A DNA stretch of 64,000 nucleotides. Origin: Endotrypanum monterogeii. Lineage: Eukaryota > Euglenozoa > Kinetoplastea > Trypanosomatida > Trypanosomatidae. The notes beneath the pieces were generated by a model. The model was not told where the DNA came from. It worked only from the letters and a program-made list of their open reading frames with translations, and searched no databases. Position numbers and translations under genes: made by a program. Where the stretch lies: positions 374,027 through 438,026 of the forward strand of contig CM007326.1 in assembly GCA_000333855.2 (NCBI GenBank), read 5' to 3'. Position 1 is the stretch's first letter; each line of letters begins with the position of its first letter. Of the stretch, positions 1 through 64,000 are shown piece after piece.

Positions 1-1
1 G

Positions 2-53
2 TAACGTACGTAGGTAGTGTACGTCTACCTACCTACACACTACTCGTACGTTA
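2..53. repeat. Inverted repeat / hairpin at the window edge
   Basis: Arm 2-10 (taacgtacg) is the exact reverse complement of 45-53, and 14-20 (gtagtgt) of 37-43. A competing inner pairing is 10-17 with 25-32. The arms are nested, so the whole stretch could form one stem with small bulges. It is followed directly by AT-rich simple repeats. Function unknown; it may be an assembly edge or a true palindromic spacer element. Confidence 0.75.
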
Positions 54-57
54 GTAC

Positions 58-120
58 TATATATATATAGTATATAGTATATATATATATATATATATAT
101 TTATTTATTTATTTATTTAT
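58..120. repeat. (TA)n followed by (TTTA)n tract
   Basis: An almost pure alternating TA run passes into TTTA tetranucleotide repeats. Low-complexity spacer DNA, likely length-variable between isolates. Confidence 0.9.
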
Positions 121-257
121 GTATAAATATACAATGTGTGTGTGTGTGTGTGTGTTGCCTTGAGTTCCATCTTGCTGACTTTTGTCTCTTTTCGAGTCAA
201 TGTCACTATTCACGTATCTTTTTTTTTTTTGTGGTGGGGAAAGGATGCGATGTGTCG

Positions 258-497
258 TCAGCCGTTTGGTGTTTTTGTCGTCACCATCAAGACGTCAATT
301 GATATGTAGACACTTGAGGCCATATTCCACTTGCTTATGAAGCACCACAACTCATCTACTGGAGCCATACCGGACAAAATGTTGACCTCTTGATTCGACG
401 GATCATGCACCCGGAACACCTCTCCTCGGGCGGTTCCTCGCACTTCCGCCTTTTCCTGTATTATAGGCGCCTGAGGGAGCGGGGTGTAGGGTTTGGG
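258..497 (-). pseudogene. Possible minus-strand coding fragment
   Basis: The minus strand is open for about 80 codons (no stop between about 497 and the stop near 258). The amino-acid composition is protein-like: a proline-rich start, then motifs such as VFRVHDPSNQEV, DELWCF and MVTTKTPNG. There is no ATG near the start of the open stretch; internal ATGs would give only short peptides. All real genes here are on the opposite strand, so a functional gene is unlikely without its own transcription. A relic of a transposed gene or retroelement is the favoured reading; chance is the alternative. Confidence 0.25.
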
Positions 498-752
498 CTG
501 GCCCTAGCGCCACGCGCGGTGTGGAGACGGGGCTATGTTTCTCCCGCGAGCTGTAAGAGGCGAGAGGCACCGGTCTTTGGGAACCAACGCGCACGACAGG
601 CAAGCATGTGGGCACACACACCCTTCCCCGCCTCATGGTACCGTGTTCGAGCGAGAGGGCAGAACGACGGACTACATTATGACCCCACTTCGACTCTCTC
701 TTTTTCTCTCTTACCTAAAGCCCCATAGCCACACCAGCAAAAGAAGTACCTG

Positions 753-791
<39 letters not shown>

Positions 792-1087
792 AACGACAGA
801 CACTCACAGACGTGAGTGACCCAAGCCCCGCTTCTTCCTCGCAGGTTCCCCACGTCACTGCTGCGTGTTGCTCGTCGCATTCCCTGCTTTTCTGATCAGT
901 ACCCCCCCTTTTTTTTTTTTTACTTCGTGCCTCCTCTGCAGCGATTTTTCCTTCCTTCCCTCTTCCCCCGGTGGGCAGCGTTGACCCAAACCTGGATAAG
1001 AAGACGAAGACCGCAATCGTGCCTAGAGGAGACAAACGGGCTGGCTCAGCAGCCTGTCTCACGGAAAGGAAAAGAGGGCCATAATTG

Positions 1088-1103
1088 TTTTTTTTTTTTA
1101 CAG
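1088..1103 (+). promoter_or_regulatory. Predicted spliced-leader acceptor for the 777-aa gene
   Basis: A run of T followed by acag gives a textbook polypyrimidine-AG trans-splice acceptor, predicting a 5' UTR of about 124 nt. Confidence 0.6.
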
Positions 1104-1219
1104 CAGCAACGGTCGAGACGTGGGGGGGGGGGGGCTCGTCAGCGCACACGCATCTTCGGCTCTGCGGGAAAAAGGTTGAGGGTGAGCGACCTCCCTCAGG
1201 CGGAGCTCGCACTCCGTTG

Positions 1220-1237
1220 ATGGAGCGATGGATGTGA
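1220..1237 (+). promoter_or_regulatory. Five-codon uORF overlapping the main start codon
   Basis: If the acceptor at 1103 is used, the first AUG on the mRNA is at 1220, not 1228. It encodes M-E-R-W-M then TGA at 1235-1237, so its stop lies just inside the main frame. Leaky scanning or reinitiation would be needed, which would lower translation of the downstream protein. Confidence 0.5.
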
Positions 1238-3561
1238 AGATCAGCAATGTTCTAACCCGTTTCGCTTTTTCTATTCCGAGTCTTCGTGATGACCTCGACG
1301 TCGATGACCACGCCGGCTACGGTGTGGGGGCCTCCTCTGATGACGAGAGCACCCAGAACATCGGTGATGTCGCTCACGGATGCGTAGCCGATCGTCGTGA
1401 CACCAGTAAGTACCCGACAGGAGCGGCGAGTGGCTGTCAATGGTCGCGCTCACGGACCCGTGTGTCGGAGTTGCCTCGGGACGAGCCGGGCCTCACAGGC
1501 GCCTACTCTTTTGTGGATGATGGCGGTGCATCATCTGCTTCATCGCCTATCCCCGGTTGTGGACCTGCGCGCAACGGCCGCATCACACATTTGACTGCGA
1601 GGACGCCGCACGGCGCTGCTAGCACCAGGGGCGATGCTGTCTGCAGTGGTGTGTCGTTGCATCTGCCGGACCTCATGCAGCTGGCAGCGAGGTTGTGGAA
1701 CGTTGAGCTCCACCGCGGTCCGACGGGAACTGCGAGCCACTGCGTGCTACGACCCCCTCCTTATGTTATCAACAATGTTCTCCACCGTGGGCCGGTGGTT
1801 CAAGTGTTCGCCTCCGGAGTGGTACGTATGATGACGCACGGCAGTGTGGCTGCCACAAAGGTGCTGGCGCAGCGCGTTCATGACGAACTGCACGAGGCGT
1901 GCGTACCCCTGGCCGTGCGCCGTGCAGCCCGTGAGGAGTCGCTGTTGCTGCGGGCGGTGCTGGGTGACTCGGGTGCGGGCGTGGTAGGCGAAGTGAACGA
2001 CAACGACGGACCTCCTGGTAGCTCATACGCTGCAGTACCCAAGGCGGGTTCGCAGCAGCCGATCAACGGCCACAAAATTAATTTAGGGACTTCTTTTTCC
2101 AGGGATGCAAGCGCAGGCGATCCTCCCAGGCAGAAAACCTCCGTCGATTCTCTCGGCTCCCGCCGAATGCTGACCTTGGCAGATGGCAGGGCAGGCCGGG
2201 GTCAACGAATGTCCAGTTCAGCTCCCACGCCTTCCTCTGCGCTCTCCCAGATGTCACTGACCATTGACTTCTTGCAGGCGGTGGCAGTGCCGCGTTGGGA
2301 TGAGATAGCCGCTCTGCGGGCCTCACTCTTGAGCACAGCATCGGCATCTGATGCTGATGAGAGTGGCCTCGGTCCGAAGGAAGATGTGCGTATCTCTAAA
2401 AAAAAAACTGGTGTTGCAGTACATCGTGCTAGTGTCAACGTCCGCGGTGACGCCCCGATGGAGTGGTGGCGGTGGTATCTCGACGTTCAGACAGATGACT
2501 GCTGCACTTCTCAAAGCTGCTCGTTGGCTACAGATGCCCGCGGAGATAAAACGTTGCCAGGGGACCCCGCGGATCTGCTCTCGAGAAACGACCCTCTGCA
2601 ACCAACCAGTCGCGGTTTCGTTGCTGCCGAGGAAGGCGACGCCACCGGTCGCCATCCCAACAAGTCGAGGGGTTTCTGGACCTGCGCTGGCCTCGCAAAC
2701 GCATCACCAGCGGTCGCTGCAAAGTTTGTGAGCTTTCTGCGACGCCGCCGGGCGTTGTTGGCGCAGCACACTGTTACCTACCGGCTGCGTCGTCAAGCCG
2801 GACAAAACAGTCTCCATATTCTCCTCGACTGGCGAACAACTACTCCAACGCGCTCGCCACCGCGGTTCACGGCTGCTGCCACTCACATCAACGCAGCACC
2901 CGCAGCCGCTGCGGTGTCGCTTGCAGAGCCTTCCCCGCCTACCCGACCACTGATCGTGCAGCGTCCCCTGGAGGTGTCTCGGGCGCCGCTCGATTCCAGC
3001 ACCCCTTCTGGGTTGGCTGCTGCGCCAAAGGGACCTACCGGCACCCGTCCATGGGTGATCGAAGCAAGTGCCGCGCAATTCTTCATGGAGTCAACTTTTA
3101 TTCCCGAGTCGACGGTGCCGTACGGTATGGAGAGTGTGCGAGTGTCCATGAGTCAGTGCGAACCCACTGAACCCGCGGGAGCGGCACATGAGACGTTGGG
3201 TGACGCCCGCATGGAAAGCTCTATTGGTGACACCGCCATGACGCTCGACTCTGGTGGTCATGATCGGATGTCTGCTCTGCCGGAAGACGATAGGAGCCGC
3301 CCTGTGCTGCGCCATGAGAGCATAAATGGTGGTCTAGTGTGCGTCAAGAAGACTACGCGCGCTAAGCGTAGTCGTGGTGGTGCCCCTCTGGGGACATCCC
3401 CGGCAACGGGGGATAAACATGCAGCCGCAGTCGAGCATGTGACGTGCACAATCCATCGCACAGGCCGTGCCCAACTGACTGCGTCATCGGAGGTGGCGTT
3501 GCAACAAATATGCTCGTTGCTGCTCATTCCATTCCTCGTAGCGACGGCGGAGATCGTGTGA
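1228..3561 (+). CDS. Hypothetical protein with TBP-like (TATA-binding protein fold) ends
   Basis: 777 aa; the start is the first long-frame ATG. I see no definite family, but two parts resemble the TBP saddle. First, residues 3-20 (VKISNVLTRFAF) and 141-225 could be repeat 1: a strand, then helix DLMQLAARLWNVEL (149-161), then the strand pair SHCVLRPP and VVQVFASGVVRMMTHG (190-205), then a long helix. This follows TBP's order with its ARNAEYNP and LIFSSGKMVCTGAK segments. Second, the C-terminal 80 residues (GLVCVKK, HVTCTIHRTGRAQLTASSEVALQQICSLLLIPFL in outline) follow TBP repeat 2. Ser/Ala/Pro-rich, probably disordered segments separate the parts. One intercalating-type Phe is retained in VFASG; the second repeat lacks it. 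Known trypanosomatids use a divergent TBP (TRF4) encoded elsewhere, so this would be a second, highly modified member. The TBP link is inference; a lone conserved hypothetical is the alternative. Confidence 0.9.
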   Translation: MDVKISNVLTRFAFSIPSLRDDLDVDDHAGYGVGASSDDESTQNIGDVAHGCVADRRDTSKYPTGAASGCQWSRSRTRVSELPRDEPGLTGAYSFVDDGGASSASSPIPGCGPARNGRITHLTARTPHGAASTRGDAVCSGVSLHLPDLMQLAARLWNVELHRGPTGTASHCVLRPPPYVINNVLHRGPVVQVFASGVVRMMTHGSVAATKVLAQRVHDELHEACVPLAVRRAAREESLLLRAVLGDSGAGVVGEVNDNDGPPGSSYAAVPKAGSQQPINGHKINLGTSFSRDASAGDPPRQKTSVDSLGSRRMLTLADGRAGRGQRMSSSAPTPSSALSQMSLTIDFLQAVAVPRWDEIAALRASLLSTASASDADESGLGPKEDVRISKKKTGVAVHRASVNVRGDAPMEWWRWYLDVQTDDCCTSQSCSLATDARGDKTLPGDPADLLSRNDPLQPTSRGFVAAEEGDATGRHPNKSRGFWTCAGLANASPAVAAKFVSFLRRRRALLAQHTVTYRLRRQAGQNSLHILLDWRTTTPTRSPPRFTAAATHINAAPAAAAVSLAEPSPPTRPLIVQRPLEVSRAPLDSSTPSGLAAAPKGPTGTRPWVIEASAAQFFMESTFIPESTVPYGMESVRVSMSQCEPTEPAGAAHETLGDARMESSIGDTAMTLDSGGHDRMSALPEDDRSRPVLRHESINGGLVCVKKTTRAKRSRGGAPLGTSPATGDKHAAAVEHVTCTIHRTGRAQLTASSEVALQQICSLLLIPFLVATAEIV

Positions 3562-4389
3562 TGTGATGAGCGAGGCGGAAGGATCTGATCGCTCATTTTT
3601 CTGTACCAAGTCTACTGCGCCCCCCCCTTCTTCTCCACCCTATCACCCGACGTGCCTTGTGAAGTCTTTTCGTCAGGTATGTGGGACATAAGTGGTCAAC
3701 AATGCCTCCGTCATGCTCGCTGTATCTTCTTTTTTTTTTTTGGTGATAGGTTGCACCCTTGGGTTGCATGGTGTGTACACTCAGCTGATGCTCGCACCAC
3801 AATGGCTTTGTAAAATCACCTCCTCCCCCCCTGGCAGGAGCTTCTCACCTAGCGACGTTTTGTTCTTCACAAAATATGTGCCCCGACATGCAGCACATGA
3901 GGTGAGCCCCATAGACGGTATGCTCTAGGGGCATCAGAGGGGAGAGCGAGGGACAACGGCGTGCTGCCCTAACATTTGTGTTAGCGCGTTTTCATGCATC
4001 TGCTGTCTTTGGCGCCGCTCTCTTTTTTTTTTTTGATTCGCGTTGGTATCATGATGACTCCAATACTTGCTCTCGTTCACCCTACGCCTTCCCCCTTCCT
4101 TTTTTTAAATTATTATTATTATTCGTTCACGCATACAGAGACAATTTTTGTTGTTGCTATCACGTGCGGGCACGTGTATGCTTAATTTCATAGAGATATC
4201 CTTCTGCACCCTTTTATCCCTGAAGGAAACCGTAGAGGCCGCCAGAGTAGGCTGGGCTGAAGACAGGGGGTGGTGGAGTAGGGACGGGCAGGGTGGGGGA
4301 CTTCAGGTCATCCAGCAGCGTATTTTCATTTTTTTTTTTTGATTATCGCATCTTTTAGTTCATTCTGAGGAGAAGATAAAAAAAAAAAA
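3562..4389. other. Spacer between the TBP-like and PP2C genes
   Basis: Several T tracts (near 3730, 4021, 4105, 4329), a short ATT repeat and a purine-rich stretch near 4260-4310. No gene seen. Confidence 0.7.
4329..4358 (+). promoter_or_regulatory. Predicted spliced-leader acceptor for the PP2C gene
   Basis: A 12-nt T run and a second pyrimidine stretch end in cttttag at 4352-4358. This predicts a 31-nt 5' UTR that finishes in an A-run directly against the ATG. Confidence 0.6.
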
Positions 4390-7300
4390 ATGATTCCCTC
4401 CCATGTCTCGCCGATTCCACCCCTCGCTGCCTCGTCAATTATACATGGCGTTTCTCTCGTGAGCAGCGACAGTGTAACCGATCGAGAGACCTCTACGTGT
4501 CCCTCGGAGGCCTCTGCTACGCGTGCGTCCGCTGAGATGAAGTCCATGCAAGGCTCGAGTTTGACAAGATTGCCGAAGCCGATGAGAGCCGATAGGATCA
4601 TGGATACTCCCGCCTCGTCTGTTCACCTGAGGCGGCCCCGTTTGTTTCCGCCTTCCCAGCGGACAAATATTCACTCGCGGTGCGCCTCCGCACCCTCGAG
4701 GTCGGTGCCGCTTCTGGAACACCGGCGTAGTGCTGCTTTCTCTGTCACCATGCCACACGCTACCCTCAGGAGCGATGCGCATCGATGTCGCAGCCACACT
4801 CGCAGCAGCGCCAACATTCGGGCTCAGCTCGAGCAACCGTCACCGGAGCAGATGACTTCTACATCCACCGGGTCTTCTACAAAGGCAACTGCGGTGGGTG
4901 CACAGGCGGCATCGCCTTGGCGCATTATCTGCGAAGAGGCATCAACCCCGCCGTACACTTGCGAGCACATCAGCGATGCTGGATGGCTTCGCTGTGGGGG
5001 AGGGCAGTTTTCGGGGCGTGATGGGTGCGCCTGCGGCAGCAAAGCACCTGCGCCCCTCTCATCGTTACCTGCTTCTGCACCGGCCACGGCAGGTGCCTCT
5101 CTGCACGATGCAACGCAGCGCCTTTTCTTTACCGATGAGGAAGTCTCGGTGACTAATGCAGATGATCCAGCGGATACGTGGGCAAGCTCTCATGTGTCGA
5201 GAAGAGGAACATCGTCAGCACCGCCGACCGACTCGTCGACCCGACTGGGGCCGGTGGCAGATGTGGTTGGGACACTGCTCTCTGGGGACATCGCGCCTGG
5301 TGCGTTGAGGGGCTGCACGTCCAGCAACTCTCGTGCGGCACCAACCGCTGCAGTGAATGTATGCCCCACTACCGCATCAAGTTCTTCCGAAATTCGTTTC
5401 TCCTCCTCGCCCGTGTGTGAGAGCACAGCACCTCAATGCATCAATACCGACACGCACGGGCTGCCCTGTGACCAAATGGGCTGCCGGGAGAGTTGTCCCG
5501 GTGGGGCTGGCGAAGGCTCCGGATACGTTCGTCTAGTCACGGTTCCTACCTGCGCTGTGTTACAGTGTGGAGACATGGACGTCACTGCTGCCGCCCTCAC
5601 AGGCGGAGTCACACCGCACAGGCCTGGCGTGCGCTGTATCGAGTTCCCGGGAGAATCAGTAGCGCATCCGCGGTCGCCGGATACGTCGCTCACAGGCACG
5701 CGCTCGACCGTTCGCAGCTGCGAAGTCGGAGACTGCCCGGGGGTCGACAGTGTGCTCGGGGGGGACGTCACCGGGGATAACGATGTATGCGAGCGCCGAT
5801 CGACGGTGGCGTTTCGGCGTACTCCCCTGAAGAGGGAGAGGCGTGTCGGTGATGCCGCAACCTCACAGGTTCAACATACGGACGCGGGACCACCAGTAGG
5901 AGCGACTAACAGCAGTAGCCAAAGTAACCTGGAGGCTGCTCTGAAGTTTCACCAACAAGGAGTGCGGCAGACCTATCGAAGCGACCGGGGAACGTCTTCC
6001 TTCACGCGGGACACTCTCACCGCACCACATGTTTCGCCTCCCCCCACCCAACTCAGATGCTGTAGTGGTGTAGATGGCATCGCCCTCGTTGCGACGGAGC
6101 AGTCAACGCCGTTGTTGTCAGTGAATGCCTCTCACACGAGTGCTGGGTGTGCTCTGTGCAACACGACGCTGGGCGGCAACTCGTATTCCACACCGGTGAT
6201 GAGGGCCGCCAGCGAGGCAATGGTCGACGCGGAGGCGACAGCACAGAAGGGAGGATGTAAGGGATTCCTCAGCAGTGACGCAACGTTGCTCGATTCATTT
6301 CGTATCGACTTAGCCCCATGTCCTTCCAGCATCGCGCCTGCCTTCTTGCTCGTTCCGTTTTTGATGGCATCGCCAATGCTCACCCGAGAGGGCTTAGGGA
6401 GGCGGTCCTGGTCTCATGGGGCCCGTGCTCGCGCGGGGGCGGGCGTGGGGAACGAGGATGACAGCGCTGTCATCAGAACACCCGTGCCCCCACCCTGCCC
6501 CCTCGCTCACCGTGGCTGGAGCCTCCACGGTACACCAGACGCAGTCCACGCGGCAGGAGAAAATGGTGGAGGGAGATTTTCCGATGGCGGTGTTTGCCAT
6601 CCGGCTCGCTTCAGGCCTCTGCAGGGGTGGGCATCGCCCTCATCTTCACAGTCTCATGCCGCGGATGATGCCGACACCGTTGCCACGCCGAGGTCATGCA
6701 GCCCTTCATTCTGCAGCGCTTTCACTGGTCGATTGGGGTGTGCCGCCGGCGTGAGACAAGGCCACACTTTTCTACCGCGAAAGGATGCGTCATTTTATTC
6801 CTGTCCCAGTGCGAGGCGAATGCACACAGTCACGGTGCCGCCGCATCAGCACTCGAGCAGTACCCACAACTCGCTTGTCTTGCAAGAAGCCGCCATAGCG
6901 AACACGTCGCAGGCTTCACATCCGAATCAGCCGCGATCCCCCCCATTGCATCGGGGGCCAGTGAAGCCGCTTCCGATGTTTCCCTCCTACGCTGCAGCGC
7001 CGGATTTTTCTTTAATACCAACGCTAGCGCGGCAGTACGCGGGCGGCGACGACGGCAGCGATGTGAGTCCTGCGCCAGCCCCAGCAGTTGGAGGAGTGGA
7101 CGGTGGGGGCAGCCGTACGCCGCCTGAGCTGACAACCTCGGCGATGAGAGGCGCGCCTCGCATCCTGACCTCAGCGCCATCGCTGGGGAACCTATGGCAA
7201 GCGTCCCGCACACCTGCTAGGCATACGGACGCCCGTGTGGCTGCCCCGTGGGGTACCGTGTCCGCGGCCACTGAGCCATGCCACAAGAGTAACTCTCATG

Positions 7301-10300
7301 TCTCTTGTGTAGATGAGACGCCGTATTTCACGAACACCCGGGGGTCACACGTGCAGTCTTCAGTCTATTCGCATTCGTTGATGTCGCCTCGCCTCCCTCT
7401 CCCGGCGTCAGCAGTGGAGGACGTGCTCACATCGCCGCCAGCACTCGCTGACGCACCGCCTCTGCAAAGCAGCCGCGCTACGGCCGATGTAGCCGAGCGA
7501 TGTGTAGCGGGTGAGCTGAGGAGAAACACAGAGAGATTACTTGACGAATCCTATAGGGAGGGTTTGCTGTCCACGTGCTCAACTCCGCCGCGCCGGCCAT
7601 TGCTTTCCCCGAGCACGCCTCGCGTGTCGGGATTTGTCTCACCCAGCAATGGAGCAGATGCCTTCTACAGGAGAGCGATGCAGAACAGTGCGCGGAAAAA
7701 CGTTTTATCGTCTGCCAGCTTCCCCCGTGGCAGTCCGTTGGCAGCGGAGGCGAGAGCATCTCCGTGTTTACCGTGGGCTCCCTCGCAGCGCATGTCGCCC
7801 ACCGCACTGGCATCTGTCGGTGGGCCGGGCACTGATAGTGGAAGCAGGCGGACGCGTACTTGGGTCCGGAGGCCTTCCTGCACTGCTGCAACGCGTGCCG
7901 CTGCGTCGGACAGCGACATTCCTCTTTTTTGGGGGGAGGAGTTGGAGCTACGTGGGCTGCAGCGCATATCAAATATGTCGTCTGGCTCGCTGATGAGCCC
8001 CACCGGCGTCATGAGTGCACCCATTGAGGCAATGTATGGTGTGTCCCAGCAAGCGGCCCCTTCAACGCCTCACCCAAAAAGGGGGAGTTGCGGCGTGGGT
8101 CGCAGTGTTGTGGGCACTCGTGGCGCCCACGGGTTTTCGTCGATGCCGTTGCTTCCGCCCCCGCCGTTGGGAGCTCTTACAGGAAGCGGTGAGACATCCT
8201 CGACAACACCATGGCACAGCAGCGTCTCCGATCCGCCTGCAGCGATGAGTTGCATTCCTGCTACCAGAAAAGCAGCTCACAGCCGTTGTATCTCGCCACG
8301 GTGGTCCTCGCTCGAGTTGTCTGCACGCAAGCCGAGTGCCTCGCGGGCAGCCGCTATGCTCGGAAAAACGACCCCCAGGAGGGAAGAGATAAAGATGAAT
8401 GCGTTGAGAGGAGGTGAAGATCAGATCCAAATGACCTCTGCATCGGATTCGCCTGCGAATAGCACTGCTGCCGCCGAGGGCGCACCACCCCGGATGCTCT
8501 CGCCCCAGCCTGGGGAGCTGAAAAAAACTCAGTTTCACTGCGCTTTCAGCTCGCTGCGCGGCTGCCGCAGAGCGCAAGAGGACAGCGTCATGATTGTGGA
8601 TGACCTCACGGTTCGACTCGCTCGATGCAAGCCTGCGCTGTCGACCACTGCCGCGTCTGCTGAGCCTTCCTCGGTAACTCAGGCGGAGGGAAGCGTAGGT
8701 GCGTCAAGGGACACTGGTGTTGAGGGCGGCGTTACTGAACGAGGAGCAGCGACCAGCTCCATACCGAAAACAGAAAAAGTGGCGGCACAGCACATTGCTG
8801 ACGCGCCCCTTGAGGCTACGCTTTTCTGCGTGGGTGTGTTTGATGGACACTGTGGTGACGACGTCGCGTCGTTTGCCTCGAACTTCTTCTCAGAGCACTT
8901 GGAGTACGCTTTGCAGTCGTACCTGAGAGAACGAGGCCGGGATCTGGGAGAACGCGGAGTCCTCATGGGTGGCGCGCGGTGTAGCAGTGACGCTCGAGGG
9001 GAAGTTGGGCAGGGGCCACATCCTGGTCATCACGAGCCCTTCTTGTCCGACGTCCTGGAGTTCCAGCGAGTTGTGAGCACCTCCCTGGTGCAGGCGCTGT
9101 TGCACCTCGACCTGACTTTGTACACTCTGCTTACCAACCCTCCCAAGGGCCGCTCGGCGCTGCGCTGTGACGCCGGATCCACCGCCACTGTGGCAGTGTT
9201 CTTCAAGGCACCGTCCGCAACAGCGCCACACCACGGTGGTGTGAGAGCAGTGGTGGGTAAGAGCTCGAATGGCGTACCGCTGCTTTCTTTCGGGGGCAGC
9301 GTCGCGGCGCCCAACAGCGCGGATTCGCCCACAACCCGCACACCTACGGTGCTGGATGGGGCGGTGCGGGGGCGAGTAGGGTGCGGCAGGGAGGCAACCC
9401 GGTCACCTATGCCCGCCACCTCTGTCGAGGGCACGTACCGACTCTGTATCGCGAATTTGGGTGATAGCCGTGCCATCATTGGCCGTCTTCACACTGGTGA
9501 TATTTTGCTGACCACCACTGACCACCGTATTTCTTCTTATCCAACGGAGGAGGCTCGAATTCATGCGGCCGGCGGTGTGGTGGAGATGGGTCGTGTAGGT
9601 GGCACTCTCGATGTGACGCGGGGTTTGGGGGACTACCGCCACAAGGTCGCACCATCTCAGTGGTGGCCTTCAGCTGCATTGACAGCATCACAGGAAGGGG
9701 TGATGAAGTGCGAGGATGACAGCACCACATCCCACATGTCGTCAACCGAGATGGAGGCAGTCGAGGGGTTGGCGCCGCTTGTGAGCACTCTGCCCTGCAC
9801 GGATGCTGCCTCCACGGGTGGCACCTCTGTGGCGCGTACCCTTCGTTGGCATTTGAGGTCGATGACACCGCCCCAGACTCCCCTGAGCTCGTGCAGTGAC
9901 GACAGTCGATTTGAGGATGTCGATGTTCAGTGGGATGCGAGCAGTGCCCAACGTCCTCATCAGGAGGTGCGGCTGGTATCTATGAAGTCTTCGTGCGACA
10001 TGCATCCGCCCAGCGGTGCCGAAGGTGAGACCGGCGGGCATGTCAGCCCACAAAAACAACCGCCCCAGGCTGTCCGGGGCTCAAACCCTTCTCCAGTCGT
10101 CTTTCCGAAGTCGCCGCTCACTCCTCGGTCTGCGCCTCTGTCGGCATCGCCCGAGACGCTGACGGGCAACGCCGTGAGCAACATCGCCGACATCTACGAG
10201 TGGGAAGTCCATCGCGGTGAAGTTCTTATCGTTGCCTCTGACGGCGTCTGGGACTGCATGAGCTCCGAGGAGGTGCTCACCCTTGTGTGTGAGGCACTAG

Positions 10301-10752
10301 CCGAAGCGCAGGAGCATCCCAATACATCTTCCGTTGGCGCGATCCGCGGTGACAACGTCGCAGCAGAGACCTCAAATGGTGCAGGTAGAGAGGTGAGGGA
10401 GCTGTCGGGGTTCGACGGAGTGGACGCAGAGGTATCGAGTGCAACCGGTGTAACACCGTCATCCCGTGGGGGTGCGATCGAGGGTAGTCCGGTGAGGTGT
10501 GCATCTCCCTGCTTGGGGCGAAGCGCCACAGGCTCTCGCTGTTGTCTCGGCAGCGCCTTCTGCACTCCAGGTGGAAATGAAGATGTGGTTTGCAATGACG
10601 TTCCCTCTGCTGTGGGCTTGCCGGCGGGCATGATCAACAGAGCGCCTAGCCTTTTTGCTGTGCAGACCGCAGCTCGTCGCTTGACGGAGCATGTGGTTCA
10701 CGATCTATTGGGCAGCGACAACACCTCAGCCGTGGTGGTGGTGTTTCACTGA
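4390..10752 (+). CDS. Protein phosphatase 2C-like protein, very long N-terminal extension
   Basis: 2120 aa; PP2C enzymes are usually 300-500 aa. About 1375 N-terminal residues are Ser/Thr/Pro/Ala-rich with no recognised domain, probably disordered. The catalytic region runs from about residue 1375 to the end and keeps the family motifs in order: RRAQED (metal-binding Asp), VGVFDGHCGD near 1480-1488 (family DGHGG), CDAGSTA, ANLGDSRAI near 1687, HAAGG, VTRGLGDYRHK near 1745, VASDGVWD near 1948, and LLGSDNTSAVVV near the C-terminus. The metal-binding Asp residues are kept, so Mn/Mg-dependent Ser/Thr phosphatase activity is expected. The fold is split by insertions: roughly 50 aa after the first motif, more around 1500-1560 and 1620-1670, about 170 aa between GLGDYRH and the VEHRGEV-like strand near 1930, and about 120 aa before the last motif. 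The substrate is unknown. No signal peptide or membrane segment. The ATG is the first after the acceptor; a later start cannot be excluded because the N-terminus is not conserved-looking. Confidence 0.93.
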   Translation: MIPSHVSPIPPLAASSIIHGVSLVSSDSVTDRETSTCPSEASATRASAEMKSMQGSSLTRLPKPMRADRIMDTPASSVHLRRPRLFPPSQRTNIHSRCASAPSRSVPLLEHRRSAAFSVTMPHATLRSDAHRCRSHTRSSANIRAQLEQPSPEQMTSTSTGSSTKATAVGAQAASPWRIICEEASTPPYTCEHISDAGWLRCGGGQFSGRDGCACGSKAPAPLSSLPASAPATAGASLHDATQRLFFTDEEVSVTNADDPADTWASSHVSRRGTSSAPPTDSSTRLGPVADVVGTLLSGDIAPGALRGCTSSNSRAAPTAAVNVCPTTASSSSEIRFSSSPVCESTAPQCINTDTHGLPCDQMGCRESCPGGAGEGSGYVRLVTVPTCAVLQCGDMDVTAAALTGGVTPHRPGVRCIEFPGESVAHPRSPDTSLTGTRSTVRSCEVGDCPGVDSVLGGDVTGDNDVCERRSTVAFRRTPLKRERRVGDAATSQVQHTDAGPPVGATNSSSQSNLEAALKFHQQGVRQTYRSDRGTSSFTRDTLTAPHVSPPPTQLRCCSGVDGIALVATEQSTPLLSVNASHTSAGCALCNTTLGGNSYSTPVMRAASEAMVDAEATAQKGGCKGFLSSDATLLDSFRIDLAPCPSSIAPAFLLVPFLMASPMLTREGLGRRSWSHGARARAGAGVGNEDDSAVIRTPVPPPCPLAHRGWSLHGTPDAVHAAGENGGGRFSDGGVCHPARFRPLQGWASPSSSQSHAADDADTVATPRSCSPSFCSAFTGRLGCAAGVRQGHTFLPRKDASFYSCPSARRMHTVTVPPHQHSSSTHNSLVLQEAAIANTSQASHPNQPRSPPLHRGPVKPLPMFPSYAAAPDFSLIPTLARQYAGGDDGSDVSPAPAPAVGGVDGGGSRTPPELTTSAMRGAPRILTSAPSLGNLWQASRTPARHTDARVAAPWGTVSAATEPCHKSNSHVSCVDETPYFTNTRGSHVQSSVYSHSLMSPRLPLPASAVEDVLTSPPALADAPPLQSSRATADVAERCVAGELRRNTERLLDESYREGLLSTCSTPPRRPLLSPSTPRVSGFVSPSNGADAFYRRAMQNSARKNVLSSASFPRGSPLAAEARASPCLPWAPSQRMSPTALASVGGPGTDSGSRRTRTWVRRPSCTAATRAAASDSDIPLFWGEELELRGLQRISNMSSGSLMSPTGVMSAPIEAMYGVSQQAAPSTPHPKRGSCGVGRSVVGTRGAHGFSSMPLLPPPPLGALTGSGETSSTTPWHSSVSDPPAAMSCIPATRKAAHSRCISPRWSSLELSARKPSASRAAAMLGKTTPRREEIKMNALRGGEDQIQMTSASDSPANSTAAAEGAPPRMLSPQPGELKKTQFHCAFSSLRGCRRAQEDSVMIVDDLTVRLARCKPALSTTAASAEPSSVTQAEGSVGASRDTGVEGGVTERGAATSSIPKTEKVAAQHIADAPLEATLFCVGVFDGHCGDDVASFASNFFSEHLEYALQSYLRERGRDLGERGVLMGGARCSSDARGEVGQGPHPGHHEPFLSDVLEFQRVVSTSLVQALLHLDLTLYTLLTNPPKGRSALRCDAGSTATVAVFFKAPSATAPHHGGVRAVVGKSSNGVPLLSFGGSVAAPNSADSPTTRTPTVLDGAVRGRVGCGREATRSPMPATSVEGTYRLCIANLGDSRAIIGRLHTGDILLTTTDHRISSYPTEEARIHAAGGVVEMGRVGGTLDVTRGLGDYRHKVAPSQWWPSAALTASQEGVMKCEDDSTTSHMSSTEMEAVEGLAPLVSTLPCTDAASTGGTSVARTLRWHLRSMTPPQTPLSSCSDDSRFEDVDVQWDASSAQRPHQEVRLVSMKSSCDMHPPSGAEGETGGHVSPQKQPPQAVRGSNPSPVVFPKSPLTPRSAPLSASPETLTGNAVSNIADIYEWEVHRGEVLIVASDGVWDCMSSEEVLTLVCEALAEAQEHPNTSSVGAIRGDNVAAETSNGAGREVRELSGFDGVDAEVSSATGVTPSSRGGAIEGSPVRCASPCLGRSATGSRCCLGSAFCTPGGNEDVVCNDVPSAVGLPAGMINRAPSLFAVQTAARRLTEHVVHDLLGSDNTSAVVVVFH

Positions 10753-11091
10753 CTCGTTAGTGGCTGACCGTATCGATGCGATAGGCGTGTGATGCTTGAT
10801 GCGAGGGGAGGAGGGGAGGGAAGGGGCGGGCATAGAGAAAGGCTGGTGGTGGATAATGGATTCCAGCGTGTGGTTTGATATGTTTTTTTTTTTCCTGGAT
10901 GGAACTCAGTGGCACCCAAAATTGCCCTCAACCCTTCTACTCACCTGGTTTATTGTTTTCGTATTTTTAAATATTATTCGCTTCTTCGATGGTTGTTGTA
11001 CTCGGTTGATCCCTCGCTACAGAAACAAAATGGATGGTAGACAAGGGTTAGATATACGAATCTATTGCCCCCCCCGCTTTCCCAAAGACCA

Positions 11092-11092
<1 letters not shown>

Positions 11093-11122
<30 letters not shown>
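11093..11122. repeat. (CA)n microsatellite
   Basis: An uninterrupted CA dinucleotide run in the spacer. Confidence 0.9.
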
Positions 11123-11126
<4 letters not shown>

Positions 11127-11754
11127 AGACAAACAGACTTTTAATTTCCCGTCGTTGGCAGCGTCTTGGCGGTGGAAAAGAAAAGAGGGGATGGAGGGCG
11201 GGCAACGTGTGCGTATGCGATGGCGTGGGAGATGCAGCAGCCTTTTGACGGCAATTTCGTAATGTCAATCATGTGGGCGAGTGATAGGGGAGGGGTGGGG
11301 GAGCGGTCGACCCAAATACACGGTACGTGGTCACCCACCCCCAACAGCACGGAATGGGCATTGCCTTCGAAACACATATGAGGGGCGGTGGTCATCTCTT
11401 GTCCACGTTCTCATGTCTGTGGATCCTGTTCCTCATGCCCCCGACGTGTATAGATATTTATGCGTCTCTGTTCATATGACTCCATGTGCATATGGATATC
11501 CTGCGCGCCGGGGTACTGACGCATACACAGACACACACTCGTCGTCACTCTTTCTAAGGCCGCCGCGCACCGTACCCAATATCACAGGCGCACCCAAGGG
11601 AAGCGAAGGGCGGTGTGCATTCCCGTCGCCGTGGGACCCTGACGAGCCTTGCTTTCCCCCTCACCCACCCACTTCTGCACAATTTTTGTCACTAGTGTCA
11701 TCATCGCCCCCCACCTCCACTGAACCTCAACACTGCCGTGTCCTTCGCCTTTCA

Positions 11755-11803
11755 CACTCCCCTCTCTCCCCACTTTTTCCCCCCCCTCTTTTGATGTACA
11801 CAG
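11755..11803 (+). promoter_or_regulatory. Predicted spliced-leader acceptor for PTH2
   Basis: A long C/T-rich tract precedes acacag at 11798-11803, leaving a pyrimidine-only 5' UTR of about 25 nt before ATG 11829. This also supports the choice of start. Confidence 0.55.
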
Positions 11804-11828
11804 AAGTCCTCCCTCCCCTCCCCCCCCC

Positions 11829-12494
11829 ATGGACTACGAGGCCGTGGCGGCGCGCCTCTATTCGCCTAGCCTGCTCTACCTCATCCGAGCGGTCATATCC
11901 GGCACCGGCGAACACGGGGTGTCGGCAGCAGCGGCGACTCGGGAAGTCTTTTGGCGAAGTCTAGCCGTCGCGTTTGTGGTTGTGTTCGCTGCAATGGCGC
12001 TGTCCATCATTAAAGGTTCCTGGAGAACACTGGTCCGCTGCGCAGCAGAGAAGCATCAGCAGATGTGCAGTCTCGCCACCACAGGTGAGCCTGTCAAAAT
12101 GGTGCTCATCGTTAGGAAAGATCTGAAGATGGGCAACGGAAAAGTTGCTGCGCAGTGTGCCCACGCCGCGGTCGCAATGGTAGAACAGGTCATAGCGCTC
12201 AAATCGGGAGAAACAGGTAGCTCACGGCCTTCTCTGGACTCTGTTTCTGCGCTGTGGGTGCAGTGGTATGACTCCTGGAAGGCCAGCGGCTCCACCAAGG
12301 TAGCTCTTCAATGTCCGGATGAGGCCACCATGTTGGCGGTAGCGAAGCATGCACGGCATCTGAAGCTGCCTCACTACGTTATTCGTGACGCGGGCCGCAC
12401 GCAGGTGGCGCCGGGCAGCAAAACTGTTTTAGCCGTCGGCCCGGGACCGAAGAGTCTCGTGGACGAAGTTGCAGGGCAGTTGAAGTTGCTCTGA
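11829..12494 (+). CDS. Peptidyl-tRNA hydrolase 2 (PTH2/Bit1 family), membrane-anchored
   Basis: 221 aa. Residues 88-221 match the PTH2 family: VKMVLIVRKDLKMGNGKVAAQCAHAAV (in outline, 89-115), then WYDSW, TKVALQCPDEATM, HVIRDAGRTQVAPGSKTVLAVGPG-like (here YVIRDAGRTQ) and a C-terminal DEVAGQLKLL. PTH2 cleaves the ester bond of peptidyl-tRNA released from stalled ribosomes; its order is Lys-Met-GxGK, C-A-H-A, then DAGxTQ. A hydrophobic segment at about 44-61 (SLAVAFVVVFAAMALSI) precedes the domain. This gives an N-anchored form like human PTRH2 at the mitochondrial outer membrane, though ER is possible. All key motif residues are present. The family call is firm; location is inference. Confidence 0.95.
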   Translation: MDYEAVAARLYSPSLLYLIRAVISGTGEHGVSAAAATREVFWRSLAVAFVVVFAAMALSIIKGSWRTLVRCAAEKHQQMCSLATTGEPVKMVLIVRKDLKMGNGKVAAQCAHAAVAMVEQVIALKSGETGSSRPSLDSVSALWVQWYDSWKASGSTKVALQCPDEATMLAVAKHARHLKLPHYVIRDAGRTQVAPGSKTVLAVGPGPKSLVDEVAGQLKLL

Positions 12495-12615
12495 TGAGGA
12501 CGCAGACTTGCGTGCATGTGTGTCTCCATGACGGCCGCTGCACTTTTTGGTGTCACTTACCAGCCTCCCGCGGACGTCCAATTCTAGTTGGAAAAAAAAG
12601 AGAAAACGTGGCGAT

Positions 12616-12646
<31 letters not shown>

Positions 12647-13179
12647 GCCGACGACCTGCGCCATGTGGGGCGGTACCTGGACATTATATAAGCTATGGGG
12701 AAAAAAAGAAAATCACAAACGAGGTGTGATGACCTTCTCCCCCTCCCTCCCTCCCTCCCTCCTACCTACCCCCCCCCCCTCTCCCACATACATGTACACA
12801 TGCATACGCGCGGGAAAAAAAAAAAAACTTGTGCTCAATGTAAAGCTTGGGCTCCATGTTACGTGTTTGGTGTGCGGTAGTGAGGGGGGGGGGATGGGGT
12901 TAATGCAGATCATGATGCATGCGACTCTCGATGTTCATCTGAACATGGCTCTGACTTTTTCATTGAACTACCTCTGGCACGCACACTCGTGCGATATCTT
13001 GTTGCTCCCTTTCACTGTTCCCCCCTCCTCATGTGCCTCATGCTTTGTTGTTGGATCTGCTTACGCTCAATGTGTTTCACAACCGTCTGCGCTGCCCTCC
13101 CCTTTCTTGAAAGCTTACATTCACTTCCTATCGTCTTCATTCTCCACCTCCCCCCTCAAGTACCTGACAACCGCCCGCC
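12495..13179. other. Spacer downstream of PTH2
   Basis: Holds (CA)n at 12618-12646, a CCCT-repeat stretch (12741-12782), A-runs and a G-run near 12886. No gene seen. Confidence 0.7.
13107..13160 (+). promoter_or_regulatory. Predicted spliced-leader acceptor for the 458-aa gene
   Basis: A pyrimidine-rich stretch ends in ccctcaag at 13153-13160, giving a 19-nt 5' UTR before ATG 13180. Confidence 0.55.
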
Positions 13180-14556
13180 ATGACTCAAAAATTGTTGTTG
13201 GCTGACAGCCTTGATCTGTTACGCCACTGCGAGCAACGCGAGTATGACGTGGATCGGACGAAGCAGCGTATCCGAAGCGACAACAAGTACCGTAACGAGC
13301 TAGGCCGCCTCCTGCAGGCGTACGACGCGGTTTACCAGCAGTATGTCCGTGGTTTGCGCATCTTAAACTACGTGCGCCACACGGCGTTGGAAGACAGGGA
13401 CCCGAGGAATGCTCAGTACTCCAAGAACCTCTCCGATTTCTGTGCTGGCAAGATGACGGCGTATATGACACGCTGTGACAACATCCTGCTCAAAATGGAT
13501 CACATTCTTCTTCCCATCCAGCAGGTCGACCTGGTAACTAAAGAGGGTTACACACGGGAGGAGACTATCTACCTGCAAGACGGCATGACGTACCCTTTGT
13601 CCCGAAAAGAAAAGGTACTGGCGAAGGAGTTCATGCTGATGGCCGGCACGTACGTATTAAGTCTGAAAAATCGAGACGACTACGCACTGGCTGCACCGGA
13701 GGTGAGTGTGACGCTCGTAACACTGCCCCAGCGCGGCAGCGGCGTCGACCCGTCACGCTTCGAGCTGAAGCTTCCGTGCCAGTGCGGGTGGCGCAAGGTC
13801 ATCGGCATCGCGGAGGCATCCACAGTGCAGCTTGAGATTCGCTGCAGTGGCATCCGCGATTCGCATGTTGACATCCTTCTTCAAAAATGGGTTCCCATCG
13901 AGACCACAACGCGCCCTGGCGGCTCTGGCGGTTTCGCGAGTGACCCCGGTCCAGCTCTGTCGCCTTCGAGTTTTGATAGCGGCAGCTGTAGGAACACCTG
14001 CACGTCGGTGTCCAAACCAGGGGAGACGCCGGGCTGTGGAGGCAACGGTAACGCGGCCGGGGGCTACAACAACCCACCCAATTTTTACACCCCCGCCAAT
14101 GTCGCTGGGAACGCGGCGGCGGGGCCTGCGCAGCAGCAGCGGTGGGCAAGTCAGCTTCCAAAGCTGCCGGACGATGAGCTTAATTCTCTGGCAAACTACA
14201 ACGTGCCGTCTGCATCTCTACCGATGCTGCCGAATCCCCACAATGCTCTCGCGGACACTGGAGCGCCGGCAGCTGCCGCCTCGTCCGAGAACCCGTGGGA
14301 GACACTGACCAGCCTCAACGTCCCCCACGCACCAAAAAACCGTGGCATGCTGAACACAGCGTCGCTCATGCAGGTGCCAAGTTCTGTTCAGGTAAACGTG
14401 CCCGGCATGACATGTCGCCAGCGTCTCGACAAGATCCGGGAGTTGCTGAACGCATGGCCTCAGAACGGTGTCACTGCCTGCATGCTGTCGGGAGATCCGC
14501 AGCGAATTGTGCATGCCGTCTACGCGCTTCCAATGCCCCGCCAGCTGTCAACGTAG
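13180..14556 (+). CDS. Conserved-looking hypothetical protein with helical N-terminus
   Basis: 458 aa, not assigned. Residues 1-120 are strongly helical (ADSLDLLRHCEQREYDVDR, then LGRLLQAYDAVYQQYVRGLRILNYVRH), loosely recalling three-helix MIT-type or other small helical modules; this resemblance is weak. Residues about 130-245 look like a mixed alpha/beta domain (KEFMLMAGTYVLSLKNRDD, EVSVTLVTLPQ, FELKLPCQCGWRKVIGIA, VDILLQKWVPIE). Residues 250-410 are Gly/Asn/Pro/Ser-rich and probably disordered. A short helical tail (TCRQRLDKIRELLNAWPQNG) ends the protein. No signal peptide or membrane segment. Coding is supported by codon use and a compact 5' UTR. Function unknown. Confidence 0.85.
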   Translation: MTQKLLLADSLDLLRHCEQREYDVDRTKQRIRSDNKYRNELGRLLQAYDAVYQQYVRGLRILNYVRHTALEDRDPRNAQYSKNLSDFCAGKMTAYMTRCDNILLKMDHILLPIQQVDLVTKEGYTREETIYLQDGMTYPLSRKEKVLAKEFMLMAGTYVLSLKNRDDYALAAPEVSVTLVTLPQRGSGVDPSRFELKLPCQCGWRKVIGIAEASTVQLEIRCSGIRDSHVDILLQKWVPIETTTRPGGSGGFASDPGPALSPSSFDSGSCRNTCTSVSKPGETPGCGGNGNAAGGYNNPPNFYTPANVAGNAAAGPAQQQRWASQLPKLPDDELNSLANYNVPSASLPMLPNPHNALADTGAPAAAASSENPWETLTSLNVPHAPKNRGMLNTASLMQVPSSVQVNVPGMTCRQRLDKIRELLNAWPQNGVTACMLSGDPQRIVHAVYALPMPRQLST

Positions 14557-16147
14557 GGTTCTTCGAGGCGCGTAATACAGACACCTACACAGACACGTGC
14601 GCGCACTCATCCCTCTTCTCCTCTGGGTCGATTGGGTTGGTGTATCTCGTCGTCATTACAGTGGATTCGTTGCATTTTTTTTTTTTCACGTTCCTTTCTG
14701 TCCTTTCGTTCCCTGCATTGCATGTTATCAGCCACCTTTTTTAAAAATATTTCCCCTTCTTCATCCAACGCGAGTCCGATGGCACAGCACGCATGTCTCT
14801 CCCCCTTTTCTCGCATTTATTTGCTTTGTGTTAGGCGTACACGAATCTTTTCTATGCCCCTCCTCCCTCTCCCCTCCGCTGATGCTTGTGTTGTGTGTTT
14901 CAGATAGTGTGCGTGCGTGTGTGTCCGTAGCTAAGGCCTTTATTATTACTTTTATTATTGCATCTTTCCAACCCTCTCAGCCCCACTGCTCCTCGTGTAT
15001 CGTCATACGTCACCGCTTGCTGGCGGTGCCTTCCCCTCCCAACCCTACATACACACACACACACACACACGCACACGGGTGTATAAGCGGTCGAGCTCCG
15101 TTTGGGTCCGGGTTTGGCTGTTGGCTCATGACCTGTCGTCGCCGATGCTTCCTTCCCTCCACTTTCATTTCCCAGCCTTTTCTGTTTGTTTGCTTGTATT
15201 TGTCGTACTTCAACCATTTCTTTTTAAAAAAATGAATCTGTGAAACCCCGTTGCAACGCACCTATATATGTAAGGGTATACATTTGTGTGTGTGTGTGTG
15301 TATCACCAGGACGTTGGAGTAGCGCAGAGAGAAAGAAAAAAAAGAAAAAGGGGTGGTCACACGGCATCATCTACTTCACCATCGCGGCACATTGAAAATA
15401 GTTCAGCGACTGTAGTAACAAAACCCCTCTTTTTCTGTTCACCCCTTCGGTAACGGGAAAACACCTCGAACGATTTTTTTTTTTTCGTGATCACTGCACG
15501 TTGAAGACCTTCCGGGTACCTCGTTTGTCGAGCACACTTTCTTTGCTTCCCCACCATCACATTATTTTATGTGTGGTTGTCACGCAACGTGAACCGAGTG
15601 CTGCGGTAGGACCTGTTATAGGATACAGATTTACATCCCGTCCTTCCTCCCTGCCTTTTTTTTTTGGGGGGGGGCGGGGAAAAAGAAACAGGTGGCAAGT
15701 GTGTCTGTGTGTGTGTGTGGGGGGAGGGGGGAGGGGTTAGTAACAGACTTCCTCTGCAGCTTCAGCGAACGCCACAGGTGTACAGTAGTATTGTGTGGAT
15801 CGGTGCCATGGAGTTGTCTGCGTTATCCTCACCGTCTTTTGCCTCACCTGCATCATCTGCAGGACCTGCACCTCCTTTCGTGTACCGCTCTCCTGCACCC
15901 CCTCTCCCTCACTTCACCCTGTATTCTATGGTCTATCAACTTGCATCATGCCTTGTCGCAACCTAGCATCCTCTCCCCTTCCCTTCCCTCCCCTCCCCTC
16001 CCCTCCCCTCCCTCCGTCCTGTAGACTCGACAGCAACGAATGGGCTGGTGAGCATGCACACGCTACCCCCCCCCACCCCTCGCTTCCCTACTGTTTGCTT
16101 CCATTTCCCCAACCGTGACCGCCAACCTCGCATCCTCCGCAGCGACG
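14557..16147. other. Spacer upstream of the dienoyl-CoA reductase gene
   Basis: 1.6 kb with T tracts, TTATTA repeats near 14940-14960, (CA)n at 15050-15076, (GT)n near 15288-15302, G-runs at 15664-15674 and 15719-15736, and a C4T pentanucleotide array (about 15981-16016). The complementary strand of that array is G-rich and could form quadruplexes. A likely acceptor is ccgcag at 16137-16142, only 5 nt before ATG 16148, or gtag at 16021-16024. No gene seen. Confidence 0.65.
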
Positions 16148-18325
16148 ATGACAGCCAACTCAGCTGTGGCAGCTGTGCCAGTTGTGTCATCAAAGCTTTT
16201 TTCGCCGATACAAATCGGCAAGAAGGTCAGACTTCCCAATCGCTTCTACATGCAGCCGATCTACCTCAACATGGAGAGTGAGCTGAAGTGGTTCAGCGAT
16301 GCACACATGGCCGCCATGGCCGCATTTTTCGCTGAACGGGCGCATTATGGGGCAAAGATGATGGTGGTTGGTGGTTTGGGGACATCGAGGCTTGGTCGTT
16401 GGAACAAGGACGCCATGATGCTGGGCACCTTCGACGCTGCAAAGGCCCTCTCACACGTTACGAGGGCTGTGCATAGCGAGGGCGGCTACGTCCTTGCACA
16501 AGCCTTTCACGCCGGGCGCGCTGCCCGTAAGCGGTATTTCGTCTCTTCCACGTCGACGCCGTCGCCGGTGCAGCCAATTCGTGATACCCATCCCTATCGA
16601 ATACCAGGTTTTATGGTCGACTACGTGGTCTCGGAGTACGAGCGCTTCGCCCGGCTGGCCGAGGAGGCAGGCTTCGACGGAGTTGAGGTCGCCGTTAGTG
16701 ACGGAAGCCTCCTGCACAATTTCCTTTCCGCCGCCGTAAACACCCGACAAGACGCCTTTGGTGGGACGTTGCAGCGGCGGCTCGAGATAACAGTGCGGGT
16801 ATTGGAGACAATAAAAAATTCGCTCAAAAATCCTGATGACTTTATTGTCTCCCTGCGGTTGTGTCTGCACGACCTGAAAGTTGGCGGCACCCCCATGGCG
16901 GAGACCCTTCAGGTGGCCGAGGTACTTGCGAAAAGCGGTCGCATCGATATCCTGAACACGAGCGTTGGCATGCACGACTCGCCAGTGCAGACGCTCTCAG
17001 CCTATGTACCACACGGCGCCTTCACGCGGTCTTGCCAGCTTCTGAAGGAGCGGCTGACGCAGGTCGGCGCGACGACTATACCCGTCGTTGCGTCGCACCG
17101 CTTGCACACAATCGAACTTTCGGAGCGTCTTATAGAAGAAGGCGTCTGCGACATGGTTGGCGTGGCGCGTCCGCTTCTTGCGGATCCCCAGTACATCGCC
17201 AATGCGGCGTCTGGGCGAAGTGAGGACAGCGTCCCCTGCATCGGCTGCAATCACTGCGTTAACCGCCTGTACAAGCACCAGCGCATCACCTGTGCGCTGA
17301 ACCCCATCACTGGCTATGAGCTTCAGCGCGGATGGAAGCCGGCCAAGTATCGGAAATCGATCGCTGTTGTCGGAGCAGGAGCCGCAGGCGTGACGTGTGC
17401 GCTGACGCTTTGGCGTCGGGGACATGACGTCACGCTTTTTGAAAAAGAGAAGGTGATCGGTGGTCAGTTGAACCTCGCGAAGCGTGTGCCCGGAAAGGAA
17501 AACTACCAAGCTGTGCTTGACTACTGGACGCGACAGCTACGGCAGTCCTCCATCAACGTCCGCCTCAACACTGAGTTCACCCGCGAGGAGGTCGCACGCA
17601 ACCACCAATTTTTCCATGCCGTTGTCATGACGCACGGCTCGGTGCCACGCCCCATCTCGTCTCATGTGTTTGTTGGTGCATCCGAGTGTCCGCTCATTGT
17701 ACCCTTTTCTCGAATCCTCGATGGGAGCGTCAAGGCCGGTCGTCGCGTCGTGATCATCGGCAATGGTGCGATCTCGCATGATGTGGCTTCGTTTCTCCTC
17801 CACGATCCACGTGTCTCGCGCGACGTGTCGCTTTATCTGGACGAGTGGGGAGTCAATCTTGAAGACGGAAGTCTGCTGGAACATCCGGAGAGGCGAATGC
17901 CGCGCAATAACCGCGTGGTGACAATCTTCAACAAAGCGGACAAAGACGCCGACCTTTCCCGAGGCTGGGGTTGGTCCCAAAAGCTGTGGATAAGGCACCA
18001 CGAGAGCACCGTGCTGAAGCACGGCATGATCGAGAATTTTGATGCCGCTGGCGTGCACATCTCCACGTTGCCACCTGACAGTCGAAAATTTTTTGTTCCA
18101 TGCGACACTGTCGTGTGGTGCATTGGCATGCTGCCGAACATTGCCTACGGCACGTGGATTTATGAGTGGATGAAGGACGGTGCGAAGGCGCGGGGGGAAA
18201 TGATCGACGACTTCAGTCTGTACACGGCGGGCTCGTGCCGCGATAGCTACACGGGTGACGGTCACGGCGAAGAGGACCTCCTACAATGTGTTCACGAAGG
18301 ATATGAAATCGGCCACAAGATATGA
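16148..18325 (+). CDS. 2,4-dienoyl-CoA reductase, FadH type (NADPH, FMN/FAD/4Fe-4S)
   Basis: 725 aa from the first in-frame ATG; the reading frame is open further upstream only through a non-ATG codon. Residues about 15-355 form an Old-Yellow-Enzyme-like FMN barrel. Four cysteines in PCIGCNHCVN and RITCALNP (about 363-383) bind the 4Fe-4S cluster. FAD motif VVGAGAAGVTCAL lies near 403-415, and a second nucleotide motif VVIIGNGAISHD near 535-546, as in bacterial FadH and trimethylamine dehydrogenase relatives. The reaction is NADPH-dependent reduction of 2,4-dienoyl-CoA during oxidation of unsaturated fatty acids. Oddities: cysteine spacing is C-x2-C-x2-C-x11-C, whereas I recall C-x2-C-x3-C-x11-C for E. 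coli FadH, and the segment aligned with E. coli SEGYLINEFL reads SDGSLLHNFL, replacing the proposed catalytic Tyr by Ser; the His in MHDSPVQT is kept. No C-terminal PTS1 (ends GHKI). Confidence 0.93.
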   Translation: MTANSAVAAVPVVSSKLFSPIQIGKKVRLPNRFYMQPIYLNMESELKWFSDAHMAAMAAFFAERAHYGAKMMVVGGLGTSRLGRWNKDAMMLGTFDAAKALSHVTRAVHSEGGYVLAQAFHAGRAARKRYFVSSTSTPSPVQPIRDTHPYRIPGFMVDYVVSEYERFARLAEEAGFDGVEVAVSDGSLLHNFLSAAVNTRQDAFGGTLQRRLEITVRVLETIKNSLKNPDDFIVSLRLCLHDLKVGGTPMAETLQVAEVLAKSGRIDILNTSVGMHDSPVQTLSAYVPHGAFTRSCQLLKERLTQVGATTIPVVASHRLHTIELSERLIEEGVCDMVGVARPLLADPQYIANAASGRSEDSVPCIGCNHCVNRLYKHQRITCALNPITGYELQRGWKPAKYRKSIAVVGAGAAGVTCALTLWRRGHDVTLFEKEKVIGGQLNLAKRVPGKENYQAVLDYWTRQLRQSSINVRLNTEFTREEVARNHQFFHAVVMTHGSVPRPISSHVFVGASECPLIVPFSRILDGSVKAGRRVVIIGNGAISHDVASFLLHDPRVSRDVSLYLDEWGVNLEDGSLLEHPERRMPRNNRVVTIFNKADKDADLSRGWGWSQKLWIRHHESTVLKHGMIENFDAAGVHISTLPPDSRKFFVPCDTVVWCIGMLPNIAYGTWIYEWMKDGAKARGEMIDDFSLYTAGSCRDSYTGDGHGEEDLLQCVHEGYEIGHKI

Positions 18326-18762
18326 AGCCGGCAGACTGGGTAGTGGGAGGCGCACACCCGCTCCTCCTCTTTGTTTTTTTTTTCCCTCTTCCCCCCCCCC
18401 CCTCTGGCTCGCGTTGTGTGTTTCTGTGTGTGGTGGTGGGGAGGGAGGGGAGCATGTCTCCTTTTGCTGAACCCTTCCCCTCTCCCATCGAGTGTCCAAC
18501 ATCCAAGCCCGCCTCTACGTACAGATGCATATATACGGGAGGCCAGGCGCACTCCATTGCCCATTGTATGGCCTGCAAGTATATCCATCGCGGTGCGACG
18601 CGGCAGCGGACGGCGCAAACCCCACCGTCCTTGGTGGAGGCATCACATGTGGGGGGAGGAGGGGAAGGGGTCAAGAAAAGGAGCCTGACGTGTTGGAGAT
18701 GACTTTGCAGGGGCCTGGTTTCGTTTGTTGAACTCCTCCTCGCACACTCCCTGCACCTTCTT

Positions 18763-18765
<3 letters not shown>

Positions 18766-18796
<31 letters not shown>
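18766..18796. repeat. (TA)n tract
   Basis: An uninterrupted TA run flanked by gtaca on both sides, making it a self-complementary element. Confidence 0.9.
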
Positions 18797-18800
<4 letters not shown>

Positions 18801-19799
18801 TGTTTATCGACATACATAGCAGATGACCAGTGACTCTCTGGCAAGAGAACGGAGTCATTCATTAAAGAACACTGGGTCTGCAGCCGAAATCCTTCAAGGG
18901 AATCTTCTTTCTTTCTCTCTCGTGGAGGAGGGGGGGTTGAAAGTTATTATTGCTACTGCGATGGAGGAGACTGGGAAGCGACGTAAGTGAAGATCGCCTC
19001 TGCGCATGCACTCCAGAGGATATCAAAAGTCTGTGCGTGTGTGTGTGGATTGCATCACTTTGCTTCTCTCTCTCTGCACTCTGTCAGTGCCATCTGCCCT
19101 CCTGTGATTGCCTTGGCAGAGGGGGAGTTGTACAGCTGCATCCTTCCCTCACCCCTCATGCACACAAAACACTGCCCAGAGAAGACTCCTCAAAAAAAAA
19201 AAAAAAGATACGAATCATCTGCATTCGCATGTTGAAGCAATAATAATAAAAAAAAGAGAGAGGGAGTGACGAACAGCCTTCATTTCGCCTTGTGGCCTCC
19301 CTTCCCCCCCCCCCCCCCAAATAACCCTTGATCGTCAAAACCATTTTTTTTTTTTGAGCGGGAGGTGCTCCTTACCTCACTGTGTTGCTGAGGGCTCAGA
19401 GTACCCTAGACCTGAGAGTGCATATGTATATATACACTTTTCACAACATGCAGGCTTTCCTCTTTTTTTTTTCTTCGGTGCGCGTGTAGTTATCCTCTGC
19501 TTGAATTTCTCTCTTCTCCTCTTTCTCTCATTCGTTGCCGCTCTTTTTCATTTTTTTTCCCAGTTAAGCACCAACTGCTTTCTGCTGGACCACCCACCCC
19601 ACCCCTCCCTGCCTTGTTTCTTTTTCTGTTATATCGTAGCCTCTACACGCCCGTCGTCTTCTCTCTTTTCGTCCCTTTCTCTGGACGTGACTATGGGCAC
19701 CTTCACCCTATCTCCTCAGTCCTGGATCGGTGTCGCTGCCTCGCCAAGCGCTCCTTTCCTAAAAAAATAGTTTTTATACATACACAAACACAGACACAG

Positions 19800-19801
<2 letters not shown>

Positions 19802-19840
<39 letters not shown>
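19802..19840. repeat. (CA)n microsatellite upstream of the TLDc gene
   Basis: A CA run of about 39 nt between two candidate splice acceptors. Its length may influence acceptor choice. Confidence 0.9.
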
Positions 19841-19842
<2 letters not shown>

Positions 19843-19859
19843 TACACGTGTGTGTGTGG

Positions 19860-20000
19860 ATGCGTGCGACCGAGCGTCCTCGATCGGTAGCAACAGACAT
19901 AACTCTGATTTTGATCGTGCTGTCAGACCTTCGATGTCTATTTCGACTGCAGATGCGTCATCGCCGGCGCCGAGGTCGTCATGTGCACAGGGGCCCGTGA
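19860..20000 (+). promoter_or_regulatory. Possible 46-aa uORF overlapping the TLDc start
   Basis: If the acceptor at 19841 is used, the first AUG is at 19860, out of frame with the TLDc gene, and it terminates at 20000, 64 nt past ATG 19934. Acceptors at 19890, 19896 or 19926 would remove it, so acceptor choice could switch translation. Confidence 0.35.
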
Positions 20001-21799
20001 ATTCTGCCTTACCATGGCTGTCTATCAAGCCGCCATGCGTTGCCCGCCGCGTACTGCCATTGCTCCCGGCACCGGGCTTCCACATGTACGACCCGCACCG
20101 GAATTGTTTCCTATACCGTCCCGATGTGCGTCAGAAGCTCGTTGCTGCAGCGCAACGAGGGAGGGCTTTCCGTAGCGGAGATGCCGCACGTTCAGGGGGC
20201 GCCAACGCTGCGTCGGCGGGTGAGTACGCTGCGGATTCGGTTGGTGAGACAGCGGTGCCATACTGGGCGCCATGTCGGTGCGCCCTGGATGCTGCAAAGT
20301 TGTTCGATGCACCACACGACATGCCCAATCCGCCCCTGCCGCTTTCCCGATGCGAACTACACGAAGTGCATCTCTCGCTCTCGCCACGCTGGCAAGGATA
20401 CCCGTGGCGATTGTGCTTCGACACCGCCACGGATGGGTTCAGCTTATCGAGCTTTTACCGACGCATGGAGGAAGTGGAGGCGAGGCAGTCACAGGTCAAG
20501 ACTGTCGCGTTTGGCATTTTTTTTGTGAACAGTCGGGAGGATGCACCGCTGTCTAGACATCCGAGTCTAGCCCTGGTAGACAACACCTCAGCTTCATCAA
20601 GCATGAACTCGTACAGCGTCACACCACGAACCTCTTCCGAAATTCATACATTTCGTATGGCGCACCACGCTCGTTTGCAGCGGTACAGCAGCGCACACAG
20701 TACACCACCCTACAGTGTTCTGGGGTGCTTCACACCCGAGGTACCCTGTCTCAGCCGGCACGCAGCAAACTTGTACTTTGGGTCCACCGACACGTTTGTC
20801 TTTCGGTTGTCTCAGCTGAGCACCACTCCGTCGCGTGGTGCATGGATGGCGGCGGACACGGAGCGGTGCAGTCAGCCGTGTAAGGAGGCAGTGGGAGAGG
20901 GCATCGGATGCAAATCGAGATGTACCTCTCAGGCCCACATTCGCTGCAGCAACCATCCCGAAGCCATAGTCACCTCCGTGTCGATGTGCGGATACAAAGG
21001 GCTGGGTATCGCAGATGACGGTGAGGCTGGTGCACCGGTACCTCTGCCCACTCACATGACGATAGAGCATCCGCACACACAAAACCCCACCATCAAAACT
21101 TTTTCGAGCTCTCTGCAACAACACGGCCTCCCTTTGTCAAGCAACAGCGCACCACTCCCGAACGACTTTAATTTACCGATCAGCTCTGTGTCGTCTCCGA
21201 CAGGTAGGCAGCATCATCGGCCGTTGCCTGTGGTACCACAGACACCGCTGCTGGAAAAGTTCTCGTGGTGCGGCCGCGCAGATAATAAAAGATTTGTCGT
21301 CTGCAATCCTCATTTTTTTGCGATTGGAGGCGGCGAAAACGGAGCGGCGCTGTACGTGGATGAGACGCTGCAGTACGGCACGACCAGCCGCTGGTGTGAA
21401 ACATTCAGTTCACCGTCTCTTACTGCATCACATATAGATGACGGCGCGGCACTACCCGTATCGCCGCGGATGCGGTCGCCCATCAACAAAAAATATCACG
21501 ACAGCCAAGTCTCCACCTCCAGCGATTTTTCACGCTTGGATAATGGACTGCCACACACCGAGTTCACGATCAGCCGTGTAGTGTGGTTCAGCATCACCGA
21601 GGACAAACGGAAATTGCGAGCCATGAATACCCTCTCTGACACTGGGTCCCCAGAGGTGATGCACTACTGTGGCTGTGGTCGCTTTGACCAGAACGGCGAC
21701 AGTGGCGCCACCCCACCAGATGCCGCGACAGCCACGCAGTGGCATTCTTCACCCTTAGTGCACCGTTGCGATCTGCTTCCCTGCGCCGCGCCCATGTGA
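19934..21799 (+). CDS. TLDc-domain protein (OXR1/NCOA7-type fold) with large internal insert
   Basis: 621 aa from the first in-frame ATG; the frame is open 28 codons upstream but only from a GTG. The TLDc signature is recognisable in two halves. Half one, residues about 150-300: SPRWQGYPWRLCFDTATDGFS, SSFYRRM, KTVAFGIFFV, YSVLGCFTPE and YFGSTDTFVFRLS. Half two, about 440-555: FSWCGRADNKRFVVCNPHFF, AIGGGENGAALYVDETLQYG, SRWCETF, then FTISRVVWFSI. The consensus elements GYSW, HGFS, FG, GTGETFLF, GGG-aLwLDedL-GsS-CeTF and vEvW all have counterparts. About 145 low-complexity residues interrupt the domain, and another insert precedes the last strand. TLDc proteins are linked to oxidative-stress resistance and V-ATPase binding; whether that holds here is inference. 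Confidence 0.9.
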   Translation: MSISTADASSPAPRSSCAQGPVNSALPWLSIKPPCVARRVLPLLPAPGFHMYDPHRNCFLYRPDVRQKLVAAAQRGRAFRSGDAARSGGANAASAGEYAADSVGETAVPYWAPCRCALDAAKLFDAPHDMPNPPLPLSRCELHEVHLSLSPRWQGYPWRLCFDTATDGFSLSSFYRRMEEVEARQSQVKTVAFGIFFVNSREDAPLSRHPSLALVDNTSASSSMNSYSVTPRTSSEIHTFRMAHHARLQRYSSAHSTPPYSVLGCFTPEVPCLSRHAANLYFGSTDTFVFRLSQLSTTPSRGAWMAADTERCSQPCKEAVGEGIGCKSRCTSQAHIRCSNHPEAIVTSVSMCGYKGLGIADDGEAGAPVPLPTHMTIEHPHTQNPTIKTFSSSLQQHGLPLSSNSAPLPNDFNLPISSVSSPTGRQHHRPLPVVPQTPLLEKFSWCGRADNKRFVVCNPHFFAIGGGENGAALYVDETLQYGTTSRWCETFSSPSLTASHIDDGAALPVSPRMRSPINKKYHDSQVSTSSDFSRLDNGLPHTEFTISRVVWFSITEDKRKLRAMNTLSDTGSPEVMHYCGCGRFDQNGDSGATPPDAATATQWHSSPLVHRCDLLPCAAPM

Positions 21800-22171
21800 A
21801 GAGAGGGCTACATACGTCTTCGGCGTGTACTCCCAGAAAGGAGGAGGGAGAGGATCTGCTTCTGCACAAAAAAAAACTCTATACCCCCCCCTTCACCCAT
21901 ATGTATATATATATATATGTGTGTGTATATATATATGTATATGTACATAAACACACAACCAGAAAGGGAAATGATTACGAAGCGTCGACAATCCGACACA
22001 TCCATGGCGAGTGACAACGCCCCCTTCTTTTTGAACTTAGGTCGTTACTCCCCCCCTTTTTTTTTCCTGGCGCCAACTATTTTGTTCCACCACCGAGTCA
22101 TGTCTTGTGACCTCCTCGACTGTTTTTTTGTTCTCTCTTCCTTTCGTATCACAGTGGATTTATACATACAT

Positions 22172-22180
<9 letters not shown>

Positions 22181-22218
<38 letters not shown>
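22181..22218. repeat. (TA)n tract
   Basis: A TA run of about 38 nt preceded by CA/TA repeats. Confidence 0.9.
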
Positions 22219-22219
<1 letters not shown>

Positions 22220-22526
22220 TGAAGCGCGGCTGCTGCCCACTGCCTTGCACCTCTCCTACGTCATTGTGCGATTGTATGTTGGATTCAGACGATGGTGTTA
22301 TCCTCCCCACCCACTTCTCCCTCTCTCTCTTTTTGTTGTTGTTGCTGTTGCTGTTCCTGTAACTCGCCTCTCCCCCATCGCCGTGCGTGGGTTATATCTT
22401 AGTTGAGCCACTCTTAGTAGTTGTGCAACCACTACACACATACACACACACACACACGCAAACACACACCATTGCATGCATACACGTATATATACATATA
22501 CTCACAATAATACGAATACACATTTG

Positions 22527-22564
22527 TTTACATTTTCTGCTCCCTCAACTCTCCTCCTCTGCAG
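22527..22564 (+). promoter_or_regulatory. Predicted spliced-leader acceptor for GFAT
   Basis: A dense pyrimidine stretch ends in ctctgcag at 22557-22564. The predicted 304-nt 5' UTR contains no upstream ATG, consistent with ATG 22868 as the start. Confidence 0.6.
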
Positions 22565-22867
22565 CAAAATCGTCTTTCACTTTTGCTGGTATTCAGCCGA
22601 TTGAACGGTGCAGACATACACAAACACACACACACACAAACCCTACGTCCCTTCCTCCTCCCCCTCAAGAAGGCTGGCGCCTCAAACGACTCACAAGAAA
22701 TCTCTCTATAGTGTCAATCACTTACCTCCCTCATTTCTGTTGCGCCTCCCTCCGCGTCCCCCTCCTTGTTTTGTGTGTGTGCTTGGTCCCGAACCCCTCC
22801 CTCACATACACCTGTACGCACACACATACACTTTATAAAAGAGGGGATTCTCCCATTCTTTTTGACA

Positions 22868-24880
22868 ATGTGCGGAATATTGGGGTACGCAAACCATAAC
22901 GTGCCACGCACGGTGGGGGAAATACTGGAGTATCTCATTGGTGGTATTCAGAAGGTAGAGTATCGCGGCTACGACAGTGCTGGTCTGTCCATTGACTCAG
23001 ACATCGGTTGTGACAGAGAAGGCAGAGACGCCGATTGCAAACCTGCACCACGTCCTTGTGTGGTGCACAGTGTTGGCAACATCGACCAGCTACGAAAAAA
23101 GGTGTTCAGCAAGGAAGCTGCCGTGACACTACCACAAATGGACGCCACGACGAGCAGCCATGTCGGTATTGCGCACACGCGCTGGGCCACACATGGGGAT
23201 GTCTGCGAGTCCAACTGTCACCCGCAGCAGAGCAACAATGGCGAGTTCACGATCGTGCACAACGGCATTGTCACCAACTATGCCTCCCTGAAGGAGATTC
23301 TCGAGGAGGAGGGCTACGTATTTCGTTCCGACACCGACACAGAGGTGATCTGCGTCCTCTCAGAGTACCTCTACACACGTAAAGGTATCCACAGCTTCGT
23401 TGACCTCATGCGCGAGCTGTCGCGCCTGGTGGAGGGCGCCTACGCGCTGCTGATCAAAAGTATTTACTTTCCCGGTCAGCTAATAGCGAGCCGCAGAGGG
23501 TCGCCTCTGATGGTCGGGGTGCGGCAGACCGACAGTGCCGGTCACGTTACCAAGCTCTACACCTACGACTCACCCGACTCGTCCAAGCCGCTCGAGGTTT
23601 TCTTCGCCTCTGACTCGAACTCGTTTGCCGAGCACACGTGCAACGTAGTTTATCTGGAGGATAACGACATGGCATACTACTGCAACGGTGCGCTGCGCTT
23701 CTTCAGTTCCGCAGATCGAAGGGAGTCAGCCGTCACGCGTGCGGTGCAGCAGTTGGAGACAAAGCTCGAGTGTCTCTCCAAGGGCAGCTACGAGCATTTC
23801 ATGCTGAAGGAGATCTTCGAGCAGGCCGAGTCTGTCACGAGCACGATGCGTGGCCGCATCGACCTCAGCAGCGGTGTTGTGCGTCTTGGCGGCTTCACCC
23901 CACGAAACATTCGCGCCATCCTCACCAGTAGGCGGCTTCTCTTCATCTCTTGCGGAACATCGCTCAACAGCTGCATCGCTGTTCGACCTCTGCTCGAGGA
24001 ACTTGTGGCGTTACCGATCTCCATCGAGAACGCCTCCGACTTCGTAGACCGCAGACCGCCCATTCAGCGCGACGATGCATGTTTTTTTGTCTCACAGTCA
24101 GGCGAGACAGCCGACACACTGATGGCTCTAAAAGTGTGCTCCGAGAGTGGCGCGTTGTGTATCGGCGTCACAAATGTTGTCGACTCCAGTATCAGCCGGC
24201 TGACAGACTACGGCGCTCACCTGAACGCTGGCGTCGAAGTAGGCGTGGCGTCCACAAAGGCGTACACGTCACAGGTGACGCTGCTGACGCTGATCGCCCT
24301 GTTGCTCAGCGCTGATTCGGTAAAGCTGAAGGAGCGCCGAATGGAGGTTGTACGTGGCCTCGGCGAGATCTCTGAGAAGATATCCGCAGCGCTCAGGACC
24401 ACCCAGGAACCCGTGAAGGCGCTGGCAGCGCGTCTCAAAGAGAGCCGTTCCCTTATAACCCTCGGCCGTGGCTACGACCTGGCCACCGCAATGGAAGCGG
24501 CGCTAAAGGTAAAGGAACTGAGCTATATCCACACGGAGGGCATTAATAGCGGCGAGCTTAAGCATGGGCCACTCGCGCTGATTGACGAGAATATGCCGGT
24601 GCTGGCGATCTGCGTCAAGGATGAGCACTTTGAGCGGAGCAAGGCCGCTGTGCAACAAGTGAACGCACGTAAGGGTGCACTTGTCGTGTTCACCACGGAA
24701 GTGGACGCCGAGCTCAAGTCAGCCGCGCGCGAGGTTATTCTTCTTCCAAAAACAGTGAACTGCCTGCAATGTATCGTAAACATAATCCCCTTTCAGCTGT
24801 TGGCGTATTACATGGCGCTGCTGCGCGGCAACAACGTCGACTGCCCGCGCAATCTGGCGAAGAGCGTGACGGTACAGTAA
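22868..24880 (+). CDS. GFAT: Glutamine-fructose-6-phosphate aminotransferase (isomerizing), GFAT
   Basis: 670 aa, typical length. The protein must begin MCGILGY because Cys2 becomes the N-terminal nucleophile after Met removal; an upstream open extension uses no ATG and would block catalysis. The N-terminal class II glutaminase domain (about 1-300) has RGYDSAG, HTRWATHG, NGIVTNY and DTDTEV. Two SIS sugar-isomerase domains follow: FISCGTSLNS, SQSGETADT, STKAYTSQ, then GRGYDLATAMEAALKVKELSYIH in outline, SGELKHGP and the conserved tail LAKSVTVQ. It converts fructose-6-phosphate and glutamine to glucosamine-6-phosphate, the entry to UDP-GlcNAc for GPI anchors and N-glycans. All key motifs are intact. 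No organelle targeting signal seen. Confidence 0.97.
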   Translation: MCGILGYANHNVPRTVGEILEYLIGGIQKVEYRGYDSAGLSIDSDIGCDREGRDADCKPAPRPCVVHSVGNIDQLRKKVFSKEAAVTLPQMDATTSSHVGIAHTRWATHGDVCESNCHPQQSNNGEFTIVHNGIVTNYASLKEILEEEGYVFRSDTDTEVICVLSEYLYTRKGIHSFVDLMRELSRLVEGAYALLIKSIYFPGQLIASRRGSPLMVGVRQTDSAGHVTKLYTYDSPDSSKPLEVFFASDSNSFAEHTCNVVYLEDNDMAYYCNGALRFFSSADRRESAVTRAVQQLETKLECLSKGSYEHFMLKEIFEQAESVTSTMRGRIDLSSGVVRLGGFTPRNIRAILTSRRLLFISCGTSLNSCIAVRPLLEELVALPISIENASDFVDRRPPIQRDDACFFVSQSGETADTLMALKVCSESGALCIGVTNVVDSSISRLTDYGAHLNAGVEVGVASTKAYTSQVTLLTLIALLLSADSVKLKERRMEVVRGLGEISEKISAALRTTQEPVKALAARLKESRSLITLGRGYDLATAMEAALKVKELSYIHTEGINSGELKHGPLALIDENMPVLAICVKDEHFERSKAAVQQVNARKGALVVFTTEVDAELKSAAREVILLPKTVNCLQCIVNIIPFQLLAYYMALLRGNNVDCPRNLAKSVTVQ

Positions 24881-24938
24881 CCCCCCCCCTCCTGCAGTCA
24901 CACACACACACACACATACATACACACACACATGCGCA

Positions 24939-24939
24939 T

Positions 24940-24967
<28 letters not shown>
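24939..24967. repeat. (TA)n tract in the GFAT 3' flank
   Basis: A TA run following a CA run, within the presumed GFAT 3' UTR. Confidence 0.9.
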
Positions 24968-24970
<3 letters not shown>

Positions 24971-25941
24971 TACGTCTTGGTGTGTGCGGGCGTGCTTTTG
25001 TCTCTGGGACAAACGAGTCTTGCCCCCCCCCCCCACTCCAGAGAACAGCACACTTTTATTTACAAAGAGGATAACAGAGAATGCGCTGTGTGCCCACTTC
25101 GCAGTGGCGTGCATCATGGGCGTAGGGCAGTATGCGTGAACAGAACGTAAAAACAAACAAACAAACAAAAAAAATGTTCTGTGCGAAGCGAATAAAAGAG
25201 ATTCAACGTGGTTGGGAGAGGGTAGAAGGGAAGGCGGGATGACAAGAGGGAAGGAGAGCGAGGTGTGTGAGACGCTTTGGGGTTCACGGTGTACACATGC
25301 ATGAGGATAAAGGTAGCGTGTGTTAGTTTTAAAGCTAGTAGCCGCTGACGCCTGTGGCTTTTCCCCTCTTCCTCCCATATAGTGTGTGTGTGTGTGTGTG
25401 TGTAGATGCTCCTTTCCTTTTTTCTCTTCTGTGTTTGTCTGTGTACGTTACGTGTTTTTTTTTTTTGCCGATATACATGCCACCAATGGGAAGTGATTGA
25501 TAACAGTAGACTGCTATGATTTTCTCGGATGCTCGCGTGTGCTGAGGAGGTGCGTGTACACACGCACGTATCCACAGTTCTCTGCCATTCTCTCTCTTCC
25601 TCTTCTTCTTTCTCACTCCTGTAGCTGTTTATATACTGATGGTTGAGCATTGCCATCACCGCTGCTTGATTTATCCTGTCTCGTACAGCTCACCTCATTC
25701 GTTAGCAAACAAAGGGATCCTTGCCCTGACGTCCTTCCTTCCTTTCTTCCTTCCGTGGTGCAATAGAGGGTGGGCGTAGGCTGTGTCGCGCTATCCCTGC
25801 ACCTGTGATAGGTAAGAGCACTTGGGTGTGGTCCTGCACGTCAGAGGGGGAAGGGGGGCTGGGTAAGCAACAAATTCAACCCTACACACACGCCCACACA
25901 CTGTTATATATACATATATATTTCCCAGGTATCCGCCGCAC

Positions 25942-25964
25942 TCCTTTTTTTTTCCGCATTTTAG
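25942..25964 (+). promoter_or_regulatory. Predicted spliced-leader acceptor for MOB1
   Basis: A T tract followed by ccgcattttag (AG 25963-25964) fits the consensus and predicts a 5' UTR of about 148 nt. Confidence 0.5.
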
Positions 25965-26112
25965 GAAGGAAAGAGTTTGCGAGGAGGAGTACATTTTTTT
26001 TTGTTTTTGTTTTAAAAAGGAAAACAAAGAATAGCGCGAGAGAAAGGGGGAGGGAGGGCTGGGCATCAAGTCTCCTGTATGTAGTGGCGCGAGTGCATCT
26101 GACGTTGCTGAC

Positions 26113-26784
26113 ATGAAGTTTTTTGGCAGCTCCCTGTTCGACTCGGACAAAACTTATCGACCCAAGAAGAAGCACAAGGAGGGCACAGAGCGGTATCGCT
26201 TGCACAACTTCGCCCGCTCACTCGTCAAGTCCGGTGACCTGCGGCAGGCAGTGCAGCTTCCGCCCGGGGTAGATCTGAATAATTGGCTCTCAGTGCATAC
26301 CGTTGACTTCTACAATATCACCAATGTCATCTATGGCTCCCTGACAGATTATTGCAGCGACATGAGCTGCCCTGTGATGTCTTCCGGGCCGCGCTACGAA
26401 TACCTCTGGCGCAATCCGCCAGAGTACCCCAAGGCCACACGGGTGTCGGCGCCACAGTACCTCGACCTCCTCATGAAGTGGATTGAGCGTCAAATCAACG
26501 ACGAGCGGATCTTCCCATCCGAGGATTATAATCCATACCCCGCAGATTTCATGGGATGTGTGAAAAATATCTTCCGACGCATGTTCCGCGTGTACGCACA
26601 TATATATTATTCACACTTCACAAAAATATCGGAGCTCCAGGAAGAGGCACACATGAACACGGCCTTCAAACATTTCATGTATTTCGTATGGGAGTTCGAC
26701 CTCGTCCCGCGGGAGGAGCTAACACCGCTGCAAGAGTTGCTGAAGAACCTCATGGGCGACCACGCGAAGGAGCGACTCGAGTAA
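26113..26784 (+). CDS. MOB1: MOB1-family kinase activator
   Basis: 223 aa, normal family length. MOB1/phocein fold throughout: LRQAVQLPPGVDLNNWLSVHTVDFYN in outline, DYCSDMSCPVMSSGPRYEYLW, and MFRVYAHIYYSHF. The zinc ligands are visible as Cys81, Cys86, His163 and His168 (C-x4-C and H-x4-H). MOB1 binds and activates NDR/LATS-type kinases; in trypanosomatids MOB1 is associated with cytokinesis. The N-terminus (MKFFGSS, PKKKHKEGT) differs from the animal form but leads into a conserved core. The protein looks complete and cytosolic. Confidence 0.96.
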   Translation: MKFFGSSLFDSDKTYRPKKKHKEGTERYRLHNFARSLVKSGDLRQAVQLPPGVDLNNWLSVHTVDFYNITNVIYGSLTDYCSDMSCPVMSSGPRYEYLWRNPPEYPKATRVSAPQYLDLLMKWIERQINDERIFPSEDYNPYPADFMGCVKNIFRRMFRVYAHIYYSHFTKISELQEEAHMNTAFKHFMYFVWEFDLVPREELTPLQELLKNLMGDHAKERLE

Positions 26785-26925
26785 TGATCGAAGTTTGGTT
26801 GCGTGTGTATGGGGAGGGGGATGTGTGGAAGTGTCAGCGTAACCCTTCTCGTTGCCTCTCGGTTCCCCTCCCCAACATCTTTCTCCTCCTCAGTTTTTTA
26901 TTTTATTTTTCTGTAGCTCTCTCTT

Positions 26926-26963
26926 TGTGTGTGTGTGTGTGTGTATGTGTGTGTGTGTGTGTG
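26926..26963. repeat. (GT)n microsatellite
   Basis: A GT run with one A interruption, in the MOB1 3' flank. Confidence 0.9.
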
Positions 26964-27231
26964 CTTCTTGAGGTACCGTGCTCTTATCGTCTTTATGACA
27001 GTGCGAAGACACCGCCGCTGAACTCACTTCCGGCGTCCGCTGGTGTGCCATGTCACACACGCTTACCATGCTTACTGACTCTCGCCTTTGTTTCTTCTTT
27101 CCTTTTTTTTTATTCTTGAGGGTTTTTTTTTTTCTTTCGCCTCTGTGACGACTGTATGCCAGTGGGGTGGAGAGGAAGCAGAAATGAATGCGAAAGATGT
27201 GAAAGGTGACAGTCGTGATGAGTCGATAAAA

Positions 27232-27264
<33 letters not shown>

Positions 27265-27273
27265 GGTGGTGGT
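27232..27273. repeat. (GAT)n-(GGT)n trinucleotide tract
   Basis: Six to seven GAT units pass directly into eight GGT units, as if one repeat arose from the other by an A-to-G change. In one forward frame it would encode Asp then Gly runs. Confidence 0.9.
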
Positions 27274-27917
27274 GACGGCAGCGCGAGGGGTGTGACGGGT
27301 GTGTCTGTGTCTGTGCTGGGGGTAGAGAAACTACTGATTGGGATATCAGCCAGTGTTGTGATTGAGACATGTCTAGTGACCCCGCCTTCCTCCTCATCCT
27401 CTTGTTTGATTCTATTCGCCTGCTTGTACTGGCGTAGAGTCGTAGCCCCCTCCCTTCCCCCTCACCCCATGTCTCTTGCTCACGGGGTGGGTGAGGGGGG
27501 AGGGGGGGGGGGGGAGGGCGAATGCGTTCGCGAGCACCTCTCATCTCAAATGCCCCGCCCCCCTTCTCCCCCTTCTCCTTGTTGGTTATTGCTCTCCCAC
27601 CGCTAATCTTCCATGCAGTCTCCGATCCCCCCTGTCCTACCGGCATACATCGCCGCCTCCCCCCCCCGGTCCCGTGGCGCAGCGGAGGATGCTGATATAC
27701 TTCCGGAGCTCAGCGTATTCTCCTGCTTCTTCTTTTCTCCCCAGGGGACAGCACGTGATCACCGCCATCTCTTCATGCTCTGGTCAATGGTTCGCTCTGT
27801 GTCGGCGGTAGACGTAAGCTCCCACGCTCGCCTAGCCAACCCACTCCCCCGTGCGTGCGCCGGAACATCAAGAGTATCGCCGTCTCCCAATGACAATGAG
27901 TGATACCAGCTCTCTCA

Positions 27918-27954
27918 CATGCCCCCTGTCTTCCTTTCCCTTCCTTTCTTGCAG
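27918..27954 (+). promoter_or_regulatory. Predicted spliced-leader acceptor for the DUF3883 gene
   Basis: A near-pure pyrimidine stretch ends in ttcttgcag (AG 27953-27954). Use of this site would leave a 336-nt 5' UTR with a 10-codon uORF starting at ATG 27962; later AGs near 28066 and 28186 would avoid it. Confidence 0.5.
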
Positions 27955-28290
27955 CTCTCATATGGGCGACAAAAAACAGCGTCCACTCCAATAAGACTTC
28001 CATTTTGTGCCCCTCATCCTTTTTTCCCCTTTTCTTTTGCGCCGCCTTGCGCTCAGCATCTCTAGTAGCCGTGGGCCAGAGTGTCGTGAACGTGAGAATA
28101 TACATATATATATATATATATATATTTTGGGGGGGGGAGAGGGAAATCCCCGCATCGTTGAGTTGTACCTTTTCTGCATCACGCAGCCACCCGTTTGAGA
28201 CACCGCCACGCGAAGCTTCACGTGCGGTGTGATCACACAGACACGCCTCCGCCATTTAAGTCTAGTTTTCACAACGAACATTGCCACATA

Positions 28291-31200
28291 ATGACCGAGT
28301 GCGGCAGTAGCATGCAGGCCCAGATGCTCATACGTGTCAATGAGTACGTGCAAGCGCAGCGGAAAGCTTACACAACACTATCGATCGATGAGCAGCGACG
28401 ACGTGGCCCGCTCCTGTTAGAGGACCTCCTTAATTTGGTGATCCACTACTTGCACGAGGAGGTTGACGGCAGTGAAGGGGACAGCGAGGATGACGGTCAT
28501 ACCGTCTCCGATGGAGCTGGGCGAGGTAGTGACGTGCGGCAACCGAGAGCACGCTTGCGAGCCGCACCTCGGAATCGGCCTCTCAAACTCCTTACCTCGT
28601 CAACGAGCTCGCTTCCGTTCGCGCTCCGCGATGTGCCTGCACTTGCCAGCGTGGCGTCGCTGCAGATGAGACTGACGACGATGGTGATGGCGGCCATCAG
28701 CACACGCGCCATTGTCACTCTTTATGAACTGGAGGAGTGGGCGTGTGCCCAAGAGGGCGTGGGGCACTTCGTCGAGCTTGGGCTCGGTACTGGATTGCAC
28801 GTGTTGCCCATCGTGCAGGACTATTTCCATCTGCGGCCGAATTCGCTTGTATTTCCCGTGCGAGCGCATGACGTTATTACATTTCTTTTGAACGATATGA
28901 CGGCACGAGAGATGCTACTCTACGGCGGCGGCGACACTCGAGACCTACTCTACCGCTTCTCCGCCTTCTATGAGCGTCACGTCCTCGCCGGCGGGGCATC
29001 GCCTTCGTCCACTGCAGCGCGGCGCGGACAAGGAAAGCTGGGGAACGTGCGTCAACTCGGCATTCATGTGCAGGACTATGCCGCATTCCTTGCGTTACTC
29101 TCGCAGGAACTAACAAATGCACACCGAGTGGAGCACCAGCACTATCAGCGGTGGATGGAGCGCTGTGTCGCCACTGCAACAGCTGACCCACGCCGACCCA
29201 ACGCCGAGCAGACTGGAACAGGGGCAGCTGAGTCTGATGGCAGTGTTGGTGAGGGTGGGCTTGTGAGAGACGCATCTTTCGAGATCGCAAGTCGGTGGGA
29301 GAGGAACCAGGGCCTGTACGAGCGCGTGTTGAGATCCCTCGACGCAGCGTGCGCACACGCAGAGCTCGTTGAAAGCATGCGACGCACACGTGAGAGATCC
29401 CTCTGCAGACGTCTCGGCTGTGACGAAGATGCTGTACAGCGCGTGACCACCTCTGGGACTCGCGTCATGAGATTCGCTGTTACAGCCACAGAAGCCGAGG
29501 CGCGCTTATATAGCATTCCCCTCTCCCTGTGGCGTACATCACCTCTGGGTGATGAAGCGTCTACCACCCTGGCAGGCAGCAGTGAGGGAAGAGGGGGGGT
29601 GGAGCTGTGCTTTCATGTGGGGGATTCGACTAGCAGGAGGGAATGCCGAACGCTGCACGAGCCTGCGCACGGTAACAACGCGGCCCCCACCCCTGGTGCG
29701 GTCTCTCATGTTTACCAGTGGCATGCGAGTGCGGAGAGTCCTCAGGGGAAACATCCTGAGAAGCACACCGACAATGATGTCACCATGGGTACTAAGCCAC
29801 CGTCGTCATCGGTGATCCGCCGCCGACGCGGTATTATAGTGTGCGATGCGCCTTCCATAGTCCCACAGGAGGCGCTCAACGCTACCGCTGCTGCGACTAC
29901 GTTGCCGAAAACGCAGCAGGTTGGCGCGGAAGGCGCTGGCTCACTGCTGGCCTCACTGCTGGCACCAGCTGGATCGCTGGGTCTGGCTGAGCCCCGCAAC
30001 GGCAACTTAGCAGACGCACCCCTGACTGCTTCCCTACGAGGCAACGACGCCGCTGTGGATGGGGTAGAGCGCGTAGGGGGTACCGAGTCAGTGACAGCAG
30101 ATGTAGCTGGGAGCCCTCGAGAGATCACCACGGAACCCGCGACAGCAGTAGAGCGACTGTGCGATATTTTGACTCAGTCCAGAGACTCGGAGCTAAAAGC
30201 GATACATACCCCCGCCCCCGTGAGCGCGGCATCGACAGCCTCGCGTGCGCGTGACACGTGGCTGAGCCGCGTCGTGGATGTGTTCGAAGCCTTCAAGGTT
30301 GGCGATGTGGTACCTGTTAAGTTGCTGTGCAACGCCTGGGCGACGTGCGCAGGGTGCCCACGCCCGGCAGCGCGCACGAAGTCGTCCAACTTCTCAAGTG
30401 AACGCGGCACTGCAACAAACGAATACACACAGAGACGTTGCATACCTCTTTTTCACCCCTTCGCCGGTGCTTCTAGCAGCGGTGTCATCAGCAGTACGGC
30501 GCCCGTGAGCCGGCTGGCATCACTTCGGCAGCAGCTGAACGCAAGCTTTCCTGGCGCCGCGCCGCCTAATACCCACGCAACACCAGCGGGCTCCTGTGCC
30601 TCTACGGTTGAGGAAACAAAGGAGGTAGTTTACATGGCCACCCCGGCGGAAGTGTGCTGGCTGTCATGGTGGGGTTCAGCGTCGTCGGACGCACCTAATT
30701 CACCTACAGCGGTCCTCTTGACCTGCTCCTGCCTGGATCGTCATTATCCCTCGACTCTCCGAAACATTTTTTGTGAACTGCTCGGTGTACGCGCCGCGCC
30801 CACCGTAGCTGCGTGGTGCACAGCAGCAGCGATGTGCGCGCGTCGACTACTTGCGCCGGAGGCCTTGACACCATCTTTCGTTGAGGTGTACATGGAGTCA
30901 TTTGAGCGGTGCGTGAATGCAGATGTTGCTGCTAGGGCAGCCGAGGAGTGTGAAGGGGCGACGCCGACACCATCGCCGCCGGTGTCTCTGTCAGCCGAGC
31001 TGCCTTTCCTCCAGCGGCAACAAAAGACCGCACAGGTTGCTCTCCACAGAATGCTTCTCGATGTGCAGGAATCGCTGTGGACAACGTCACCTTGGCGGGC
31101 AGAAGTCTTCCCCTGCGACCATTCATGGCGCTGCGGTATTGATGGGCTGCTCTACGCGACGCCTCAGTGGTGCAGCTACGATGGGGTCTTGCTAACAGCT

Positions 31201-33192
31201 TCACCAAGTTCCCCATCGGCGCGTACATCTGTAGTGGGATACCTTGCCAAGGCTGAGGGCACCAGCAGTGCTGGTGCCGCCCCGCCGCTTCGAGTTGTGT
31301 GCTTTCGAGCGCACGAGCCATCGTGGGCTGTGTGTGGGGTCCTGCATTATTTTGGTGTAAGACCTCTCTCTCAGCTGACGGAGACGCGTGTCAGCCTTCA
31401 CACCACCGTCGCCACGGATGCCAGTGGAGCGCTACACGACAAGATCGCTGTCATTGTGCCGTACGTGCAGGCTTTCTGCCGAGCATTCTTTCCTCTGTGG
31501 TACGGAGTCGTTTACGTGCAGCTGCGTGAGCGACTTCGGCGGCTTCGTGTAGTGTTGACGGCCATCGCCAGCACCAGTGCACTTGGCACCTCGACTGCAC
31601 CACTACAAACTCATCGACTGCAGCTTGGCGGGCACGTGTACGCGTATGGGCGACACATTGGGCTGGCGTACGTCGAAGCACACAATATCATCTACGGAGC
31701 TGCGGAGGTGACCTCTGTCCCGACGCTGGCCGAGGGGCTTCTGCCGCTGTTTATGCCAGTCGGCATGTGGGACGAGACTGATGCGCGGCGGCTGCGGGAC
31801 GTGGTCATCCGTTTGCTGGGGGCGCTCTCATCACTCGACAGTTCTGTCGAGTGGAGTGACGGCGCCAACACATCTCCGCAGCAGCAGCAATGGCGACGTG
31901 AACAAATCGGACGGGTACTGCAACCTGTCGCTGCGCGCTATGGCTTAACACTCTTGACCCTCACGTCCGACGCGACATCTCCCGCTTCATCCGGCGTCTC
32001 GGCTCCTGAGGAAGTGATGGAAGGCGGCGCAGCTCATCAACATGTTGATGCCGAGGCCCCTTTCACCCTCCCTTCGCGGGCTTCCATACGATACATGTCG
32101 AACTATCCTCCAGGCACCGACGCCCTTCGGCAACCACGCGGGCTGCAGCAGGCCTCAACAGGCCATCGGCCTGGGCAGGCGTCAGGAATTGAGACGCTCT
32201 CTGAAAAAGGTGTTCGTGAGCTAGTAGCGCATGCCAAGCCCTTCACGCAACGAAATTGTGGGGATGGGCGACTTCGCGTGACCGTCCCGCTCGACGGCAG
32301 AACGGTGACGGTGACGTCGATGCCTGCGTGGCAAGGCTTCCCACTGAACCTTGACCTGGACGCCTTAGTACTCAAAAGCATCGTTACCACGACTCCAGAA
32401 GGCAGTCGTCGCGGTGGTGGTGGTGGTGGTGGTGCTGCGGCAGCCGCGGTGCGCGATCCGCAGGACGGCGTCTGCGACGATGATGACAGCACGGCGTGGG
32501 TCAGCGGTGGGGATGAAGACCACGAGTCCTTTCTCACTTTTCAGTATCGCCCCGGGCGCGGGCTTCGAGGCAACAGAGGTGCCTTGGAGTCTCGTAAGCG
32601 GACACGCGTCTGCAGCGGTGACGTTCGAGAACACGCCGGTGCAAAGCTTTCTCACGACATCGTTGGGCCCGATATGGCCTCCGCCGCGATGTGGCTTCGG
32701 CCTCCTGCTGCGCCCGCCATGTCTGGCTCGGGTGGCGACACCCCTGGCTACGCAGTCGCGGCGGAGCGCTACGTTTATGAACTACTTCAAGAGGAGTACA
32801 TCAAGCAAGTGCAGCACGATGGCGTGCGGGTCATCTGGGTGAATGAGCATGGTGAGGCGGGGTCTCCTTTTGACATTCTCGTCATCAAGCCGCGACGACT
32901 GAACAGCCAGACGTGCCGGGGCAGCGGCAGCGACAGTGGTCAGTGGGATGTCGTCCAGTACGTCGAAGTGAAATCCACCTGCACACCTTCGAGGCAGGAG
33001 TTCGAGATGTCCATGGCGGAGATTCTCCTCGCCGCGCGGTTCGGCACCTCCTACTGTATTTACCGAGTCTTTGGTGCATCGACTGACGCCCTGCGGCGTA
33101 TGCGTCACCGCGTCTACGCCGATATTGTGCGTCTGTGGTATACCGCGCAGCTCACGATCACCTCTGACATCCGGGTCACACCGTCCACTTGA
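28291..33192 (+). CDS. NO VEIN-like protein with C-terminal DUF3883 (PD-(D/E)xK-type) domain
   Basis: 1633 aa from the first in-frame ATG. The C-terminal 150 residues match DUF3883: AERYVYELLQEEY (about 1488-1500), VRVIWVNEHGEAGSPFDILVI (about 1512-1530), then YVEVKSTC (about 1556) and a helix EMSMAEILLAARFG. The E..D..E-x-K spacing is the restriction-endonuclease-like core of the family, which includes plant NO VEIN. Two further parts recall NO VEIN: residues about 140-195 (LYELEEWACAQEGVGHFVELG) and about 1050-1175 (KIAVIVPYVQAFCRAF, RLRRLRVVLTAI). The GHKL-ATPase module found in NO VEIN is not recognisable. Low-complexity segments are frequent, and a poly-Gly/Ala run lies near 1374-1385. 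Function is unknown: nuclease activity is possible because D, E and K are retained, but unproven. Nucleus or cytosol cannot be told. Confidence 0.9.
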   Translation: MTECGSSMQAQMLIRVNEYVQAQRKAYTTLSIDEQRRRGPLLLEDLLNLVIHYLHEEVDGSEGDSEDDGHTVSDGAGRGSDVRQPRARLRAAPRNRPLKLLTSSTSSLPFALRDVPALASVASLQMRLTTMVMAAISTRAIVTLYELEEWACAQEGVGHFVELGLGTGLHVLPIVQDYFHLRPNSLVFPVRAHDVITFLLNDMTAREMLLYGGGDTRDLLYRFSAFYERHVLAGGASPSSTAARRGQGKLGNVRQLGIHVQDYAAFLALLSQELTNAHRVEHQHYQRWMERCVATATADPRRPNAEQTGTGAAESDGSVGEGGLVRDASFEIASRWERNQGLYERVLRSLDAACAHAELVESMRRTRERSLCRRLGCDEDAVQRVTTSGTRVMRFAVTATEAEARLYSIPLSLWRTSPLGDEASTTLAGSSEGRGGVELCFHVGDSTSRRECRTLHEPAHGNNAAPTPGAVSHVYQWHASAESPQGKHPEKHTDNDVTMGTKPPSSSVIRRRRGIIVCDAPSIVPQEALNATAAATTLPKTQQVGAEGAGSLLASLLAPAGSLGLAEPRNGNLADAPLTASLRGNDAAVDGVERVGGTESVTADVAGSPREITTEPATAVERLCDILTQSRDSELKAIHTPAPVSAASTASRARDTWLSRVVDVFEAFKVGDVVPVKLLCNAWATCAGCPRPAARTKSSNFSSERGTATNEYTQRRCIPLFHPFAGASSSGVISSTAPVSRLASLRQQLNASFPGAAPPNTHATPAGSCASTVEETKEVVYMATPAEVCWLSWWGSASSDAPNSPTAVLLTCSCLDRHYPSTLRNIFCELLGVRAAPTVAAWCTAAAMCARRLLAPEALTPSFVEVYMESFERCVNADVAARAAEECEGATPTPSPPVSLSAELPFLQRQQKTAQVALHRMLLDVQESLWTTSPWRAEVFPCDHSWRCGIDGLLYATPQWCSYDGVLLTASPSSPSARTSVVGYLAKAEGTSSAGAAPPLRVVCFRAHEPSWAVCGVLHYFGVRPLSQLTETRVSLHTTVATDASGALHDKIAVIVPYVQAFCRAFFPLWYGVVYVQLRERLRRLRVVLTAIASTSALGTSTAPLQTHRLQLGGHVYAYGRHIGLAYVEAHNIIYGAAEVTSVPTLAEGLLPLFMPVGMWDETDARRLRDVVIRLLGALSSLDSSVEWSDGANTSPQQQQWRREQIGRVLQPVAARYGLTLLTLTSDATSPASSGVSAPEEVMEGGAAHQHVDAEAPFTLPSRASIRYMSNYPPGTDALRQPRGLQQASTGHRPGQASGIETLSEKGVRELVAHAKPFTQRNCGDGRLRVTVPLDGRTVTVTSMPAWQGFPLNLDLDALVLKSIVTTTPEGSRRGGGGGGGAAAAAVRDPQDGVCDDDDSTAWVSGGDEDHESFLTFQYRPGRGLRGNRGALESRKRTRVCSGDVREHAGAKLSHDIVGPDMASAAMWLRPPAAPAMSGSGGDTPGYAVAAERYVYELLQEEYIKQVQHDGVRVIWVNEHGEAGSPFDILVIKPRRLNSQTCRGSGSDSGQWDVVQYVEVKSTCTPSRQEFEMSMAEILLAARFGTSYCIYRVFGASTDALRRMRHRVYADIVRLWYTAQLTITSDIRVTPST

Positions 33193-34145
33193 AGATGTGT
33201 GTCGCGGTGGGAGGGAGGGGGGGGTGGGGGGCTGTGAGACGATAAGCACTGCCACACTGTCTGTTGCTCTGTCGACTCCTCCTCTCTCCTTGTGTCGTCG
33301 CCCCTGTACACGGGCTCGCGCTCATCGTGTGACCCCCAATAATAATACGCGTAAAAATAATAATTGATCAAAAACAGACAAACATGGCAGCGAGAAGGAG
33401 GGAATGTGGGGAAGCTGCTCTCGTCTTTGTTCCTACAAAAATAAAAGTATGCCACCAAAAAAAAAAATGCGGTATGTGTGCGTGAAAAAATCAATTGCGG
33501 CTCTTGTAAGGGGGTCCAACCAGCGGCCCTGCAACTGAAACTCGCTCGCCGCGGGGCCGAAGTGCCCCCTGTTCGCAATGACCCGATTCTTGCATCTTAT
33601 TGATCCTGCTTCCATCAGATCTCGCCCTCGTCTTTTCCCTGCACAATGACATCCACGGCAACTCACGGGCGGAAACATTTCCATGTAATCACCTCCGGTC
33701 GTTGTACCCACTTCCAAAAAAAAAAAGCGTTGATACTGTGTCTCCGCCGCCCTCACTCTATTCCATCATCGTAACCACACACACACACAATCTCGCTACG
33801 TCCCCCCCCTCCTCTCCATCACTCACTCTTGCTCTGTGACCCCCTCCTAGGTACAGCAGCACGACTTATCGTTGCCCGCTCCCCCCCCCCCTCCAAAAAA
33901 AAAAAAAACGAGTCTCTACCAGTACCCATTCCTTCCGATAACACACACAGACACGGATATATATATATATATATATATATAAGTTTTGTTTGTTTATATC
34001 TAAATATATCTACAGTGTAAGAAATCAGTCAATTGTCCACCTTTTTCCCTTTGCTCTCCGATAACATTCTTTCTGTCGCACTCAGACCACACTCACCACA
34101 GCAGCGCATCCCTCCGACCCTCCTCCCCCACCTCAGAATCTGTCT

Positions 34146-34183
34146 CTCTTTTTTTTTTTGCTGTCTACCTCCCTGCCTCCCAG
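34146..34183 (+). promoter_or_regulatory. Predicted spliced-leader acceptor for the LRR gene
   Basis: A strong pyrimidine tract ends in cctcccag (AG 34182-34183), immediately before a (TA)n tract. The predicted 150-nt 5' UTR has no ATG before 34334, supporting the start. Confidence 0.6.
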
Positions 34184-34184
34184 G

Positions 34185-34186
<2 letters not shown>

Positions 34187-34217
<31 letters not shown>
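34187..34217. repeat. (TA)n tract in the predicted 5' UTR of the LRR gene
   Basis: A TA run starting 4 nt after the predicted splice acceptor. In RNA it would fold on itself near the cap. Confidence 0.85.
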
Positions 34218-34219
<2 letters not shown>

Positions 34220-34333
34220 CTCACCCCTTCCTTAATCATACAGACATACACAAACACATCGATACCGCCACCCAAGTCGTGAACGGGGCGACACATATAA
34301 TCGAATCTCTGCGTGCGCTAGCACACAAAACAA

Positions 34334-37300
34334 ATGGGGTGCAAGAATTCCTCCCACACCTTCTCGACCGGCATTTCGACCCCTGGCTCCTCCCGTGAGA
34401 ATACCAAGGATGCTGAAAGCTCCTCACCCGTCTTCGGCTCTGGCGTTCACATCGGCCGCTCTGGTAACGTAGACCTCTCTCGGCGAGATTTGGATGCACT
34501 GGGGCCTCAGATGGTGAACATGATCATGGAGGACAACCTACATCGCACGGCGACATCGCTGACACTCTCAAATAACAAGCTGTACGCTCTGGCAAAGGAG
34601 CTCCCCATGCTGTCAAATTTGCGTGAGCTAGACATCGACAGCAATCGATTCCAGCGCTTCCCCGAGGTGCTGGTGCGGCTGCCACGCTTATGGCGCATCA
34701 ACGCCAGCCTTAATCCACTGGATGCCTCTCGTGGTTTTGACGTTCTACCGCGTCTTATTTCTCTGCGCTCGCTGACGGTACAGAATTGCGGCCTGAAAGA
34801 AATTCCCCCAGCGGTAACGCAATGTGAGATACTCGAGGAGCTCGACGTCGGCAACAACTCGGGAATCAAAATATCAGGGGTTCCCTTGCATCGACTGGCG
34901 CAGCTGAGGAAGCTCGGTGTGGCAAACTGCAACCTTGGTGGGCGTAGCTTGCCCAGCACAATCAAACGTATGAAGCTGACGTCGCTTGATATATCCCGAA
35001 ATCCCCTTACCTTCTCCGACCCGAACTTCTTTGGCAGCCATCTACCCCGCACACTGGTGGAGCTGCGCTTGGTCGGTATGAATCTCACAGGGCCGCCGGT
35101 TGTCATTGCATTACTGAAGCGGCTGAGCTCCCTCGATCTCGCTGAGAACCCTATCGAGACACTTGACGTTCTCGCCGGCCGCGTGGTCAAGCGCCTTCTT
35201 CACCCACCGAGCAATGGCACGCTAGCCACCACACTCACCGACACCACAATCCCGGGAGATGAGGCGGAAGATGGTGATGACAACCATGAAGTGGATAGCA
35301 ACGCCTCTGGTGGTGGCGCCGCCAGCGCAACGACGAGCCGGCTCAGTCTCAGTAAGGTGAGCAAGGCGGGTATTCTTCCCCACGTCGCGCAGCCCATACC
35401 GCTCAAGCGGCTCTCGCTGCGAGCATGCAAATTCCGAACTGTACCCAAGTACTTCCACAAGCTTGATCACCTCGAGGAGCTCGACTTATCCGAGAACGAA
35501 AACCTCGAGGACCCCAATATGACCCTCTTCTCGCTCCGAAGCTTGGTGACGCTCAACATCGTTGGCTGCCCCTTCGCGGAGGACCCGTCACAGTCGCGCA
35601 ACGAGTGGTTTGATATCAGCAAGCTTCGCGAATTGCGCAACATACAATGGGAGGTGTGGAGGAGCGAGCATAACATGAGTCCATATCGTACAAAGATTCC
35701 TATTGAGTTATGTGCGCTGCAGCTGCGCACGCTGAACGAGGTGCGGCTGCGCAAGAATCTCTTTACGGGTGATATTGTCGAGACAGTCATCAATCTGTTG
35801 TCTGACGGTTACTTCAAGGTGGACCTCTCCGTGGATGAGATGATTTTGCATAGCCACATGGCGGCCATCAAATCTCTTGCCAACTGTGAACATTTTTTCT
35901 TTCCCCGTGTGGTGAGTGAAGCTACAACCACGAAAGACAACAACATCGATCCAGCCTCGCTGGGGCAGGTGCACCTCAAGATTGCTATCAGTCGCTACAT
36001 ATTTTTTCTTGCCATGCAGGCGGCGAACTACGACGCCGTGATCATCCCGCCGCTCGATGTCATGGTCATCCACTACGCACAGCTCACGATCAGTCCCCTC
36101 AACTACCGCACCGACTGCGAGGCCGTGTGTGGGCGCATTCTCAACTGCAACTACAGAGCTTTTTTTTGTGAGCAAGGAAAGCACCCGACAGAGGCAAAGA
36201 GTGTGGTGGACGCGTCGAAGCGCATCTGGAATTTAATGGTGCGCTCCTCTCAGCGTGATCTGGCATGGCTACGCTACGACTTCTGGGACAAGCGACTGCG
36301 CGCGTCATCTTCTGGGAGCACCGGAGGGGACGACTGTGCTGCATCTGCTGGAGTTAGCTCCTTTACCTCACCTACAGCTCCTCTCTCCGGGGAAAACACA
36401 GTGATCCCGAAGACTCTGCCTCTGTTATTGGGTCGGACACCGGCCGAGGTGGCGCAGGACTGGCAGGCAATGCTGTCGATCGACTCAGCAAACGACTTGG
36501 CTGGCGTGCTGGACCACGCGATCACAACACACTTCTCTGAGAAGGGCATCACTCATTTTGCAGCGTCTGTCCAACAATTCTTTTCGATGAACCATTGCTT
36601 CCTGCGCAATGAGTGCTCTCTGTGGAAGGCAGACCTCGACTGGAACCGTTATGTTAAGTTTTTGACCCTCTACGCCTACAGATGCGCGGTGCTTGAGGGG
36701 AGTTCGACGTATGTCATGGAGCCCGTGGCGGACGAGGAGGGGAACCTTGTCAGGCCAGCCCGCGCAACCTCGAGGCTCGGCAAGCACTACGATACCATGG
36801 AGAATTATAGCTTCAATGACCCGCGGAAGTACCTGCCGAAGCCGCAGGATGCAGTGGAGACAACTTTTCTTGATGACCCTCTGGATAGGGAGATGGAGCC
36901 CGGATACGCGCCTCAGCCCGGCGTGGCGGTGGGTGTGCCTCGTCGAACTGTATCAACGCTTCTCCAGACCAGTAGGTCCAACAAGCGACTGGCGATGGTT
37001 CGCCGGCTGGGGGGAGGCCCCATCCCGACCATCGGTATTGTTTTCATGCTCCATGCACATCGGACATCGCACCTCAAATACTATCAGTCCCTGTCGCTTT
37101 TTGCCATCGAGAACGTTGACGTCGTGTGGGGCGACGGCAGTGACGAGATCTTCCAGCAGATGCAAGCAGCATGGATGTCCCTGTACGACGAGGCCTACGT
37201 AAGCGAAAACAAAGAAATTTCATTTTCTTATTTAATAGAAAACGGCGTGCTTATGCCGACGACCGACAAGAATATTTGTTCCCACGCAGCGGAGGAGAGG

Positions 37301-37474
37301 CGCTCGGTGGGTGCTAAGGGGACTGTCAACACAACGCAGCAGAGGTTGCAACACTCTTTCGAGGTGACGGCCGCGCCTCGCGCGTCGTGCATGAAGACGC
37401 GTAACCGCAAACCAGACAGCATTTTTCACCAGGTGGTATTCTGTAGCGCTGACACGGAGTATGGCGTCTTCTAA
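34334..37474 (+). CDS. Dually acylated leucine-rich-repeat protein with GRDP-like C-terminal region
   Basis: 1046 aa. The N-terminus MGCKNSS is a classic myristoylation (Gly2) plus palmitoylation (Cys3) signal, so the protein should sit on a membrane, plausibly plasma or flagellar. Residues about 65-290 carry leucine-rich repeats (LTLSNNKLYALAKELP, LRELDIDSNRFQRFPEVL, LTSLDISRNPLTF, LSSLDLAENPIETL). An acidic Gly/Ser linker (about 300-340) follows, then more repeats to about 430. The second half resembles glycine-rich-domain-containing-protein-like (GRDP) modules: IIPPLDVMVIHYAQLTISPLNY with RTDCEAVCGRIL (about 570-600), compared with family PPLDVxWVWHxHxLxPxxY; and PTIGIVFMLHAHRTSHLKYY (about 898-918), a second motif of the same kind. 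The LRR and lipid calls are firm; the GRDP link is inference. No kinase or other catalytic domain seen. Confidence 0.92.
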   Translation: MGCKNSSHTFSTGISTPGSSRENTKDAESSSPVFGSGVHIGRSGNVDLSRRDLDALGPQMVNMIMEDNLHRTATSLTLSNNKLYALAKELPMLSNLRELDIDSNRFQRFPEVLVRLPRLWRINASLNPLDASRGFDVLPRLISLRSLTVQNCGLKEIPPAVTQCEILEELDVGNNSGIKISGVPLHRLAQLRKLGVANCNLGGRSLPSTIKRMKLTSLDISRNPLTFSDPNFFGSHLPRTLVELRLVGMNLTGPPVVIALLKRLSSLDLAENPIETLDVLAGRVVKRLLHPPSNGTLATTLTDTTIPGDEAEDGDDNHEVDSNASGGGAASATTSRLSLSKVSKAGILPHVAQPIPLKRLSLRACKFRTVPKYFHKLDHLEELDLSENENLEDPNMTLFSLRSLVTLNIVGCPFAEDPSQSRNEWFDISKLRELRNIQWEVWRSEHNMSPYRTKIPIELCALQLRTLNEVRLRKNLFTGDIVETVINLLSDGYFKVDLSVDEMILHSHMAAIKSLANCEHFFFPRVVSEATTTKDNNIDPASLGQVHLKIAISRYIFFLAMQAANYDAVIIPPLDVMVIHYAQLTISPLNYRTDCEAVCGRILNCNYRAFFCEQGKHPTEAKSVVDASKRIWNLMVRSSQRDLAWLRYDFWDKRLRASSSGSTGGDDCAASAGVSSFTSPTAPLSGENTVIPKTLPLLLGRTPAEVAQDWQAMLSIDSANDLAGVLDHAITTHFSEKGITHFAASVQQFFSMNHCFLRNECSLWKADLDWNRYVKFLTLYAYRCAVLEGSSTYVMEPVADEEGNLVRPARATSRLGKHYDTMENYSFNDPRKYLPKPQDAVETTFLDDPLDREMEPGYAPQPGVAVGVPRRTVSTLLQTSRSNKRLAMVRRLGGGPIPTIGIVFMLHAHRTSHLKYYQSLSLFAIENVDVVWGDGSDEIFQQMQAAWMSLYDEAYVSENKEISFSYLIENGVLMPTTDKNICSHAAEERRSVGAKGTVNTTQQRLQHSFEVTAAPRASCMKTRNRKPDSIFHQVVFCSADTEYGVF

Positions 37475-37882
37475 GGCGGGGAAAGTGAAAAAAAAGGGGT
37501 TAGAGGGACATCTGGTGCGCCAGCGCGTGTGTGTGAGGGGGGGGCGGGGGAAGGGGGGAGGAGAGGAGAGGCTTCAAATTTTCTGTGCGGGCGTTGCAAC
37601 GATAAGGCCGATATTTTTTTTTCTTGTGGAAATGAGAGCGTTGCAAACGCGCGCACATCGCTTGCCTACTAACACCACCACCACCACGATCACCATCCTC
37701 CCCTTCACCGATTCACAAATGTGCGTACATACTTCAAAGGTAACTGCGACAGAGGGGATGGATCTCCCTCCTCTTGCATAACCTGCGAGGAGAAGAGAAA
37801 GGAGAAACACGGCAGCAAGAAGAGGACCCTAGGCGCATGGCTATGTGGCCCCCCCCCCCGCATATCTTCGCCTCTCTCTACG

Positions 37883-37883
37883 T

Positions 37884-37923
<40 letters not shown>

Positions 37924-37926
37924 GTA
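37883..37926. repeat. (TA)n tract
   Basis: About 44 nt of TA repeats with gta at both ends. Confidence 0.9.
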
Positions 37927-38606
37927 TGCCACTTTTAGCTGTGGTGGGGGCGTTGTGACCCGCCCCTCTGCTGGGGCCTCGGTGAACAGTGGCCGTTCAG
38001 TTCCGCTCGCCATTCTCTCTCAGAATGGTATGGTGGCAATGCTTTCTTTCTTTTCTTTTTTTTTTTGATAGGAGAAGGGAGGAGTGAGCCAGTGCGCATG
38101 TGTCGCCTTCCCTACCCGCCCCTTCCTCCCATCCTCAGGTGATGATGGTAGTGATCATAGTGTTTGTGTGATGGCACCTCTTTATAATAATTTGAAGGAC
38201 TCATCATAAACGTCTTTTTTTTTCGCACACGCAGCCCCACAGGAGGCCGTGCCGGGGTAAGGAAGACACAGGGTTGTTACGAATTTTCGGGTTGACGTGC
38301 ACACACAAGATTGTGTGTGTGTGGTGGGGGGGGGTGCGTGTGTTAATGTCGGGGAGGGGTGAGCGGTGAAAATCAACCATCCTCCTTTGCCCCACCGTGC
38401 CCGTACCCGATTGCTAACGTCAGCGGGTAGACTGTACGTATATGTACATGTGGTGGCGGTAGAGAGCGCACTGATACTGTAATCGGGGGACCAGATTCTC
38501 GCAGATGAGTGCAAGACACTCGCGCAGCAGCGGAAGTGGAGGGAAGGGGCAGGGGGAGAGGCAAAGGCGCCCTCTCTGTCTCAGCACACACTACCGCTTG
38601 CTGCAT

Positions 38607-38660
38607 CGCGTACTTGCTCTTCCCGTCCAACCCACCTGTCCTTTCCCCACTCTCTCTCAG
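38607..38660 (+). promoter_or_regulatory. Candidate spliced-leader acceptor for the WD40-SFI1 gene
   Basis: A strong C/T tract ends in ctctctcag (AG 38659-38660). It would place an 11-codon uORF (ATG 38711) in the 5' UTR; a weaker AG at 38925-38926 would give a 4-nt UTR. Confidence 0.4.
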
Positions 38661-38930
38661 CCATTTGTCGGTCTTCGCACCTGAAAATACACACACACAC
38701 ACAACACCGAATGAAAGTGTTTATTCCCACTCTCTCCTCACTCTGACGAGTACAAGTACTTTAAAAACAACAACAACAAACAAAAAAAAAAAAAGCGAGG
38801 AAACGAAAGGGAACCTGCGAGGGCTCGTCCATCGCCCATTTCTGCCCGGGACCTCCTCCTCCTTCTCCACGTAGTATACAAACAATCTCCTGCTCATTCG
38901 TGTCCCAATACCTCTTCTACCCAAAGAAAC

Positions 38931-41900
38931 ATGCGTGTGGGGAAAGTGCGTAGCCCCGCGGCCTCGGCCACGCCGTCGCGGAGACAAAAAACGCTCAATT
39001 CACGTGCGTCTCTCTCACCTTCTCGCCCATCGCCCTCGCGCGGTACTTCGCCGGCCTTGTCGATCGCCGGCCTCGGCGAACGAGTTCACAGCAGATCACC
39101 GTCGTTGCAAAAAATATTTCGCTCAGGAGTCGCAGATGATGCCTCGACGGTGCTGAGTGGAAGTGTTGCCATGACCCCAGGCGCTGGACACCAAAACACT
39201 ACTGTGGCATCCCTGGCGATGTCCAACGCGTCCCCCCCACCGGTTGCGCAAGACGGAAAGCGCTTTGAGCCAAACACATACGAGACAGTGTTCAACCTCC
39301 AAGGGTCCTACGACCACGTGGTGGTCGTTCACACCACAGCAACGCTGTGGTGCGCCAACGCTTTATCAGGCTCCATCGACCTCTACAGCTGCGTCACGGG
39401 TCAGTTTGTGGCCTCGCTCCTGCCACTGAAAGAGGAAGTAGAGGCTCGTCGCGCAGAGCTGGTGGAGCTGCCGTTGAATACACAGAGTGCGGCCAGCACC
39501 ACCGGCGGCGGCGCCAAGGGAACAACAAGTGCACTGCGTCGTCCGCTTTGGGGGTCGACTGGGGTGACCCAACGCAGCCGTGGGCTCGTTCCCACAGGAG
39601 GCAGGCGATCGCTCTCGGCACTGAACCCTACACCCATCTCTACTGAGGTGGCGGAGAGGGAGGTGCGTGCATCCACTATGTGTGCCACAGCCACGCACGT
39701 GTGGATCGGCTACACAGACGGCTCCGTCGCGGTGTACGACTCACTTCTCCTTAAGCTGAACACCGCTGGCCTATTTCATAACGACCGCGTCGTCTCCATT
39801 GTCTCGCTCGTGAGTGGGCAGACGGTGTCAGCCTCTGCAGACGGTCTCCTGATACTCTGGGATACTGAGCAGGGCGGCTTTGACGCGGTAACGCGGGTGA
39901 CGGTGCTGCTGGATGCAGTCCGAGAAGGAGCGGGGGCGCTGTGTGCAATGGCTGCCACACCCCCTGCCACACGCGTGTGCTGTGGATTCGAGTCAGGTGT
40001 AGTTTACAGCGTCGTTGTGGCGAATAGGCCACATGAGCAAACCGAGCCGCAGTTGCTTTCTGGCCACAACGCGCGGGTGAACGACATGGCGACCGTACGC
40101 GACCTTCTCTTCACTGCCGCGGAGGATAATACGGTCTGTGTGTGGTACTGCGGCGGCACATCTGGCGGGCGCGGCAGACGCAGGACCTTGTCATCGAACG
40201 CGCTCGTGGAGGCAGCCCACGACGCCGATTGCGCACCTCAGCTCCCGCCCACGAGCGGCACCATAAAAGTCGTTAAGCGTATATCCGTCAGGCCATGTGT
40301 GCGCTCTTTTTTAGCGGAGGAGCAGACGCACAGTCTGTGGGTAGCGTACGTGGATGGCCTTATGGAGCGCTGGAGTGCCGACCCCGACGATGACTTCGGT
40401 GTCGAGGAGGCAATTGAGAGTCCCCTCGACGCATCGCTGGTCGGTGGTGTACGCTCCGTTCTCTCACTGAGTGTAGCGCACACAATGCAGTGGCTTGCCC
40501 TGTCCAGCAATGGTGTAAACAAAATATGGTACGGACACAAAAACACCTTAGAGATCGACCTGGCGCACTCCACCGCAACCTTGGCCCAGGTGGTGGAGCA
40601 GGATATCGAAGACGCGGCTGTGTGGCGGGAGAGGGTAAGCTTACTGAAGCAAGACGAGATGGCAAGGAAAGAGAAGTACCTGTTTATCTTGGAGCAGCTC
40701 AGTGAGCAGCGCGTTTTGATTCGATATTACGACACGTGGAAGCGAGCTGTGCTTTTCTGTGGGGCGCGGCGCAAGCAGCTCAGGGCAATTGCCGAACTAC
40801 TGCACAGAAAGTCGTCTGTCCAGCTGCTCCGTCGCTTCTTCGGCAAGTGGGCATTCTTTTACGATGCGCAGCAGCGGCACATGCGCAGCTACGTTCTATC
40901 GGTAGCCCTGTCGCGCGCTACCGAAGTGAAGCAGATCCAGGACCACTTCCTGCGGTGGCAGTCGTACACCGTCCGCCACAAAATGAGCCGCAGCACTCAG
41001 CGATGTGCGGAGGTGATGGCGCACATGGTCAGGACTGCAATGATCGCTTCATATTTTCACCACTGGCGCTCCGTGGCGACGGCGACGGCGCAGCGGAAGC
41101 AGCGAAGCGTCTCAGTCGAGCAGGTGGCCCTTCTCGCTAACAAGGCGCGGAGGCAAGTTATGCAGCGTATATTGCGCCAGTGGATGGCCCATGGCCGCAT
41201 TCAAATGGAAGATCAGCGGTGGCGCGTCACCGCCCCAGAGGAAGAGGCGTACAGAAAGGACTCAATGATCCCTGGAACATCCGCACTTGCACGCTTTGCA
41301 GCGCACTACGCTCAGCTGCAAGCACATCGCAGGGGAAGGCAGCTGTTTTCCCTATGGCAGCGCTGGACAAAGCGTCGCGCTCGACTGGCATCGCTGGCGG
41401 CAGTAGCGGCCCTACGAGAAGAGCAACTCCTACACGAATATCGTCAGGGATTTTTTCTTCGCTGGCGTCAGCGTGTGCATGCGCGGCATATGGACGAGAA
41501 CACGCAGCACCTTAAGGCTCTCGAGCTAGAGCTCCGGCGCACAGAGGCCGAGCACGGCGACATATTTGAGAAGCTGCAGCTGCAGCGGCAGCTAGATCTA
41601 CTCCTGCAGCGGCAGGCAGCCGAGGAAGCGCATTTGATGCACATTAAATACCAGCTGGAGTCTGCTGAGCAGACCTGCACGGAGCTGCGTGAGTCCCAGC
41701 GGCAACGAGGTATCGCTGGAAACAATAATGCACTGTGTGCTGACATGACCGACAGCAACAACTCAACAGTCTTGGATAGAGTAGCGTCGGGAGCCTCTGC
41801 TGCGGTGGAGCAGACAGCCGCAGCGCAATTCGTTGGGACTGATATGGAATTCTCGATGTCCGCCACCAGTGAGAACCCCCCGCCTATCCAGCAGCAGGAG

Positions 41901-42488
41901 CATCAGGTAGTGCTATCGGCGATGAGCCGCGGTCACATGGCATCGCATGCCTCCTGGTACCGCTCCATGGTGGACCAGCAGCGCCTGTCGCCCGTGGTTC
42001 TGGCACATATGCCAATAGATGAGGCAGTGCGCCATGTCATGAGCCAGCTCAAGGGCAACGTCATCAACCTTTACACTGACCTGGCGCTCTTCCGGCAGGT
42101 GAAAGATCGACGACGCGCCGATGCATCTGCGGCTGGTATTCTCCTCGAAGCGTTCGGCGAGGTGAAGCGGCTTGTTGTGACGACAGTGCGTGGGGCCGCT
42201 GCCAACGCCGCATCGCCGGTGCTGTTGCGCATGGGCGGCAAGGCAACGCGGTGGCCATTAAGCATGGAGGCGTTGGACAGCATCCCGGTGCACCACTGCG
42301 CCACGGTGCTGACTGCCATCAAGACACTGGTCGTCGCGTACGACCTCCTGCGCCCCGAGGAGACACCAAGTGTGCAGATGACCTGTGAGGAAGTAGTGGC
42401 CAACGCCGACTGGATTTTTTTGATCGCACACGCCTGCTATATACGTCGAAAGCCGGTCCTGCCCCTCAACAATCGACAAACAAGCTAG
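38931..42488 (+). CDS. WD40-SFI1-repeat cytoskeletal protein
   Basis: 1185 aa. Ser/Pro-rich N-terminus (1-110). WD40-type blades occur at about 115-410, for example VWIGYTDGSVAVYD, VSASADGLLILWDT and LFTAAEDNTVCVWYCGG. Then comes a helical array with tryptophans at 603, 640, 676, 712, 751, 809 and 845, in contexts YYDTWK, FFGKWAFF, HFLRWQSY, YFHHWRS, ILRQWMAH, LWQRWTKR and FFLRWRQR. Spacing of about 36 residues and the L-x2-W-K/R pattern match Sfi1-type centrin-binding repeats. A coiled coil (about 850-920) and a C-terminal helical domain (about 1015-1185) follow. Sfi1-like proteins bind centrins at basal bodies and centrosomes, so a basal-body or bilobe role is likely but inferred. No signal peptide or membrane segment. 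Confidence 0.93.
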   Translation: MRVGKVRSPAASATPSRRQKTLNSRASLSPSRPSPSRGTSPALSIAGLGERVHSRSPSLQKIFRSGVADDASTVLSGSVAMTPGAGHQNTTVASLAMSNASPPPVAQDGKRFEPNTYETVFNLQGSYDHVVVVHTTATLWCANALSGSIDLYSCVTGQFVASLLPLKEEVEARRAELVELPLNTQSAASTTGGGAKGTTSALRRPLWGSTGVTQRSRGLVPTGGRRSLSALNPTPISTEVAEREVRASTMCATATHVWIGYTDGSVAVYDSLLLKLNTAGLFHNDRVVSIVSLVSGQTVSASADGLLILWDTEQGGFDAVTRVTVLLDAVREGAGALCAMAATPPATRVCCGFESGVVYSVVVANRPHEQTEPQLLSGHNARVNDMATVRDLLFTAAEDNTVCVWYCGGTSGGRGRRRTLSSNALVEAAHDADCAPQLPPTSGTIKVVKRISVRPCVRSFLAEEQTHSLWVAYVDGLMERWSADPDDDFGVEEAIESPLDASLVGGVRSVLSLSVAHTMQWLALSSNGVNKIWYGHKNTLEIDLAHSTATLAQVVEQDIEDAAVWRERVSLLKQDEMARKEKYLFILEQLSEQRVLIRYYDTWKRAVLFCGARRKQLRAIAELLHRKSSVQLLRRFFGKWAFFYDAQQRHMRSYVLSVALSRATEVKQIQDHFLRWQSYTVRHKMSRSTQRCAEVMAHMVRTAMIASYFHHWRSVATATAQRKQRSVSVEQVALLANKARRQVMQRILRQWMAHGRIQMEDQRWRVTAPEEEAYRKDSMIPGTSALARFAAHYAQLQAHRRGRQLFSLWQRWTKRRARLASLAAVAALREEQLLHEYRQGFFLRWRQRVHARHMDENTQHLKALELELRRTEAEHGDIFEKLQLQRQLDLLLQRQAAEEAHLMHIKYQLESAEQTCTELRESQRQRGIAGNNNALCADMTDSNNSTVLDRVASGASAAVEQTAAAQFVGTDMEFSMSATSENPPPIQQQEHQVVLSAMSRGHMASHASWYRSMVDQQRLSPVVLAHMPIDEAVRHVMSQLKGNVINLYTDLALFRQVKDRRRADASAAGILLEAFGEVKRLVVTTVRGAAANAASPVLLRMGGKATRWPLSMEALDSIPVHHCATVLTAIKTLVVAYDLLRPEETPSVQMTCEEVVANADWIFLIAHACYIRRKPVLPLNNRQTS

Positions 42489-43153
42489 ACAAGAGTTGTG
42501 CGCTCTGTTTGCGTGTGTGTGTGTGTGTGTGTGTGTGTCGAGAGAGGAGAGAGTGTATTCTGAAATCGTTGTTTTCCTTGAAGGCGAACGTTCCATCGCT
42601 CCCCCCCCCCCCCCCTCTTGACACACAGAACACAACATACCTACTGTGCTCACCTCAGCTTGCTGGTCTCCTCATTAGAGAAATACATTTCCATCTTTTT
42701 TTTTTTTATTTATTTTAAACCCTATCACGCGCTTTTTTCTTTTTTCTCTCTAGGCGAGATTTTAACGCTGGCCTACAGCCATCACGCCTCCAACAACAGA
42801 ATTTCCTTTCCCCTATCCCCTCCTCACACACGCACACGTCATGTGCAAAGGACACTTGAAGCGAATAGGCCTTCGGTTACTTGTGATGGTGAAGGATTCA
42901 GTGATGCCGTGGACAAGATCGACTACCGGCTACTACTCTTTCTGTGGACTTTATTGTTGGTTTGTTTGTTTGCAAGAATATCCTCACCTCACCTCCCTTC
43001 TCCCTCCTCCACTCCTCTCCTCTTGGGGATTGACGCCTTTTGTTCGCCCCCCCCCCCACCCTCCCACCCTCCCACCCCTTCCTGCCGCTATAGGAGAGTG
43101 TAATTTTCACACCTCTTTCTTCGTCTGCGTGCTTGCACGCACGAGCTACATAG
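42489..43153. other. Spacer upstream of the small membrane-protein gene
   Basis: (GT)n at 42511-42538, C-run at 42601-42614, T tracts and a CCCACCCT stretch before the acceptor at 43093. An overlapping forward frame (42841-43383) is judged spurious. Confidence 0.7.
43055..43093 (+). promoter_or_regulatory. Predicted spliced-leader acceptor for the 154-aa gene
   Basis: A C/T-rich stretch ends in gctatag (AG 43092-43093). The 60-nt UTR has no earlier ATG. Confidence 0.55.
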
Positions 43154-43618
43154 ATGCACTACATTACCGCCTTTGCAGTCGCTGTTCCGGTCATCGTCTG
43201 GCTTCTCTGTACACGCGAGGGGCTGACGGACGATATTACTTGCTCGCTGCTTGTCGCTCTCGCATCTTCACTCAGCGGCACGATAATGTGGTTGCGCTCC
43301 CGCTACATGGCTTCCCTGTACTTAAGCGAGCGTGCGGCAAGGAAACAACATTATACAGCTTCGCTGCGCCGGCAAGCGAGTGAAAACGCCGCCGCCGTGG
43401 TGCGAAAGCCCTGGTCTCGGAGCGACGATCCTCCATCTACCGAAGCACAACCCAGTCAGACAGCGCCCGGGTCACCGCCGCCGCGAACAGTGGCACGACT
43501 GTCGCCAGTAATGCCAGCCTTCATAGCCTGCTGCTTCCTCCTGCTGAGCACTCTTTTCACCATCGTTGCTCTTCTGCAGGTCACATGGTACGCACGAAGC
43601 CTCGCAGCGAGAGTATGA
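43154..43618 (+). CDS. Small predicted membrane protein, unknown function
   Basis: 154 aa with three hydrophobic segments: about 3-19 (YITAFAVAVPVIVWLLC), 30-47 (CSLLVALASSLSGTIMWL) and 120-144 (MPAFIACCFLLLSTLFTIVALLQV). Between the second and third lies a basic then proline-rich, probably disordered, stretch of about 70 residues. The first two segments are joined by a short charged turn (TREGLTDD), so they may form a hairpin. Codon use resembles neighbouring genes, and the acceptor at 43093 makes this the first AUG. No family recognised. It could be an organelle or ER membrane protein; location cannot be assigned. Confidence 0.7.
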   Translation: MHYITAFAVAVPVIVWLLCTREGLTDDITCSLLVALASSLSGTIMWLRSRYMASLYLSERAARKQHYTASLRRQASENAAAVVRKPWSRSDDPPSTEAQPSQTAPGSPPPRTVARLSPVMPAFIACCFLLLSTLFTIVALLQVTWYARSLAARV

Positions 43619-44228
43619 CTGCTCAGAAGGTGGCCGAGGCCCTCCCCTTCCCCTTCCCCTTCCCCCCCTCTCCCAGCTTAGCTACTAGGGAATGTGTGCA
43701 AAGGGGAATTATAATTTTCATTGAAAAACGAGGGGGGGGTCGGGGTCACTCACAGGGGATATATATATATATATATATATATTTAGGGTTCGTGCTTGCC
43801 TTGCTTCACATTCTTTACAGCCCACCCTCTCTTCCGCCCGCCCAGCCCCTTTGTCACTGCTCCGCAGAAAAAAAAAACGCCTGGAGCGTTCACGGCCTGC
43901 TTTCCTTCAACACTGTGGGAAGGTAACCGGCTCACATTCTTGCGTGATACCCATATCCCCACTCCCTACCCTCAAAGCCAATGCTGGATTGCGTAGAGTT
44001 CAAGCAGGTAAGGGTGGCGGACAGACGACACGAGGAGGGGGGGGTATCGACGTAACTCACTTGTATATATGCCTCTTCCCTTCCCCCGCTCTGTGAGATA
44101 ACTTTTCTGTATACCTCCTGATCTCCGTGTTCTTCTTAACTTCTTCTCTTCCCCCTCCCTTGACACAACACGGTCTCCGCGCGGCTTCATCACGTGTAGC
44201 TGCCTCTGCACTCTCTCCGCCACGCCAT
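43619..44228. other. Spacer upstream of the SET-MYND gene
   Basis: CCCCTTC repeats near 43643-43665, G-run, (TA)n at 43760-43782, A-run near 43868 and a pyrimidine-rich stretch before an AG at 44198-44199. No gene seen. Confidence 0.7.
44137..44199 (+). promoter_or_regulatory. Candidate spliced-leader acceptor for the SET-MYND gene
   Basis: A pyrimidine-rich region is followed by cacgtgtag (AG 44198-44199), 29 nt before ATG 44229. The open frame upstream of 44229 has no ATG, so this site supports that start. Confidence 0.45.
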
Positions 44229-45728
44229 ATGCCTCGGGTGCGTGCGGCTCGTGTCGCCTGGTTCGCCGGGCAAGAGCTTGATGCTTACCTTCGCATGCGC
44301 GCCTGGCACTGGACGGTGAAGCACAACTATGCCCTGGCGGCGGACTACTGCATCCGACTACTGAACCGACATCCACACGACACCTTGGGGCTTGTCCTTG
44401 GCGAGGTGGCTGGCCGCAACACCGGCCAAAAAACCTTTGTGGACAGGTGCTCGCAGGCACTAGAACAAAACTGTAAACGCAAGGGTGTAGCTAGCGTGAC
44501 AGAGCTGCTGACCAGCACCACGGAGTCAGGGGTATCTCGCCCACCGTCGTCGTCGACTGAGTCGGCCTCAAGAGCTACACAGCTCCCTGCTACTGCTGAC
44601 GTTCTCCTCGTGCGCGCTGAGGCCGAAGAAAGAAACGATGAAGTGCACAGCGCGGGGTTGGAAGCCGGCGGCCTCCAAGACGAGTCCCTCTACATCCATA
44701 ACAGTGAGCCAGGCGAATTTCTTCCTCAAGCAGTGCGGCGATGTTGCCTACGAAGTGCAACGCCGCCGCTGGCGGAACTGCTGGAGCCGACGCAGACGAC
44801 CTACGGGCGCGGATTGTACGCAACACGGCATATCCCGCAGCGATGCATCATTCTTTGCGAGGCACCGCTGCTAGTGCAGCGGTGCGACGACACAAGGTGT
44901 GCACACTGTCTCGCTCCACTCTCCGCTCGTAAGGGAGACAGTGCAACCGCCACAAGTCCCAAAGACCTGGAGGCGTTTGGTGTGGCCTGCCCCTATTGCG
45001 AACAGGAGACCTACTGCTCTCCAGGATGCAGAGACGCGGCGTGGGCGCAGTACCACGCGTGCAGCTGCGCCACCAGAAACCCCGAGTTGGCACGGTGGGC
45101 TGAAGGTATGCGCGAGGTGCTAGTCCGCAAAAGCCCAGGCGGTGCATCAGCGGGGTCGGATGAGGTCAGCATAGCAAACTCCACTTCTGAGGCACGCGCC
45201 GCACTCTCGTGCCTCACAGTCGCAAAAATTTGCGCCATGGCAACTGTGCAGCAGGTGCATCCGCTGAGTCTGCCAGGACTCTCGTGTCTGCGCGGCATTG
45301 CCGAGTACGAACCAGCGACCGCCCTCAGTGAAATTGGGGCGCTTTCTGTTTCCCTGAGCGCGGCACTGCGTCAGCCAAACCTGTTCATGGAGGAGGTGCT
45401 GTCGCTGTTCGCCTTGCTACAGACAAACGAGTTCTTCACCACAAGTGGCATCGCCCTCTACTCGGTGTTGAGCATGCTCAATCACAGCTGTGATCCTAAC
45501 TGCGCCTTGGTGAGCGCCTCCACCTCGCCCGCGGGTGGCTCGAGTGGAGCCGGGAAAAGCCCAATGGAGAAGCATCTCATCGCGCTACGACCCATCCGGG
45601 ACGGCGAACAACTCCTCATTGATTACAACGCCTCTCTGACGACAACGCTCAGCTACGAGGACCGCAAGGCGCTCTGTCTCCAGCGTCACTTCGAGTGCTA
45701 CTGCGCTCGCTGCATCCGTCGCATGTGA
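44229..45728 (+). CDS. SET-MYND (SMYD-type) protein lysine methyltransferase
   Basis: 499 aa. N-terminal residues 1-60 look TPR-like (LRMRAWHWTVKHNYALAADYCIRLLNRHP). The SET N-part is seen at about 185-215 (TTYGRGLYATRHIPQRCIILCEAPL). A MYND zinc finger follows at about 217-280, with C-x4-C-x2-C, then CPYCEQETYCSPGC and HACSC. The SET core is NHSCDPNC (about 418-425), then LRPIRDGEQLLIDYN and a post-SET CYCARC motif next to the C-terminus. This split-SET order (SET, MYND, SET, post-SET) is that of SMYD enzymes, which transfer methyl groups from S-adenosylmethionine to lysines of histones or other proteins. All signature residues are intact, so activity is expected; the substrate is unknown. 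No targeting signal seen. Confidence 0.93.
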   Translation: MPRVRAARVAWFAGQELDAYLRMRAWHWTVKHNYALAADYCIRLLNRHPHDTLGLVLGEVAGRNTGQKTFVDRCSQALEQNCKRKGVASVTELLTSTTESGVSRPPSSSTESASRATQLPATADVLLVRAEAEERNDEVHSAGLEAGGLQDESLYIHNSEPGEFLPQAVRRCCLRSATPPLAELLEPTQTTYGRGLYATRHIPQRCIILCEAPLLVQRCDDTRCAHCLAPLSARKGDSATATSPKDLEAFGVACPYCEQETYCSPGCRDAAWAQYHACSCATRNPELARWAEGMREVLVRKSPGGASAGSDEVSIANSTSEARAALSCLTVAKICAMATVQQVHPLSLPGLSCLRGIAEYEPATALSEIGALSVSLSAALRQPNLFMEEVLSLFALLQTNEFFTTSGIALYSVLSMLNHSCDPNCALVSASTSPAGGSSGAGKSPMEKHLIALRPIRDGEQLLIDYNASLTTTLSYEDRKALCLQRHFECYCARCIRRM

Positions 45729-46684
45729 TAGGGGAACCTTGGAGAGAGAGGGGGGGGGCAGCAACAGCAGCAGTAGCCAACAAGATATCTCACCAGCGCG
45801 CGCCACCTCCAGGGAAAGCCCCTCCACACACACACACACACGCACCTGTCCCCGTATACATACATATATATGCGTCTATGTGTGTGTGTGTGCGTGTGTG
45901 TGGCGGTGCACACGCTCTTCACGGTATTTTTCTTCACAGGTGTAACCAACTAAGTATGTCCCCTCCCCCCCCCCCTATCCCTCGCATGTCTGCCGTTCCT
46001 CCTCAGCGCAACGCTTTGCTGTTGTTGTTATTGATGTTGTTGTTTTTTTCTGCTGGACAGACACGATGGTGTGCATAAGTGCCGACACACGGAACTCTAA
46101 AAATAGCAGAGGATAATGAGTAGAAGAGAAAAGGAGAGGGTGACAAAACGACAGCAGTTAGCGGCCATGTGAGGTGGAAGGCAGAGGAGGAGCGGAGGAG
46201 CGCACCGCCCCCTGGTAGAGGTACAGCCGCAACCACCTCGACTATACTTCATAGTCAGATAGACCCACGTACGCGACAGCCCGTGCTGTTCCCCTCCGGG
46301 GAGGAGGAGGAGGGGGGGGGAGGATAAGCGCCAACGTAGAGAACTCCTCAATTCACGAGTTGCAGAGGGTGCTCCCTTCTTCTTACACACGAAAGGTGTC
46401 ACCACCTCCAAGGACGCGACCTCAGATACCTCATCCCTGCACTCAAGAAAGAAACATTTCTCCCAATTCCCACCCGAGGCGTCGCAGTGTCAAGCATCTG
46501 CCCCTCCCTCCAAACACACGCACGCTTACCACCCCCCCCCCCCCCACCCCCACACACACACCACCAAAAAAAGATCCACACTCATAAGTGCGTCCTAGTC
46601 AGCGTGGGTTGTCGCTTGCCCGCGTGCGGTAGGCACCCACGCTTTTTTCTCTCCTCCTCTGTTTTTCTGTTCACAGACGCAACA
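45729..46684. other. Spacer upstream of the putative mitochondrial protein gene
   Basis: Contains CAGCAG, (CA)n and (GT)n runs (45829-45903), TTGTTGTTATTG near 46019-46047, GGA repeats (46302-46323), C-runs (46532-46546) and the acceptor at 46676. No gene seen. Confidence 0.7.
46641..46676 (+). promoter_or_regulatory. Strong predicted spliced-leader acceptor, 8-nt 5' UTR
   Basis: A 30-nt T/C-rich tract ends in gttcacag (AG 46675-46676), 8 nt before ATG 46685. This excludes the longer upstream frame as the N-terminus. Confidence 0.7.
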
Positions 46685-48922
46685 ATGTACCGATACTCAC
46701 CCTCGCGGTGCTGCAGCGCTGCTGCGATACGGACCTTGAGCACTTGGCTGACGAGTCTCGCCAAAGAAGCGGAGTCCATCCCACCGGCTGGCACGACCAC
46801 CGTCCATGCGCACGAATCCACACCCAAGGCACTGGAGGAGGTTTGGCGTGGCATTGAAAGCGCGGCTGCTCACGCGAACGCCCTCAGGGAGACAGATACA
46901 CTTTTCAGCGTCATGCAATGTCTGCTGCTCAAGCAACAGTATCCCAGCGACGTGCACGCATGGACGCGCCTTGCGCAGCAGCTGTTGCCGTTCAGCGGTA
47001 TCGAGGCAAGCACAGTGTTGCATTACCCAGGTCAATCCGACGCCGCCTACCACAGGGACGGGTACACAGGTGGTCGCTCTCGAGACAGCATCTCCTCATC
47101 CCATAACCTTGTCCTCGCCAATGCGGAGGGCCGCTACCGTGACGAGGCTGGTTTGCGTCAAGGCCCGCGCAGCCTCAGGCGAGGCGGGGCGCAGACACCC
47201 CCGTACAGCCTGTATCCCTCGCGTGAGATTCTCCTGCTGAGCGGCGGTAGTCTACCCCTGAGCGCGCGTGTGCCGCTCGGTGACGGAAGAGTACTGGCGT
47301 TATTTATGCGGGGTTTCACGCAGTTCCTGCGGGACCAGGTAGACAAGCAGATCAGCCCTGAGTTGCTGCACGTCGTCTGCGACGTATCAAACGCTCTGAC
47401 GGATGCATTGGCCGCCAATGGACACACTGTGGAACTGGAGCTGCTGCTACCAACCTTGTTGGAATACTTGGAGCTACTCCACATGATCGACCTGCATACG
47501 AGTACTGAGAACAGTGCTGCGGATGCGGCAGGGGATTGTAACGCGTCTAACTTCCAAAACCAATCATCGACAACCACAACGCGGACGTCAGGAGTGACGA
47601 GCCTCCTTCAGAGAATGGCAGATGACATCTCACAAGGTGTACTAACCAGAGGTGCACGTGGTGCCCGCGTCGTCCTCTACTACCTCAACGACCACTTCAC
47701 GAGTGTCGTAGAGGGTTACCGGGCCCGAGCTCCGACAGCCTTCACAGATAAGATGTATTGGGAGCAGCAGCGGTATCTTCTCACCCTCACACGCGCCTGC
47801 ATGTGGGCCATCACTCAACACTACTTGCCAACTTCAACAGATGACTCATCTGCGCCCTCTAAAGGCACTGTCTCGTCGTCGGCGCCGTATCTACCAAGGA
47901 TGCCCTCGGGTGTCTACCCAACGGACCTGGTTGCTACAGCCCCACTGAACGCCCACATACAGGCGCTCTACGACCACATCGATGTTGTGTTCCAACACAA
48001 TACACACGAAAACAATCCCTTGAGTCTCAGCGACGAGGATGTGGCACAGCTCAAAGAAATCCACACGGCAGCACTACTGCGCGCACTGCGAATAGAGGTT
48101 TCTGCCCCGGACGCATACCTGCGCCGTGCGTTGGAGGTGATGGATCGAGTACCGGCGTCTATGGCTATTGAAGGCGAGCTGATTGCCGGCAAGGTGCGAT
48201 TGCTAGAGTTGGACAGCGACGCGCTAGACGAGGAAGGCAGGACGGCCATCTACGCCGACTTGCTGACGTCGCTTCGCAGCCTAGTCGAGATGCGGCCACG
48301 CTTTGCGAGGCGTGAGAACGAAGGTTTGGGTGCCGCTGCTTCTGCCAGCACCCCGGGTGAAGGTGGCGGTGACGAGGAGGACGAGAATGATGGAGAGCAT
48401 ATGCGACTCGACGCTGCAACCCAGTCCCTTCTGCACCGCGCTCACGCCGAAGTCATCACTGCCTTCTGTGCAGCACACAAGGAGGAGTGGTCGAACGAGG
48501 CCTACAACATCCTTGTTGCGCACAAGTACCACGGCGTCAAGATCACGAACGAGCTCATCCGTCCCGTCTTGGAGGTCTTCAGCCGCCGTGGCGACTGCCG
48601 TGTCTTCAGTCTGGTTGACCTGTGTGTTCTTTACAGTCACGCACCGATCGACATGCACACAATCGCGCTTCTGTTCCGCACGTGCGCAGCAGCGGGCGAT
48701 CACTTTCGTGCCCGCACGTTCCTGGAGCTGTTGTCCGAAATCATACCCGGATTTTTGGTCAAATGCCCGCCGGAGGTGCGCGAGTCGCTGCAAGAGCTGA
48801 AGGTGCTCGACCCCCCTCCGCGGCAGCTGTTCGTGTCGGCCGAAGATGATCTGGTTTCTAGTACGCTGGGTGAAGCGCAACGTACCGTGCGCCGCCTGCC
48901 GTGCCGTGACGGCAACAGGTGA
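46685..48922 (+). CDS. Putative mitochondrial protein with helical (PPR-like) C-terminus
   Basis: 745 aa from the ATG right after the acceptor. The N-terminus MYRYSPSRCCSAAAIRTLSTW is Arg/Ser/Ala-rich and lacks acidic residues, as in a mitochondrial presequence. The rest is mostly helical with low-complexity inserts (Ser-rich about 135-150, acidic Glu/Asp run about 560-575). The last 150 residues (WSNEAYNILVAHKYHG, ITNELIRPVLEVFSRRGDCR, SLVDLCVLYSHAPIDMHTIALLFRTCAAAGDHFRARTF in outline) look like paired helices and recall pentatricopeptide repeats, common in kinetoplastid mitochondrial RNA and ribosome factors. No repeat is clear enough to be sure. Function unknown. Confidence 0.88.
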   Translation: MYRYSPSRCCSAAAIRTLSTWLTSLAKEAESIPPAGTTTVHAHESTPKALEEVWRGIESAAAHANALRETDTLFSVMQCLLLKQQYPSDVHAWTRLAQQLLPFSGIEASTVLHYPGQSDAAYHRDGYTGGRSRDSISSSHNLVLANAEGRYRDEAGLRQGPRSLRRGGAQTPPYSLYPSREILLLSGGSLPLSARVPLGDGRVLALFMRGFTQFLRDQVDKQISPELLHVVCDVSNALTDALAANGHTVELELLLPTLLEYLELLHMIDLHTSTENSAADAAGDCNASNFQNQSSTTTTRTSGVTSLLQRMADDISQGVLTRGARGARVVLYYLNDHFTSVVEGYRARAPTAFTDKMYWEQQRYLLTLTRACMWAITQHYLPTSTDDSSAPSKGTVSSSAPYLPRMPSGVYPTDLVATAPLNAHIQALYDHIDVVFQHNTHENNPLSLSDEDVAQLKEIHTAALLRALRIEVSAPDAYLRRALEVMDRVPASMAIEGELIAGKVRLLELDSDALDEEGRTAIYADLLTSLRSLVEMRPRFARRENEGLGAAASASTPGEGGGDEEDENDGEHMRLDAATQSLLHRAHAEVITAFCAAHKEEWSNEAYNILVAHKYHGVKITNELIRPVLEVFSRRGDCRVFSLVDLCVLYSHAPIDMHTIALLFRTCAAAGDHFRARTFLELLSEIIPGFLVKCPPEVRESLQELKVLDPPPRQLFVSAEDDLVSSTLGEAQRTVRRLPCRDGNR

Positions 48923-49647
48923 GGCCCGCAAGGCGGGAGTGTCTTTCACTGTGCACATATCGTGCACAATTGTTTTTTTTTTTCCTGTGAAAGTGACCCA
49001 CAACCACCTGGCACGCACATGTCTCGGGCGGAAGAGGACAGGAGACGGCGAGAACGAGCATTCAAACGCCCGAGCTGTCACCCAAAGGCAGCTGACACAC
49101 ACCGAGAACCACGGTTCTCGAGACAACAACAAAAACAAAAAAAAAGAAGACATTGCTCAGTAGCGGCCCAAAAGATGGTCTGTGTGTGTATGTGTGTGTG
49201 TTGGATCGCGGGGGGGGGGGCGGGCGCGCGGTCGCATGCATCCTGGGGAAAGCTCATCTCCATCAGCGGCGCTCCTCGACACGTCTACCACTCCACCGAA
49301 ACCCCGACTTAGACAATGAACCCACAGCTCGAAGATGCCACACTGTATGCAAGAAATGAGTTATTCTCTTCCCCTCATTCTTTTTTTTCCTCTTTTCTCC
49401 CCCTCTTTCTCCTGTCACTCTTCCGCCCCCCCCCCCCACCCACACACACATACACACACGGTGGCTTGGTTGCGTGCTAGCACTGACCCGTACACGAACC
49501 CTGCACCCTCACTGGGCTGGTTGGTACCTCGCGAGGTCGCTATATCCGTCCCTTTCCCTGTATCACACCCGGTGTCCGCGCACCTCCACACCCTGAAGAT
49601 CAAATCAGAGAAATTGTTCACCACTACACAACACAACTTTGACAGTC
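48923..49647. other. Spacer upstream of the G-patch gene
   Basis: T tract near 48969, A-rich run near 49127-49147, (GT)n near 49183-49200, G-run near 49210, C-run near 49424-49437, (CA)n, and a candidate acceptor gtgctag at 49474-49480. No gene seen. Confidence 0.65.
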
Positions 49648-50364
49648 ATGAGCACCGATCCGAACGGCAATCGCTGGTCGTCCTCTGATAAAAACTTTGG
49701 GAAGTCCCTCTTGAAGAAATCGGGATGGACAGAGGGCAGTGGGCTCGGTAGGGAGCAAGATGGCGTTGTCAGTCACGTCAAGGTGACTCGAAAGGATGAT
49801 GTGATGGGGCTTGGCTATCATGCTGGGGTCCAGGAAACGTGGTCAACGCAGTCACTGGGTTTCGCTGATGTCTTGACACGCATCAAAGGGTCTACCAACG
49901 CCGTCATCAGGGACTCCGACGACGATAATGAGAGCGATGGGGAGGCGTCGCCGTCTTCTTCACCAACAACAAACAGCGAGGTGAAAAAAATTGGCATGAG
50001 TCGACACTATAAAATGTACGCCAAGCGCAACGCCTTGAAGACAGAGCTGCTCCACGGCGGCGACAGCGCCGAGGCGGAGGCAAAGCGACAAGAGATTCTC
50101 GGGAGCGCTGCAACGAAGCGTCGACGAGAAGCGGACGACAGCAGCAATGGAGATGCGGGGTCGCTCAAAAAAAGTGTGATAACGGTCCCAGCCTCCTCCC
50201 CTTCATCGCTCAAGTCGCCGCTGCTGCTTCGACTTATGGCGCGTTGCTGCGACGACGAGCCAAAGCCGACGTCGGAGAATGCGGTACCGGAGGAACTCAT
50301 CAGCATCATCAAACCCCAGCCGCGACCACCCAAGTGTACAGACACGCCGTTCCTTGCTTCATGA
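49648..50364 (+). CDS. PINX1-like G-patch protein
   Basis: 238 aa from the ATG; three upstream in-frame codons start at a TTG and are ignored. Residues 12-60 form a G-patch: FGKSLLKKSGWTEGSGLGREQDGVVSHVKVTRKDDVMGLGY in outline, followed by TWSTQSLGFADVLTRI, which mirrors PINX1/Gno1. A second short conserved block (GMSRHYKMYAKRNALK, about 113-128) also fits PINX1-type proteins. The remainder is acidic/Ser-rich then basic and probably disordered. G-patch proteins activate DEAH-box helicases such as Prp43; PINX1/Gno1 acts in the nucleolus in rRNA and snoRNA processing, and in animals affects telomerase. A nucleolar role here is inference. Confidence 0.92.
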   Translation: MSTDPNGNRWSSSDKNFGKSLLKKSGWTEGSGLGREQDGVVSHVKVTRKDDVMGLGYHAGVQETWSTQSLGFADVLTRIKGSTNAVIRDSDDDNESDGEASPSSSPTTNSEVKKIGMSRHYKMYAKRNALKTELLHGGDSAEAEAKRQEILGSAATKRRREADDSSNGDAGSLKKSVITVPASSPSSLKSPLLLRLMARCCDDEPKPTSENAVPEELISIIKPQPRPPKCTDTPFLAS

Positions 50365-51717
50365 GTGATGGTGGTGGTGGTCGATGATATGGCAACCGAC
50401 GCTACAGTCTTCTGGGGAAGAAGGCGCAAGACGTTCCCCCAACAGGATCATGCCTTTCTTTTGTGTGTGTGTGTGTTTTCCGCCTGCCCCCCCCCCCTCA
50501 TGACGCACGTCACCGCACCACTTGTAGTTCCCATAAACGTGAGACAACTCGATCGTTTAATTACTCGTAATTACCCCCCTACCCCCACCACACACACACA
50601 CCACACCCAATCAACCACTCTCTTCCGTCATCACTGAGCAAAGACTTTTTTTTTTTAAAGGAGAGAGATGAATAGGCGTAATCGGCGGCGACAATGACGA
50701 TGGCACCAAGCTCGTACGTCCCTGCTCGTTGCCCTTCTTCGCCACCCGAGCCTCACCCAAACACGTTCAATGTGCGCAAAGGAGCTGTGTGGAGGTTTTA
50801 ACAATCTCCTTGACAGCTATGCCCCACCCCGTCTTTGAAAAAAAAAATATATATATATACTGCCTGTTACCCTTTCTGTCACGTCTGTGGGGGAGAGGAC
50901 ACTGCACATATGACCTCATCTGTTTTGTAAGTGTCCACACGCGCGGGCGAGTGGAATAAAAAAAGGACTCGCCCGGAGGTGAGACGCGCTGACTAAATTT
51001 GATGGCATCCACAAAAAAATATATAAAGATAAATATACATAGTGCAGGAGACAGAGAGGGAGAGAAACGTAATCACGCAGTAATGTGTGTTCGCCTCTTT
51101 TCCTTTATTAGCCTTTCGTTGCAGCGGACGGCAAAAGTGTCTCTAGAGGGCGGTGCTTGTGTGTACTTGTGTGTGTGTGTGTGTGTGTTTTGACTGAGAA
51201 GGGGGATTAGAGAAGGTGGGATCAACGCTAATACGCGACGGCACACGCCGCCGCTCCTAATACAAGACACACTTTCCCTTGTCATTGAGACAACAAAAAG
51301 AGTTCTTCAAGTGCTTCTCCTCTTAAGTTGTCTTGGAATACACACGAACACGTCGACTTTCCTGCCCCGACTACCAACGCATCGATCACCTCTGCTCCTT
51401 GCTTCCCCGAAAAGCACCCCGGGGACAATTGCATGCACATCCATCGATGCTACAAGACAGAATGTCCTCTGGTCGATATGAGAAGGGGGCAGTGAGTAGC
51501 GCATACGCATATGAGAAAACGAGTCCCACCCATCACTTGACTTCTCATCTCCTCCACCCTCACCTTCCGTCTGCACCTGAACTTGTCGGAGTGCTTCGAT
51601 GCAGGCGTGCGTACATTCACTGCTCGATACAACTCATCTACTTCTATAGACGGCATAGAAACCTTCACCAGATTTGTTTTTTTTTTTTTGGAGGAGAGGG
51701 CGCATCTGCCTCCGACT

Positions 51718-51750
51718 CCTCTTGCTCTCCCTGCTCTCCCCCACTCACAG
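51718..51750 (+). promoter_or_regulatory. Predicted spliced-leader acceptor for the kinesin gene
   Basis: A C/T-rich stretch ends in cactcacag (AG 51749-51750). The 72-nt 5' UTR would consist mainly of CATA/TA repeats. An AG after the repeats (51812-51813) is an alternative with a 9-nt UTR. Confidence 0.5.
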
Positions 51751-51766
51751 GAACGACATTTGTGGA

Positions 51767-51769
51767 TAC

Positions 51770-51811
<42 letters not shown>
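51767..51811. repeat. (CATA)n-(TA)n tract beside the kinesin start codon
   Basis: CATA repeats pass into about 30 nt of TA, ending 12 nt before the ATG. It lies inside the predicted 5' UTR or just before an alternative acceptor. Confidence 0.9.
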
Positions 51812-51813
<2 letters not shown>

Positions 51814-51822
51814 CTGTAAGTC

Positions 51823-54456
51823 ATGTCCGAACGCGTCCATGTCGTTGTACGAATCCGTCCCTTCATCAGCTCCGACCCGGCCGATGCGGAGCTGAATACG
51901 CTCGTACTCGATTCCTCGCACGTCAGCGTGGGCAACAATCGTGTGTTTAAGGCTGATCGAGTGTACATGATGGAGGATACTACGGAGCTTATCTACGCGG
52001 AGTCTGTGGCGCCTCTCATCCAGCGCTTTCTTCGCGGCTTCAACGCCAGCGTCCTCGCCTATGGGCAGACAGGCACAGGCAAAACCTTCACAGTGCGCTC
52101 CCTTCTGCCTCTTCTGCTAAGCGACATCGTCTCCGATGTGCCTGTGAGCAGGGGCACGACGCTGCCTTCCACTGTAGAGAAACACCATACGCCAGCAACG
52201 AAAAACCCGCTGCTCTACCTACAGTATGTCGAGGTGTACGGTGAGACGATCCGAGATCTGCTGGAAGGCTCGGCCGGCACCCCATCATGGCCAGATGGCG
52301 AAGAACCCACCAAAATCCGCCTGGTGACGACGACGACGGCGACACCGGGTGCGAGGGCAGGAAGCCCCGATCCAGAGCATGCGCACTCGCAACCCTCAGC
52401 AACAGATGAGCACGACGGTGCTGCATCACCAGCCTCGGGTTGTGCTCTTCTCGGTGCCGCGATCGTACCCATCTTCACGGCTGCACAGGCCTCCGAGCTG
52501 ATCGCGCGCGGTGACACCCAACGCGCAACAGGGGCAACAAACGTCCACCAGCATTCAAGTCGCAGTCACGCCATACTTACTTTATTTCATCCGCGATACG
52601 CGTGTCGGCTGGACGTTGTCGACTTGGCTGGCTCGGAGCGCGAGAAAAAAACCGGCAATGTTGGGATTCGCTTCCAAGAGAGCATCGCCATCAACACGGG
52701 ACTACTGGCGCTGGGTAACGTCATGCGTGCACTCAGCCGAAATAACAAAGCTGCCAGAGGTAGGGAGGCTAGTCGGGGTGCTGTTGGCGAGGGTCGCGGG
52801 GGCGGCTATCAACGTGCGCAGCACGTCCCGTACCGCAGCAGTCGGCTCACCCGTCTCCTGCAGGACACCCTGGGCGGCAACAGCGCCACCATGTTCATTG
52901 CCTGCGTTGCGCCGGACACGTATAACCGTGATGAGACGCTGCGAACATTGCAGTACTGCTCCTTGGCGCTGCGCATTCTCAATGAGCCCCTACAGCAGTA
53001 CGAACGTCTTCGACGAGCACAGTCGCCGCAGGGTCGTCGCGGCAGCCCCTCCACCGTCACCGCCACGGCAGTTGTTCCACTGTCGCTCCTTGACGGCGCT
53101 AATGAAACGACCGGAAGAGCAGCGAGAGGCCAAACGGAGGACGAGACGACGATAGCAAAACTGAAGGTGCTGGAGCTGCAGTCTGTCTACGCTAGTCTAC
53201 AGCAGCAGTACGATGAACAGGCAGAATTAATATCCAGCCTCTGCGCCTCCTATGAGGCAGTGAAGGGGCGACTGACGCTGTGCGAAAAAGAGCTGCGCAA
53301 AGATGAGTGTATCTTCACTCAACAAATACGTGCCATGCAGGAGCTGGTTAGCGAAAACCAGAAGCTTCGCCGGCGGCTCTCGAAGGCGTCTGCCAACGTC
53401 GCGGTCGCAGCAGCAGCACCACCATCAACTCCTCAACCAGAGAAGGCAGTCTTGGTGCACAACTCCTCCTTTCATGGCGGTGATAACCGGGGTGAACTCG
53501 CTGGCATCAGAGCAGATTCGCGCCGTGGTGGTAGAGACTGCACAGACGGCATACAGAACCTGTTGCACGCGGGCGCTCATGATGTCGTTTTAAAAGATGG
53601 TCACACGCAACAATCCGCGCCCTCGAAATCGCCGAGGAACTGTGGAGAGAGCATACCTCCAGAGGCGGTCACGGCGGCCATCCGCCCGCAGCTTGCCTCC
53701 TTTTCGCCGCACCGTGTCCATGGCGCGAGAATCGATGTCTCTGATAGTGCCCAGTACGCGCAGCTCCAAGACGGCCGCCGAGGGGCAGCGACACCGACAC
53801 ACCCAGCGATAGGTAATAGTGCGGTAGCTTCAAACGCTGTCAGCGGCATGACAAGTGGTGACTCCGCTTCCACAGGTTCTCCTGAGGGAGAGCAGTCTTT
53901 CATACGTCACATTCTCGCCCTGCACGGCATCGACCCAGAAGCAAAAGAAAAGCAATACACTGAGGACGACAACCGAGGAAGTGCGCTAGTCGCCGCGGCA
54001 AGGAACAAACCTCTTCGATCCCCACGCCCTCAATCCACGGCCACAGATGACATTTGGTCCACGCTGCAGCCCACACAGGCATCTGGGAGGATGGCGGAGG
54101 TCAACGGCAACGGCGAAGTCCAACAAGCCAAGGAGACGTCCCCGCCCAAGGACGCTCTGTCGTGTCAATCTGCCCGCTTCATCGCGTCCCCTGTAAACAA
54201 AATGAGTACGCTCTCTGGTGATGGCCACCGCAAACGGGAAAAGCAACTGGATATTGTCGGAGGTGAGACCTATGCGCATCAGCAAGACGACTCGGCTGTG
54301 TTGCTCCTCGCGTCTGAGGTGGTGCGCTACCAAGGAACGAACGCTGAGCTGCGCAACCAGGTTCACGTACTCCAAACGGAGCTAGATGGGAAACAACGGG
54401 AGGCCGCTCTGCTGAGACTGGAGCTGCAAGAGATGAAGGAGTTCTTTACAGGCTGA
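51823..54456 (+). CDS. Kinesin with N-terminal motor domain
   Basis: 877 aa. The motor domain starts at residue 3 (VHVVVRIRPF) and runs to about 390. The P-loop GQTGTGKT is at 81-88, switch I NVHQHSSRSHAI near 240-252, switch II DVVDLAGSERE near 262-272, then YRSSRLTRLLQDTLGGNS and FIACVAPDTYNRDETLRTLQYCSLA in outline. There is an insert of about 60 residues at 155-215 and a Gly/Arg-rich one near 305-330. A coiled coil follows (about 440-525: LQSVYASLQQQYDEQAELI, MQELVSENQKLRRRL), then a long disordered region, and a final coiled coil (about 820-877). ATP-driven movement to microtubule plus ends is expected for this motor position. The subfamily is uncertain: the VRIRP start and layout recall kinesin-4/KIF21 forms, but kinetoplastid-specific families exist. 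Confidence 0.95.
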   Translation: MSERVHVVVRIRPFISSDPADAELNTLVLDSSHVSVGNNRVFKADRVYMMEDTTELIYAESVAPLIQRFLRGFNASVLAYGQTGTGKTFTVRSLLPLLLSDIVSDVPVSRGTTLPSTVEKHHTPATKNPLLYLQYVEVYGETIRDLLEGSAGTPSWPDGEEPTKIRLVTTTTATPGARAGSPDPEHAHSQPSATDEHDGAASPASGCALLGAAIVPIFTAAQASELIARGDTQRATGATNVHQHSSRSHAILTLFHPRYACRLDVVDLAGSEREKKTGNVGIRFQESIAINTGLLALGNVMRALSRNNKAARGREASRGAVGEGRGGGYQRAQHVPYRSSRLTRLLQDTLGGNSATMFIACVAPDTYNRDETLRTLQYCSLALRILNEPLQQYERLRRAQSPQGRRGSPSTVTATAVVPLSLLDGANETTGRAARGQTEDETTIAKLKVLELQSVYASLQQQYDEQAELISSLCASYEAVKGRLTLCEKELRKDECIFTQQIRAMQELVSENQKLRRRLSKASANVAVAAAAPPSTPQPEKAVLVHNSSFHGGDNRGELAGIRADSRRGGRDCTDGIQNLLHAGAHDVVLKDGHTQQSAPSKSPRNCGESIPPEAVTAAIRPQLASFSPHRVHGARIDVSDSAQYAQLQDGRRGAATPTHPAIGNSAVASNAVSGMTSGDSASTGSPEGEQSFIRHILALHGIDPEAKEKQYTEDDNRGSALVAAARNKPLRSPRPQSTATDDIWSTLQPTQASGRMAEVNGNGEVQQAKETSPPKDALSCQSARFIASPVNKMSTLSGDGHRKREKQLDIVGGETYAHQQDDSAVLLLASEVVRYQGTNAELRNQVHVLQTELDGKQREAALLRLELQEMKEFFTG

Positions 54457-54917
54457 AAGACACCCATTTTGTGTACACACACACACACACACACACACAC
54501 AGATGGGCATGAAACACTCCTCGCCTTCTCACCTCTTTTCTTTGTTGTACGCCACCGTGTTCAGTCGATGGGTGATCTGGTCCCTGCACGAGAACATATA
54601 TGAAATGCACAAAAACTGTAAGTTCCCACCTCCGGCGCCAACGCCGCTTGACAGCGCTTGTGTTACTCAGAGGTTGTCCTCTATGGACGGCTCAAGTCGG
54701 GCCTCGCCCCCCTCACACTCGTCAGCTTCGTCCACGCATTTGGCCATCTATCGGTCTTTTTTTTTCTCTGTGCATCTTCCTTGCCCCCCTCCCCCTGCCT
54801 GCGCACGTGCAGATATACGCAGATCTATATACATATGTATATATATATCTGTGTATGTGTATGTGTGTGTGTATATGTATTTATATAGGAATCTATACAA
54901 GGTGAGCGACAAGCATC
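54457..54917. other. Short spacer between the kinesin and coiled-coil genes
   Basis: (CA)n at 54474-54501, T tract, a pyrimidine stretch ending at an acceptor (54811-54812), and a TA/TG-rich 5' UTR (54820-54900). Confidence 0.75.
54759..54812 (+). promoter_or_regulatory. Predicted spliced-leader acceptor for the coiled-coil gene
   Basis: T- and C-rich tract then gcacgtgcag (AG 54811-54812). A second AG follows at 54821-54822. The 5' UTR of about 105 nt is TA/TG-repeat-rich and holds an ATG (54836) followed within a few codons by stop in a different frame context, so leaky scanning may apply. Confidence 0.45.
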
Positions 54918-57104
54918 ATGGACGCAGCGGTGACGGCGTCGGCACCCACTCGTGCCCCACGTCCTCCAACCCGGAGCGACCCGAATAACATCTCCACCCA
55001 GAGTGCTGGCGTTTCTTTTGCTCCGGTGATGACCGAGACACAGGGACGCCGCCGGCTTGCCCAGATAGAGATGCGACTGCGCGACATGGACGAGGACGCA
55101 AAGCGCATCCAAGTATTGCAGGAACAAGAAATCTCGGTTCTCCAGCGTGAAAACACAAAGCTGCGCGAGCGTCTGGAAGTCGTTCGCATGGAGGAGTGTA
55201 TGCCACCCGCTGAAGCACGCGCGCTCCGGGATTTCACCAGCGCTCAGCGTGCCACCGGAGCATCTGACATCGGCGTCGAATCAAAGCTGATAGGGTCAAC
55301 AGCCATCAAATACCAAAACGCGAAGTCTGACGTTCAGAAGCGCCGCAGCGAGTGCACTCAGGCTGAACGCGAACTCGCGGAGGCAAGAGCTCGACTTGCC
55401 GATATCCGGAGAAGTCGGAGGGACCTGAAGCGACAGAGTAACAAAATCGAGGTTGCCGCGGCCGTGCGTATCACGACTGCCAACCATTACAAGATGCTGG
55501 TCTACGAGCGGCTCCGTGGTTTAGAGGAGCAAGTAGCACGTGAGCAGGAGCGCTTGGTTGATATTGTGTCCGAGGCGAAGCAGGCACGCATAGAGATCGA
55601 CGCCCTCTTGGTGAGTCAGACGAACCATGAGAAAAGATACCGTTCGCAATACGATGCACTTCTCATGAAACGCCGCGAGATGGCGTTCCTGATGGAAGTC
55701 TGCAACCTCTTGTGTGAGGAGCGACAACACCTCGTGACGGAGCTCACGGAGACTCAGGCGCGCCTATCCCAGGAAAGCGATCAGTACGAGGTGGTTTTTG
55801 GCGAGCTGACAGGGGTTCAAAATGAAAACTCAAAGGCACGTGAGACCAACCGTGACCAACTTGGGGAACTGCGTCGCAGTATCGCTCAGACCCGAGCAGA
55901 GCGGGAGGCGTTGGAGGGGGAAAACAATCAAATCAAAGCCTCCCTAGCGGGTGAAGACTGTCGCAACTCTTCTCGCCGCCTCAATAATCATGCGGGCGCT
56001 GATGCCGAAGGCGGAGAACCTTTGGCCAGAGATGGCAGGGCAGGGCAGAGCATCTCAGGGAAGGCCGCGTCGCGTGACGACGACAACACGCCAGCGATGG
56101 ACTTCGATTATTATTACCGTCAGCTCTCCTCTATTGTGCAGAGTGACGCCCTTGACGATGTGGTCGGGTTCATGAATGTAGTTGCCGCTGAGCACTACAG
56201 GGCCTACGAAGAAATTAATGTGATCAACCGTAGCATTTCGGCTCTGGAAACGGAGAAAGCGGCGCGATTGGGTCTTCTACATGATAGGAAGAGCTCACAG
56301 AAAGGCACCTCGTTTTTGGCCACCGCAACATCGAACACACTCTCTAATACATCAGAGATGGCGCAGCCACCTCCCACGTCTTCCACCACCATGCTCTCGG
56401 CACTCGCGAGTGCCGAGACGTGTGAGGCCTTCAACAAAGTGTTAGCCAGGAAGAGTGATGAATCAAATGCACCTGATGACTCAATCGACAGCAAGCAAAA
56501 GCGCTGGGCGCGCATGGGGAACCTCCTCGATGACCTCGGCACTACGCGCGACCTCCTTTGCGAACAGGAGGGGGAGCATGGGTCAAGCGATGCAGTGCTG
56601 ACTCAGGTGATCGCGCAGGTGAAAGAGGTTTTTCATGGGCTAGGCTGCAGCATTGACGATCTCCGCGCCCTCACGGGGCTAGAAAATATTCAGCAAAGCA
56701 CCCTGCTGCAGTGCCTCGGCTTGATAGAAGATCGTGTCAGTGAGTACCTAATCGTGTACGCCCGTGTGCAGCAGCAGCATGTTTCGGTGAACGCAACGGA
56801 GCCGTGGTCAGATACCCCCTCCGATACCTCCGCGGTGCTAGCGACATCTTCCGCACGCAACGCGGCACGCCCGCTTCTTCGCCGACCGGACTTGCTACCA
56901 CGAGCAAGGAAGAATGCTGCAGCGGAGGCAGTGCGGCAGTGCGTGCTTCCTCGCTCGACAGACCTCAAAGCAGTGATACCGACCTTTGCATTACTCGACA
57001 CAGGCACGAATACCACATTCGATGATCTTGTTGACAAGCGCCCCTTCTCAGTAGCAGAACTGAAACAAATTCTGCAAGCACAGCGCGCCCTCAAAAGGTT
57101 GTGA
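54918..57104 (+). CDS. Long coiled-coil protein resembling outer-dynein-arm docking factors (CCDC63/CCDC114 type)
   Basis: 728 aa. After a Pro/Thr-rich start (1-40), residues about 45-345 are continuous coiled coil (LAQIEMRLRDMDEDAKRIQVLQ, RRSECTQAERELAEARARLADI, YERLRGLEEQVAREQERLVDIV). This is followed by a break, a helical block with FDYYYRQLSSIVQS and ALDDVVGFMNVVAAEHYRAYEEIN (about 395-440), and a less ordered C-terminus that ends with a helix LKQILQAQRALKRL. The arrangement, including helix register SEAKQARIEIDALL, resembles CCDC63/CCDC114/ODA-DC proteins that dock outer dynein arms on axonemal doublets. Coiled coils resemble one another easily, so this is a moderate guess. The neighbouring kinesin and SFI1-like genes are also cytoskeletal. 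Confidence 0.9.
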   Translation: MDAAVTASAPTRAPRPPTRSDPNNISTQSAGVSFAPVMTETQGRRRLAQIEMRLRDMDEDAKRIQVLQEQEISVLQRENTKLRERLEVVRMEECMPPAEARALRDFTSAQRATGASDIGVESKLIGSTAIKYQNAKSDVQKRRSECTQAERELAEARARLADIRRSRRDLKRQSNKIEVAAAVRITTANHYKMLVYERLRGLEEQVAREQERLVDIVSEAKQARIEIDALLVSQTNHEKRYRSQYDALLMKRREMAFLMEVCNLLCEERQHLVTELTETQARLSQESDQYEVVFGELTGVQNENSKARETNRDQLGELRRSIAQTRAEREALEGENNQIKASLAGEDCRNSSRRLNNHAGADAEGGEPLARDGRAGQSISGKAASRDDDNTPAMDFDYYYRQLSSIVQSDALDDVVGFMNVVAAEHYRAYEEINVINRSISALETEKAARLGLLHDRKSSQKGTSFLATATSNTLSNTSEMAQPPPTSSTTMLSALASAETCEAFNKVLARKSDESNAPDDSIDSKQKRWARMGNLLDDLGTTRDLLCEQEGEHGSSDAVLTQVIAQVKEVFHGLGCSIDDLRALTGLENIQQSTLLQCLGLIEDRVSEYLIVYARVQQQHVSVNATEPWSDTPSDTSAVLATSSARNAARPLLRRPDLLPRARKNAAAEAVRQCVLPRSTDLKAVIPTFALLDTGTNTTFDDLVDKRPFSVAELKQILQAQRALKRL

Positions 57105-58231
57105 GTGTACCAATCCCTTCCACGCACACACTCGACTCCCCCCCCATCAAGCTCCGATGTCCCACTTATATACTTCCCCCCCCACACACACACACACAAT
57201 GAACGTCGTGTATCAAGACGCTTGCAAGTCTATCCCACTCTCGATGTGACGAGACAGGTTGTTGATGTCTTTTATGCGCACTCATCTCCCCCACCCCCGA
57301 GAGGAGAGGAGTAGCTCGACACCACGCCTGTCTTCCCTTAGCAGTGCCAAAAATCTCGGAATAGGGCAGAGATACTGTCACTACATATAAATACAGAGGG
57401 TCAATGATCTTGGTGCCGTGTGCAACTTGCAGACCGAGGAGGGAGGGGTGAGGGGATGGGATGGGATGGGAAATAACTCACGTGGAATGCCACTGGGTGA
57501 CTCCTCTACCCCCTTTTTCTTAGAAATAAAAAAAAATTAATATCTTTCTTACCGGCTTCGCTCCCTGAGCGTATCGCCATTGGATAGACTGCACACATGT
57601 ATCTACACGCGATCTTACGTGCTGCAAGAACAACTGAAGCGCCACTTCTCGTGTGCACAGCGCCCCCACCCCACCCCACCCGAATATTACCACTGAAACA
57701 GACTTACACAGAGAGAGCGACAAATGACATTTGTTTGCGATTCGGAGTATATACCTGTGGGACGGGGGAGTGGAGGAAACAAAATATTATTGAAGAAAAA
57801 AGAGGCCTCGAGCACGCGGAGTTTTCTTAGAGACTTATTTACTATTGCAACGAGATTCCATGCAGTAGCCCGCGTATTCTATCACCTTCCCTTGGGCCCT
57901 TGCACCGCTCGCTCCGCAATGTGATCATCTTGTCGGTGTGCCACTCGCCGGTCGTCCTTGCACCCGCCTCTGCCCGTAGCGCGCACACACGGCCCTACCT
58001 GCAGCGGCAGCGAACGCAAACCCTCCTGCTACTCATAACACGACATCGCCATCCCGACCCCACTCCTCAAAAAAATATATATATCACTGTGCCAAAGATG
58101 AGTGTATCCTGACTTCACGAATTCCATCTCCTCTCCTTCTCTTCTCTCATAGCACACCTTTCTCTTTTCCCCATCGCCACCTCGATCATTCCCTCAGCCA
58201 TCTACCCATCTCCCACGCCCTGCTGCACGTC
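57105..58231. other. Spacer upstream of the PDI gene
   Basis: C-run and CA repeats near 57177-57199, GGGAT repeats near 57452-57470, A-run near 57525-57540, pyrimidine tracts from 58122. No gene seen. Confidence 0.7.
58122..58152 (+). promoter_or_regulatory. Predicted spliced-leader acceptor for the PDI gene
   Basis: A C/T-rich stretch ends in tctcatag (AG 58151-58152); a second AG lies at 58196-58197. No ATG intervenes before 58232. Confidence 0.55.
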
Positions 58232-58633
58232 ATGTCGCTCTTCAAGAAGACCCTCGCCGTCGTGCTGGTCGCGGCCGTCCTCCTCTCCTGCACCAACGCG
58301 GAGCTGATCGAGCTCACTCCAGATGATTTTCACAAGACTGTGAACGACGCATCTAAAGATGTCTTTGTGATGTTCTACGCCCCATGGTGCATCCACTGCA
58401 ATCACATGAAGCCGGCGTGGAAGGATCTGGCGGAAAAGTATTCAACCGACGCAAACACCGTCATCGCACGCATCGACGCCAGCAAGCACCGCGAGATCGC
58501 GAAGGAGTTCAGCGTCACAGGTTTCCCGACACTGAAGTTTTTCTCGAAGAAAGATAAATCTGGTGCGAGGCAGTTCAGCGGCGAGCGCACCCTCGCCACC
58601 TTGGATGATTTTGTGAAGACTCATAAGGCCTAG
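58232..58633 (+). CDS. Single-thioredoxin-domain protein disulfide isomerase, secretory
   Basis: 133 aa. A signal peptide of 23 residues (KKTLAVVLVAAVLLSCTNA, then ELIELTPDDF) leads into one complete thioredoxin domain. The active site is Trp52-Cys53-Ile54-His55-Cys56, compared with CGHC in classic PDI; the cis-proline lies in TGFPTLKFF. The GERTLATLDDFV helix closes the fold. It should catalyse formation or exchange of disulfides in the secretory pathway. There is no C-terminal KDEL-like ER retention signal (ends KTHKA), so secretion, or retention by a partner, is possible. Classic PDIs have 4 domains and about 500 aa; the one-domain size is complete here, not truncated, because start, signal peptide and stop are all clean. 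Confidence 0.95.
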   Translation: MSLFKKTLAVVLVAAVLLSCTNAELIELTPDDFHKTVNDASKDVFVMFYAPWCIHCNHMKPAWKDLAEKYSTDANTVIARIDASKHREIAKEFSVTGFPTLKFFSKKDKSGARQFSGERTLATLDDFVKTHKA

Positions 58634-59079
58634 ACGGGCAGCCGAAGCAGCGCGTAGTCGTAGAAGTTACGCAGAGGAAGCGAAGCTGACCCGGGAGAAA
58701 ATGAAAAAGGTGACGGTAGGGGAACGTGGCGACGGCACAAGGCGTCGGTGAGTCCTATACCTTCGCCCGTGCCCCCGCTGCTCTCACCGTAACCCCCTAC
58801 ACCCTCACCCTCGCCTTTCTTAGGTAATGCCCTTCTCTGCGTGCGCCTGTGTTCATGGTGGTATTGCGTACATTTTATTCCTCTTTCCCTACCACCATGT
58901 ATATCCTTTATCATGGAAATATGTTTGTGATTGCTCATGATACTCTCTGGTCCATGATAACCCCTACCGCGCAATGTACGGAGGTGTGTGTGGGTGGGGG
59001 GGGGGGGGGAAGTGCTCAAAAACGGACAGCAGTCGACCCAGTGGAAGTATTTATCAGTGCCTCACACCAGCTCTCGGAG

Positions 59080-59310
59080 AGAGTCAGTGTGATGTATCTC
59101 TCCGGGCACCGAGCAAGTCGTCTGTCAACGAGGATGTGGGGCATGTCATACGTCCCTCAGTGCCGACTCGCATGGGGCGGCCTGCCAGGGTGGAAGAGGG
59201 GGATGACCCGCGTAAGACGGAGCCCGTCCATGACTCAGCACCTGTGTCCACTGGTGGCGAGTATCAGAGAATCCCTCCTGCTCCTCACACGTGTCTCGCT
59301 CTCGTAGATA
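59080..59310. mobile_element. Candidate degenerate retroposon (SIDER-like) remnant
   Basis: A 230-nt block of non-repetitive, moderately GC-rich DNA with segments such as gccgactcgcatgggg and cctgccagggtggaag. Short degenerate SIDER retroposons are common in Leishmania 3' UTRs, and this block lies downstream of the PDI gene. I recognise no diagnostic terminal signature, so this is a suggestion only; ordinary UTR sequence is the alternative. Confidence 0.25.
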
Positions 59311-59942
59311 CACGCTCTGCCATATATATATATATATATAATTTGAAAGTAATCTTGTCCCCTTTTATTTTTTTTCCCCAAAGAAAACACCACACGAGTG
59401 TGCACCTTTTTTTTTTACTATTTTTATTTATCTTCCCGGGGGTTATCCAGTCAATTGGCGTGCCATATCATCTCGACAGACCCCTCCCTGTGCTGCCGTT
59501 AGTCTTCTCTGCACGCACGTAGTTCAGATCGATGTTGCAGATGTCGCCACGTGACGTCATTTGATATCATCTGCGGAGAATAAGTAGAGGAGGAGGAGGG
59601 GGAAAAAGGGGGGGGGAGACGTCGAGAAATATGCACAAGGTAATGCGCTTCATGCTGCCGAAAAAGAAGAAGAAACATCTGAAAAAGAAATCTACAATCA
59701 AAAAGTGAATAGGATGCGGAATGCACATCGGAAGGCATACAGGAGACGCGGGCAGCCTACGCAGGCCGCACATTTTCGGCCTCGGTTTCTGTCTCTACCT
59801 ATGTGAGTTGTTCATTTGTTTGTGTGTCTGTGTGGTGATGCTACAGGGACGAACATTGGTGAGATCCATTGTGACAGCTCACTGCGGTATGTGCTCATCA
59901 TCAAGGACACGTCGACATATATACACCTGACCACGAACAAGA

Positions 59943-60077
59943 ATGAGCGCGTTGCAGCGGTGGCTGCTGAGGAGGAGAAGAAAACGCTACAAGGCTACTG
60001 GCCCCATCCTCACCCGCACCGCATCCCACACACGCGCACATTACAGTGACGCTGACCAGCATCTGCCCTTCAACTGA
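59943..60077 (+). CDS. Possible 44-aa basic small protein
   Basis: ATG at 59943 opens a frame of 44 codons, MSALQRWLLRRRRKRYKATG at its start, stop TGA at 60075-60077. It is the first AUG after a good acceptor-like ctacag (59841-59846). Third positions are about 70% G/C, as in the real genes. The Arg-rich, acid-free N-terminus would fit a mitochondrial presequence or a tiny ribosomal-type protein, but no family is recognised. A different frame (59807-60049), without an ATG, is also coding-like across the same DNA, so only one can be right. Confidence 0.3.
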   Translation: MSALQRWLLRRRRKRYKATGPILTRTASHTRAHYSDADQHLPFN

Positions 60078-60228
60078 TGTGTTCTCAAAACTGCCGTTAT
60101 CACTCCACTCCCCTCCTCACTGCTTCATGGACTCACGCGCAGAACACAGCGGCAGCACTCAAAGAGGAGAGGCGCCACCGTCCATAGAAGGAAATCAAAC
60201 CTTTGACATACGCATAGAAGACCATAAC

Positions 60229-60252
60229 ATATAAAGTATATATACTTTATAT
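60229..60252. repeat. 24-bp perfect palindrome
   Basis: The sequence from 60229 to 60252 equals its own reverse complement (core ataaagtatatatacttt). It sits about 55 nt upstream of the AlkB-like start, in the presumed 5' UTR or spacer. Confidence 0.85.
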
Positions 60253-60307
60253 ATATACTCTCAAACGGCACCGCCCATCGCTCACAAAGGACTGTACGCC
60301 GCCCGTG

Positions 60308-61423
60308 ATGTGGTCATCTGTCGTCGCTCCAGGTGGGGTCAAGAAGGGCAAGGCAACTGCCACAACATGGGCAGCTGCGGGTTCTGCCTGCACAACCGAC
60401 GCAGCCCCTAGCACAAAAAAAGACAGTAGTCAGACTTCCTCCGAGATGACTACGAGGCGCGGAGACACGATCACAACAATGGCAAATCCCAAAGTCTGCA
60501 CAGTGGAGAAGGGAGGACGGAAGTCGACGTTGCTGAGGGAGCGCGTTGATGCCGGGGTAACGTTCCACAACGTTGCACTCTCCCATGCGGCAGATCTACT
60601 GCGCTCCGAGGCATCCCGTGTGGACGCACAGCTGATGGATGACTATAGCTCTCTCCTACGTGGGAACGCGGTGTACATACACGGCTTTATCTCGGATAAG
60701 GAGGATATGAGACTTTATGACTCTCTCAAAAAGGAACTGGTTGCGTCTACGGGTGCCGAGATGCTCGGGAGTGGGGGTCTCATTGACTGGAGCAAACACC
60801 AAGTCTTCGATAATCCCTCCGACATCAGTCAAACGTTCAATGACATCATCGCCATGCTCGACGAGTATTTCGATGTTGACATCTACGCAACCCGGCTGAA
60901 CTACTACCGGGACGGGACTCAGTGGAAGCCACAGCACCATGATAGTCACGCGTATGGCGGCCGCGCCCTCCGTGAGGACTTCACTGTAGGCGTGTCGCTT
61001 GGTGCAACACGGGGGCTTCTGTTCGTACACGAGGCATCTCAGCGTGAGTTTAACTTTCCACAGATGAACGGTGACTGCTTCGCTTTCACAGGGGAGGTTA
61101 ATGAACTCTTCACTCACGGTGTGCCTCGAGCACACACGCCTACATCAGATCGCTTCAGCATCATTGCCTGGGGGCGTCGACGCACACTAAATGAGCGCAA
61201 TGGCGGTGCGCCGAGCAGCGCGGCGGCCCAACTGAAGGGACACGACATTCACACGATGGAAGATGCGGTGGAGGTCGCAAAGCAGCTGGTAGCGTCACAT
61301 CCGGGTGCCAGGAGCGCGATGGATGCAGTGCCGCCGACCTGCATCAGAGACGAAGAAGGTGCTGCGAAGGTTTTGCCAGTCGCCAAGCCACTGCTAAAGC
61401 GTAAGAAGAATCGACTCCAGTAG
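60308..61423 (+). CDS. AlkB-like 2-oxoglutarate/Fe(II) dioxygenase
   Basis: 371 aa from the ATG; one preceding GTG codon is ignored. N-terminal 90 residues are low-complexity and basic. The dioxygenase core spans about 110-300: [19 protein letters not shown], then [22 protein letters not shown]. The Fe(II) ligands are His210, Asp212 (H-x-D) and His270 (FTHGVPR). Arg282 in [11 protein letters not shown] is the likely 2-oxoglutarate-binding arginine. The order N-Y-Y-x-D-G, H-x-D, distal His, then R fits AlkB homologues, which demethylate nucleic acids or proteins. The second AlkB arginine, six residues on, is replaced by Trp288. A Lys/Arg-rich tail (LKRKKNRLQ) could be a nuclear signal. Substrate unknown. 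Confidence 0.92.
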
Positions 61424-61566
61424 CCCTCATGTGTGCGGGCGGGAGAGGGCGTGTATAACCTCCCCTCAACCCCCCCCCCCCCTGCATGTTCGTGCATATC
61501 ATGGTGAACCTCCCGATTTACTTCTCCACGCTGGTCGGTCTTCAACGCAAAGTCTAGGTTTACACC

Positions 61567-61825
61567 CACACACACACATATATATATATACCTATATGTA
61601 TACATATATACCTATATATACCTATATATATACCTATATGTATATATATATACATATATACCTATATATACCTATATATACCTATATGTATATATATACC
61701 TATATATACCTATATATACCTATATGTATATATATATACATATATACCTATATATACCTATATGTATATATATATACATATATACCTATATATACCTATA
61801 TGTATATATATATACATGTGTGTGT
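61567..61825. repeat. Higher-order tandem array built from CCTATATATA / TGTATATATATA units
   Basis: About 250 nt made of two interleaved motifs. A 38-bp composite unit is repeated: 61747-61784 recurs from 61785, differing only at its end, and related copies occur upstream with one extra or missing CCTATATATA. The array is bounded by (CA)n and (TG)n runs. Confidence 0.9.
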
Positions 61826-62185
61826 GTATATGGTGATAGGGTGCTGTTGCATGCATAACATAGAAGTATCGAAAAACAAAACAAAGGCGGCCTCGCATTC
61901 TGCACTTTACCATCTTCAGCTCCATGTGGCGAGGTGGGAAGGGAGGGAGGGTGTGGAGGGCGAGGGGGGGGGGGAGAGGGAAGGAGGGGGGCGTGTGTAG
62001 CAGTGGCGTCATCTTTCTTTTCGTCGTTGAACTCAGTGCTCTTCGCCTATCCCACTTCCTCCCCCCCCCCCGCCCCGTCTTGTTGAGTAACACTTTGTTT
62101 TGCCTCCTCCGCTGATTCACGAAACGCTGACGGGAGGGCGAAGTCTTCCGTGTTACGGGAACCACTCCTCCCGTTCCGCCCGCTC

Positions 62186-62248
62186 CCTGCTGCAGAACTC
62201 TCGCCCTTCTCTTCCTCTCTCCCTCCCCGTCCGCTTCCTTCGCCCTAG
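62186..62248 (+). promoter_or_regulatory. Predicted spliced-leader acceptor for the aldolase gene
   Basis: A dense C/T tract ends in cgccctag (AG 62247-62248). This gives a 115-nt UTR with no earlier ATG; a nearer AG (62360-62361) would leave just 2 nt. Confidence 0.55.
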
Positions 62249-62363
62249 TCTGAGGTGCGTGTCTTGAGCACACTACAAACGACTCTGATTACGCCTTGAC
62301 ACTCAGTTGACGCTGACAAACGCCCAAAATCTCTCTTGCTCACTCTCGCTCTCTGTGGCAGAC

Positions 62364-63188
62364 ATGAAGAATCTTGGCATGACCACCCGGCCGGGATACA
62401 CTGGCCAACTGAACGCTAAGATCCTCCACCGCATTCAGTATCTTTCCGAGGAAATTGGGCAGCCAGATCTGCAAAATAAATTCAAACACCTTCATGCACC
62501 AGATGGCTCCTGGCGCACCGCTGCCGCCATCCCTGATGACACCGACCTTGCCGGCTACATCGACCATACACAGCTCAAGGCGGACGCCTCTCGCGAAGAC
62601 ATCGCGCAGCTGTGTGAGGAGGCGGTGACGCATAGGTTTAAGGCGGTCTGCGTGAATGGCTGCCACGTGGCTCAGTGTAGGAAACTGCTGGACGGCACGG
62701 GGGTGCGTGTCGCCTGCGTTTGCGGCTTTCCCCTCGGCCAGATGACGTCCGCCATGAAGGTCGCTGAGGCGACGGAAGAAATTTCAAATGGGGCACACGA
62801 GGTGGACATGGTCATTAACATTGGCGATCTTAAGGGTAAGCGCTACGCCAGTGTCTTCAACGACATCAAAGGCGTCTGCAATGCTTGCGAAAAAGGAAAC
62901 GCGATCTTGAAAGTCATTTTTGAAACCTGTCTTCTTTCGGAGGAAGAAATCATCGATGCCTGCATCATGAGCGTTGCAGCCGGCGCAGGCTTCGTGAAGA
63001 CATCCACTGGCTTCAGCACAAGCGGTGCAACCCCAGAGGCAGTGGACATCATGCTTGCAGTTGTTGGCAACGAGGCCTTGGTAAAGGCAAGCGGCGGCGT
63101 GCGGGACCGCGCGACAGCGATGCAGTACGTTGAGGCCGGCGTGAGGCGCATCGGCACGAGCTCTGGCGTTGCCATTGTGTCGCCATAA
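62364..63188 (+). CDS. Deoxyribose-phosphate aldolase (DERA)
   Basis: 274 aa from the first ATG; the frame upstream opens only at TTG. Family motifs: YIDHTQLKADAS, FKAVCVNGCHV, VRVACVCGFPLG, HEVDMVINIGDLK, FVKTSTGFSTSGAT and VKASGGVRD. The catalytic set is intact: Lys212 (Schiff base, in VKTST), Lys241 (in VKASGG) and Asp148 (in VDMVIN). It splits 2-deoxyribose-5-phosphate into acetaldehyde and glyceraldehyde-3-phosphate, feeding deoxynucleoside carbon into glycolysis. An N-terminal 60-residue extension (RPGYTGQLNAKILHRIQYLSE) precedes the barrel, common among larger members. No PTS1 (ends AIVSP). Confidence 0.97.
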   Translation: MKNLGMTTRPGYTGQLNAKILHRIQYLSEEIGQPDLQNKFKHLHAPDGSWRTAAAIPDDTDLAGYIDHTQLKADASREDIAQLCEEAVTHRFKAVCVNGCHVAQCRKLLDGTGVRVACVCGFPLGQMTSAMKVAEATEEISNGAHEVDMVINIGDLKGKRYASVFNDIKGVCNACEKGNAILKVIFETCLLSEEEIIDACIMSVAAGAGFVKTSTGFSTSGATPEAVDIMLAVVGNEALVKASGGVRDRATAMQYVEAGVRRIGTSSGVAIVSP

Positions 63189-64000
63189 GGTGTGTGTGGA
63201 AGAAACACACTAACACAATAGTCAGGCGGGGTGAGAGCTGATGTAACCCCCCCCCCCCCTCCCGCTCCGCTCCCTCTCCCTCTCCAAGGGTGTGACGTAC
63301 AGCGGAAGGGGAGGGAGTATACATCAATACCTTTAAAAGAATGAAAATGACCGCTTCGGAGGAAAGACCGCAGAGATGCGAGTGGATGCTTTCTCGAGAT
63401 CATCCTCATGACGGTACAGACGTCACACATATGTTGATGGAGCGTCACACACGCGGGGTCGGCGCGCTGACGGCGAGGCGTTGTCATTTTCTTGAGTTAT
63501 ATATACGTATAGGGAAATTATAAGTCAAAACAGGGAGAAGGGGGGTGCGCAGGCAGCTGGTAGAGAGAAGAAAAGAGAGGTGGTCGTGTTCGCGCATCAC
63601 CTTTTTTTTTTTTTTTAAGTTCTCGTCATCTTCGCTGTGCGCGCTTGGGGGGGAAAAAAAAAAGTAAGGGCGTCAAGGATGTTACCCCTCTCACTGCATC
63701 ATCCTCTGGAATAAAGCATGGCTAACAACGAGGCCAATAGGACGTTAATGCACACATATATAAATAGTGAAGTTGTTGTTTCACTCGAAGAGTTGTGGCA
63801 TGGGGCAGGAGTGCTACTCCCCCCGATGCCACCACCTATGTTCCCCTTGCATGGGGGTGGACATCTGTAACACGTCATACACAGACTCCTAACAGCAGCA
63901 GCAGCCTTGCGTGTGGACGTGGGAGGGGAGGGGTGAAGGCGAGAAGAGCGAATCCTGAAGGCGGTCGAAGCAGCAAAGACCCGATGGATCACACCGCCAA
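63189..64000. other. Spacer downstream of the aldolase gene
   Basis: C-run near 63248-63260, T and A tracts near 63602-63662, and a short CAGCAGCAG run (63895-63905). Only short, low-complexity open frames; nothing supported as a gene up to the window end. Confidence 0.65.

What the first reader, a model, noticed from the sequence alone, without database searches (positions are those of the whole stretch)
1228..3561. Possible second, insertion-expanded TBP-like protein
Two separated segments follow the strand-helix-strand-strand-helix order of the TBP repeats. The first is VVQVFASGVVRMMTHG followed by a long helix; the second is TIHRTGRAQLTASSEV plus a C-terminal helix ending the protein, compared with TBP LIFSSGKMVCTGAK and LIFVSGKVVLTGAK. 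Trypanosomatids are known for one divergent TBP (TRF4). A second saddle-fold protein would matter for their unusual transcription. Seen: sequence order and hydrophobic patterns. Inferred: fold and role.
Basis: partly seen in the sequence, partly recalled or inferred. Interest (0 to 1): 0.75.

Follow-up and report, generated by a model that had tools for sequence, protein, structure and literature searches.

The report
Probable second TBP-fold protein, Leishmania relatives
A conserved, unnamed protein of Leishmania and its close relatives appears to contain one, and possibly two, copies of the fold of the TATA-binding protein, split by long floppy insertions, in a genome that also has an ordinary TATA-binding protein; what it does is unknown but testable.

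Summary

The second repeat is weaker. Folded alone it shows the right order of strands and helices at pLDDT 37-60, with no TBP match in three dimensions. The last ~44 residues match Pfam TBP in 4 of 13 orthologues (E 0.047-0.088, all below the cut-off), and this genome's own TBP outranks 521 decoy ORFs. No search of a full database was significant by sequence.

The four DNA-kinking phenylalanines of TBP are not kept. A TBP-fold scaffold or altered nucleic-acid binder is likelier than a TATA-binder. The 'second TBP-like protein' reading is partly supported: repeat 1 good, two-repeat saddle probable, role untested.

The parts
1228..3561 (+). ORF, 777 aa, conserved unnamed protein of Leishmaniinae
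1249..1266 (+). residues 8-13: strand S1 of repeat 1 (low confidence, pLDDT 43-50)
1672..1749 (+). residues 149-174: H1, S2, S3 of repeat 1, with N158 and E160 kept in 13 of 13
1762..1785 (+). residues 179-186: extra small hairpin between S3 and S4
1795..1899 (+). residues 190-224: S4, S5, H2 of repeat 1, with S196-G197 turn
1909..1962 (+). residues 228-245: extra conserved helix after repeat 1
2254..2343 (+). residues 343-372: S1' and H1' of the proposed repeat 2
   Evidence: low confidence
2416..2493 (+). residues 397-422: conserved inserted segment with a predicted helix 409-422
2707..2760 (+). residues 494-511: second inserted helix
2767..2838 (+). residues 514-537: strands proposed as S2' and S3'
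   Evidence: low confidence
3052..3111 (+). residues 609-628: highly conserved motif in an otherwise variable region; possible peptide ligand or docking motif (inferred)
3364..3375 (+). residues 713-716: KRSR, possible nuclear import signal; the pattern K[KR].[KR] occurs in 10 of 13 orthologues
3427..3546 (+). residues 734-773: S4', S5', H2' of the proposed repeat 2

Best explanation
The gene encodes a strongly diverged protein of the TBP fold, with one five-stranded TBP repeat and probably a second, forming a saddle whose elements are pulled apart by long, mostly disordered insertions. It probably acts in the nucleus as a scaffold. Its sheet surface lacks the phenylalanine wedges of TBP but carries conserved basic and polar residues; it would bind a peptide (perhaps the protein's own 609-628 motif or a partner's) or nucleic acid without the TBP-type kink, while the helical back and the extra helix 228-245 hold other factors. 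Shown at moderate confidence: fold of repeat 1. Supported but unproven: repeat 2. Inferred: nuclear location, scaffold role, link to transcription.
Confidence: 0.6

Rival explanations
1. Only the N-terminal part is a TBP-type domain, used for protein contacts as proposed for the TBP-type domains of CPSF73 and CPSF100; the C-terminal half is another small alpha/beta domain with a chance resemblance to the TBP hairpin.
Against: The C-terminal block is the part most like TBP by sequence and the strand order of 343-773 fits a TBP repeat. TBP rows score well above 9nh6_H.
Confidence: 0.22
2. At the level of role: a Mediator-head subunit of Med20 type, whose fold is TBP-related (recalled), in the trypanosomatid Mediator.
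For: A nine-subunit trypanosome Mediator resembling the yeast head exists, with no recognisable homology to known subunits (PMC7337167, passages).
Against: 0 of 13 members match any Pfam family, Med20 included. The own-genome search for Med20 found nothing but had no positive control. No Mediator entry was recognised among the 50 rows of either structure list, which does not exclude it.
Confidence: 0.1
3. A CCZ1/INTU/HPS4-type longin protein, as one source names an orthologue.
Against: 0 of 13 members match PF19031 or any family at E<=10. The only PF19031 match in this genome is another gene on contig 36, E 1.1e-10.
Confidence: 0.03

Closest known systems
TATA-binding protein (PF00352), including this genome's own (trypanosomatid TBP, formerly TRF4)
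   Same: Predicted fold of repeat 1; order of elements in the proposed repeat 2; N-x-E after H1 and the S-G / T-G turns between S4 and S5.
   Different: 777 aa with long insertions; below Pfam cut-off; none of the four phenylalanine positions kept, whereas the genome's own TBP keeps two (read); extra helices and conserved motifs.
Insertion-expanded viral TBP-like proteins (poxvirus VITF-3 large subunit; KSHV ORF24)
   Same: TBP fold with added segments and an altered working surface (PMC12917281 and PMC12529657, passages).
   Different: Viral; ORF24 needs its TBP-like phenylalanines, which are absent here. No clear match in the viral fold library.
TBP-type domains of CPSF73, CPSF100 and Integrator IntS9/IntS11
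   Same: Single TBP-type domains working through protein contacts (PMC10688271, passages).
   Different: They are C-terminal to nuclease-family proteins (recalled); no Pfam match of any kind here.
Mediator subunit Med20
   Same: TBP-related fold in a transcription scaffold (recalled).
   Different: No sequence match found; not compared directly by structure.

Membership tests
TBP fold (superfamily level) | One five-stranded TBP-type repeat | tested here: met
TBP (PF00352) | Two tandem repeats forming a saddle | tested here: inconclusive
   Element order fits but model pLDDT 37-60 and no TBP match for residues 335-777 alone
TBP (PF00352) | Profile match over the curated cut-off | tested here: not met
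   0 of 13 full-length members at E<=10; C-terminal pieces 4 of 13 at 13.1-14.0 bits against a cut-off of 22.9
TBP (PF00352) | Phenylalanines that wedge into DNA | tested here: not met
   Hand alignment: no F in 162-173 or 521-530 in 13 of 13; L in 12 and F in 1 at 194; H in 11 and Y in 2 at 743. The genome's own TBP also lacks two.
TBP (PF00352) | Binding of promoter DNA, TFIIA and TFIIB | not testable with these tools
   Needs experiments
CCZ1/INTU/HPS4 longin (PF19031) | Profile match | tested here: not met
   0 of 13; the genome's PF19031 gene is elsewhere
Med20 (PF08612) | Profile match | tested here: inconclusive
   0 of 13; own-genome search without a positive control; trypanosome Mediator subunits lack recognisable homology anyway (PMC7337167)
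CPSF73/CPSF100/Integrator CTD | TBP-type domain attached to a metallo-beta-lactamase-type protein (recalled) | tested here: not met
   No Pfam domain in 13 of 13 members at E<=10

The most novel reading that the evidence does not exclude
A cellular, insertion-expanded TBP paralogue of Leishmaniinae that replaces or partners the ordinary TBP in some transcription complex, with a basic and polar saddle that holds DNA without kinking it, or that is closed by its own 609-628 motif and opened by a partner.
Probability: 0.2. Interest if true: 0.85.

Novelty: new variant of a known kind. Interest (0 to 1): 0.6.

Why it matters
Trypanosomatids transcribe most protein genes as long polycistrons, and the passages I saw name a single TBP for them (e.g. 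PMC7337167). A second TBP-fold protein that profile searches miss would be a concrete candidate for an unrecognised part of their transcription machinery, and a cellular counterpart of the insertion-expanded TBP folds described for viruses. It would also correct an unsupported longin label on an orthologue.

Tried and rejected
Longin/CCZ1 label: rejected. Chance ORF: rejected. Paralogue in the same genome: none at E<=1.

Search for orthologues of about 212-674 aa with joined conserved blocks of five orthologues: none of 7997 scored candidates at E<=10; not proof of absence, since candidates must share exact words. The profile of all 13 sequences returned only the same 12 orthologues among 7990 scored candidates. 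No Trypanosoma relative was reached.

PDB sequence searches gave no TBP; the hits (VCPI-5, Cap5O, PHF6, a nucleosidase, ribosomal protein L18) were taken as chance. NCBIfam: nothing for 7 C-terminal pieces. Repeat-1 pieces against Pfam: 1 of 7 matched DUF3772 at 0.014, taken as chance. Viral fold library: no match at E<=0.001. Internal repeat comparison: weak, P 0.1.

Literature: no paper on a second trypanosomatid TBP was seen in the listings; gene-name searches found papers on neighbours or one not followed up. Two papers I wanted are not held. Supplementary files could not be read.

Limits of the tests: block borders were chosen after seeing the alignment and model; many decoys are mechanical ORFs, not proteins; TBPs are related to one another, so the AUCs count related sequences. 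One search hit its time limit after 15 of 18 comparisons. One search failed near its end, after the results used here. No Mediator entry was recognised in the 50 rows shown of the structure lists; this shows nothing either way.

Full report
The gene. The window lies in a 30.7 Mb, 44-contig genome. The ORF 1228-3561 encodes 777 aa with no Pfam match at E<=5. Twelve orthologues were found: Porcisia hertigi 54% identical, six named Leishmania entries 43-46%, two Leptomonas 31-33%, and three without a named source, 33-44%. All 13 sequences were aligned. Downstream are a PP2C gene and, further on, an FMN oxidoreductase of the 2,4-dienoyl-CoA-reductase type. In L. major, LmjF.06.0900 is listed as a PP2C (PMC5743797, passage) and a paper on the 2,4-dienoyl-CoA reductase mentions LmjF.06.0930 (PMC7267886, search listing only). 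The L. major orthologue is therefore probably about LmjF.06.0890; that number is my inference. No paralogue in the same genome at E<=1.

Conservation. Blocks with mean majority identity 0.71-0.86 (1-19, 88-98, 145-247, 341-369, 397-422, 481-538, 605-640, 733-777) alternate with loops at 0.39-0.50; the basic stretch 703-718 has 0.54 (borders chosen by me). This fits a folded core interrupted by disordered insertions. Three conserved segments (397-422, 481-511, 605-640) and 88-98 are not saddle elements.

Sequence evidence. C-terminal pieces of all 13 members scanned against 24736 Pfam models: PF00352 in 4 (P0002 0.047, P0003 0.063, P0007 0.088, P0008 0.074; profile positions 49-78), another family in 2 (0.06 and 0.23), none in 7, the window's among them. 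A profile of this block ranks the genome's own TBP first among 36 TBPs and 521 decoy ORFs (10.4 bits; best decoy 7.2; AUC 0.983; 0 of 40 shuffled blocks reach that AUC). All core blocks: own TBP first, 7.3 bits against 6.0, AUC 0.878, 0 of 40. First-repeat block: AUC 0.773, two decoys above the best TBP, own TBP rank 13, 2 of 40. Middle control block: 0.467. Column-shuffle tests of five block sets against three TBP profiles: 0 to 3 of 100 shuffles reach the real score in 14 of 15 comparisons, 20 of 100 in one. A whole-family profile puts the own TBP first of 36 TBPs plus 756 decoys, at only 1.6 bits; the reverse search puts a shuffled sequence first, and 12 of 13 members in the top 21.

DNA side. 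By a hand alignment anchored on the S-G and T/S-G turns, none of TBP's four phenylalanine positions is conserved: no F in 162-173 or 521-530 in 13 of 13; at 194 L in 12 and F in 1 (the window's); at 743 H in 11 and Y in 2. R11 and R200, kept in 13 of 13, map to T73 and V122 of yeast TBP (numbering and their facing to DNA recalled). The genome's own TBP keeps two of the four, both in its second repeat (read from the alignments). A TBP-like kink of DNA is therefore unlikely.

What it may do. TBP-type domains of CPSF73/CPSF100 bound no oligonucleotides detectably and may prefer peptides (PMC10688271, passages). Viral TBP-like proteins show that insertions and altered surfaces are compatible with promoter work (PMC12917281, PMC12529657, passages). 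A K[KR].[KR] motif is present in 10 of 13 members, a hint of nuclear import. A Mediator-head role cannot be excluded by sequence, because the trypanosome Mediator subunits have no recognisable homology to known ones (PMC7337167, passages). Against a link to TBP complexes: the main-text table of the L. major Brf1 purification holds TBP but, of chromosome 6 identifiers, only histone H4 (PMC7920299, passages); no LmjF.06 identifier occurs in the main text of the Tau95 and C82 papers. Supplements were not readable.

Verdict. The fold idea is more right than wrong: good for repeat 1, probable for a two-repeat saddle, and outside the TBP family proper, because the profile cut-off and the phenylalanines are not met. 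A role in transcription is untested.

Noticed in passing
window 3052-3111 (residues 609-628): Highly conserved motif around WVTEASAANFFMESTFIAES (10 or so invariant positions) in an otherwise variable region; could be a docking or self-binding peptide.
   Followed up: partly
window 2416-2493 (residues 397-422): Segment with RGDAPxxWWxWYL-type conservation, the most conserved block measured (0.86); function unexplained.
   Followed up: partly
L040 (G000:C36:1298712-1299038): The genome's PF19031 (CCZ1/INTU longin) gene; the same label on orthologue P0004 of the window's gene looks unsupported.
   Followed up: yes
L001:1222-2100: The genome's ordinary TBP: repeat 1 has Ile and His where yeast TBP has its two phenylalanines; repeat 2 keeps both.
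   Followed up: partly
window 4390-10752: PP2C-type phosphatase domain inside an unusually long ORF of 2120 aa.
   Followed up: no
window 28195-33192: 1665-aa ORF with a NO VEIN C-terminal domain (PF13020, 4.2e-13).
   Followed up: no
window 60305-61423: ORF with a 2OG-Fe(II) oxygenase domain (PF13532, 4.2e-8).
   Followed up: no
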